From a virus, in IMG/VR virus record IMGVR_UViG_3300031787_000508, positions 1 to 32,851 of that record: a DNA stretch of 32,851 bases; one strand, written 5' to 3'. This document shows positions 1 through 32,851 of this stretch, piece after piece. Each line of letters begins with the position of its first letter. Position 1 is the first letter of the stretch. The notes beneath the pieces are model-generated. The model searched no databases. It saw only the letters and a program-made list of their open reading frames with translations, and was not told the DNA's origin. The position numbers and the translations under genes are program-made.

Positions 1-127
1 TAAGCAGAAATGCCGAGTTTAATGTCCTAGAACCGATAACGGCAGGAAAAAGGAAGAATATGTTGATTGATAAAGAAGACGAGTCGCTAAGTGAGTTAGA
101 CATAGTTGAGGAACAAAATCAACTACC
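1..127. repeat. Direct terminal repeat, left copy
   Basis: These 127 bases are identical to bases 32725-32851. The copy holds the stop codon of the zinc-ribbon gene that ends at the right edge, a short leader with a ribosome site (AAGGAAG), and the first 68 bases of the scaffold gene. Because genes read smoothly across the join, this is best explained as the overlap of a circular assembly. A length of 127 equals a common largest k-mer in short-read assemblers, so it need not be a physical packaging repeat. Confidence 0.95.
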
Positions 128-818
128 CCAAGCACCGACTATCGCTGAACTACCTGAGAAATACAGGCAAAAGAGTTTAGATGAAGTCATCAAAATGCAC
201 CAAGAGGCTGAAAAGTTAATTGGCAAGCAAGCGCAAGAGGTAGGTGAAGTTCGTAAACTTGCAGATGAACTCATAAAGCAGAACCTTAGTTCTAACAAAC
301 AACCTATTGAGCAAGATGAGCCTGAAGTAGATTTCTTTGAGAATCCGAAAGAGGCAATTCGTAAGACAGTTGATAGTCATCCTGATGTAGTAGCGGGTCG
401 CCAAGCGGCTAACGACTTCAAAAAGATGCAGATTCAACAGAAGTTAGCGCAAAACCATCCTGATTTTGGGCAGATTGCACAAGATACGGACTTTCAGAAT
501 TGGGTGAAATCTTCACCTATTCGGTTAGGGTTATATGCGAGAGCAGATGGTGAGTTTGACTATGACAGTGCTAATGAGTTGTTATCGACTTACAAGCAAC
601 TAAAGGGTGTTAAGGCTAAACAGACTAGCGATGCGGGTGAAACCCAACGCAAGACTAACCTTAAAGCCGCCGCAGTTGATGTAGGTGGTACTGGAGAGAG
701 TTCTAAGAGAGTTTATAGAAGGGCTGACCTTATTCGGCTGAAGATGACTGACCCGAACCGATACGAAGCCTTGTCTGACGAAATCATGCAAGCCTACGCT
801 GAAGGTAGGGTTAAATAA
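60..818 (+). CDS. Probable capsid scaffolding protein
   Basis: 252 residues, highly charged and rich in Glu, Gln, Lys and Ala, with predicted helices and no membrane segment. It lies directly before the major coat protein gene, the usual place for a scaffold that guides procapsid assembly and then leaves. The N-terminal third (about 25-85) is acidic and likely coiled; the C-terminus is more basic (KRVYRRADLIRLKM), as expected for the part that binds coat protein. ATG at 60 has an AAGGAAG site just upstream. The gene begins inside the terminal repeat, so a partial copy recurs at the right end. Assignment rests on position and composition, not on a catalytic motif. Confidence 0.75.
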   Translation: MLIDKEDESLSELDIVEEQNQLPQAPTIAELPEKYRQKSLDEVIKMHQEAEKLIGKQAQEVGEVRKLADELIKQNLSSNKQPIEQDEPEVDFFENPKEAIRKTVDSHPDVVAGRQAANDFKKMQIQQKLAQNHPDFGQIAQDTDFQNWVKSSPIRLGLYARADGEFDYDSANELLSTYKQLKGVKAKQTSDAGETQRKTNLKAAAVDVGGTGESSKRVYRRADLIRLKMTDPNRYEALSDEIMQAYAEGRVK

Positions 819-847
819 CTTAACTTATCGTTTTTTGGAGATTTAAC

Positions 848-1801
848 ATGGCTAATACAGCATTTTCCCCCACCAATTCGGTGACAGTAACAACCGCTGA
901 CAAATTCATCCCTGATATTTGGTCAGATGAAATCGTAGCGGCTTACAAAAAGAACCTAGTTTTAGCAAACTTGGTAATGAAGATGAACTTCAAGGGCAAG
1001 AAAGGTGACACTGTTCACATTCCTGCACCTACTCGTGGCACTGCTAATGCCAAAGTTGCTACTGATGCAGTTACTTTGATTGCCGCTACTGAGTCAGAAG
1101 TAACAATATCTATCAACAAGCACTATGAATATAGCCGCTTGATCGAAGATATTGTCGAGGCACAAGCCCTGAACTCTATGCGTAACTTCTACACATCAGA
1201 CGCAGGTTATGCCTTGGCTCGTCAAGTCGATACAGACTTGGTGCAGTTGGGTCGTTCTGCAAATGGTGGTACAGCAGGAGCCGCCGCTTATGCCGCCGCC
1301 TACATTGGTGGTGATGGCACGACAGCGTATGTTGCCGCAAACAACAACGAGTCTGCTTTGACTGATGCGTCAATTCGCCGCACTATTCAGCGTTTGGATG
1401 ACAACGATACTCCTATGGACAATCGTTTCTTCCTCATTCCTCCCTCAAGCCGTAACACATTGATGGGTCTTGCCCGTTATACAGAGCAGGCTTTTGTGGG
1501 TAATGGCAACGCTATCCGCACTGGTGAAATCGGTAACTTGTATGGTATCCCTGTGTTCACTTCTAGCAACGCTGATACGACTTCTGGTTCAGGAGCCGCC
1601 CGTGTTTGCTTGATGGGTCATAAGGACGCTATGGTTCTGGTTGAGCAAGTTGGCATCCGTTCACAAGTTCAATACAAGCAAGAATACCTTGCTACATTGT
1701 TCACTTCTGACACACTGTATGGTGTTGCCGCCTTGCGTAATGCCGCCACTGTTGGAGCCGCTAAGTCTTCAGCAATGTTTGCATTAGCAGTGCCAGCCTA
1801 A
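848..1801 (+). CDS. Major capsid protein
   Basis: 317 residues. The N-terminal stretch with FIPDIWSDEIVAAYKKNLV, the following GDTVHIPAP segment and the later GNLYGIPVFTSSN are typical of HK97-fold coat proteins of the P22 coat/N4 gp56-like group common in environmental podoviruses. Length fits the family. It follows the scaffold gene by 29 bases, has a strong ribosome site (TTTTTTGGAG) and is followed at once by a GC-rich terminator hairpin, consistent with a very highly expressed structural gene. No separate head protease is seen, so the coat is probably assembled without proteolysis, as in P22. Codon use is rich in GCC/GCT for Ala. Confidence 0.88.
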   Translation: MANTAFSPTNSVTVTTADKFIPDIWSDEIVAAYKKNLVLANLVMKMNFKGKKGDTVHIPAPTRGTANAKVATDAVTLIAATESEVTISINKHYEYSRLIEDIVEAQALNSMRNFYTSDAGYALARQVDTDLVQLGRSANGGTAGAAAYAAAYIGGDGTTAYVAANNNESALTDASIRRTIQRLDDNDTPMDNRFFLIPPSSRNTLMGLARYTEQAFVGNGNAIRTGEIGNLYGIPVFTSSNADTTSGSGAARVCLMGHKDAMVLVEQVGIRSQVQYKQEYLATLFTSDTLYGVAALRNAATVGAAKSSAMFALAVPA

Positions 1802-1812
1802 TTGCAGTTGCG

Positions 1813-1843
1813 CCCCCTGCCCTAGTGGTGGGGGGACTTTTTT
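1813..1843 (+). terminator. Rho-independent terminator after coat gene
   Basis: CCCCC (1813-1817) pairs with GGGGG near 1830-1835, with a small inner CC/GG pair, followed by ACTTTTTT. It lies 12 bases after the coat stop codon and probably reduces read-through into the next genes. Confidence 0.75.
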
Positions 1844-1865
1844 AAACTAATTAGGAGAAATTATT

Positions 1866-2189
1866 ATGGCAACAGCAAGTGCAGTTGTGACTCGTAGAGG
1901 CAATGACAGTTTTCGGGGTTTATTCTCTGATACTTGGTCAGTTGTTTGTACTTTAAATGCTGGTTCATTAGTTGATGGTGCTGGTGAAACAGATGATGTA
2001 ACAGTTCCAGGCGTTGCCTTGGGTGACATGGTTCTTTGTGCATCTTTGGCTGTGGATTTGGTTGGTTTGACTGTGACGGGTTATGTCTCAGCCGCCAATA
2101 CTGTCAAATTCCGTATCCAAAACGAATCAGGTTCTACCGCAGACTTGGCATCAGCCACTATGGACATTATTATTGTCCGTATGGTTTAA
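1866..2189 (+). CDS. Putative head decoration or minor capsid protein
   Basis: 107 residues, small, soluble, rich in Val, Thr, Ala and Gly with alternating beta-like segments and no membrane span. It starts at ATG 1866 after TTAGGAG and sits alone between two strong hairpin terminators, right behind the coat gene. Short abundant proteins in this position often decorate the capsid, so I infer that role. I do not recognise a named family. It could also be a head-stabilising or tail-associated beta-sandwich protein. Confidence 0.6.
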   Translation: MATASAVVTRRGNDSFRGLFSDTWSVVCTLNAGSLVDGAGETDDVTVPGVALGDMVLCASLAVDLVGLTVTGYVSAANTVKFRIQNESGSTADLASATMDIIIVRMV

Positions 2190-2194
2190 AGATC

Positions 2195-2217
2195 GGGGGG
2201 CTTGTCCCCCCTTTCTT
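2195..2217 (+). terminator. Hairpin terminator after decoration gene
   Basis: Six G (2195-2200), a 5-base loop, and six C (2206-2211), then TTTCTT. With the hairpin at 1813 it brackets the decoration gene, suggesting graded expression of coat, decoration and downstream genes. Confidence 0.7.
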
Positions 2218-2231
2218 CATTAAGGATTTAT

Positions 2232-2432
2232 ATGGCTTTGTTCAGATGCAATCAATCAGGTAATGTTGTTGAGTTCAGACAGGACTACGACATTGTTGAG
2301 ATGCGTAGACATCCCGAATACACAGAGGTTGATACTTCTGCTGTTGTGGAGGTTGAGAAGGTTGATGGAACAAGGCAGACGCTAACTTTGAAAAAACCTA
2401 TGGGTAGACCCCGTAAGGAACAATTGTTATGA
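2232..2432 (+). CDS. Small hypothetical protein, late operon
   Basis: 66 residues starting MALFRCNQSGNVVEF. ATG 2232 is preferred over an upstream in-frame ATG (2202) that lies inside the terminator hairpin, because TAAGGA stands 5 bases before it. The C-terminus KPMGRPRKEQLL contains an AT-hook-like GRP core, hinting at nucleic-acid contact. Its stop overlaps the next start (ATGA). Function unknown; it is probably a minor head protein or a structural-region regulator. Confidence 0.65.
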   Translation: MALFRCNQSGNVVEFRQDYDIVEMRRHPEYTEVDTSAVVEVEKVDGTRQTLTLKKPMGRPRKEQLL

Positions 2433-2632
2433 GTGATATTGATGCTAGAGATTTTGGCAAGTTAGAGGCACAGGTTGCCTCCTTGCAGGCCGAAGTTCAC
2501 CAATTGGCTAACGATGTCAAGGCTCTCCTTGAGTTGGCAAACAAGTCAAAAGGTGGCTTTTGGATGGGTATGACCATCGCTTCTATGGCGGGTGGCGTAA
2601 TTACATTTGTTGCTGGTAAGTTACTTAAATAA
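2429..2632 (+). CDS. Small coiled-coil membrane protein, possible holin
   Basis: 67 residues: a helical heptad-like region (about 10-40, LEAQVASLQAEVHQLANDV), then one hydrophobic segment (about 44-63, FWMGMTIASMAGGVITFVAG) and a Lys-Leu-Leu-Lys tail. This build resembles the haemolysin XhlA-type phage protein or a one-span holin. It overlaps the preceding gene by ATGA. It lies in the head region, away from the lysis block at 11.4-14.0 kb, which weakens the holin idea; a membrane-docking virion component is the alternative. Confidence 0.6.
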   Translation: MSDIDARDFGKLEAQVASLQAEVHQLANDVKALLELANKSKGGFWMGMTIASMAGGVITFVAGKLLK

Positions 2633-2643
2633 GGGGAAATCCT

Positions 2644-2829
2644 ATGCCGATGGTTGGAAAAAAGAAGTTTGCCTACTCTGAAAAAGGCGAAAAAGAAGCA
2701 AAAGAATATGGCAAGAAAAAAGGTCTTCCTGTGACCATTATGGTTGCTGTTGGTAAGCCAAAAGGTATGCCTATGCGTGGTCAGCGCACTGCAACTAACA
2801 TGATGAAGAAAACAGGGAGAGGCAAATGA
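2644..2829 (+). CDS. Small Lys-rich protein 1
   Basis: 61 residues, strongly basic (KKKFAYSEKGEKEAKEYGKKKG near the start, KKTGRGK at the end). Ribosome site GGGGAAA before ATG 2644; the stop overlaps the next start. It opens a cluster of very basic small proteins (2644-3724) behind the capsid genes. Such proteins recur in environmental phage genomes with unknown role; binding of packaged DNA is an inference from charge only. Confidence 0.65.
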   Translation: MPMVGKKKFAYSEKGEKEAKEYGKKKGLPVTIMVAVGKPKGMPMRGQRTATNMMKKTGRGK

Positions 2830-3110
2830 GTTCATTATCTGCGGCAAGAACCCTATTAAGTGCTGTAACAGCAACTGGTGCTTCTACTGCCGTCCAAATT
2901 GATGGTGGTCAGCCCGTATTCATGCAAGTCTCTGGAATTACAAGTGCAACTGTTGTTTTGCAAGGTAGTCTAGATGGTAGTAATTGGGCAACCCTTGGTT
3001 CTGCTTTGACTGCTGATGGAATGGTTACTATTGCCAATGCACCTAAATATGTACGGGCAAACTGTACAGTTTATGTAACTGGCACTATCACGGCTAAGAT
3101 TCTTTACTGA
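2826..3110 (+). CDS. Small beta-rich structural protein
   Basis: 94 residues, neutral, rich in Ser, Thr, Val and Ala, with regular beta-strand patterning and a GSLDGSNWATLGSAL segment resembling carbohydrate-binding or Ig-like decoration folds found in phage virions. Starts by ATGA overlap with the preceding gene. It is the one non-basic protein in this small-gene cluster. Likely a virion surface or decoration protein; family not recognised. Confidence 0.6.
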   Translation: MSSLSAARTLLSAVTATGASTAVQIDGGQPVFMQVSGITSATVVLQGSLDGSNWATLGSALTADGMVTIANAPKYVRANCTVYVTGTITAKILY

Positions 3111-3111
3111 T

Positions 3112-3267
3112 ATGAAAAAGACCAAAGCACAAGCCAAGATTAGCAAAGTCATGCGTGAGTACAAGGCAGGTGATTTGCACTCAGGCAAGGGTGGTAAGGT
3201 TGTTAAGTCTCAGAAACAAGCCATAGCAATTGCCCTATCAGAGGCTGGTAAGGCGAAGAAGAAATGA
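3112..3267 (+). CDS. Small Lys-rich protein 2 (DUF6496-like)
   Basis: 51 residues, beginning MKKTKAQAKISKVMREYKAG and ending AIALSEAGKAKKK. The KVMREYKAGDL...GSGKGGKVV-type layout with K-Q-A-I-A-I-A-L-S-E-A-G matches what I recall of the DUF6496 family, short basic proteins found in bacteria and phages. ATG at 3112 follows the previous stop by one base. The stop overlaps the next start (ATGA at 3264). Function is unknown; abundant Lys suggests contact with DNA. Confidence 0.65.
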   Translation: MKKTKAQAKISKVMREYKAGDLHSGKGGKVVKSQKQAIAIALSEAGKAKKK

Positions 3268-3422
3268 AACAAGGACTTTATGCCAATATCAATGCCAAAC
3301 AAGCAAGAATTAAGGCTGGCTCTGGTGAGCGTATGCGGAAAGTTGGTAGCAAAGGTGCGCCAACTGCCAAAGCGTTTATTGAGTCTGCTAAAACTGCAAA
3401 GAAACCAAAAAAGGTGAAGTGA
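3264..3422 (+). CDS. Small Lys-rich protein 3
   Basis: 52 residues, MKQGLYANINAKQARIKAGS at the start and KTAKKPKKVK at the end. It is coupled on both sides: ATGA with the gene before, TGATG with the gene after. The N-terminus (GLYANINAKQARI-AGSGERMR) is a pattern seen in many small phage proteins of unknown role. Same basic character as its neighbours. Confidence 0.6.
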   Translation: MKQGLYANINAKQARIKAGSGERMRKVGSKGAPTAKAFIESAKTAKKPKKVK

Positions 3423-3724
3423 TGAAAACTCCCGCTTGGCAACGCTCCGAAGGTAAAAATCCTAAAGGAGGGTTGAACTCCAAGGGAAGATCATCTTATA
3501 ATGCGGAAACTGGTGGTAATTTAAAAGCACCAGTAAAGTCGGGGGATAACCCTCGCAGAGCAAGTTTCTTGGCTCGTATGGCTGGCAACGATGGCCCTGA
3601 GTACAAGGATGGTAAACCGACAAGACTGCTTCTTTCGCTTAAAGCATGGGGTGCATCCTCAAAGGCTGACGCAAAGGCAAAGGCTAAGTCTATTTCTGAA
3701 CGAAATAAGGCAAAAGCGAAATGA
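3422..3724 (+). CDS. Small Lys-rich protein 4 (DUF6321-like)
   Basis: 100 residues. The order PAWQRSEGKNPKGGLN, NLKAPVKSGDNPRRASFLAR and KPTRLLLSLKAWGASSKADA is conserved, as far as I recall, in a family of unknown function (DUF6321-like) found in phage structural regions. ATG 3422 overlaps the previous stop as TGATG; a GTG three bases upstream is less likely. The C-terminal third is Ala/Lys-rich and resembles histone-tail composition. Role unknown. Confidence 0.7.
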   Translation: MKTPAWQRSEGKNPKGGLNSKGRSSYNAETGGNLKAPVKSGDNPRRASFLARMAGNDGPEYKDGKPTRLLLSLKAWGASSKADAKAKAKSISERNKAKAK

Positions 3725-4056
3725 GAGCATTATCAGTTGGAGTTAGTCCCACAGCGGCAGTAGACACAACAGTGTATACCTGTCCTAGAGGCTATTACTC
3801 TAAATTTACTGTAATGTATATACACAATACAGGCGGGTCTACCAAGCATATAACTGTTCAATGGTTTGACGCAAGTGCTAATACCACTCTTGATATATTG
3901 ACCCAATACGATTTCTCATCAAAAACCTATTTGCAGTTTGATGGCAATGCCTACATTGTGTTTGAAGAAGGTGATAAGTTAAAAATAACTACTCAGTCTG
4001 CAAGTTCATTCAGTTTTATAGCCACATTTGAAGAAGAAGGGTTGACTAGAGCATGA
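3721..4056 (+). CDS. Hypothetical beta-rich structural protein
   Basis: 111 residues with beta-like alternation, no membrane span and no cysteine cluster (one Cys near 23). Starts and ends with ATGA overlaps, so it is translationally coupled to the basic protein before and the adaptor after. The fold hint (short strands, FxGNAYIVFEEGDKLKI) suggests a jelly-roll or decoration type virion protein. No family recognised. Confidence 0.6.
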   Translation: MRALSVGVSPTAAVDTTVYTCPRGYYSKFTVMYIHNTGGSTKHITVQWFDASANTTLDILTQYDFSSKTYLQFDGNAYIVFEEGDKLKITTQSASSFSFIATFEEEGLTRA

Positions 4057-4700
4057 CCTACCTAGAACTTGTAAACGATGTGTTAGTGCGCCTCAGAGAG
4101 CCTGTAGTCACCACTTTCAACGAAACCACCTATTCCACTTTGATTGGCAAATTTGTCAATGATGCAAAGCGTCAGATTGAGGATGCTTTTGCTTGGAATG
4201 TATTAGGTCAGACAATTACCCTGTCTACTACTTCTGGCACATATTCCTACTCTTTAACTGGTTCTGGTCAGAAGTTCCAAGTTCAAGATGTGATAAATGC
4301 AACAAGCAATGTTGGTATGAAGAATATCGACTTTGTTAGTATGAATCGGTATCAGAACTTCTCTACCCCTATAAATGGTATTCCATCGAATTACGCTTTT
4401 GATGGCGTAGATAGTAATGGCGATACTAAAGTAACTCTCTATCCCCGTCCTGATGGCGTGTATAGCATCCCATTTGCTTTAACTATCCCACAAGCCACTT
4501 TGACTGCTGATTCAACTGTGGTGAAAGTTCCTGATACTTTGGTGTCTCAAAATGCCTATGCTCGTGCTTTGGTTGAGCGTGGTGAAGATGGTGGACTGTC
4601 TTCTTCAGAGGCATATAACTTATATAGAGCAATGTTGTCTGACCACATAGCATTGGAAGGCACACGTTACCCTGAGAATCAGGAGTTTGTCTCTATATGA
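4053..4700 (+). CDS. Head-to-tail adaptor protein
   Basis: 215 residues beginning MTYLELVNDVLVRLREP, a start typical of adaptor (connector) proteins of short-tailed phages such as P22 gp4 or T7 gp11. The N-terminal helical part carries FVNDAKRQIEDAFAWNVL; a central beta region with TLYPRPDGVYSIPF follows, and C-terminal helices end in EGTRYPENQEF. In the virion it would form the ring below the portal to which the nozzle attaches. The next gene overlaps (ATGA) and encodes the nozzle, as expected for this pair. Confidence 0.75.
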   Translation: MTYLELVNDVLVRLREPVVTTFNETTYSTLIGKFVNDAKRQIEDAFAWNVLGQTITLSTTSGTYSYSLTGSGQKFQVQDVINATSNVGMKNIDFVSMNRYQNFSTPINGIPSNYAFDGVDSNGDTKVTLYPRPDGVYSIPFALTIPQATLTADSTVVKVPDTLVSQNAYARALVERGEDGGLSSSEAYNLYRAMLSDHIALEGTRYPENQEFVSI

Positions 4701-6256
4701 CGCAAAGATTGCAGACCTTTAGTGTTCAAGCGCCAGGTTTCTTTGGGCTAAATACGCAAGACTCACCTCTTACTTTAGAGGCGGGATATGCGGCTATTGC
4801 CACAAACTGCGTGATTGACCAATATGGACGTATTGGCGCACGAAAAGGCTTCTCAAGGGTTAATTCATCCTCTGGCAACTTAGGTGCAAACGATATTAAA
4901 GTCATCCATGAGTTAGTGCAACTTGATGGAACGCTAACTGTATTGTTTGCTGGAAACAACAAGTTATTTAAGTTGGATGGCTCAAACGCTGTTGTAGAAC
5001 TCACCTATGGGGGAGGGGGTACAGCCCCAACTATCACAGCAAGCAATTGGCAATGTGCTTCTTTAAATGGAATAACCTATTTCTTCCAATCTGGTTTTGA
5101 TCCTTTGATCTATGACCCTGCCGTAAGTACAACTACTTATAGGCGTGTGTCTGAGAAGACGGGATATACAGGCACAGTTCCTTTGGGAAACATTGTGATC
5201 TCTGCTTTTGGTCGCTTGTGGGTGGCTGATACTACGGCAGACAATGTAACGATTAGTTTCTCTGACTTGTTGGCAGGGCATAACTGGACTGCTGGAACAT
5301 CTGGAACTCTTGATGTTTCTAGGGTTTGGGCTAATGGTGCAGATCAGATCATGGGGTTGGGCGCACACAATAATTACTTGGTTATCTTTGGTAAACGTCA
5401 GATATTAGTCTATCAAGGGGCAACAACCCCTTCCACAATGTCATTGGCTGACACCATAGGCAACATTGGTTGTTTATCAAGGGATTCCATAGTTTCTACT
5501 GGTTCAGACATTGTTTTCTTGTCTAACTCAGGTGTGCGTAGTTTGATGCGTACTATTCAAGAGAAGTCTGCACCTTTGCGTGACTTGTCTAAGAATGTTC
5601 GTAATGATTTGATGAATTATGTTGCATCAGAGACATTGGCAAACATTAAGGCTGTTTATTCAGAAGTTAATGCTTTTTATCTTTTAACCCTTCCTGTTGC
5701 AAAACAAGTCTATGTATTTGATACAAAGGCTCAGTTACAGGATGGTTCATCAAGGGTAACAACTTGGGATTCTATTGAGCCAACTGCTCTTTTGTCTCGC
5801 AGAAATGGTGATTTACTGATTGGTAAGAATGGGTATGTTGGTAAGTATGGGACATATCTTGACCATGCTTCTACCTATCGTTTTCAGTATTACACAAACT
5901 ATGCTGACCTTGGTGATCAGAACATTACATCAATCCTAAAGAAGATTTCGGTTGTTGTTATTGGTGGAACTAACCAAATATTGACAATCAAATGGTCTTA
6001 TGACTTTTCAGGTCAATATTATGCAACGCAGGCGCAAATTCCTATTTCAACAATTGCAGAGTATGGAATTGCTGAATATGGTGCAAATGGTAGTCCAGTA
6101 GCATACTATTCAACAGGCATACAGATTGGAACTTTGATTGGTCAAGCGTCTGGATTTGGCAAGGTTGTGCAAACGGCTTATGAGATTGAAATCAATGGCT
6201 CGGCTATCAGTATCCAAAAGATTGAGATTCAGGCTAAAAACGGAAAACTTGGGTAA
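4697..6256 (+). CDS. Tail nozzle / DNA stabilisation protein (gp10-like)
   Basis: 519 residues, nearly all beta-like with repeated Trp/Tyr/Gly strands, suggesting a propeller. The start QAPGFFGLNTQDSPLTLEAGYAAIATNCVIDQYG is typical of P22 gp10-like or T7 gp12-like nozzle proteins: the phrase AxGFxGLNTxxS is shared by this group in environmental podoviruses. Length is right for the family (about 470-800). The protein would plug the tail tube and hold packaged DNA. Overlaps the adaptor gene by ATGA; the next gene follows after 9 bases. Confidence 0.75.
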   Translation: MTQRLQTFSVQAPGFFGLNTQDSPLTLEAGYAAIATNCVIDQYGRIGARKGFSRVNSSSGNLGANDIKVIHELVQLDGTLTVLFAGNNKLFKLDGSNAVVELTYGGGGTAPTITASNWQCASLNGITYFFQSGFDPLIYDPAVSTTTYRRVSEKTGYTGTVPLGNIVISAFGRLWVADTTADNVTISFSDLLAGHNWTAGTSGTLDVSRVWANGADQIMGLGAHNNYLVIFGKRQILVYQGATTPSTMSLADTIGNIGCLSRDSIVSTGSDIVFLSNSGVRSLMRTIQEKSAPLRDLSKNVRNDLMNYVASETLANIKAVYSEVNAFYLLTLPVAKQVYVFDTKAQLQDGSSRVTTWDSIEPTALLSRRNGDLLIGKNGYVGKYGTYLDHASTYRFQYYTNYADLGDQNITSILKKISVVVIGGTNQILTIKWSYDFSGQYYATQAQIPISTIAEYGIAEYGANGSPVAYYSTGIQIGTLIGQASGFGKVVQTAYEIEINGSAISIQKIEIQAKNGKLG

Positions 6257-6265
6257 GGAATAAAC

Positions 6266-6541
6266 ATGGCAAATTACACGAAAACCACCAACTTTGCGGC
6301 TAAAGATGCGCTTGCGTCAGGCAATGCTTCCAAGGTTGTCAAAGGTACTGAAATCGACACAGAGTTTACTAATATCCAAACTGCTATTGCTTCAAAGGCA
6401 GATGGAACATTTACGAACTTCTCGTTTGTTGAAGCATCTAATGTCTTGTATATCTACAATATAGCAACGCCTGTGGCAAAGATTGATGCCTCTGGTAACT
6501 TGACTGTGATTGGCAACATTATTGCGAATGGATCAATGTAA
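6266..6541 (+). CDS. Short fibre-like protein
   Basis: 91 residues. The N-terminus MANYTKTTNFAAKDALASGN with VVKGTEIDTEFTNIQTAIASK is a recurrent virion-attachment start of phage tail fibres, but here it stops early, ending VIGNIIANGSM. The same ending style (TNIIANGTP) closes the large fibre at 29017-30546. It may be a trimming remnant of a larger fibre or a small trimeric adaptor at the nozzle. Next gene starts at the stop (TAATG). Confidence 0.65.
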   Translation: MANYTKTTNFAAKDALASGNASKVVKGTEIDTEFTNIQTAIASKADGTFTNFSFVEASNVLYIYNIATPVAKIDASGNLTVIGNIIANGSM

Positions 6542-6903
6542 TGAAAGCATCAGAAATCATAAAAGCAGATGCGGTCAAACGCAAAATTGACCCTAATAGG
6601 GCGTTACTTGCTGTAAATCAGTCTGTCAAAAACAAGTCTGGTATTTTGATGCAAGAGAATGACTCTGTTCTTTTGGTGCGTAAGATTAACCCAACATCAG
6701 CAGAAATTCATTTGTTTACTGAAGACAATCCTACGACATTGGCTAGGGCTGTTATTGGCTTTGTCAGGAGAGGCAAGGCGTTAGGCATTAAGACTGTCTA
6801 CGGGAAAGCAGATAACAAAGGAATTGTTGAACTGATGAAACGTCTTGGTTTGGATGTACAAGCATCTGACTTGCCACAGTACAACTGGAAGGCAAATATA
6901 TGA
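6541..6903 (+). CDS. GNAT-like acyltransferase-fold protein (T7 gp13-like position)
   Basis: 120 residues. The C-terminal half (AVIGFVRRGKALGIKTVYGKADNKGIVELMKRLG) has the helix-strand-helix pattern of GNAT acetyltransferases, including the final N-x-x-I-x-x-x-x-K-R-L-G-type element, but the acetyl-CoA loop is poorly conserved. In T7-like phages a small degenerate GNAT-like protein (gp13) lies between nozzle and ejection proteins, and this gene has the same position. It probably aids incorporation of internal virion proteins rather than catalysis. Confidence 0.6.
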   Translation: MKASEIIKADAVKRKIDPNRALLAVNQSVKNKSGILMQENDSVLLVRKINPTSAEIHLFTEDNPTTLARAVIGFVRRGKALGIKTVYGKADNKGIVELMKRLGLDVQASDLPQYNWKANI

Positions 6904-8648
6904 GAAATAGTCTTGCTTTATTAGGTATACCAGACCTCCCCATTCGTGCGTTTCGCCATGTGGGAGACAGAAGAATTCAGCCCCAAGGTGGTGGTGGTGG
7001 AATTATTAACGAGATCATAGAAGCACCAGGCAATATTGTTGAAAGTGCATCAGAGACTTTGGCTGATGTTGATGACACAGTAAATCAAGAAATCCCAGGC
7101 GGTTGGGCAACTGTTATAAATGTTGCAACAGCAGGACAAGCGACTCCTTATGTATCAGCGGCTCAAGCGGCAGTTGCATTAGATAAAGGTGCAAGTCTTG
7201 AAGATGTTGCTAAAAACTATGCTATTAGCCAAGCCGCTGGTCAGGTTGGTGGTGCAGTAGGCGCAGAAACAGGCTCTACTTTAGCGGGCAATGTGGCTAG
7301 TGGAACTACTGGTGGATTATTGAGTGGCGCAACGCCAGAGCAAGCATTAACGGGTGGATTAACAAGTGGTGCAATAAGCCAAGTAACACCATCTACTTTA
7401 TTAAGTTCTGGTGGAACTTCAGGACAAGGAACAACGGGAGCAAATAACATGGCAGTTGATGATTACACATATTATGGTGGCGGTGACGCTTTTGACACAA
7501 CAAGTGGATTATTTTCGCCAACCACAATCCCTGCACAGGACATAACTGGTGGCGAGGGTTTCTACGATACAGGTAGTGCGCCTTATACCCAAGAACAAAT
7601 TGATGCCCTAATTCCCCAAACTTATACAAGTGACCTTGGGACACCTTCTACTTTAGATGCGGCTACACAAGCATATCTTAGACGAGCATTATCGGCTGGT
7701 GGTAGTGCGGCTCAAAGCGCAATGAACTTCCTAAGTCAAAAGGGCATTGTTCAAGGCGGTTTGGGAACTGCCGCTAACTTAATGCAGTTGCAAGCGGATA
7801 GAGAAGCGGCACAGCAAGCACAAGCAAGAATAGGTCAAGCGACACAACAAGCGGTTGCTGGTTCACAGTTTAGACCCGTTGGAACAACTACTCGTTTTGG
7901 CACATCTCAGTTCCAAATTGACCCAACTACTGGTCAATTAACAAGTGCAGGGTATACAGCCGCACCTGAGATCACTTCTGCCCAAAATCGTTTATTGGGA
8001 CTTGGTGCTAGTTATTTAGCGCAGTCTCCTGAAGAGGTTGCTCAACAATATATATCTAAGCAATATGACTTGCTTGATCCTAGCCGTCAAAGACAGTTGG
8101 CTGGCATTAGAAACCAACAATTCCAAACAGGTCGTGGTGGTTTGTCAGTAGGTTCAACTGGTTTGCGTCCAAGTGGCGCACAAGGTTTGATGGGTGCTAA
8201 TCCTGAATTAGAAGCCTATTACAACGCTTTAGCACAACAAGATGCTCAGTTGGCGGCACAAGCACAACAAGCGGGTCAACAACAAGTTACCTTTGGTACA
8301 GGTTTGTTTGGTGAGGCTGGTAAGTTAGAGACTATGGCACAACAACCATTTACTCTAAGCCAAGGACTTGCCCAACAATCATCTGCGGCTGGTGCAAGGG
8401 CAGGTCAACTAGGTATACAAGGCAATGTTTATGGCAATGCCATAGGCTTGTCTGCGGCTAATACTACTAACCCATATGCAACAGTTCTTGGTGGATTAAG
8501 TAGTCCAACATCATTGTTGGCACAAGGTTTAGGGTCATACTTTGGCTCTACCGCACCAACAACAGGTGGAATAACAAGTCAAGGGATGATGTCACCAACA
8601 ATAGACCCCTATGGTAACTATGTGCCGCTTGGCTACGCAAACTTTTAA
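6900..8648 (+). CDS. Ejection (internal virion) protein 1
   Basis: 582 residues, rich in Gly, Gln, Ala and Thr. The first 45 residues are mixed, about 80-200 are Ala/Gly-rich and weakly hydrophobic, and from about 250 on long Gln/Ala helices dominate (AAQQAQARIGQATQQAVAG; ALAQQDAQLAAQAQQAGQQQ). This composition and the position after nozzle genes match ejection proteins (P22 gp7/gp20 or T7 gp14-like) that leave the capsid to form a DNA conduit in the cell envelope. Starts by ATGA overlap. Assignment is by context and composition. Confidence 0.65.
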   Translation: MRNSLALLGIPDLPIRAFRHVGDRRIQPQGGGGGIINEIIEAPGNIVESASETLADVDDTVNQEIPGGWATVINVATAGQATPYVSAAQAAVALDKGASLEDVAKNYAISQAAGQVGGAVGAETGSTLAGNVASGTTGGLLSGATPEQALTGGLTSGAISQVTPSTLLSSGGTSGQGTTGANNMAVDDYTYYGGGDAFDTTSGLFSPTTIPAQDITGGEGFYDTGSAPYTQEQIDALIPQTYTSDLGTPSTLDAATQAYLRRALSAGGSAAQSAMNFLSQKGIVQGGLGTAANLMQLQADREAAQQAQARIGQATQQAVAGSQFRPVGTTTRFGTSQFQIDPTTGQLTSAGYTAAPEITSAQNRLLGLGASYLAQSPEEVAQQYISKQYDLLDPSRQRQLAGIRNQQFQTGRGGLSVGSTGLRPSGAQGLMGANPELEAYYNALAQQDAQLAAQAQQAGQQQVTFGTGLFGEAGKLETMAQQPFTLSQGLAQQSSAAGARAGQLGIQGNVYGNAIGLSAANTTNPYATVLGGLSSPTSLLAQGLGSYFGSTAPTTGGITSQGMMSPTIDPYGNYVPLGYANF

Positions 8649-8657
8649 GGAGTAATC

Positions 8658-9896
8658 ATGGCAACAGATATCGTAGGTGGATTGTTTGGAATTACTCCTC
8701 AATCATATGAGAGACAGCAATATGAGCAATCATTAAGAGAAGGTCAATCATTTGGTACACCCCAAGGTCTTTATGCTTCTGCCGCACAACTAGGTCGTGG
8801 CATTGGTGGTGCTTTGGGTGCTGAAGACCCACAGTTAAAACTCATAAGCGCACGAAATGCTGTGATTCAAGGTATTGATTTAAATAATCCAGAAGCCCTA
8901 CAAGCCGCATCTGCAAGACTTGCCCAAATTGGTGATATGCAAGGTGCTTATGGTTTAGCAGAGGTTGCTCAAAAACGTGCTGAATCTCAAGCAACTATTG
9001 GTTTGCGTGAAGCACAGGCTAAGAAAGCCAATGAATATCAGATGGCAACTACATCCTCTGAGCGTAATCGCAAGTTGATTTCAGAAGCAGATGTTGCTTT
9101 AAAAGAAGGTAGACCACTAAGTGCAACGCAAGAAAGTGCTTTGAGATATCAAGTTGCTCAAGAACTAAAGCCAAAAATATTCCGTGATAACACAACAGGC
9201 GAACTAACCACAATTGATCCGTTAAACATTGGTTTAGCCGCCCCGAATGTTGCTAAATACTTGAAACTTGCTGAGACAACAGGAACTGCTGGTGGTGTTA
9301 CTACCATTCAAACTCCTGAATCTCAAGAAGCAAAGGTTTCTCAAGCAGAAGCCTTAAACGAATTGACTAGCCGAACGAAAGACATTAAGGATGTTATTGG
9401 TGAAACTAAAAAGTTGATTAGTGGCTACACAACAGGATATGGAAGTTTCTTATCTGTATTGCCATTAACAGAAGCAAAAACGCTTCAAAACAATTTAGAT
9501 AGCATAAAAGCCAACTTGTCCTTGTCTCAACTTACTGCTTTGAAAGAGGCTAGTAAAACTGGTGCATCTGGTCTTGGACAAGTTACTCGTAATGAGTTTG
9601 AGGCTTTGCAAAGCACTATTGCCAAACTTGACCCACAATCTAAATCATTTGCGGATGATCTTGATAAAGTTGATAAAACATATACAAGGTTATTGAAACA
9701 ACTTGAAAGTAAAACTGTAAGGGCAGAAGAGCGTGTTAAAGCAACGCAACCTAAGAAGCCTGAAGTGCCTGGACTTGCGCCATCTGATGTTGCTCCACAA
9801 AAAAGTAGGTTCTCTGGTTTGAATCCTGAGTTAAAAGCAGAAGAATCTGTAAGTGGTCAAACTAAAAAAGGTACTAAGTACCAAATCATGCAATAA
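8658..9896 (+). CDS. Ejection (internal virion) protein 2
   Basis: 412 residues, almost wholly helical, with Ala, Gln and Lys/Glu repeats and long heptad-like stretches (about 80-140 and 215-370). No membrane segment. RBS AAGGAG before ATG 8658. The N-terminus names an LFGITPQSYE start seen in freshwater phage virion proteins; family otherwise not recognised. Located second of three large proteins after the nozzle, the usual ejection trio (gp7/20/16 or gp14/15/16). Confidence 0.62.
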   Translation: MATDIVGGLFGITPQSYERQQYEQSLREGQSFGTPQGLYASAAQLGRGIGGALGAEDPQLKLISARNAVIQGIDLNNPEALQAASARLAQIGDMQGAYGLAEVAQKRAESQATIGLREAQAKKANEYQMATTSSERNRKLISEADVALKEGRPLSATQESALRYQVAQELKPKIFRDNTTGELTTIDPLNIGLAAPNVAKYLKLAETTGTAGGVTTIQTPESQEAKVSQAEALNELTSRTKDIKDVIGETKKLISGYTTGYGSFLSVLPLTEAKTLQNNLDSIKANLSLSQLTALKEASKTGASGLGQVTRNEFEALQSTIAKLDPQSKSFADDLDKVDKTYTRLLKQLESKTVRAEERVKATQPKKPEVPGLAPSDVAPQKSRFSGLNPELKAEESVSGQTKKGTKYQIMQ

Positions 9897-9907
9897 CGGA
9901 GTAAATA

Positions 9908-11428
9908 ATGCCTAAATATCTTATTGAAGGTAAGACAGTTGTAACTGAAACTCCATTGTCTGAAGACGAAATAGATGAAATTGCATCATCTATTAAGCCA
10001 TCTATGCCTGTTGCACAGCCTACACAACAGCCTTCTATGATGCAGGAATTGGGTCGTCAAGCGGGTCTGTTTGGTCGTGCGGCTTATGAAGGTTTAACTG
10101 CGCCTGCAACAGTTACTTTAGAGGGTTTGCGTAGTGCGTACAACCTTGGTGCAAATATAGTTGGTTCTGAAAGTAGATTGCCTTCTGTTGCTCAAGCCCA
10201 AAGTCAAATGTTAACCAAGGCTGGTTTGCCAGAGCCTCAAGGTATGCTTGAAAGAGCAGTTCAAACTGGTACGCAAGCAATGATGGGTACAGGCACAGTA
10301 GCGGCACTTGCTCCTAAAGTCCCTGCATTGGCGGCTAATCTTGCACAACAAATACCTGCATCTGGTATGGCTGGTTTAGTGGCTCAACCTGTGGCTGAAG
10401 CAACTAAAGAAGCAACTGTTGGCGTTCTTGGAGAAGCAGGAAGCGACTTTGCGGCTACGATTGCCGCTATGGGTGTTGGTGCAAAAGTAGGTGCAAAAAC
10501 AGCAGATATTGCTGGCATGGCAACAGGTGGTAAAGCACCAAGACTCTACACAATGGACGAGGTTCGTCAAAATGCTACACGTTCATATAACGCTATGGAA
10601 CAGGCTGGTGTTTATATCAAGCCAAAAAGTGTTCTTGGAATGGTTGATGACATTGAAGCAAATCTCAATTCAAATCAATATATTCCTCAAAATGATCCAA
10701 AGGTAGCCAATACATTATCAAAAATGCGAGATATTGTTGGCAATAGGTTTGTGTCTTTTCCTAAATTAGAGGAATTACGCAAAATGGCTAACAACTTGCG
10801 TAGCGATACTGACCCAAATACTAGACGGCTTGGCAATGTAATGATTGGCTCTGTGGACGAGTACATCACCAAATTAAATGGTAGCGATGTATTTGCAAGT
10901 ACTGGAAAACTTGATGAGGCGGTTAAAAGCGTAATGTCTGCAAGAAAAGACTGGCGTAACCAAGGTCGTGCCGAGGTTCTTCAAGACGCACTTGATGTTG
11001 TTAATGCCAAACTTGCTGATCCAAAGGCTTCTGAGAGTGAGTTGATTCGCAGAGGGTTTATCAATATTGCGGCAAGCAAAAACAAAATGAACTTGTTTTC
11101 TGAGTCTGAGCAAAATGTGATTAAGTCTGTTGCAAAAGGCGGCTCACTTGATCCAGTATTGTCGTTTGTTGGACAATTTAGCCCACTTAGAGCAAAACTT
11201 GTTACTGGAGGAATAATGGGTGCGGTTGGCACACAAAGTCTTCCTACCGCATTAGGAATGGCTGGAGCAGGTCTAACGGCTGACACTCTACAAAGTGTAA
11301 TGCGTAGAAGAGCGGCAAATTTGGCAGTTAAACAGATAGCATCTGGTGCTACTCCATCACAGCAACCTAACTTTGGCTATTCAGGCTTGCTAGGAACTAC
11401 CTTGGCTAACCCACAGCCACAGGAGTAA
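9908..11428 (+). CDS. Ejection (internal virion) protein 3
   Basis: 506 residues. The first 30 residues (KYLIEGKTVVTETPLSEDEI) resemble the short N-terminal domain of injected virion proteins. Residues 60-200 contain Ala/Gly-rich amphipathic segments that could insert in membranes, a helical middle follows, and a second glycine-rich hydrophobic stretch lies near 430-470 (GIMGAVGTQSLPTALGMAGAG). Third of the ejection trio. The last codons contain the AGGAG ribosome site of the next gene. Confidence 0.62.
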   Translation: MPKYLIEGKTVVTETPLSEDEIDEIASSIKPSMPVAQPTQQPSMMQELGRQAGLFGRAAYEGLTAPATVTLEGLRSAYNLGANIVGSESRLPSVAQAQSQMLTKAGLPEPQGMLERAVQTGTQAMMGTGTVAALAPKVPALAANLAQQIPASGMAGLVAQPVAEATKEATVGVLGEAGSDFAATIAAMGVGAKVGAKTADIAGMATGGKAPRLYTMDEVRQNATRSYNAMEQAGVYIKPKSVLGMVDDIEANLNSNQYIPQNDPKVANTLSKMRDIVGNRFVSFPKLEELRKMANNLRSDTDPNTRRLGNVMIGSVDEYITKLNGSDVFASTGKLDEAVKSVMSARKDWRNQGRAEVLQDALDVVNAKLADPKASESELIRRGFINIAASKNKMNLFSESEQNVIKSVAKGGSLDPVLSFVGQFSPLRAKLVTGGIMGAVGTQSLPTALGMAGAGLTADTLQSVMRRRAANLAVKQIASGATPSQQPNFGYSGLLGTTLANPQPQE

Positions 11429-11431
11429 CCC

Positions 11432-12154
11432 ATTGATCCTTTTTCTCTCCTCATGTTGGCACAAGGTGCAGTTGGCTTTATTAAGCAAGGCTGTGCAATG
11501 CTCCATGAGGGGCGAATGGAACTTGAAGGTGCTAAGAAGACAGTTGAAGGTGTCCTTGCAGATGTCAAGGCAATCAAGGGCATTTGGCAGTGGCTCATTG
11601 GCCTACTTAACCCAAAACCCAAGTCCAAATCAACAGAAGAAGCCCCCAAGCCTCTGGCGAAAGCGAAGGTTGCCGCTAAGAAGCAACAGTCTTATGAGGA
11701 GATGGAACTCTTACTCATTAAGGACATTGGTGAGAAACTTGGTCTTTTATTCGATACACAACAGCAAATCAACAATTACTATCGGTCGCTAGAGGAAGAA
11801 TCAAAGAATGTCTATGATCCTGACCAAAATAGTAGCAAGAAAGCGATTGAGAGGACTCTAATTGAGTTGCAACTTGAGAAACTTATGGAGCAAGTTAGGG
11901 AGGCGATGGTGTATGCGCCCCCTGAGTTGAAGGACTTGTATAGCAGATTCTTGAAGATGTATGCAAAAATTGAGCAAGAGCAAGAGTGGGCGAGATCGGA
12001 GATGATTCGTAGAGCAAGGATAGAGCGTTGGAGACAAGAACAAATGGAGATTCGCCAGATTGAGATGATAAGTGGATTGGTTGCTGTTGGGTTTATTTCA
12101 TTGATCTTTGGGTGGCTGATGTGGCAACTGCAAAACTTATCTGGTGGGTTTTAA
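11432..12154 (+). CDS. Helical protein with C-terminal membrane anchor, probable ATT start
   Basis: 240 residues if read from ATT at 11432, which gives M-D-P-F-S-L-L-M-L-A-Q-G-A-V-G. An AGGAG lies six bases before this ATT, while the first in-frame ATG (11453) has no ribosome site and would cut the typical start. The body is charged and helical (about 80-200, many Glu/Gln/Arg) and a single membrane span lies near the C-terminus (GLVAVGFISLIFGWLMW). It begins the lysis/membrane block; function unknown, perhaps a membrane-anchored virion or lysis-control protein. Start choice is an inference. Confidence 0.6.
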   Translation: MDPFSLLMLAQGAVGFIKQGCAMLHEGRMELEGAKKTVEGVLADVKAIKGIWQWLIGLLNPKPKSKSTEEAPKPLAKAKVAAKKQQSYEEMELLLIKDIGEKLGLLFDTQQQINNYYRSLEEESKNVYDPDQNSSKKAIERTLIELQLEKLMEQVREAMVYAPPELKDLYSRFLKMYAKIEQEQEWARSEMIRRARIERWRQEQMEIRQIEMISGLVAVGFISLIFGWLMWQLQNLSGGF

Positions 12155-12288
12155 TTGGAGTGATGCTCTGTGTTGTTGTTGGCGCAACCTCAATGGCTTA
12201 TGTGGAGACTCTTTACATGAAAGCACAACTCAAGCGTGAGATAAAAGAATTGCGTAAATTGAAACAAGAACTGAAAGAAACCAAATGA
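12121..12288 (+). CDS. Tiny membrane protein with basic coil
   Basis: 55 residues from GTG 12121: one hydrophobic segment (about 6-27, LIWWVLIGVMLCVVVGATSM) followed by a Lys/Glu-rich helix (LKREIKELRKLKQELKETK). It overlaps the end of the preceding membrane protein by 34 bases and its stop overlaps the next start (ATGA). One span plus a charged coil fits a small holin or antiholin, or a spanin-like helper, but no family is recognised. An internal ATG at 12163 is possible but has a poorly spaced ribosome site. Confidence 0.55.
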   Translation: MATAKLIWWVLIGVMLCVVVGATSMAYVETLYMKAQLKREIKELRKLKQELKETK

Positions 12289-12506
12289 AGTATGTCTTGT
12301 TGCTGTTATTGCTAGTGGGATGCGATGACCGCTATCGGTATTATTGCCAAGACCCAAAGCACTTCTCTGCCAAGCGTTGCCAACGCCCAGACTGCCAATT
12401 CACCCAAGATTGTCCTGATTACCTCGTAGCACCTATATTGGAGAAACAAGTTGTCCAACCCCCACAAATTCCAAATCAATCGGCTTCTGAGCCAAGAGGA
12501 AATTGA
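12285..12506 (+). CDS. Small Cys-rich lipoprotein
   Basis: 73 residues. Signal MKYVLLLLLLVGC is a perfect lipobox (L-V-G-C13), so signal peptidase II cleavage and lipidation at Cys13 are expected. The next residues are Asp-Asp; Asp at +2 is the known inner-membrane retention signal in enterobacteria. Mature part has four further Cys (21, 32, 37, 43), likely disulphide-bonded in the periplasm, and a Pro-rich tail. ATGA overlap with the preceding gene. Not the Rz1 of this phage, which is nested in Rz downstream. Confidence 0.65.
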   Translation: MKYVLLLLLLVGCDDRYRYYCQDPKHFSAKRCQRPDCQFTQDCPDYLVAPILEKQVVQPPQIPNQSASEPRGN

Positions 12507-12957
12507 AATACGAGTTTGGGCTTGCGTAGTCCTAATCGTAACAATCATCCTTGCTGGTATCGTTATCTTCATGCTGTATAGCCTAGCCTTTGTGGTTCAG
12601 CCTATCAAGAGCATGGCTCCGATTGACCAAGCGTTTGCCAAGATGCTAAACGACATTGTTTTGTTAATCGTTGGCGGCATAGGTGGCGTAATGAGCCGTA
12701 AGGGTGTGCAGACTGTCTCTGAGAAACTATCTGCTACTGCACCACCACCACCCCCTCCTAGCACCCCTACCCCACCCCCTGCGCCTCCTGCCACTTCTAC
12801 TTGGACATCGCCTTCAGGTGCATTGCCAGCATGGGTTAATCCTCCTTTAGACGAGGAATGGAGAGCACCACCACCACCTACTACTCCACCTGACTATATT
12901 GACCCTGAGAAGGAGAAAATAGCCAATGAGAGGGCATTAGCGAGGGCTGATCAATGA
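12451..12957 (+). CDS. Two-span membrane protein with Pro-rich tail, holin candidate
   Basis: 168 residues from TTG 12451, which has a GGAG seven bases ahead; it overlaps the lipoprotein gene by 56 bases. Two hydrophobic segments (about 24-50, VWACVVLIVTIILAGIVIFMLYSLAFVV, shown in part, and 68-80, IVLLIVGGIGGVM) are followed by a long proline-rich periplasmic or cytoplasmic tail (100-160) and a charged end. Immediately upstream of the spanin and endolysin genes, so it is the best-placed holin candidate. The stop overlaps the Rz start (ATGA). Confidence 0.6.
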   Translation: MSNPHKFQINRLLSQEEIEIRVWACVVLIVTIILAGIVIFMLYSLAFVVQPIKSMAPIDQAFAKMLNDIVLLIVGGIGGVMSRKGVQTVSEKLSATAPPPPPPSTPTPPPAPPATSTWTSPSGALPAWVNPPLDEEWRAPPPPTTPPDYIDPEKEKIANERALARADQ

Positions 12958-13415
12958 TTCCTAATCCTTGGATGATTTTGGGTGCTATCTTGGTGGCTGT
13001 GAGCGTGTATTTCTATGGACACCATAAGGGATGGGATGATCGTGATATTGAGATGCAAGCAGAGATTGCTGTCAAGAACGAGGAAGCCCGTGTAAAAGAG
13101 CAAGAACTCACTAAACAACTTAATGAAAACTCAACCAAGTTACAGGAGGCCAATAATGCCATTACTGAAAAACAGTCTAGTCTTGATCGTGCTATTCGTG
13201 CTGGTAGGGTGCGCCTCCCGTCCACAAGTTGCGTACAAACCAGTTCAAGTCCCACCCCTGCCAGCGGAGATAGCGCAAAAGCGGGAAGCGAATCTGACAC
13301 AGAGGTTCTCAGACTTATTGCTCAAATCATCGCAGACGGAGACAAAGCCATCAACCAACTCAACGCCTGTATCGACAGTTACAACAAAGTGATGGAGGCT
13401 GTAAATGGTAAATAG
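12954..13415 (+). CDS. Rz: Inner-membrane spanin (Rz-like)
   Basis: 153 residues. One N-terminal signal-anchor (about 6-24, WMILGAILVAVSVYFYGHHKG) and a long charged coiled coil (about 30-85), then a flexible Ser/Thr region with Cys and a C-terminal helix. This is the layout of i-spanins, which join the outer-membrane spanin and fuse the two membranes in the last step of lysis. A smaller lipoprotein gene is nested in another frame (13156-13392), as in lambda Rz/Rz1. Ends inside the endolysin gene start. Confidence 0.8.
   Translation: MIPNPWMILGAILVAVSVYFYGHHKGWDDRDIEMQAEIAVKNEEARVKEQELTKQLNENSTKLQEANNAITEKQSSLDRAIRAGRVRLPSTSCVQTSSSPTPASGDSAKAGSESDTEVLRLIAQIIADGDKAINQLNACIDSYNKVMEAVNGK
13156..13392 (+). 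CDS. Rz1: Outer-membrane lipoprotein spanin (Rz1-like), nested in Rz
   Basis: 78 residues, entirely inside the Rz gene in a different frame. ATG 13156 is preceded by a perfect AGGAGG, six bases away, so I prefer it to an upstream in-frame ATG (13123). The signal MPLLKNSLVLIVLFVLVGC ends in lipobox LVGC (Cys19), followed by Ala at +2, which fits outer-membrane sorting. Mature part is short and has a Pro patch (VPPLPAEIA). Partner of the i-spanin in membrane fusion. Confidence 0.8.
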   Translation: MPLLKNSLVLIVLFVLVGCASRPQVAYKPVQVPPLPAEIAQKREANLTQRFSDLLLKSSQTETKPSTNSTPVSTVTTK

Positions 13416-14001
13416 TGAACAACTAAAACAACTCCATATTGGTGCGGAGTGGGTAGATGCTCTTAATGAGACATTTGCTCGTTTTAACCTGACTACAAAC
13501 AACCAGAAGGCTATGTTTATTGGTCAATGTAGCCATGAATGTGGTAACTTCCGCACACTAGAAGAGAATTTAAACTATCGTGCAGAGACTTTGATGAAGT
13601 TATGGCCTAAACGCTTCCCTAGTCTAGAGTTTGCAAAGCAGTACGAGAAGAATCCTAAAAAGATTGCAAATAGCGTGTACGCCAGCCGTATGGGAAACCG
13701 AGATGAAGCATCAGGTGACGGGTATCGGTTCAGGGGAAGAGGTGCGCTTCAATGCACAGGACATAGCACGTATTTCCACGCAGGGAAAGCATTGGGTGTT
13801 GATTTTGTTATGCAACCTGATCTTGTTGCAACCCCTAAATATGCCGCCCTCACAGCGGGTTGGTTTTGGGATACCCACAAACTCAATCCTCCAGCGGATG
13901 CCCTTGACTACACTAAAGTCACCAAGATAATCAATGGCGGCACGATAGGTCTAGATGACCGCATAAAGCACGTTCAACAGGCTTTAGCGGTATTGGGTTA
14001 G
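13405..14001 (+). CDS. Endolysin, GH19 chitinase-like muramidase
   Basis: 198 residues. Recognised from QCSHECGNFRTLEENLNYRA (41-60), with the first catalytic Glu (E45) and the second in the LEENLNY stretch (E53/E54), and from YASRMGNRDEASGDGYRFRG (92-111), the GRG-x-x-Q hallmark of glycoside hydrolase 19 lysins. It cleaves peptidoglycan glycan after the holin opens the membrane. No signal peptide. It overlaps the Rz end by 11 bases and closes the rightward late unit; convergent genes begin at its stop. Confidence 0.88.
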   Translation: MVNSEQLKQLHIGAEWVDALNETFARFNLTTNNQKAMFIGQCSHECGNFRTLEENLNYRAETLMKLWPKRFPSLEFAKQYEKNPKKIANSVYASRMGNRDEASGDGYRFRGRGALQCTGHSTYFHAGKALGVDFVMQPDLVATPKYAALTAGWFWDTHKLNPPADALDYTKVTKIINGGTIGLDDRIKHVQQALAVLG

Positions 14002-14102
14002 TCTTTGTCCCAACTGAGGTAGAAGACTGCTACTAATACGCCTATCCCGATGCAAGCACCAAGGCCAAGCAGAACAATCAAAGTAAGTATGTTTTCTAAC
14101 AT
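13998..14102 (-). CDS. Tiny membrane protein, leftward operon end
   Basis: 34 residues: M-L-E-N, then one hydrophobic span (about 5-29, ILTLIVLLGLGACIGIGVLV shown in part) and a short charged end (WDKD). ATG 14102 overlaps the preceding stop as TGATG, so it is coupled to the 36-residue gene. Its stop overlaps that of the convergent endolysin gene. Too short for family assignment. Confidence 0.5.
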   Translation of the reverse strand: MLENILTLIVLLGLGACIGIGVLVAVFYLSWDKD

Positions 14103-14212
14103 CACTTAACCTTGCTCCTGATTACATCCTCAAAGCATTTAAAGAGGGTTAGGACTGCACTTACAAAGGCAGGTGCAATCATTCCTGCTACAAAGATTAA
14201 GACTTCACTCAT
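14102..14212 (-). CDS. Tiny membrane-like protein
   Basis: 36 residues, MSEVLIFVAGMIAPAFVSAV then a cytoplasmic-type basic end (CFEDVIRSKVK). It begins within the last codons of the nuclease-like gene with AAGGAAAC as ribosome site and is coupled to the following 34-residue gene. Single-span helix; role unknown. Confidence 0.5.
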   Translation of the reverse strand: MSEVLIFVAGMIAPAFVSAVLTLFKCFEDVIRSKVK

Positions 14213-14714
14213 GGTAGTTTCCTTCAAATGGTATTAACTCGGACTGTCTGACTGAATAATACTCCCCATTGCCTACGTCAAACAAGTTATCTTCTAGTAG
14301 GAAATCCTTGCTGTTTATCCATCCAACTAGGCGAACACAAGTGTTGTGTATCTCTGTCAGGACAAAAACATCAACTGGTTTAGTGTTAGACCAGACAACA
14401 GCATTAAGATGACCCCCAATTTTGCTTGTGCATTTAACATCTATCGTCTTACCCTTGCGGGTTACTAGATCAGCACCAAACTTCCTGAAGTCACAATTTA
14501 GATCAAATGGCAACTTGAGGAACTTGGCAACTGCATATTCGGTTATTACCCCGTTTATGGATATTTGCAAACCATCTAAGGACTTATCCTGTTTGCGGTC
14601 TTGTGCGTGTTGGCTAGTAATGTGGTTGCGTAACTTACCAATGTAGTTACAAATCATAATCTCAGTAGCCGTCAGAGGCACATCGATGTATTCTTGATTG
14701 TGTTTGTCACGCAT
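14205..14714 (-). CDS. PD-(D/E)XK nuclease-like protein
   Basis: 169 residues. The central pattern E59 (GVITEYAVAKFL), G-A-D82-L, then I-D92-V-K94 fits the PD-(D/E)XK metal site: helix Glu, first Asp, and the D-x-K pair. Upstream and downstream strand-helix pattern also agrees. Such small nucleases in phages act in recombination, host DNA breakdown or restriction-like defence. It ends the recombination operon, after SSB and exonuclease genes. Specific target is not visible. Confidence 0.65.
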   Translation of the reverse strand: MRDKHNQEYIDVPLTATEIMICNYIGKLRNHITSQHAQDRKQDKSLDGLQISINGVITEYAVAKFLKLPFDLNCDFRKFGADLVTRKGKTIDVKCTSKIGGHLNAVVWSNTKPVDVFVLTEIHNTCVRLVGWINSKDFLLEDNLFDVGNGEYYSVRQSELIPFEGNYHE

Positions 14715-14715
14715 A

Positions 14716-14775
14716 TTAAAAGGTGGGGTACTCGCTACACCGACATTTGGGAGTCCAAACCTGTTGTGTCAGCAT
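14716..14775 (-). CDS. Possible 19-residue peptide
   Basis: ATG 14775 is preceded by a GGGGGA ribosome site, and the frame reads MLTQQVWTPKCRCSEYPTF to TAA at 14716, one base before the next gene's start region. The C-x-C pair and exact fit between neighbours support a real microprotein, but so short a frame could be chance. It fills the gap between the SSB and nuclease genes. Confidence 0.35.
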   Translation of the reverse strand: MLTQQVWTPKCRCSEYPTF

Positions 14776-14794
14776 CCGCTTTCCCCCTTTTAGA

Positions 14795-15031
14795 TCAGAA
14801 GGGGATATCGCTATCCTCTAAATTCTTAGCAACTGGTTTGCTTGCTGGTGGCTGTGCATCCCTTGGAGATACTGCCAAGCCCATGAACTTGCCTGTTTTG
14901 CCTTCTTTTATCCAAGCAGATAGCCAATACTCGTTGCCATCTACCATGATGTTTCCTTTGTAATCAGGATGCTTTTCATTTTCTTTCTTGTCGTTCTTAA
15001 AAAGAACACCTGAGTTATCACGTTTTTCCAT
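14795..15031 (-). CDS. Single-stranded DNA-binding protein-like
   Basis: 78 residues. The tail N-L-E-D-S-D-I-P-F is the classic acidic SSB tip that docks recombination and replication partners. The body (about 6-55: SGVLFKNDKKENEKHPDYKG, EYWLSAWIKEGKTGKFMGLA) resembles compact phage OB-fold ssDNA-binding proteins with a Trp pair. Lies directly downstream of the exonuclease gene. Shorter than cellular SSB, which is common in phages. RBS is weak (GAGAGGTTAATATG). Confidence 0.75.
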   Translation of the reverse strand: MEKRDNSGVLFKNDKKENEKHPDYKGNIMVDGNEYWLSAWIKEGKTGKFMGLAVSPRDAQPPASKPVAKNLEDSDIPF

Positions 15032-15032
15032 A

Positions 15033-15671
15033 TTAACCTCTCAATTGATTTAACTTATTAACTTTGTCATCCACTTCCGCTAAGAACTGAATAACCTCTC
15101 CTTCTAGTTCAGCAATGTACTTGTCATCTCTGGGTACACGTTTTATGAACAACTGAAGTTCTTTTGGCATCCGTGGGTCAAAACTCACGAAATCACACCA
15201 ATAACGTCCTGTGCAAGCCAATTGCCATTGCATCTGATCGTAGTATTTCTTGGCTATTTCCTCACCTAGCAAGGTGGAAATATGTTGGGCTGTGCCAGGG
15301 CATTTTATTTCCAAACAACCTAATGATCCATTATTTATATCTACCAAAAGTCCATCAGGAGAGGCGGCAGACATAGGAATTGTTGGATGGTCAATAGCAC
15401 CTACCTCGTCCACCAAAACGCCTGTTTTAGCCTCGTATGCGGCTCTAGCAAATGGTTCATTGGTTGTTCCCCATTCCATTGCCGCATTTGTGTATGACTC
15501 AGCGACTTGGTTTGTCATGCGCTCGACTACCAACTGCGCCATGTAGTTAGCCCTACTGGTGCTGTAACCTGACTTTGTTTTAGCAACGATGTCAGAGATG
15601 CGTGATGCAGTAGCCTTGCCACAGCGTTGTGCAAACCATTCTGGCGAACCCTGGATTATTTCTTCACTCAT
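15033..15671 (-). CDS. YqaJ-family 5'-3' exonuclease (lambda Exo-like)
   Basis: 212 residues. The N-terminus IIQGSPEWFAQRCGKATASR and later GTTNEPFAR (E72), ASPDGLL (D106) and CLEIKCP (E121, K123) are the defining YqaJ motifs; QMQWQLACTG completes the core. The enzyme resects double-stranded ends to give 3' overhangs for an annealing protein. Its partner, a DUF1071 annealing protein, is encoded three genes upstream in the same operon, and SSB lies just downstream. Confidence 0.9.
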   Translation of the reverse strand: MSEEIIQGSPEWFAQRCGKATASRISDIVAKTKSGYSTSRANYMAQLVVERMTNQVAESYTNAAMEWGTTNEPFARAAYEAKTGVLVDEVGAIDHPTIPMSAASPDGLLVDINNGSLGCLEIKCPGTAQHISTLLGEEIAKKYYDQMQWQLACTGRYWCDFVSFDPRMPKELQLFIKRVPRDDKYIAELEGEVIQFLAEVDDKVNKLNQLRG

Positions 15672-15903
15672 GTTTTTCCTTTAGTTTGACTGCCATTGGG
15701 ATGCAATGAGCAAAATATTTAACCAAATCAGACGCAATTTGAGGCAGGTCATTGACATACCAATACACGCCTTGATTTACTTTTACGGGTTTTGCTTTGG
15801 AAATCTTTTCAAGAAAAGAAGCAGACAAAGTTAATCCGTAATAGCCACTTAAATCTGTTGTAGAAAAAACCTTTTTTCCATCAATAACTTTTGTATCACT
15901 CAT
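15664..15903 (-). CDS. Small hypothetical protein, recombination operon
   Basis: 79 residues, MSDTKVIDGKKVFSTTDLSG, mixed helix-strand, basic. The middle (LSGYYGLTLSASFLEKISKA) could be a small winged or helix-turn-helix element binding DNA, which is speculative. Coupled by overlap with the exonuclease gene after it and the 65-residue gene before it. No family recognised. Confidence 0.6.
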   Translation of the reverse strand: MSDTKVIDGKKVFSTTDLSGYYGLTLSASFLEKISKAKPVKVNQGVYWYVNDLPQIASDLVKYFAHCIPMAVKLKEKHE

Positions 15904-16097
15904 GGCTGTCTCTCCTCCATCATAATATCTGCTATTTGATAAGCCCTGTGAGCAAACTCATCCATACTTGCTTTTAAAGATGGCTCTGAAATCAATGCTT
16001 GCATAGCCTTTGCCGCAAAGTAATCACGCAATGTCATTCCGTGTTCGCCTTCTGATAAATCGAAGTGCATTGCTGGAAATGCTGGAATATTACTCAT
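15900..16097 (-). CDS. Small conserved phage protein (MTLRDYFA type)
   Basis: 65 residues with the core GMTLRDYFAAKAMQALI and a C-terminal helix ending AYQIADIMMEERQ. This pattern is widespread in Gram-negative phages and prophages; its function is unknown. Overlaps ATGA on both sides with the annealing protein gene and the 79-residue gene. Confidence 0.75.
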   Translation of the reverse strand: MSNIPAFPAMHFDLSEGEHGMTLRDYFAAKAMQALISEPSLKASMDEFAHRAYQIADIMMEERQP

Positions 16098-16660
16098 TTC
16101 AACTCCTTTTTCTTAGCATCTTTAGCCGCAATCATCTTGGTCTGCCATGCTTTGTTTCCATCGCAATCCGCAAACGCCCTGATGTAAATATCTTTTAGTT
16201 CATCAACTGTTGTTGTAGCCTCAATAGCCGCAATGTAGTCAAGCATCTTTCCTTCATCTGGAGTGCCTTCATCGCTCTCTCCTTCTGGCAAATCTTCACC
16301 CGCATAAATATACAAACCCAAACCATGCAACGACAAAGCCTTAGTCATACAACGCATGATGGCTGTATTGACTGCAAATGCGTCTGGGTTAGGGATTGCT
16401 TTGTTGCGATAGTCCATCACGGGAAGTTGGCAAGTCATTGGTTTGCCAAACAATGTGACTGTTACGAACACCATTGCTGTGCCGTTGATGTCCATAAAGC
16501 ACTTATCGCCAAACATTTCTATCTTGTAGATTGCTTCAGGATCGGCCTTTAAAGCCTCTGCCCAAGCCCATGCCCATGATAGGTATGTAAGATTGTTTTT
16601 CTTCTCTGTATGCTCGTTGACGTTTGTCTTGAGCATTGCTAACACTTGTTCACTATTCAT
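16094..16660 (-). CDS. Single-strand annealing protein, DUF1071 (Rad52/Sak3-like)
   Basis: 188 residues. NNLTYLSWAWAWAEALK near the start and FAVNTAIMRCMTKALSLHGL in the middle are the DUF1071 signature, a Rad52-superfamily recombinase that anneals complementary single strands made by the partner exonuclease. The C-terminal part is acidic then basic (KKKELK). ATG 16660 is preferred to the adjacent ATG 16663, which is only three bases from AGGAG. Together with YqaJ and SSB it forms a full phage recombination module. Confidence 0.85.
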   Translation of the reverse strand: MNSEQVLAMLKTNVNEHTEKKNNLTYLSWAWAWAEALKADPEAIYKIEMFGDKCFMDINGTAMVFVTVTLFGKPMTCQLPVMDYRNKAIPNPDAFAVNTAIMRCMTKALSLHGLGLYIYAGEDLPEGESDEGTPDEGKMLDYIAAIEATTTVDELKDIYIRAFADCDGNKAWQTKMIAAKDAKKKELK

Positions 16661-16662
16661 CA

Positions 16663-16863
16663 TTAACTCCTTTTTAAATATTCACTATGTTTAACTTGCT
16701 GTTCACCTATCCAATGACTGAGCATAACCAGATCATTCTGTATTGCGCTTATGTCTTGGATGAACCCATCATACTTCTTGTTCAAACATTTTTTATCTAG
16801 GGTTTTCACCGATTGTTCTATTCTCATTAGTATGGTTGAGTAGTCGTTCAAAAGTATCTCCAA
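16663..16863 (-). CDS. Small helical protein
   Basis: 66 residues, all-helical (MEILLNDYSTILMRIEQSVK; CLNKKYDGFIQDISAIQNDL), soluble. Its start lies within the end of the preceding membrane protein gene, and it leads into the annealing protein gene. No family recognised. Confidence 0.55.
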   Translation of the reverse strand: MEILLNDYSTILMRIEQSVKTLDKKCLNKKYDGFIQDISAIQNDLVMLSHWIGEQQVKHSEYLKRS

Positions 16864-17039
16864 AGTGCGTATGCAATCATGCTGATAACAGCAATTAGGC
16901 CAAACAAAACGGGTAAATCATTGATGTGAGGTGCTGAGTAATACGCTCCCTCAAAGATGCCTTCATTGACATAATCCTTTGGGAACGCTTCCTGTAATGT
17001 TCGAGCAAACATACGGGTTGTTGGGTTGAAATCATCCAT
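16848..17039 (-). CDS. Small membrane protein
   Basis: 63 residues: a soluble N-terminal part (MDDFNPTTRMFARTLQEAFP) and one membrane segment close to the C-terminus (LPVLFGLIAVISMIAYALW) with a short aromatic end. The N-terminal MDDFNPTTRMFARTL-type start is recurrent in phages. Its start overlaps the previous gene. Role unknown. Confidence 0.6.
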   Translation of the reverse strand: MDDFNPTTRMFARTLQEAFPKDYVNEGIFEGAYYSAPHINDLPVLFGLIAVISMIAYALWRYF

Positions 17040-17214
17040 TTAATATCTCCTGTGCAATTTGTTTTTGGTCATTGGGAAACAAGTATTTGAACTCTACAAA
17101 ATGGTTTTCAAAGCAACAAGTAATCTTTTCACCTTGTGGCTCTAAGCAGTAGCAACAGTAATAGACATTCTCTTCATCTTCATAGATGGCTTGTAGTTCG
17201 TCTTTGATTTTCAT
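17032..17214 (-). CDS. Small Cys-rich protein
   Basis: 60 residues with C-C-x-C near 19-22 (YYCCYCLEPQGEK) and a C-C pair near 33-34, a likely zinc-binding knuckle. Acidic N-terminus. Coupled ATGA with the following coil gene's stop. Unknown function. Confidence 0.6.
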   Translation of the reverse strand: MKIKDELQAIYEDEENVYYCCYCLEPQGEKITCCFENHFVEFKYLFPNDQKQIAQEILNG

Positions 17215-17354
17215 TTTGCCTCCAGAACTTTGATGCGTTGCTCAAGTTTGGCAACCAATGCTTCTAGGTCTTTGATGCGATCTATCAGCATATCTTGATA
17301 TGTGTAGTCGCTCTTGCGGTATGGGGCTTCCACCCCAATGGGTTTCCTAATCAT
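17211..17354 (-). CDS. Small coiled-coil protein
   Basis: 47 residues, MIRKPIGVEAPYRKSDYTYQ followed by a leucine-zipper-like heptad array (IDRIKDLEALVAKLEQRIK). AGGAGTTAAT precedes ATG 17354. Probably a dimer or trimer; such short zippers in phage early operons often modulate host proteins, but that is inference. Confidence 0.6.
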   Translation of the reverse strand: MIRKPIGVEAPYRKSDYTYQDMLIDRIKDLEALVAKLEQRIKVLEAK

Positions 17355-17377
17355 ATTAACTCCTGTTTTAAAAAATA

Positions 17378-17674
17378 TTAACTTTTCATCGCTCTCACAA
17401 ATGCGGCATAACTAGCGGCTGTGTCCCCAAAGGGCAACTTAGCCAACTCGACTGCCACCTCCTCCAACACATCATTACGAAGTAGTAATGGGTCATTACT
17501 AACTGGTAACGTGCGTAGATTCTCTGTCAAGTCCCTGACCAATGATCGTTCGATAGTTCCATCAGTAACGCCACAAGCAATTTCTTTTTGCTCTGCAAGA
17601 TACTTTGATTTCCTGATCTCATCAGTCACATCAAACTCTAGTTCGTCAAATGCTTGGTCAAGTTTGTCGTTCAT
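17378..17674 (-). CDS. Hypothetical acidic helical protein
   Basis: 98 residues, acidic, helical, no cysteine cluster or membrane span. ATG 17674 overlaps the stop of the preceding gene. After it a 23-base gap holds a strong ribosome site for the coil gene. Family not recognised. Confidence 0.6.
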   Translation of the reverse strand: MNDKLDQAFDELEFDVTDEIRKSKYLAEQKEIACGVTDGTIERSLVRDLTENLRTLPVSNDPLLLRNDVLEEVAVELAKLPFGDTAASYAAFVRAMKS

Positions 17675-17862
17675 TCTCTAACCCTGATAGTGTCAACAAT
17701 GTTTTGGGCTAGATGCTGTTCTTTCACCATGTTGAAGATGATGGAAGCAATAACATCCCGTTCATGTTCAGCACCTAAGTCAAATGCGTTTGCCATGCCT
17801 GTGACTGTATTCTCATTACAAGCCGCCATGCGTAAGTGCGTGATCATCTCTGCTTTTGTCAT
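17671..17862 (-). CDS. Small hypothetical protein
   Basis: 63 residues, mostly helical (MTKAEMITHLRMAACNENTV; HERDVIASIIFNMVKEQ). ATGA overlap with both neighbours. No recognisable domain. Confidence 0.55.
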   Translation of the reverse strand: MTKAEMITHLRMAACNENTVTGMANAFDLGAEHERDVIASIIFNMVKEQHLAQNIVDTIRVRE

Positions 17863-18140
17863 ACGCTAATTTCTTCCCATTCTTTATGCCATTGTGTTGT
17901 GATGTCTAACATCTCATCCATCGCTTTGTTCTCGCAGTGGTTGTATTGCTTCTTGCTTATATCGTATGTGATGTGCTTATCGTCCTCGTCAAATACGGCA
18001 AAGTCAATCTCGTAGTCATCGCTGTGATCTGGGTCTAACTCATCTTCTGGACTCAGAATGTCAAAGCATACTAAGCACTCGCCAATGCCCTCAAGGTAGA
18101 CACAAATCTCATGTTGAAAATCTTTAGGTTTTACCGACAT
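17859..18140 (-). CDS. Acidic small protein, first gene of leftward early operon
   Basis: 93 residues from ATG 18140, chosen because AAGGAG stands five bases ahead; a GTG two codons upstream is less good. Very acidic (SPEDELDPDHSDDYEIDFAV), the kind of charge seen in DNA mimics and host-protein inhibitors. As the first gene it would be made earliest. Function not known. Confidence 0.6.
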   Translation of the reverse strand: MSVKPKDFQHEICVYLEGIGECLVCFDILSPEDELDPDHSDDYEIDFAVFDEDDKHITYDISKKQYNHCENKAMDEMLDITTQWHKEWEEISV

Positions 18141-18263
18141 ATTCACTCCTTTTTAAGTTGGTAAGAGGATTGTCAATGATTAAAAAAGGCTTGTGAACTA
18201 GGATAAACCCTATGTTGACAAACTATTTTTAAAGGTAGTATTGCCTGTCAAAAGGAGACACAC
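18141..18263. promoter_or_regulatory. Divergent early control region
   Basis: This gap separates the leftward recombination operon from the rightward replication unit. Rightward: TTGACA at 18215-18220 with an 18-base spacer to TATTGC (18239-18244), a plausible sigma-70 promoter. Leftward: TTGACA on the minus strand (18171-18176), but the matching -10 is poor. The two boxes form an inverted pair, TTGTCAA (18170-18176) and TTGACAA (18215-18221), 45 bp apart, which might also be an operator. Ribosome sites AAGGAG flank both genes. Confidence 0.55.
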
Positions 18264-18638
18264 ATGGAAATGAAACAACAACATTATGCAATTCTCAAGA
18301 GGTTGCAACATGGCGCATCATCCCTCAAACGCTTCACAGACAAAGATGGTGAAGTCGGCAACCAAGGCTTCCATTATCTGCGTTATCTGAACGATCTTCA
18401 GAACTTTGGCTATGCGCTAGAGATAGGTGACGTTTGGCATATAACGGGGTTTGGAGTGGCTAAGTTGGCAGAGCAAACGCCAAGGGTATCCAAGGATAGA
18501 GTGGCGGCTGGAACTACCACAGAAACCTATGATGGGGCTGACTTGAAGCAGAGTGGCATCAGGGAAGGTGCATTTGATTTCTTGAAATACCCATCAAAGT
18601 TTGGGGACAATTTGGTTTATCCAAGAGTTTCTATATAA
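18264..18638 (+). CDS. Winged-helix-like phage protein, replication unit
   Basis: 124 residues. The first 70 (QQHYAILKRLQHGASSLKRF, GFHYLRYLNDLQNFGYALEI) have a helix-helix-wing pattern like a winged helix, consistent with DNA binding or transcription control. The C-terminal part has Y-D-G-A-D-L and FLKYPSKFGDNLVYPR, an ending shared by many phage proteins of unknown function. AAGGAG precedes ATG 18264. A TATAAT box overlaps its last codons and drives the RNA element downstream. Confidence 0.65.
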   Translation: MEMKQQHYAILKRLQHGASSLKRFTDKDGEVGNQGFHYLRYLNDLQNFGYALEIGDVWHITGFGVAKLAEQTPRVSKDRVAAGTTTETYDGADLKQSGIREGAFDFLKYPSKFGDNLVYPRVSI

Positions 18639-18639
18639 T
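18612..18639 (+). promoter_or_regulatory. Promoter for structured leader RNA
   Basis: A perfect TATAAT (18634-18639) overlaps the stop codon of the preceding gene, with TTGGTT (18612-18617) as a weak -35 sixteen bases upstream. Transcription would start near 18646, immediately before the structured RNA at 18650-18722. The exact -10 and the close match of start site to the RNA fold support real use. Confidence 0.5.
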
Positions 18640-18645
18640 TATTTG

Positions 18646-18736
18646 AGACACGGCTAGATGTGGATTGATCCCCGCATCGAAAAGAGAACAGACCCCTCCT
18701 GCCGAGGTTTCTTTCAAGGGTCGAATCATGGGTCTG
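18646..18736 (+). ncRNA. Structured, pseudoknot-capable RNA (C4 antisense RNA-like)
   Basis: Three elements can be drawn by hand. Hairpin 1: GATGTGG (18657-18663) with CCGCATC (18672-18678), seven pairs, loop ATTGATCC. Hairpin 2: GACCC (18691-18695) with GGGTC (18718-18722), and an inner CCT/AGG pair with loop carrying GCCG (18701-18704). That GCCG is complementary to CGGC at 18651-18654, which would make a pseudoknot. CAGACCC (18689-18695) is also perfectly complementary to GGGTCTG (18730-18736) at the start of the next gene. Layout recalls phage C4 antisense RNA, which blocks translation of a downstream gene; from memory, not verified. Confidence 0.55.
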
Positions 18737-19489
18737 AAAAAAATGCACTACTACCAGTTCAATATTGGGGACTATGCTTCCCACACACGGCACTTAAATG
18801 TCATAGAAGATTGCGCCTATCGCAGGTTGCTTGACTTCTACTATCTCCACGAAAAGCCGATAAAGCAACACGACATTGCTCGGCAGATCAACATGAGAGA
18901 GCATGAACAAGAGGTCTTATCTGTTCTAAATGAGTTCTTTTTGTCATCAGATGATGGGTTTGTCAGTCCACGGGCAAACAAGGAAATTGAGCATTTTCAC
19001 TCGAAGATTACTCAAGCATCAAAGGCGGGTAAAGCGTCTGCTGAACGGAGGTTCAACGGGCGTTCAACGGACGTTCAACCAACCAATAACCATAAACCAA
19101 TAACCAATAACCAAGAACCAATTATTCAAGAAGGTAAACCTTCTTTGTCTGGAACTACGTTCCCGCCTTGTCCGCATACCGAGTTATTAAAACTATGGGG
19201 AAAGAATTTGCCACACCTTACTCAACCTAGAACTTGGGAAGGCAACAGACAAGCCAACATGAGGCAGAGGTGGATACAGGCGGGCAAACCATCTGCTTAC
19301 TCGCTTGAGGGCTACAAAACCACAGAGGATGGGCTTAAATGGTGGGATTCATTCTTTGGATACATCGCCAACGACACATCATTGGCAAAAGGCTTTGAAG
19401 CCAAAGGCAGAACTTGGTTGCCAGACCTTGAGTGGGTGGTTAACGCCACTAATTTTCAGAAAATCATTGATGGAAAGTATACAAAATGA
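18728..19489 (+). CDS. DUF1376 (YdaU-type) replication protein
   Basis: 253 residues. HYYQFNIGDYASHTRHLN and EDCAYRRLLDFYYLHEKPI at the N-terminus are the DUF1376 hallmark, a winged-helix domain of phage replication-initiation proteins. A low-complexity Asn/Pro linker follows (about 117-135) coded by short tandem repeats, then a C-terminal domain (QPRTWEGNRQANMRQRW, KWWDSFFGYIANDTSLAKG) seen in phage primosome and replication proteins. Like lambda O, it may bind repeats within its own gene. ATG 18728 lies after AAGGG, which the leader RNA can sequester; an upstream TTG at 18665 lies inside that RNA and is rejected. Confidence 0.78.
   Translation: MGLKKMHYYQFNIGDYASHTRHLNVIEDCAYRRLLDFYYLHEKPIKQHDIARQINMREHEQEVLSVLNEFFLSSDDGFVSPRANKEIEHFHSKITQASKAGKASAERRFNGRSTDVQPTNNHKPITNNQEPIIQEGKPSLSGTTFPPCPHTELLKLWGKNLPHLTQPRTWEGNRQANMRQRWIQAGKPSAYSLEGYKTTEDGLKWWDSFFGYIANDTSLAKGFEAKGRTWLPDLEWVVNATNFQKIIDGKYTK
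19051..19122. repeat. Two families of short tandem repeats, candidate origin iterons
   Basis: Family one: GTTCAACGG repeated three times with an 11-bp period (19051, 19062, 19073, the last ending CC). Family two: AACCAAT repeated six times with an exact 7-bp period (19081 to 19122, with variants AACCATA and AACCAAG). Both lie inside the DUF1376 gene, in the linker. Lambda and relatives keep origin iterons inside gene O, so this is a candidate replication origin. Seen in sequence; origin role inferred. Confidence 0.6.
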
Positions 19490-19791
19490 CCTTTGCTAAA
19501 CCAGAAAAAGACAATTATCGTGGCGGGAAAATAGATAACGATTTTCCGCCTCCTCCTAAACCTTGCTCAGAATGTAGGCAGATGACACCACACGAAGCCC
19601 TAATGACCTTTGGTGCTAGGTGCATGGCTTGTTATGACTCATATTGCCGACAAACCCCGTCATACATGGCAGAACCCAACAAATACCCAAATGACCCTAA
19701 AGGTTGGGCAAAACGTATCATTGACAAACACAACGAAGGCAGACCAGTTGCCAAAATAGCCTTGGAATTTGCAAGGGATGTTTTGAAATGA
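19486..19791 (+). CDS. Zinc-finger-like small protein
   Basis: 101 residues with C-S-E-C (about 27-30) and C-M-A-C (about 46-49), a four-Cys zinc site, then a Tyr/Pro-rich region and a C-terminal helix (GWAKRIIDKHNEGRPVAKIA). Starts by ATGA overlap with the DUF1376 gene and is likely part of the replication unit. Pattern resembles phage-encoded zinc proteins near primosome genes; no named family. Confidence 0.65.
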   Translation: MTFAKPEKDNYRGGKIDNDFPPPPKPCSECRQMTPHEALMTFGARCMACYDSYCRQTPSYMAEPNKYPNDPKGWAKRIIDKHNEGRPVAKIALEFARDVLK

Positions 19792-20021
19792 CCATAAATG
19801 ACGCAAACAGAATCCTCAACAGAGTCAGAGAAGGCTACGCCATGTCCTTGGCTATCACAACTCAAGCCCTACAACGGACAGGAGACATTCCTGACTTTCC
19901 TGATAAACCATTACGCACTAATGGCTCTCAACCCAAAGACGATAGAACAGGCGAGACACAGAACTCAGGAACTAAAGAAGGATTTTCCTATTCTCGGTAT
20001 CTCGATTGCCAACAGAATTAA
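19788..20021 (+). CDS. Small protein, frame A of an overlapping pair
   Basis: 77 residues; the first 34 (MTINDANRILNRVREGYAMS, LAITTQALQRTGDI) look like a known style of phage small protein with ANxILxxVRxG. After T-G-D-I the sequence becomes polar and low-complexity (RTNGSQPKDDRTGETQNSG), unlike a folded domain. It is coupled to the previous gene by ATGA. Either it ends naturally here or it is one half of a frameshifted gene whose other half lies in the +1 frame. Confidence 0.55.
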   Translation: MTINDANRILNRVREGYAMSLAITTQALQRTGDIPDFPDKPLRTNGSQPKDDRTGETQNSGTKEGFSYSRYLDCQQN

Positions 20022-20046
20022 GGAGTTAAAGAATGAAATGCCCTAA
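19798..20046 (+). CDS. Small protein, frame B of an overlapping pair
   Basis: 82 residues in the +1 frame over nearly the same DNA as frame A. Its C-terminal half (KTIEQARHRTQELKKDFPIL, then ANRIKELK) looks like a normal helical domain, whereas its N-terminal 25 residues are Ser/Thr/Glu-rich and overlap the good part of frame A. No ribosome site fits ATG 19798. A frameshift linking A (front) and B (back) near 19885-19920 would join the two plausible halves. Confidence 0.45.
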   Translation: MTQTESSTESEKATPCPWLSQLKPYNGQETFLTFLINHYALMALNPKTIEQARHRTQELKKDFPILGISIANRIKELKNEMP

Positions 20047-20263
20047 ATGCCAATCAGATAAAAACAGGATTACAGAGACAATCCAACATGAGGAGTTCAC
20101 TTATCGAAGGAGAATGTGCAATATGTGCTTTTCCCTTTTTAGGACAAAAGAAGAGGTTTATAAAGGGGTTTTACCTCAGAAGCCCCGTAGACTGACTAAG
20201 GCTGAACCAAAAGAGTATCAAAAACACTTTGCGACAGACTTGCTTAAAAGGTTTTGGAAATGA
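20033..20263 (+). CDS. Zinc-ribbon protein
   Basis: 76 residues: C-P-K-C (3-6) and C-N-M-C (29-32) form a zinc ribbon similar to the N-terminal ribbon of NrdR and to phage Ogr/Delta-type transcription activators, though the rest differs. A basic C-terminal part follows (LPQKPRRLTKAEPKEYQKH). AAGGAG precedes ATG 20033. It may be a late transcription factor for this phage; that is only inferred. Its stop overlaps the RuvC-like gene (ATGA). Confidence 0.65.
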   Translation: MKCPKCQSDKNRITETIQHEEFTYRRRMCNMCFSLFRTKEEVYKGVLPQKPRRLTKAEPKEYQKHFATDLLKRFWK

Positions 20264-20742
20264 CTATTTGGCTGGGCATAGACCCAGGTAGTGTCTCAGG
20301 CGCAGTAGGTGCATTAGACCCAAATGGGGATTACCTAGACAGTTTTATGATTGAGCACCAAGATAAGCACATTCTGCCAATGGTGTTTAAAAACATGATT
20401 CTGCGCTTGGTAGACCCAAAAGAAGGGGCTGAAATATGTTGCGAATTAGTCCATTCAATGCCAAATCAGGGTGTGGCAAGCACATTCCAGTTTGGGCGGG
20501 CTGTTGGGGTAATAACAGCAGTATGCACCCTCACAAATTACCCTTTGCACATGGTGTCCCCTATGCGTTGGAAACGTCATTTCCACTTATCAAGCGACAA
20601 AGACGAAGCATTAGATTGCGCCCGTATGCTATGGCCTAGCGCACCATTAAAGCGAAAGAAGGACATAAATATCGCTGAAAGTTTACTGATAGCCCTTTAC
20701 TGGCGGGATTGCATCAATGGAAAAACCAGAGATAAAGCATAA
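20260..20742 (+). CDS. RuvC-like Holliday junction resolvase
   Basis: 160 residues. W-L-G-I-D8-P-G-S-V-S-G-A at the start, E62 in ICCELVHSMPNQGV, FQFGRAVG in the middle and D135...E140 in KKDINIAESLLIALYW are the RNase H-fold RuvC catalytic arrangement. Resolves recombination junctions or branches before packaging, fitting the annealing/exonuclease module encoded leftward. Starts at ATG 20260, which overlaps the previous stop (ATGA); a TTG two codons upstream is unlikely. Confidence 0.85.
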   Translation: MTIWLGIDPGSVSGAVGALDPNGDYLDSFMIEHQDKHILPMVFKNMILRLVDPKEGAEICCELVHSMPNQGVASTFQFGRAVGVITAVCTLTNYPLHMVSPMRWKRHFHLSSDKDEALDCARMLWPSAPLKRKKDINIAESLLIALYWRDCINGKTRDKA

Positions 20743-20932
20743 TTTAATTAGATTCTCAGAGAAAGAGCGGGAGATTATGCGAACCATTGGAGGCGGTAAT
20801 CTTTCAGAGGGCGCAAGAATTTGCGTAATGTGGGGCGCACATTTTTGGAATCTGGGGCTGACTACTGAGATGGATTTGAAGCACATTGGATTGGTTACTG
20901 TTTCCAGCACAGACAACTACCCGCACGAATAG
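20717..20932 (+). CDS. Small hypothetical protein, end of replication unit
   Basis: 71 residues with a helical core (FSEKEREIMRTIGGGNLSEG, then ARICVMWGAHFWN). The E-x-x-I-x-x-I-x-G-G-N-x-S-E-G-A-R pattern resembles short phage proteins with ribbon-helix-helix-like ends. It overlaps the resolvase end by 26 bases. Last gene before a 139-base gap with a leftward terminator. Confidence 0.6.
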   Translation: MEKPEIKHNLIRFSEKEREIMRTIGGGNLSEGARICVMWGAHFWNLGLTTEMDLKHIGLVTVSSTDNYPHE

Positions 20933-20964
20933 CCCAAGCAAGCCATTTAAAGCCCCTAGAAGGC

Positions 20965-20987
20965 GATAATTTAGGGTTACCCTTATC
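20965..20987. other. Inverted repeat between convergent units
   Basis: GATAA (20965-20969) pairs with TTATC (20983-20987) around an inner GGG/CCC (20974-20976, 20980-20982). No T tract, so it is not a simple terminator; it may slow or end rightward transcription with help, or be an operator. The rest of 20933-21027 shows nothing further that I can name. Confidence 0.3.
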
Positions 20988-21027
20988 ACCCTACATTGAA
21001 GGGGTTAGAAGGGCTTAGAAATAGACA

Positions 21028-21051
21028 AAGAAAAACCACCCGAAGGTGGTT
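21028..21051 (-). terminator. Terminator of the leftward accessory block
   Basis: On the minus strand AACCACC, loop TTCG, GGTGGTT then a run of T (plus-strand hairpin 21034-21051 with A run before it). The UUCG tetraloop and T run are classic for a Rho-independent terminator. It lies right after the stop of the last leftward gene (21072). Confidence 0.8.
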
Positions 21052-21071
21052 GTAAGTGAGTGCTTACTAAC

Positions 21072-21242
21072 TTAGACTGTTATTTCTTTTACTCGAAAAA
21101 TCTGCCAATCTGTATCTTCATCTTGCTTCCAGAAATCGTTTTCTGTTTCAAATGCAATTTTTTGTGCTTCATCTGCATTATTGGCTTCAATTTCAACTGA
21201 TTCCAATGTGGTGCGCTCTGCATAGACTATAAATTTTTTCAT
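21072..21242 (-). CDS. Small hypothetical protein (MKKFIVYAER)
   Basis: 56 residues, MKKFIVYAERTTLESVEIEA then NADEAQKIAFETENDFWKQD. The strand-helix-strand pattern with A-x-x-x-E-A resembles small ferredoxin-like phage proteins that recur in accessory regions. AGGAGTTAAT precedes ATG 21242. Last gene before the leftward terminator. Role unknown. Confidence 0.6.
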   Translation of the reverse strand: MKKFIVYAERTTLESVEIEANNADEAQKIAFETENDFWKQDEDTDWQIFRVKEITV

Positions 21243-21254
21243 ATTAACTCCTGT

Positions 21255-21308
21255 TTATTTACGTTTGAGAATGATTTGTAAGATTAAAGCAATAGCGGCA
21301 TAAAGCAT
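21255..21308 (-). CDS. Possible 17-residue membrane peptide
   Basis: MLYAAIALILQIILKRK: one hydrophobic helix with a basic end. ATG 21308 is preceded by GAAAGCGTTTAAACG, close to the repeated start-associated sequence of this block. Too short to be sure; a helix of this type can be a real small membrane protein. Confidence 0.3.
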   Translation of the reverse strand: MLYAAIALILQIILKRK

Positions 21309-21311
21309 CGT

Positions 21312-21485
21312 TTAAACGCTTTCAGCCATCATGTCGAGCGCGTCAAGTTTGCATTGTTCTACCTCTGCATCGTTTAAACACTCTGATAACTCAATCGCTA
21401 AATGCGTGGCTTGCATGGCTTTGTAATCGTCTGGCGCACAAAGGGCAAGATAAAGGGCTTTTGTTAGGGCTTGGGATTGCGTCAT
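21312..21485 (-). CDS. Small hypothetical protein ending ESV
   Basis: 57 residues, MTQSQALTKALYLALCAPDD onward, helical, acidic, no membrane span. It starts two bases after the stop of the preceding gene (TAA-AC-ATG within the GTTTAAAC palindrome) and itself ends in A-E-S-V-stop inside another such palindrome. A third copy lies inside its coding sequence (21372-21379). Function unknown. Confidence 0.55.
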   Translation of the reverse strand: MTQSQALTKALYLALCAPDDYKAMQATHLAIELSECLNDAEVEQCKLDALDMMAESV

Positions 21486-21487
21486 GT

Positions 21488-21679
21488 TTAAACGCTCTCA
21501 ACCACTGTGCCGCACTTATTGCCGTTTATATCGTAAATAGCAGGTGGTAATTCATTATATTTAACAATGTAGGACGCTAGGCTTTCAAGTATTCGGGGTA
21601 ATTCGTGGCTCATGCCATCGGGCTCAATATCTTGAAAAGCATCGTTGTCAGTGTCGATTGTTATAGTTAATTTGCTCAT
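21488..21679 (-). CDS. Small hypothetical protein ending VVESV
   Basis: 63 residues, MSKLTITIDTDNDAFQDIEP then a helix and NGNKCGTVVESV. Strand-first layout, acidic. ATGA overlap with the gene before. Its last three codons and stop sit in the repeated GAGAGCGTTTAAAC motif. Family not recognised. Confidence 0.6.
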   Translation of the reverse strand: MSKLTITIDTDNDAFQDIEPDGMSHELPRILESLASYIVKYNELPPAIYDINGNKCGTVVESV

Positions 21680-22083
21680 GCTGTCACCTCTGCATCGTTA
21701 ATTGCCCACTGTGCATCGTTATAACCTTCCAGACGAGGGATTGCATCGGAAATAATGGCTTCAACCAATAACTGAGCAATGCTTCCATCATAAGTTGGGT
21801 GTTCGCATGACTGATAACGCAAGCACTGCGCCGCTTTAATCGCTTGAATGGCTGAGAGTATCGGTGCGCCTCGGTCGTATTCAATAAACCCTGATTCCTT
21901 TTCGGAATACCTGTAATTAACGCTCTTAATATTTTCGTCAAGCAATAATTGTGCGACTTCTTGCTCATGCTCTGATACGTTTAAACGCACTGATGGATGA
22001 CCATAAGGAACACTTAATTTTTTTCTGGAAGCATAACGCACAAGTGCATTTATATGCGTGTTGGTGACTGTAAAAGCAGACAT
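21676..22083 (-). CDS. Conserved phage hypothetical protein (MSAFTVTNTHINALV)
   Basis: 135 residues from ATG 22083 (AGGAG eight bases ahead; an in-frame start 36 bases upstream lies before the ribosome site). MSAFTVTNTHINALVRYASR, LLLDENIKSVNYRYSE and AIKAAQCLRYQSCEHPTYDG form a recurring arrangement in Gram-negative phages, whose function is not known to me. A GTTTAAAC palindrome lies inside it (21979-21986). Confidence 0.65.
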   Translation of the reverse strand: MSAFTVTNTHINALVRYASRKKLSVPYGHPSVRLNVSEHEQEVAQLLLDENIKSVNYRYSEKESGFIEYDRGAPILSAIQAIKAAQCLRYQSCEHPTYDGSIAQLLVEAIISDAIPRLEGYNDAQWAINDAEVTA

Positions 22084-22161
22084 AGTAACTCCTATTAACC
22101 CTGTAAAAGCACAGGCCAAAGGGCACGTTATACCCTTCAGACTAGACTCTGTTTAAACGCT

Positions 22162-22395
22162 CTAAATATATAAATTAGTGGTTTTGGCTGTCAGTGAATT
22201 AAACAAGTCGGAAAACCTGTTCATCATAGTAAGGTCACGCTCAAATACTTTGTTCCAGAAGTGGTCACGCTCATTCATTAGCCACTTATGGTAATAGTCG
22301 TGCCCTTCATCTTCAAATATAAATAACCCATAATCTGCGAGTGCTCTCGCCTCATCTTCAGGCCAGAACGCCTGTGCTTCTTGAATAACTCCCAT
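22162..22395 (-). CDS. Small acidic hypothetical protein
   Basis: 77 residues, MGVIQEAQAFWPEDEARALA with many aromatic and acidic residues, then a helical end (MMNRFSDLFNSLTAKTTNLY). A GAAAGGCGTTAAT start-associated repeat precedes ATG 22395. Its TAG is followed in the same frame by AGC-GTT-TAA of the palindromic motif (22151-22158), a second stop. Confidence 0.6.
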   Translation of the reverse strand: MGVIQEAQAFWPEDEARALADYGLFIFEDEGHDYYHKWLMNERDHFWNKVFERDLTMMNRFSDLFNSLTAKTTNLYI

Positions 22396-22407
22396 AATTA
22401 ACGCCTT

Positions 22408-22695
22408 TCAATTTTCATATGCTGTTATTTTGTTTCCCGCGCCTACTTTTAATTTTGCGGTATCAAGTAGAAATTTTTTACTACCATTGAAATAATGCGA
22501 TACGGCAAAACGCAAATGATCAATTATTTGTTTTTGTTGCTCATCACTGTAATAGTGGGAAATTGTTTCTGTATCTTTCCCATTATCAAGTTGACGAGTG
22601 TATGAGTGATCAAAATCAATATCGTCCAAATGAATAAACAATGCCGCATTTATCCAAATGCATCCGTCCTTATAAATTCTATATTTGGTTTCCAT
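22408..22695 (-). CDS. Hypothetical protein (METKYRIYKDG)
   Basis: 95 residues, mixed strand-helix, Asp- and Tyr-rich (LDDIDFDHSYTRQLDNGKDT). Preceded by the GAAAGGCGTTAAT repeat. Its end overlaps the upstream side of the next repeat, so the genes are tightly packed. No family recognised. Confidence 0.6.
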   Translation of the reverse strand: METKYRIYKDGCIWINAALFIHLDDIDFDHSYTRQLDNGKDTETISHYYSDEQQKQIIDHLRFAVSHYFNGSKKFLLDTAKLKVGAGNKITAYEN

Positions 22696-22707
22696 AATTA
22701 ACGCCTT

Positions 22708-22800
22708 TCAAATTAAAACATCAAAATAAGCCAGAGCCAGAGTAGCAAAAGCCAGCCCCAGTGCAACAGCCAGAAATAAATCAAGAAATAATTGTCTCAT
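22708..22800 (-). CDS. 30-residue membrane peptide
   Basis: MRQLFLDLFLAVALGLAFAT then LALAYFDVLI: a single long hydrophobic helix. GGAG is placed nine to twelve bases before ATG 22800. The stop overlaps the start-associated repeat of the next gene. Likely a real small membrane protein; role unknown. Confidence 0.5.
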   Translation of the reverse strand: MRQLFLDLFLAVALGLAFATLALAYFDVLI

Positions 22801-22834
22801 TGTGTGTTTACTCCTGTGAATGAATGAGAGGGAA

Positions 22835-22848
22835 AGCCCCGAAGGGCT
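22835..22848 (-). terminator. Attenuator-like hairpin
   Basis: On the minus strand AGCCC-TTCG-GGGCT followed by TTCCC. Five pairs, UUCG loop, short T run: a weak terminator or attenuator between the 67-residue and 30-residue genes. A similar hairpin with TTTTCC lies near 23379-23392. Confidence 0.5.
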
Positions 22849-22853
22849 GAGAA

Positions 22854-23057
22854 TTAGGTTAACGCATACTCGACAAGCCGAGCCATAATTTGTGGCTCTT
22901 TAGTGCCTTTGGAATTGTCCCAAGCCACTACCACAACGCCCGAACGATTAACGCCCAAGAACGTGCCCTTCTCGCCCTCAGTGCCCGCAATTACTCTAGC
23001 ACCAAAGCGCAAAGCCTTGGTTTCGTCTTTAGTCAATTTCCAGATATTTATTTCCAT
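22854..23057 (-). CDS. Small KOW/Tudor-like protein
   Basis: 67 residues. The stretch RFGARVIAGTEGEKGTFLGV and SGVVVVAWDNSKG has the strand-turn pattern of KOW or Tudor-like small beta barrels that bind nucleic acid or proteins. GAAAGGCGTTAAT repeat precedes ATG 23057. Followed by the hairpin at 22835. Confidence 0.55.
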   Translation of the reverse strand: MEINIWKLTKDETKALRFGARVIAGTEGEKGTFLGVNRSGVVVVAWDNSKGTKEPQIMARLVEYALT

Positions 23058-23076
23058 GATTAACGCCTTTCAAATA

Positions 23077-23090
23077 ATGCAACAGTGCAT
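23077..23090 (-). other. Covarying hairpin upstream of start repeat, copy 1
   Basis: ATGC-AACAGT-GCAT on the plus strand, a 4-bp stem three bases from the start-associated repeat at 23059. A sister hairpin at 23361-23374 keeps the loop and changes the outer stem pair. Confidence 0.4.
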
Positions 23091-23128
23091 CACAAGCCAC
23101 CCTGTCACAGTGGCTCAAGATAAACTGT

Positions 23129-23338
23129 TTAAACGCTCTCTGTTGACCTGTCGAGCACTTCAGCCAGTGCGGTATACACCTGCTGTTTTGTGCCAGTAAA
23201 ACCCATGCTTTTTAAGGTTTTGTAGCATGATGCACCCCTAGACATTTTCATGCCCATAAGTTCAAGTTTCAGCCCTCTGAACAGCACGTGCAACCTGAAC
23301 TGTTCGATGTCGCTTCTGTTGTTTATCATAATGCCCAT
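23129..23338 (-). CDS. Small basic protein ending STESV
   Basis: 69 residues from ATG 23338, next to the GAAAGGCGTTAAT repeat; an in-frame start 36 bases upstream lies beyond it. GMKMSRGASCYKTLKSMGFT then a helical end. Layout suggests a small DNA- or RNA-contacting protein. Ends in ESV-stop within GTTTAAAC. Confidence 0.6.
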   Translation of the reverse strand: MGIMINNRSDIEQFRLHVLFRGLKLELMGMKMSRGASCYKTLKSMGFTGTKQQVYTALAEVLDRSTESV

Positions 23339-23360
23339 AATATTAACGCCTTTCGGTATA

Positions 23361-23374
23361 GTGCAACAGCGCAC
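23361..23374 (-). other. Covarying hairpin upstream of start repeat, copy 2
   Basis: GTGC-AACAGC-GCAC on the plus strand, the same distance (four bases) from the start-associated repeat at 23342. The outer pair differs from copy 1 on both sides (A-T to G-C), while the loop AACAG is kept. Confidence 0.4.
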
Positions 23375-23407
23375 AGGAAAACCCGTAAGGGCTTCCCTCT
23401 GAGTTGT

Positions 23408-23992
23408 TTAAACGCCCTCTGTATCCATCGTGCCGTGTTCAGGGCACATAGGCGCACCCATTGCTTCGAGCCATTTTCCAGCAACCCGAACTGTATAGCC
23501 ACACTCAGGACAGTAGCATTTGAGCATACGTGTTGTCTGTTTTTTCTGAGCATTGGAGGGCACTAAGTCAGCGTGTGGGTAAGCACCAAGGCGAGCCAGA
23601 ACAGGCTCTGCCCATGCTGTGAATTTTGGGCCAGCAACAGTGGCTGTCATCTTGCCCTCTAAGCCAATGGCACGTGCTGTCTTACCGAACTTTTTGCCGT
23701 GTCCGTCGCCAGGGTGCACAGCATGGATAAGTTCGTGAGCCAGAATGTCGAGCACTCTCGCACTGTCGCTGATTGTGGGTGAGATAAAAATTTCAGCGTG
23801 GCTGTCAGCACTGGCAGCCGATGACCAGCACTCACCGATTCTGCGGTTCTTGCTTGCTAAGGCTGATTTGGAGGGAAAGCCACACGATGACCGCACCTGT
23901 GTGGGTATGGTATCGCCATGCTGTTTAAACAGTGCCCTGAGTTCTTCTGTGGCTTGTGAGAGCCATTGCTCACGTGTAAGAGATGTAGTCAT
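23408..23992 (-). CDS. SprT-like zinc metalloprotease
   Basis: 194 residues. H86-E87-L-I-H90 with H98 downstream (GDGHGKKFG) is a gluzincin-like SprT zinc site; residues 46-85 carry the expected strand-rich part and EGKMTATVAGP follows. A C-terminal zinc ribbon (C159, C161, C164 and C183) matches SprT/Spartan family layout. Cellular relatives degrade DNA-protein cross-links; a phage copy could clear proteins from DNA or act on host targets. First gene of the leftward accessory block, ending in the palindromic motif. Confidence 0.85.
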   Translation of the reverse strand: MTTSLTREQWLSQATEELRALFKQHGDTIPTQVRSSCGFPSKSALASKNRRIGECWSSAASADSHAEIFISPTISDSARVLDILAHELIHAVHPGDGHGKKFGKTARAIGLEGKMTATVAGPKFTAWAEPVLARLGAYPHADLVPSNAQKKQTTRMLKCYCPECGYTVRVAGKWLEAMGAPMCPEHGTMDTEGV

Positions 23993-24052
23993 AATGGAAC
24001 GCCTTTCAATGTAAAGCCTATTAAAAAGATGAGAGTGTTTTTTTACCCTCTC

Positions 24053-24081
24053 ACTATATAAGCATAATAGAATCGTGCCAG
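24053..24081 (-). promoter_or_regulatory. Leftward promoter for the accessory block
   Basis: On the minus strand CTGGCA (24076-24081), 17-base spacer, TATAGT (24053-24058). Matches to consensus are four and five of six. It would start RNA near 24046, about 54 bases before the SprT-like gene. Confidence 0.55.
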
Positions 24082-24261
24082 TTCTCGTAAGTCCTTGATT
24101 TATAAGGACAAGGAAAAACCCTTACACGGGTTAACCCTTACCTATATTATCACTATATGAAATTACTACTACCTTTGGTTTCACTATGTGGAATATTCTA
24201 TATGAGCAGAGGTTATATCGAGTGCCATGCTTTAGGTGCTGAGAGCATATAAGCACTTGTA

Positions 24262-24307
24262 TGCGAATCATTCTCATTTAGATTTACCTTAATGCGAGTG
24301 ATTCTCA
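24262..24307. promoter_or_regulatory. Two Fur-box-like sites
   Basis: TGCGAATCATTCTCA (24262-24276) and TGCGAGTGATTCTCA (24293-24307) match the 7-1-7 Fur core TGATAAT-n-ATTATCA at 11 and 10 of 14 positions. Their starts are 31 bp apart, about three helical turns, so bound repressors would face the same side of DNA. The two are a direct repeat over 18 bases with two differences. Confidence 0.5.
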
Positions 24308-24776
24308 TTTGCACTACTGGTTATCTATACAGTAGTAGTAACCCTATGCTGTATGGGCTTACAGTTGTATGGGGGGGAGGGGGTAGTCGTGCTGTGTAAT
24401 ATTTGTGGGAGCCTCGTATCCACAAGAAAAGGTAAATTGGCTTTTTATTGACTAGCCTTATCCGTGTTAGCAGAAGAAGGTAAGCCGACTTACTAGGTTT
24501 GTTTAGGATGAGTTCAGGGAACCCGTGTATACAGGTAAGACTTCTCGTAAGAAGTGAGCCTCTCGTTTATCTTGGTTACTGGTTTACTTTGCTTGTCATC
24601 GCAAGTCAGTTCACGCTACACGTCCCGTTCATCTTGTTCCCTTCTCATCACGAGGGGGGAGTGACTACTTGATGACCACATGATTCACCTGTTTATCCTA
24701 CTTGGTCGGCTCAACCGCATAGAGGGATGGGTTCTGATCCCCGTGGAGTGATGACACTATATCAGGGATTACCCTA

Positions 24777-24805
24777 TTGTTCAACAAAAAGATTTGAGCC
24801 ATAAT
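24777..24805 (+). promoter_or_regulatory. Rightward late promoter candidate
   Basis: TTGTTC (24777-24782), 17-base spacer, CATAAT (24800-24805). The -10 matches five of six, the -35 three of six. Start near 24812 gives a leader of about 29 bases to ATG 24841, which supports that start for the small terminase. Confidence 0.5.
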
Positions 24806-24840
24806 GCGTGAAGGAACTTCCCTATTGTGGACAAAAGTAC

Positions 24841-25218
24841 ATGAATCAAACTAAACCCCGTGGTAGACCAAAAGGTTCTACTAACAAACAGTTCTCCCTT
24901 ACCAGTTATGCTGATAAGCCTGAACTCATCACTCTACCCAAGACTGAGACTGCCCAACTAAAAGAACTAAAGAACCTCCTGATAAACAGCGCAGGTTCTA
25001 GAGTTGTCCATAAGGCGGTAGAGATAGCCCTTAATGACGATCACCCTGCCCAACTAGCCGCTATTAAGTTGTGCATGGACAGAATGTTGCCCGTCTCTAT
25101 GTTTGAGAAGGAAGGTAAAGCCCGTAGTGCTGTAACCATCAACATTACTGGTATTGGAGAGATTTCGCATACCCCTGAAACCATAGATGCTGAAGACATA
25201 GAGGCTAAGAATGACTAA
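24841..25218 (+). CDS. Terminase small subunit (probable)
   Basis: 125 residues from ATG 24841. N-terminal N-Q-T-K-P-R-G-R-P-K-G-S-T-N-K is an AT-hook-like DNA-contact start common to phage small terminases. Helices follow (TAQLKELKNLLINSAGSRVV, DDHPAQLAAIKLCMDRMLPV), then an acidic end. It lies at the head of the packaging genes, two upstream of the large terminase. A GTG at 24808 sits at the inferred transcription start and is disfavoured. It would recognise the packaging site. Confidence 0.7.
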   Translation: MNQTKPRGRPKGSTNKQFSLTSYADKPELITLPKTETAQLKELKNLLINSAGSRVVHKAVEIALNDDHPAQLAAIKLCMDRMLPVSMFEKEGKARSAVTINITGIGEISHTPETIDAEDIEAKND

Positions 25219-25711
25219 GGCGGCAGAACGCAAACAAGCAATGCTAGATGGAAAGCCTACCTACTTTACTGGTAAGCCCTGTAAATATGGGCATATTGCC
25301 GAAAGACGGACAGCCAAAGCAGAATGTATTGCCTGTGAAGCAGAGCGCAATAACTCAGAATCTCGCAAGGAATACATGGCTTCTTATGCTGAGAAACAAA
25401 GAGAAAAACTCCAAGAGATAGCAACTAGATGGCAAAAAAACAATAAAGGCAAAGTCAATGCCAATACTGCCTTTAATCATTCATCCAAGATGCTTAGAAC
25501 TCCAAGATGGCTTAGTCCTTTTGAAAAACTGCACATAAAGTGTCTTTACCAAGTTGCCGCTATGAGAAGTAAGCATAGTGAGATTGCTTGGGATGTTGAC
25601 CACATAGTTCCCCTAAAAGGAAAAACTGTATCTGGACTCCATGTTCCTTGGAATCTTCGAGTCATTCCAAAAAAAGAAAACATCCTAAAAGGAAACAAAT
25701 ATCATGTCTGA
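25211..25711 (+). CDS. HNH endonuclease
   Basis: 166 residues. Zinc-binding Cys at the start (KPCKYGH, ECIAC) and the catalytic strand-helix DVDHIVPLKGKTVSGLHVPW with N-L-R-V-I-P-K-K-E-N are the HNH fold (D-H, H, N). Placed between small and large terminase genes, overlapping both. HNH proteins next to terminases are known in other phages to aid cleavage of packaged concatemers; alternatively it is a free-standing homing-type nuclease. Confidence 0.85.
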   Translation: MTKAAERKQAMLDGKPTYFTGKPCKYGHIAERRTAKAECIACEAERNNSESRKEYMASYAEKQREKLQEIATRWQKNNKGKVNANTAFNHSSKMLRTPRWLSPFEKLHIKCLYQVAAMRSKHSEIAWDVDHIVPLKGKTVSGLHVPWNLRVIPKKENILKGNKYHV

Positions 25712-26963
25712 TCTAAATTTCCAACTCCTCCCGTGGCAGGAAGAGGTATTTAAAGACCAGACTCGCTTCAAGGTTATAGCGGCTGGACGACGCTGTGGAA
25801 AGTCAAGGCTTGCCGCCACAACTCTTATCATTGAGGCTTTAAAGTGTACTCAAGGCTCTGCTGTGCTTTATGTAGCCCCAACAAACGGGCAAGCAAGGCA
25901 GATTATTTGGGACGTATTATTGGAACTAGGCAGGGAGGTAATTCAAAATGCCCACATCAACAATCAAAACATCACCACCATCAACGGAGCAACCATCTAC
26001 GTCCGAGGCGCTGATAGACCCGATACCCTCCGTGGAGTCTCCCTCACCTACGCTGTCCTTGACGAAGTTGCGGACATCAAGCCCGAAGCGTGGGAACAAG
26101 TTATCCGAGCCTCTCTCTCCGATAGAAAAGGAAGAGCCATGTTTATCGGAACTCCCAAAGGAAGAAACTGGTTTTACGATCTGTTTAGATTGGGCGAAAG
26201 TGAAGAGGATAAGGACTGGAAATCTTGGCACTTCACAACAAAAGACAACCCCCTGATTGACCCTACTGAGATTGAGTCAGCCAAGAAAACCCTGTCTTCC
26301 TTTGCTTTCAAGCAAGAATACATGGCATCCTTTACCAATGCTGGTAGCGACATCTTCAAAGAAGAATGGATTAAATACGGGGTTGAGCCTGAATTTGGAA
26401 GTTACTACATAGCCTGTGACTTGGCAGGATTTGAGGAAGTTGCCAAACAAGCGGCTAATTCTAAGAAAAGGCTAGACCAGACTGCTATTGCTGTTGTCAA
26501 GGTAACAGATGATGGCAAATGGTTTGTCAAAGAGATTGTCTTTGGGCGTTGGGACATCCGTGAGACTGCGGCAACCATACTGTTGAAGATGCGGGAATAC
26601 CGACCTTTGGCTGTTGGAATTGAGAAAGGTGCGCTTAAAAATGCAGTTTTACCATATTTATCTGACCTAATGCGTAAAAATAATGTATATTCGCATATAG
26701 TTGACTTAACGCATGGCAACAGGAAAAAGGCTGACAGAATTATCTGGAGTCTCCAAGGGCGTTTTGAGCATGGAAGGATTGTGCTGAACTCTGAGGAGGA
26801 TTGGGATGAATTTAAAGATCAACTTCTTTTGTTTCCCGCCATCGGAGTGCATGATGATTTGCCAGATGCTCTCTCATATATAGATCAAATGGCTGTTACC
26901 TCATACTTTGTTGATGACCAAGATGAAGAGTGGGAGCCAGTAGACATAATTAGCGGGGTTTGA
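25704..26963 (+). CDS. terL: Terminase large subunit
   Basis: 419 residues. ATPase: Walker A A27-G-R-R-C-G-K33-S34, Walker B L-T-Y-A-V-L-D120-E121, coupling motif G-T-P-K-G (149-153). Nuclease: D239 in YYIACDLAG, E307 in VGIEKGAL, D384/D385 and D388 in HDDLPDAL, the RNase H-like cutting site. It pumps DNA into the procapsid through the portal and cuts the concatemer. Starts within the HNH gene end; the portal gene follows at once. Confidence 0.95.
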   Translation: MSDLNFQLLPWQEEVFKDQTRFKVIAAGRRCGKSRLAATTLIIEALKCTQGSAVLYVAPTNGQARQIIWDVLLELGREVIQNAHINNQNITTINGATIYVRGADRPDTLRGVSLTYAVLDEVADIKPEAWEQVIRASLSDRKGRAMFIGTPKGRNWFYDLFRLGESEEDKDWKSWHFTTKDNPLIDPTEIESAKKTLSSFAFKQEYMASFTNAGSDIFKEEWIKYGVEPEFGSYYIACDLAGFEEVAKQAANSKKRLDQTAIAVVKVTDDGKWFVKEIVFGRWDIRETAATILLKMREYRPLAVGIEKGALKNAVLPYLSDLMRKNNVYSHIVDLTHGNRKKADRIIWSLQGRFEHGRIVLNSEEDWDEFKDQLLLFPAIGVHDDLPDALSYIDQMAVTSYFVDDQDEEWEPVDIISGV

Positions 26964-26965
26964 TA

Positions 26966-29017
26966 ATGGCAACAGATAAACAAGTCGGTATGGAACAAAA
27001 TGAGTTTGACGAACCAACTGAGTCCGATAAAGAACTTGTTGGATTTGTTGTAGACCATTGCAATCGGTGGCGTGACTACCGAGATGTTAACTTCCTCCCT
27101 GATTGGCTAGAGTACGAACGCATCTTCCGTGGTCAATGGGCTTCTGAAGACAAAACCCGTGAGTCTGAGCGTTCACGAATCGTTACCCCTGCTACCCAAC
27201 AAGCCGTAGAGACTCGTCATGCTGAGATCATGGAAGCAATCTTTGGTCAAGGCGATTTCTTTGATATTGAAGACAACATACAAGATGTAGGCGGTAATCC
27301 CATAGATGTTGAGATAATCAAGGCTCAACTGATGGAAGACTTCAAGAAAGACAAAATCCGCAAAGCAATCGACCAAATTGAGTTGATGGCTGAAATCTAC
27401 GGCACAGGCATTGGCGAAGTTGTGGTTATGACTGAGAAGGAGTATGTTCCTTCCACTCAACCAATCCCAGGCCAAGTTGGACAAGCGGCTATTGGAGTTT
27501 TAGAGAGAGACAGAATTGCTGTAAAGATTTCTCCTGTAAATCCAAAGAACTTCTTGTTTGACCCAAATGGCACAAGCGTAAATGACTGTATGGGCGTGGC
27601 TATCGAGAAATATGTCTCTATCCACAAGATTGTCCAAGGCATAGAGGCTGGTATCTACCGAAAAGTAGACATCACCACTACTGGTGAAGATACAGACCTA
27701 GAGCCTACCCAAGAAGTTAGTCAATATCAGGACGAGAAGGTTCTTCTCCTGACCTACTACGGCTTAGTTCCACGGGAATACCTAGAGAATCTAGAAGAAA
27801 ATAAAGAGATAGTAGATTTATTTCCAGAGAATTCTGCGGCAGATGACTATACAGACATGGTAGAAGCCATTGTTGTGATTGCCAATGATGGGCAACTCTT
27901 AAAGGCTGAAGCCAATCCCTACATGATGAAGGATCGTCCCGTCTTGACCTATCAAGATGACACAGTTCCTAATCGCTTGTTGGGCAGAGGAACAGTAGAA
28001 AAAGCGTTCAATATGCAAAAGGCTATTGACGCACAGACTCGTAGCCACTTGGATTCTTTGGCATTGACTACTAGCCCCATGATTGCTATGGATGCTACTC
28101 GTTTACCACGAGGAATGAAGTTTGAAGTAAAGCCTGGCAAGGCAATCCTTACCAATGGCGCACCTTCTGAGATTCTCTACCCCTTCAAGTTCGGTCAAAC
28201 TGACCCCAACAACTTGGCTACGGCACGAGACTTTGAGCGTATGTTGTTACAAGCAACGGGAACTCTTGATTCTCAGGGAATGATTAGCAATGTGGCTAGA
28301 GATGGTGGTCAAGGCGGTATGTCTATGGCTGTTGCTTCTATCATCAAGAAGTACAAACGCACTTTGGTGAACTTCCAAGAGGATTTCCTAATCCCGTTTA
28401 TCAAGAAGGCGGCTTTCCGCTTCATGCAGTTTGATCCAGAGCGTTATCCTTCTGTGGACATGAACTTTGTTCCTACGGCTACGCTTGGCATTATTGCTAG
28501 AGAGTACGAGCAACAGCAGTTTATTGGCTTGTTGCAGACACTTGGCCCCAATACTCCTGTTTTGCCTGTGATCTTGAAAGGCATTTTGGCTAATTCAAGC
28601 CTATCTAACAGGATGGAATTGATTGCGATGTTGGACAAAATGGGTCAACCTGATCCACAAGCACAACAAATGCAACAAATGCAACAGCAATTGGCTCTGC
28701 AAGCGGCACAAGCACAGATTGCTGTCAACACTACTCAAGCAGAACAGAATCGGGCAGAGGCTACTAAGTTGTCTGTTGAGGCTCAGTTGATGCCACAAGA
28801 AGTGCAAGCCAAGATGAGTGCGTCTTTGACTAAGAATCTACCCAATGATGCTGATGCCAACCAAAGAGAGTTCGATAAGCGAGTCAAGATTGCTGATTTG
28901 ATGCTTAAAGAGGCTGACATTAAGAATAAGAGCAAGATTGTTGAGTTACAGATGGCTGATAAGCGTGGGCAGGTAGAGAACGACTTTCTAGACAGGCTTT
29001 CTAAGGAACTTTCCTAA
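26966..29017 (+). CDS. Portal protein
   Basis: 683 residues from ATG 26966, with GGGG seven bases ahead; an upstream TTG is disfavoured. The core GRGTVEKAFNMQKAIDAQTR, SLALTTSPMIAMDATRLPRG and later FMQFDPERYPS fit P22-like portals of short-tailed phages. The C-terminal part (about 555-640) is Gln/Ala-rich coil (QAQQMQQMQQQLALQAAQAQ), reminiscent of the P22 portal barrel. It forms the twelve-fold DNA gate at one capsid vertex and binds terminase and adaptor. The next gene begins at the stop (TAATG). Confidence 0.88.
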   Translation: MATDKQVGMEQNEFDEPTESDKELVGFVVDHCNRWRDYRDVNFLPDWLEYERIFRGQWASEDKTRESERSRIVTPATQQAVETRHAEIMEAIFGQGDFFDIEDNIQDVGGNPIDVEIIKAQLMEDFKKDKIRKAIDQIELMAEIYGTGIGEVVVMTEKEYVPSTQPIPGQVGQAAIGVLERDRIAVKISPVNPKNFLFDPNGTSVNDCMGVAIEKYVSIHKIVQGIEAGIYRKVDITTTGEDTDLEPTQEVSQYQDEKVLLLTYYGLVPREYLENLEENKEIVDLFPENSAADDYTDMVEAIVVIANDGQLLKAEANPYMMKDRPVLTYQDDTVPNRLLGRGTVEKAFNMQKAIDAQTRSHLDSLALTTSPMIAMDATRLPRGMKFEVKPGKAILTNGAPSEILYPFKFGQTDPNNLATARDFERMLLQATGTLDSQGMISNVARDGGQGGMSMAVASIIKKYKRTLVNFQEDFLIPFIKKAAFRFMQFDPERYPSVDMNFVPTATLGIIAREYEQQQFIGLLQTLGPNTPVLPVILKGILANSSLSNRMELIAMLDKMGQPDPQAQQMQQMQQQLALQAAQAQIAVNTTQAEQNRAEATKLSVEAQLMPQEVQAKMSASLTKNLPNDADANQREFDKRVKIADLMLKEADIKNKSKIVELQMADKRGQVENDFLDRLSKELS

Positions 29018-30546
29018 TGGATATTGGTGATTTAGAGCGAAAACTAGGCATTGATGGCCTATCTGCTGATGAGCAGATGGAGTTAGTTGGTGCTTTGCAA
29101 AAATCAGCACAAACACGACTAGAAATTGCTAACCAAGAGGCTATTGGCAAGAGTACAGAGGTTGTTATCCAAGGATTGAAGAAGATTAAGAGCGACTTGG
29201 AGACAAGGTTTAGCCAATTAAATGCCACCATTGAGTCAAAAGCCTCTAGTTTGAGGGATGGCAAAGATGGTAAGGATGGCAAAAATGGCAAAGACGGACT
29301 TGAGGGAAAGCAGGGTTTACAAGGTAGCAATGGTCAGAATGGTCGAGATGGGCGTGATGGCTTGGATGGGACTGATGGTATTAGTGTCACCTCTGCTCGT
29401 ATTGATTTCGATGGTAGCCTTATTATTGGGTTGTCTAGTGGTGTTGAACTCAATGTTGGTGAGGTTGTTGCTCCTGATCTTGCAGAAACCATCAAGGTTA
29501 TTACTAATGGTGGTGGCACTTCTCAGTCTGTACTCGATAGCATAGCCTCCCTACAAAACCAGATCAATACTCTGATTCCTAGTCAAACAGGTAATTCTGG
29601 CAAGTATCTGACAACCAATGGAACATCAACTTCTTGGGCATCTGTTGCTGGTGGTTTAAGTTACCAAGGTACATGGAACGCATCCACTAACACTCCTACA
29701 TTGGCAAGTGGCGTGGGTGTAAATGGCTATTACTACATTACAGCAACGGCTGGCTCTACTAACCTTGATGGCATAACTGATTGGCAAATTGGCGATTGGT
29801 TGTTGTTTAATGGGGCTAATTGGCAAAAGATTGACCAAAGTAACCTAGTTATAAGCGTAGCGGGTCGTACAGGGGCAGTTACTTTATCTAATACCGATAT
29901 AAGTGGTTTGGGTACGATGTCTACCCAAAATGCTAGTTCTGTGGCTATTACTGGTGGCACTGCAACTCTTACAAGTCTTACAACCCCTACTGTTCAAGCA
30001 ACAAACTCAGGTGGTTTAAGTCTTAAAAACTCTGCTGGCACAACCCAACTTAGCATGGGTGGTGGTGGTGGAGACAATTTATCTCTGAATGTATCAACAA
30101 ATATCAATGGCACAAACGCACAAGTAGACATAAGCCCAACTGGTACGGGTCATGTGCATATAAAGCCTACTGGTGTTAACTCTATTGAAATTGCTCCTAC
30201 TTATGTTGGCGATATAGACAACATGATAATAGGTGCAGTAACACCTAAGAATGGTAGTTTTGTAGATTTAAGCGTAACTGGAACAACAAGTTTTGATGGT
30301 AGCCAAGGAACTTCTGGACAAGTTTTAACTTCTGCTGGCTCTGGAAATACACCAACTTGGTCTAATATTCCTACACTTAACCAAAATACGACAGGTTCGG
30401 CTGGTTCTTTGGTAACAACCAACTTTACAATTGAGGAATCGGGTGGCAAGTTGCTGTTTAAATATGGCGCAACTACAATAGCCTCAATGTCTTCAACTGG
30501 AGTGATTACTTCAGCAACTAATATTATTGCAAATGGAACACCATAA
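29017..30546 (+). CDS. Tail fibre with collagen-like stalk
   Basis: 509 residues. Residues 1-80 form a helical N-terminal part; 82-123 are fourteen uninterrupted G-x-y triplets (GKDGKDGKNGKDGLEG and on), a collagen-like trimer stalk; from about 215 on a beta-rich fibre part follows with QGTWNASTNTPTLASGVGVN and GDWLLFNGANWQKID, the repeated tail-fibre module of many phages. The end TNIIANGTP echoes the small fibre-like protein at 6266. Probably contacts the host surface or links to the S74 fibre encoded next. Confidence 0.78.
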   Translation: MDIGDLERKLGIDGLSADEQMELVGALQKSAQTRLEIANQEAIGKSTEVVIQGLKKIKSDLETRFSQLNATIESKASSLRDGKDGKDGKNGKDGLEGKQGLQGSNGQNGRDGRDGLDGTDGISVTSARIDFDGSLIIGLSSGVELNVGEVVAPDLAETIKVITNGGGTSQSVLDSIASLQNQINTLIPSQTGNSGKYLTTNGTSTSWASVAGGLSYQGTWNASTNTPTLASGVGVNGYYYITATAGSTNLDGITDWQIGDWLLFNGANWQKIDQSNLVISVAGRTGAVTLSNTDISGLGTMSTQNASSVAITGGTATLTSLTTPTVQATNSGGLSLKNSAGTTQLSMGGGGGDNLSLNVSTNINGTNAQVDISPTGTGHVHIKPTGVNSIEIAPTYVGDIDNMIIGAVTPKNGSFVDLSVTGTTSFDGSQGTSGQVLTSAGSGNTPTWSNIPTLNQNTTGSAGSLVTTNFTIEESGGKLLFKYGATTIASMSSTGVITSATNIIANGTP

Positions 30547-30555
30547 AGGAAAAAT

Positions 30556-32052
30556 ATGGCAACGACAGTAACCCTAAAACCTAATGCGATTGACCTCTCT
30601 GGCTCTACTTCAGGGACAACCACATTGCAAGCAACTGCGGTGGCTGGTACTACCACCATCACACTTCCTGCGGCAACCGATACCTTGGTTGGTAAGGCAA
30701 CGACAGATACCCTGACCAACAAGACGCTGACCAGCCCAACGCTAACTACCCCTGTTTTGGGTACACCTTCTAGCGGTACTCTGACAAACTGCACAGGCTT
30801 GCCTAACGCTGGTTTGGTGAACTCAAGTGTGACGATTGGTGGAACAGCGATTGCTTTGGGTGCATCTAGTTCTACGATTACTAATGACCTGTCTATCTCA
30901 GGACTCACAGTAGGCAAGGGCGCGAATGCTGTGGCTCGCAACACTGCGTTTGGCATTACGGCTTTGGCGGCGGCTACTGGCAACTTTAACACAGGAATTG
31001 GCAATCTAGCGTTATTGACAAATTCAACAGGCACTTCAAATACAGCGGTAGGTGATAGCGCACTAAGGCTGAACACAACAGGCGGCTCTAATACCGCTAT
31101 TGGTCAAGGTGCAATTGAATCAAACACTACTGGGTCTGATAATGCGGCTATTGGAAAAGATGCTTTTTCCTCCAACACCACGGGGTCAAGCAATACGGCG
31201 TTAGGTAAAGGGGCGCTTGCCGCCAACACCACAGGTACTGAAAACACCGCTGTGGGTTATCACGCATTAGTTGCCAACACCACTGCTTCTTATAACACCG
31301 CAGTTGGTAGAAACGCTCTTGTTGCTTGCACAACAGGAACGCACAACACAGTTATTGGGCATAACTCAGGCGACACAATTACCACTGGTACAAAGAACAC
31401 CATCTTGGGTCGCTACAACGGCAACCAAAATAGCCTAGACATTCGCACATCATCAAACTACATTGTGCTGTCTGACGGGGATGGGAATCCAAGGATTACT
31501 GTTGATAATGGTGGAAAAACAAGAATTGGTCATGTTTCTTCAACCCCCGACAGTCAAGTTTCTACAAGAAACTCAGGAAGACAAGCATATTTTTTTACAA
31601 CAAGTGCAAGTAATGGACAAGATATTTGTAACATAGGAAATACTAATGGAGGTTATTCTTTTAACGCTTTTAGATTCTGGAACGGTGAAGTTGATTCTGG
31701 TTCTGTAGTTGGTACGATTTCTTGCACAACTGGTGCAACCGCTTACAACACTTCTTCTGACTATCGTTTAAAAAACACAATCTCTCCAATGACAGGTGCA
31801 TTGGATAAAGTTACAAGGCTAAAACCCGTTACCTATAAATGGAATTTAGACAATAGTAGTAGTGAAGGCTTTATTGCTCATGAGTTGGCAGAGGTATGCC
31901 CTGATGCTGTAACGGGCGAAAAAGACGCAGTAGATGCTAATGGAAAACCTGTCTACCAAGGCATTGACACATCTTTCTTGGTAGCCACACTAACAGCCGC
32001 CATCCAAGAACTAAAAGCAGAGTTTGACGCATACAAAGCAACCCACCCTTAA
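30556..32052 (+). CDS. Tail fibre with S74 chaperone domain
   Basis: 498 residues. N-terminal 1-120 is the Thr-rich PTLTTPVLGTPSSGTLTNCT type shaft common in phage fibres; 129-285 are YadA/haemagglutinin-head-like repeats of 17 residues (N-T-A-x-G); 401-498 is the peptidase S74 intramolecular chaperone, with S401-D-Y-R-L-K406 as the Ser-Lys dyad and cut site just before S401. The chaperone trimerises the fibre and then cuts itself off. AAAGGA precedes ATG 30556. Confidence 0.88.
   Translation: MATTVTLKPNAIDLSGSTSGTTTLQATAVAGTTTITLPAATDTLVGKATTDTLTNKTLTSPTLTTPVLGTPSSGTLTNCTGLPNAGLVNSSVTIGGTAIALGASSSTITNDLSISGLTVGKGANAVARNTAFGITALAAATGNFNTGIGNLALLTNSTGTSNTAVGDSALRLNTTGGSNTAIGQGAIESNTTGSDNAAIGKDAFSSNTTGSSNTALGKGALAANTTGTENTAVGYHALVANTTASYNTAVGRNALVACTTGTHNTVIGHNSGDTITTGTKNTILGRYNGNQNSLDIRTSSNYIVLSDGDGNPRITVDNGGKTRIGHVSSTPDSQVSTRNSGRQAYFFTTSASNGQDICNIGNTNGGYSFNAFRFWNGEVDSGSVVGTISCTTGATAYNTSSDYRLKNTISPMTGALDKVTRLKPVTYKWNLDNSSSEGFIAHELAEVCPDAVTGEKDAVDANGKPVYQGIDTSFLVATLTAAIQELKAEFDAYKATHP
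30940..31410 (+). repeat. 51-bp (17-residue) YadA-head-type repeats
   Basis: About nine imperfect units beginning N-T-A-[VI]-G and often ending N-T-T-G-[ST], inside the S74 fibre gene. The long open frame seen on the opposite strand over this stretch is a by-product of the repeat composition. Confidence 0.8.
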
Positions 32053-32064
32053 TAGGAGAAAACC

Positions 32065-32277
32065 ATGACAGAAACTATCACCCCAACAGAAATTGCACAG
32101 CACTACAGTGCCGCAATGGACTCAGTTAACCTCATCAACGCTGGACAGCCAGAAGACATGACAGCAGAAGATTGGGCAGACTGCTTGGCTCGTAACAAAG
32201 AGCATCTAAAGATTATGCTTGCCAAAGACTACTGGACAACAGAAGACCTGACTCCATTAACTACAGCAAGCGCATGA
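32065..32277 (+). CDS. Small acidic protein after the fibre
   Basis: 70 residues, MTETITPTEIAQHYSAAMDS with AEDWADCLARNKEHLKIMLA. Helical and acidic; small helical proteins with this AEDW-type helix commonly follow S74 fibres in environmental phages, perhaps as fibre-assembly helpers. AGGAG precedes ATG 32065; its stop overlaps the next start. Confidence 0.6.
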   Translation: MTETITPTEIAQHYSAAMDSVNLINAGQPEDMTAEDWADCLARNKEHLKIMLAKDYWTTEDLTPLTTASA

Positions 32278-32513
32278 CCCCAGAACTGCAAAAGTACTAT
32301 GAAGCCCGCTTTGACATGATGTCAGCAGACGGGTGGATAGACTTAATGGACGATATTGACACAATGATAAATTCGTTGAACAATATCAGTACAATCCCTG
32401 ATGAAAAAAGCCTACAATTCAAAAAAGGTGAACTTTCTATCCTAACGTGGCTAAAAACCTTAAAACAGGTCAGCACACAAGCGTATGAGGAATTGAATGA
32501 AAAGAATTTATGA
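32274..32513 (+). CDS. Small helical hypothetical protein
   Basis: 79 residues, MTPELQKYYEARFDMMSADG with two amphipathic helices, soluble. ATGA overlap with the gene before; its end overlaps the zinc-ribbon gene by 17 bases. M-x-A-D-G-W-x-D-L-M is a recurring phrase in phage structural regions. Role unknown. Confidence 0.6.
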   Translation: MTPELQKYYEARFDMMSADGWIDLMDDIDTMINSLNNISTIPDEKSLQFKKGELSILTWLKTLKQVSTQAYEELNEKNL

Positions 32514-32727
32514 ATTTGTCTGCGTAAGTGGACATCTCACCGAGAAACTTACTGATTATGAGACAGATGAAGTTCGGTGTTCAAGTTGCGGTGTGACAGC
32601 CAACCGCATCATAAGTGCTCCAAGCGTTAATTTGGAAGGGTGGTCTGGTCATTTTCCGTCTTCATGGATGAAATTTGAGAAGAAGCACACAGACAAATTA
32701 AAGCAAGAGCAAAAAGAGAACTCCTAA
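32497..32727 (+). CDS. FmdB-like zinc-ribbon protein
   Basis: 76 residues. RIYEFVCVSGHLTEKLTDYE and C-S-S-C-G (about 28-32) with NRIISAPSVNLEGW match small FmdB-type zinc-ribbon regulators, though the first Cys pair is altered (C-V-S-G-H). These occur in many phage late operons between fibre and scaffold genes. The TAA is the first codon of the terminal repeat. Confidence 0.7.
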   Translation: MKRIYEFVCVSGHLTEKLTDYETDEVRCSSCGVTANRIISAPSVNLEGWSGHFPSSWMKFEKKHTDKLKQEQKENS

Positions 32728-32851
32728 GCAGAAATGCCGAGTTTAATGTCCTAGAACCGATAACGGCAGGAAAAAGGAAGAATATGTTGATTGATAAAGA
32801 AGACGAGTCGCTAAGTGAGTTAGACATAGTTGAGGAACAAAATCAACTACC
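32725..32851. repeat. Direct terminal repeat, right copy
   Basis: Identical to bases 1-127. Here the stop codon of the zinc-ribbon gene is followed by the scaffold leader and the start of the scaffold gene, showing that the two window ends are the same place on a circle. Confidence 0.95.
32784..32851 (+). CDS. Scaffold gene, partial repeat copy
   Basis: First 68 bases of the scaffold gene, cut by the window edge; the full copy lies at 60-818. It is a duplicate caused by the overlap, not a second gene. Confidence 0.9.
   Translation, partial: MLIDKEDESLSELDIVEEQNQL

Follow-up and report, generated by a model that had tools for sequence, protein, structure and literature searches.

The int-alpA RNA family (Rfam RF02996), reportedly described by Weinberg et al. 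in 2017, is named without a function in the literature we found; a mechanism may have been proposed elsewhere, and the family is absent from a 2025 review of phage small RNAs. Sequence variation in the C4 RNA gives heteroimmunity (PMC5320573). The CI antisense RNA of phage P4 pairs with sites in the leader, terminates transcription and keeps the replication genes off (PMC4825925). Here we compare these systems with an RNA element that lies directly before a phage replication gene.

The window is the whole 32,851-nucleotide stretch of IMG/VR virus record IMGVR_UViG_3300031787_000508. A direct repeat of 127 bp occupies both of its ends (1-127 = 32725-32851), so the genome is probably complete and circularly closing, at about 32.7 kb. 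A rightward operon is opposed by a leftward recombination operon (Sak, YqaJ); the DUF1376 gene is second in the rightward operon, and the RNA element stands between it and the first ORF (18264-18638). That ORF encodes 124 aa without a known family and lies directly 5′ of the predicted promoter, a place taken in some relatives by a repressor-like or regulator gene. Family searches of this apparently complete genome recognized no integrase, HTH_3 repressor, serine recombinase or ParA, and lysogenic immunity can therefore not be taken as the established role of the element in this phage. For the DUF1376 protein, the start codon at 18743 (MHYYQFN..., as in relatives) is more likely than the in-frame upstream ATG at 18728. 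The features of the locus are as follows.

18612-18617, plus strand: weak −35-like hexamer TTGGTT, matching at 3 of 6 positions, 16 nt 5′ of the −10 box; seen in the sequence and not called by a consensus scan.
18634-18639, plus strand: −10 box TATAAT, from the sequence; predicted RNA start at 18645/18646.
18645-18713, plus strand: int-alpA-like structured RNA of the long hairpin-1 subclass, from the RF02996 match at 18647-18720, covariance model R1 and the fold.
18645-18654, plus strand: 5′ strand of the closing stem, GAGAC (18645-18649) and CGGC (18651-18654); pair probability 0.99-1.0, and covariation.
18657-18678, plus strand: hairpin 1, 7 bp (18657-18663/18672-18678, one G-U), loop 18664-18671 with the palindrome GATC at 18667-18670; covariation.
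18678-18684, plus strand: conserved linker CGAAAAG in alignments A3 and A4; it lies within the search pattern, and its invariance is partly by construction.
18684-18698, plus strand: hairpin 2, 3 bp GAG/CTC (18684-18686/18696-18698), with the hypervariable loop AACAGACCC at 18687-18695; covariation.
18701-18711, plus strand: 3′ strand of the closing stem, GCCG (18701-18704), two bases and GTTTC (18707-18711); pair probabilities and covariation.
18718-18722, plus strand: predicted target site 1, GGGTC, 5 bp to loop 2 by complementarity; loop hairpin to site region −9.5 kcal/mol.
18730-18736, plus strand: predicted target site 2, GGGTCTG, 7 bp to loop 2 by complementarity, −13.2 kcal/mol; 6 bases 5′ of the start codon at 18743.
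18743-19489, plus strand: putatively regulated gene for a DUF1376 replication initiation or primosomal protein, 248 aa from the conserved ATG; PF07120 (E = 5e-19) and PHROG primosomal or replication O-like families.

The initial annotation had placed a promoter and a compact RNA before the replication gene, and this arrangement is real, with TATAAT at 18634-18639, an unusually stable fold and covariation in 71 relatives. Of 102 distinct viral relatives, 50% have a −10-like hexamer equally far from the RNA. The stretch 18645-18713 has a minimum energy of −21.1 kcal/mol (z = −2.54), equalled by 2 of 200 shuffled sequences. Longer or shorter stretches, folded with loose bounds, are not unusual in energy, which indicates that the exact boundaries matter. 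Pair probabilities lie at 0.98-1.0 in the closing stem and in hairpin 1, and near 0.8 in hairpin 2; when the full leader is folded from the correct 5′ end, they leave the RNA module intact and loop 2 unpaired. The 7-bp hairpin read in the initial annotation is present, with its one G-U pair, as is the second hairpin, which is short at 3 bp (loop 18687-18695). The CGGC and GCCG segments, then taken for a loop pairing and hence a pseudoknot, form, by their pair probabilities, the stem that closes the junction, with GAGAC/GTTTC as its extension. The T-rich tract directly 3′ of this stem is a terminator-like end, represented in the window by only a weak T tract with six T in eight bases; at least five T in eight bases follow the closing stem in 84% of viral loci, compared with 12% in a control stretch.

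At gathering thresholds, an Rfam search of the window gave no match. With permissive settings int-alpA was the sole meaningful match, aligned end to end with 26.8 bits (E = 8e-4 for 241 bases), a score that does not reach the curated gathering threshold of 35.8 bits; the short-class relatives L007, L052, L010 and L016 exceed this cut-off. Model R1, a covariance model made from the short hairpin-1 class alone with the window left out, aligns the window end to end with 33.7 bits (E = 4.6e-7) and recovers 40 of the 40 long-class loci searched, at E up to 1.1e-5. Since a model built without the window finds both the window and the long class, the RNA belongs to a long hairpin-1 subclass of int-alpA or to a sister group. 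All parts of the int-alpA architecture are found in it, namely the closing stem, CUAG, hairpin 1, CGAAAAG, hairpin 2, CUG and the T-rich tail. Its context differs from the position between integrase and alpA, which is typical of the family and not defining, in that the window is without an integrase. A second R1 match in the window, at 27650-27681 (12.3 bits, E = 0.37), is attributable to chance.

The C4 class, to which the RNA had originally been likened, is not its family: RF01695 gave no match with the E limit raised to 10, and a search of this kind does detect P1 C4 (68.8 bits) and P4 CI (74.9 bits). C4, a processed RNA of about 77 nt that acts in trans, has two segments, a′ and b′, for distinct sites, and in the window one loop is complementary to both. 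In phage P4, the region upstream of CI (L194:2116-2206, minus strand) matches isrK with 60.8 bits and c4-a1b1 with 44.1 bits, the latter just below the cut-off.

Relatives were collected with a pattern of conserved pieces, giving at least 120 viral loci, and with a stricter pattern, giving 72 loci in bacterial genomes, where a few chance-like ones were dropped. The patterns fix CTAG, CGAAAAG and CCTG, whose conservation is thus partly by construction, and leave the loops, the sites and the stems outside the pattern free. These related sequences are not independent; counting distinct loops and pairing close relatives lessen the effect of kinship and do not remove it. Named phages with the closest DUF1376 proteins, as far as we inspected them (Vibrio, Thalassomonas, Moraxella, Acinetobacter, Methylophilaceae and others), lack the RNA at that place.

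In the alignment of 71 distinct long-class sequences (A3), 96.3% of cells are paired, and both sides are changed in 148 cells versus 42.7 in shuffles; slid registers score far lower. Compensatory changes in the hairpin 1 stem and in the CGGC/GCCG pair had been named in the initial annotation as the support to look for, and they occur in hairpin 1, where five pairs have changes on both sides, and in the closing stem. The latter is partly fixed in the first pattern; outside the fixed bases, the outer stem gives a permutation z of −19. It also covaries in the second scan, where it is free except for one pair and the next position shows G-C, A-T, T-A and C-G. Pair 41-58 of the hairpin 2 stem is AU in 28 sequences, CG in 28, GC in 12 and UA in 3, and is never broken. 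The loop of hairpin 1 has a palindromic tetramer in 83 of 100 distinct hairpins, compared with 45 when shuffled, and across alignments A3 and A4 the palindrome switches as a unit (AGCT, GATC, CATG, AATT, GGCC, CGCG, TGCA). This suggests possible loop-loop kissing, though the palindrome is not in all hairpins.

A result that goes beyond the initial annotation is the complementarity of loop 2 to two sites downstream of the RNA. This loop is hypervariable, with 111 distinct loops at 181 loci. For 110 distinct loops, the mean longest match at site 1 is 5.65 in the loop's own leader versus 3.93 in swapped leaders (z = 20), and at site 2 it is 4.55 versus 3.20 (z = 22). Another permutation test of the loop against the two sites gave z values of 17 and 17. 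The second scan shares the family core and overlaps the first set, so only loci new to the first set were counted; its 47 loops gave z values of 14 and 17. In the typical geometry, site 1 begins 12 nt past GCCG, site 2 begins 13 nt past the start of site 1, and a median of about 3 nt separates the end of site 2 from the start codon used. Some loci have a bulged second site (AAGcGG, GGcGAG), as seen by eye.

Loop and sites switch together. Among 41 pairs of loci with downstream proteins at least 70% identical and with differing loops, the loop matched its own sites better than the swapped ones in 39 and equally in 2, with none reversed. In L002 and L098, for example, the proteins are 90% identical, the loops differ, and both sites have changed to match. 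The same layout is seen in loci above the RF02996 cut-off, including L193 (Pseudomonas), L122 (Nitrobacter), L142 (Planctomycetota) and L140 (Xenophilus) as well as L312, L313 and L315; in bacterial-genome loci across Proteobacteria and Planctomycetota; and in an E. coli prophage and two named phages, Edwardsiella phage GF-2 and Enterobacter phage Tyrion, the latter with a member at the Rfam threshold.

Judged by family matches, the viral relatives of the first pattern are mostly placed before replication genes. Among those listed, the next gene is DUF1376 by Pfam in 47 of 93 and has a primosomal PHROG match in 58 of 93. The use with a replication gene, which had been proposed as new, is not unique to this phage. 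Other relatives lie before HNH/GIY-YIG genes or moron genes, or behind integrases. The upstream ORF is an integrase in 21 of 51 bacterial-genome loci, a context that fits the int-alpA name. A tyrosine integrase was found in 6 of 50 viral records searched, many of which are fragments, and serine recombinase and ParA in none of the 18 viral records examined further.

One genome, L042, contains two family RNAs, at 1693-1759 on the minus strand and at 3611-3670 on the plus strand, and the second has a loop and sites of its own. This second element lies, by eye, 5′ of an HNH-like gene, and its closing stem is changed to ATGGC/GCCAT. Read from these sequences, the two RNAs are apparently orthogonal controllers within one genome. 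In L311-L315 (E. coli prophages and phages Tyrion, GF-2 and Vibrio 1.198.A), the RNA and its sites precede small moron-like genes, for example DUF551, that adjoin lysis, terminase, head or tail genes.

We propose that the RNA at 18645-18713 is a divergent member or close sister of int-alpA and, with good probability, an antisense RNA that acts in the manner of C4 and CI to shut off its own downstream replication gene. RNA polymerase would initiate at the TATAAT promoter, and most transcripts would end at the T-rich tract past the closing stem, freeing an RNA of about 70 nt with its phage-specific loop exposed. Transcripts that read through would form the DUF1376 leader, with two tandem sites that match loop 2. 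As the small RNA accumulates, it would pair with one or both of the leader sites, blocking translation, causing early termination, or both. After an early burst, replication would thus no longer be initiated, and a further phage with an identical loop would likewise be silenced. The promoter, the closed fold and the T-rich tract together lead us to infer the release of a small RNA acting on readthrough leaders. A point against antisense pairing is that each predicted site spans only 5-7 bp and that many are rich in G, as Shine-Dalgarno sequences are.

The complementarity of loop and sites, taken alone, would fit equally well with a pseudoknot switch acting in cis, in which loop 2 pairs alternately with site 1 and site 2 of the same transcript and opens or closes the start of the replication gene, with no need for a free small RNA. 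In its favor, the RNA, its sites and the gene follow one another on a single strand; the distances from the closing stem to the sites, 12 and about 25 nt, are small enough for such pairing; and a fold of 18646-18740 sets loop 2 against site 2. However, the module stays folded with its loop unpaired in the full leader with the correct 5′ end, and the rapid co-switching of a hypervariable loop and its sites resembles immunity specificity rather than what is expected of a private switch; for these reasons we favor this explanation less. The element's own promoter, closed stem and T tract also point to a releasable RNA, and its known analogues, C4 and CI, are trans-acting (PMC5320573, PMC4825925). 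Overall, we regard a cis switch as unlikely.

Two direct repeats about 13 bp apart before a replication gene could also be read as DNA iterons bound by the replication initiator, with the complementarity to the RNA incidental. This reading is hardly credible, because a third, inverted copy is placed exactly in the RNA loop at each locus, the same layout precedes non-replication genes (the HNH gene of L042, the DUF551 genes) and follows integrases, and the stems of the RNA covary. The strictly conserved junction core (CTAG, CGAAAAG, CTG) beside variable stems resembles an aptamer, a conservation that comes partly from the search patterns, and a riboswitch-like leader might bind a metabolite or phage protein there and control readthrough. 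An aptamer does not explain a variable loop that matches two sites (z about 20), and the downstream genes are very diverse; we consider a riboswitch very improbable. Returning to the antisense reading, what had been suggested as C4-like control of the downstream gene very probably stands, judging from the sequences, as antisense pairing, and falls as to both the C4 family and the pseudoknot.

These observations suggest a concrete mechanism for an RNA family so far described as no more than a structural motif. On balance, we lean towards viewing int-alpA as a very widespread third class of self-targeting antisense RNA in phages, found in Proteobacteria and beyond, in which one hypervariable loop and two tandem sites before a start codon form a fast-switching specificity code. 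This code would govern replication genes, homing endonucleases and moron genes, also where a phage has no recognizable lysogeny genes, and the palindromes in the hairpin-1 loops may allow kissing between RNA and leader ahead of pairing. The loop and its two sites suggest a readable code that would predict which phages silence each other's replication, and it could be read from sequence alone in environmental phages.

In comparison with the described systems, the window RNA shares its architecture with int-alpA RF02996, whose bona fide members also have the complementarity of one loop to two sites; it differs in its longer hairpin 1 (7 bp with an 8-nt loop) and in its replication gene context without an integrase nearby. 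It resembles the C4 RNA of P1/P7 in its compact, closed structure with two hairpins ahead of a phage gene, and in P1, too, short sites (annotated a2 and b2) lie downstream of the RNA and before icd, the last adjoining the start. In contrast to the one loop and two tandem sites of the window, the C4 segments a′ and b′ serve two different sites, C4 also has upstream sites a1/b1, and the C4 target is icd/ant where the putative target here is a replication gene. The CI RNA of P4 is similar as an antisense RNA directed against phage replication genes through leader sites; however, its sites lie on both sides of CI, it belongs to another family, and it resides on a satellite for which a lysogenic state is known.
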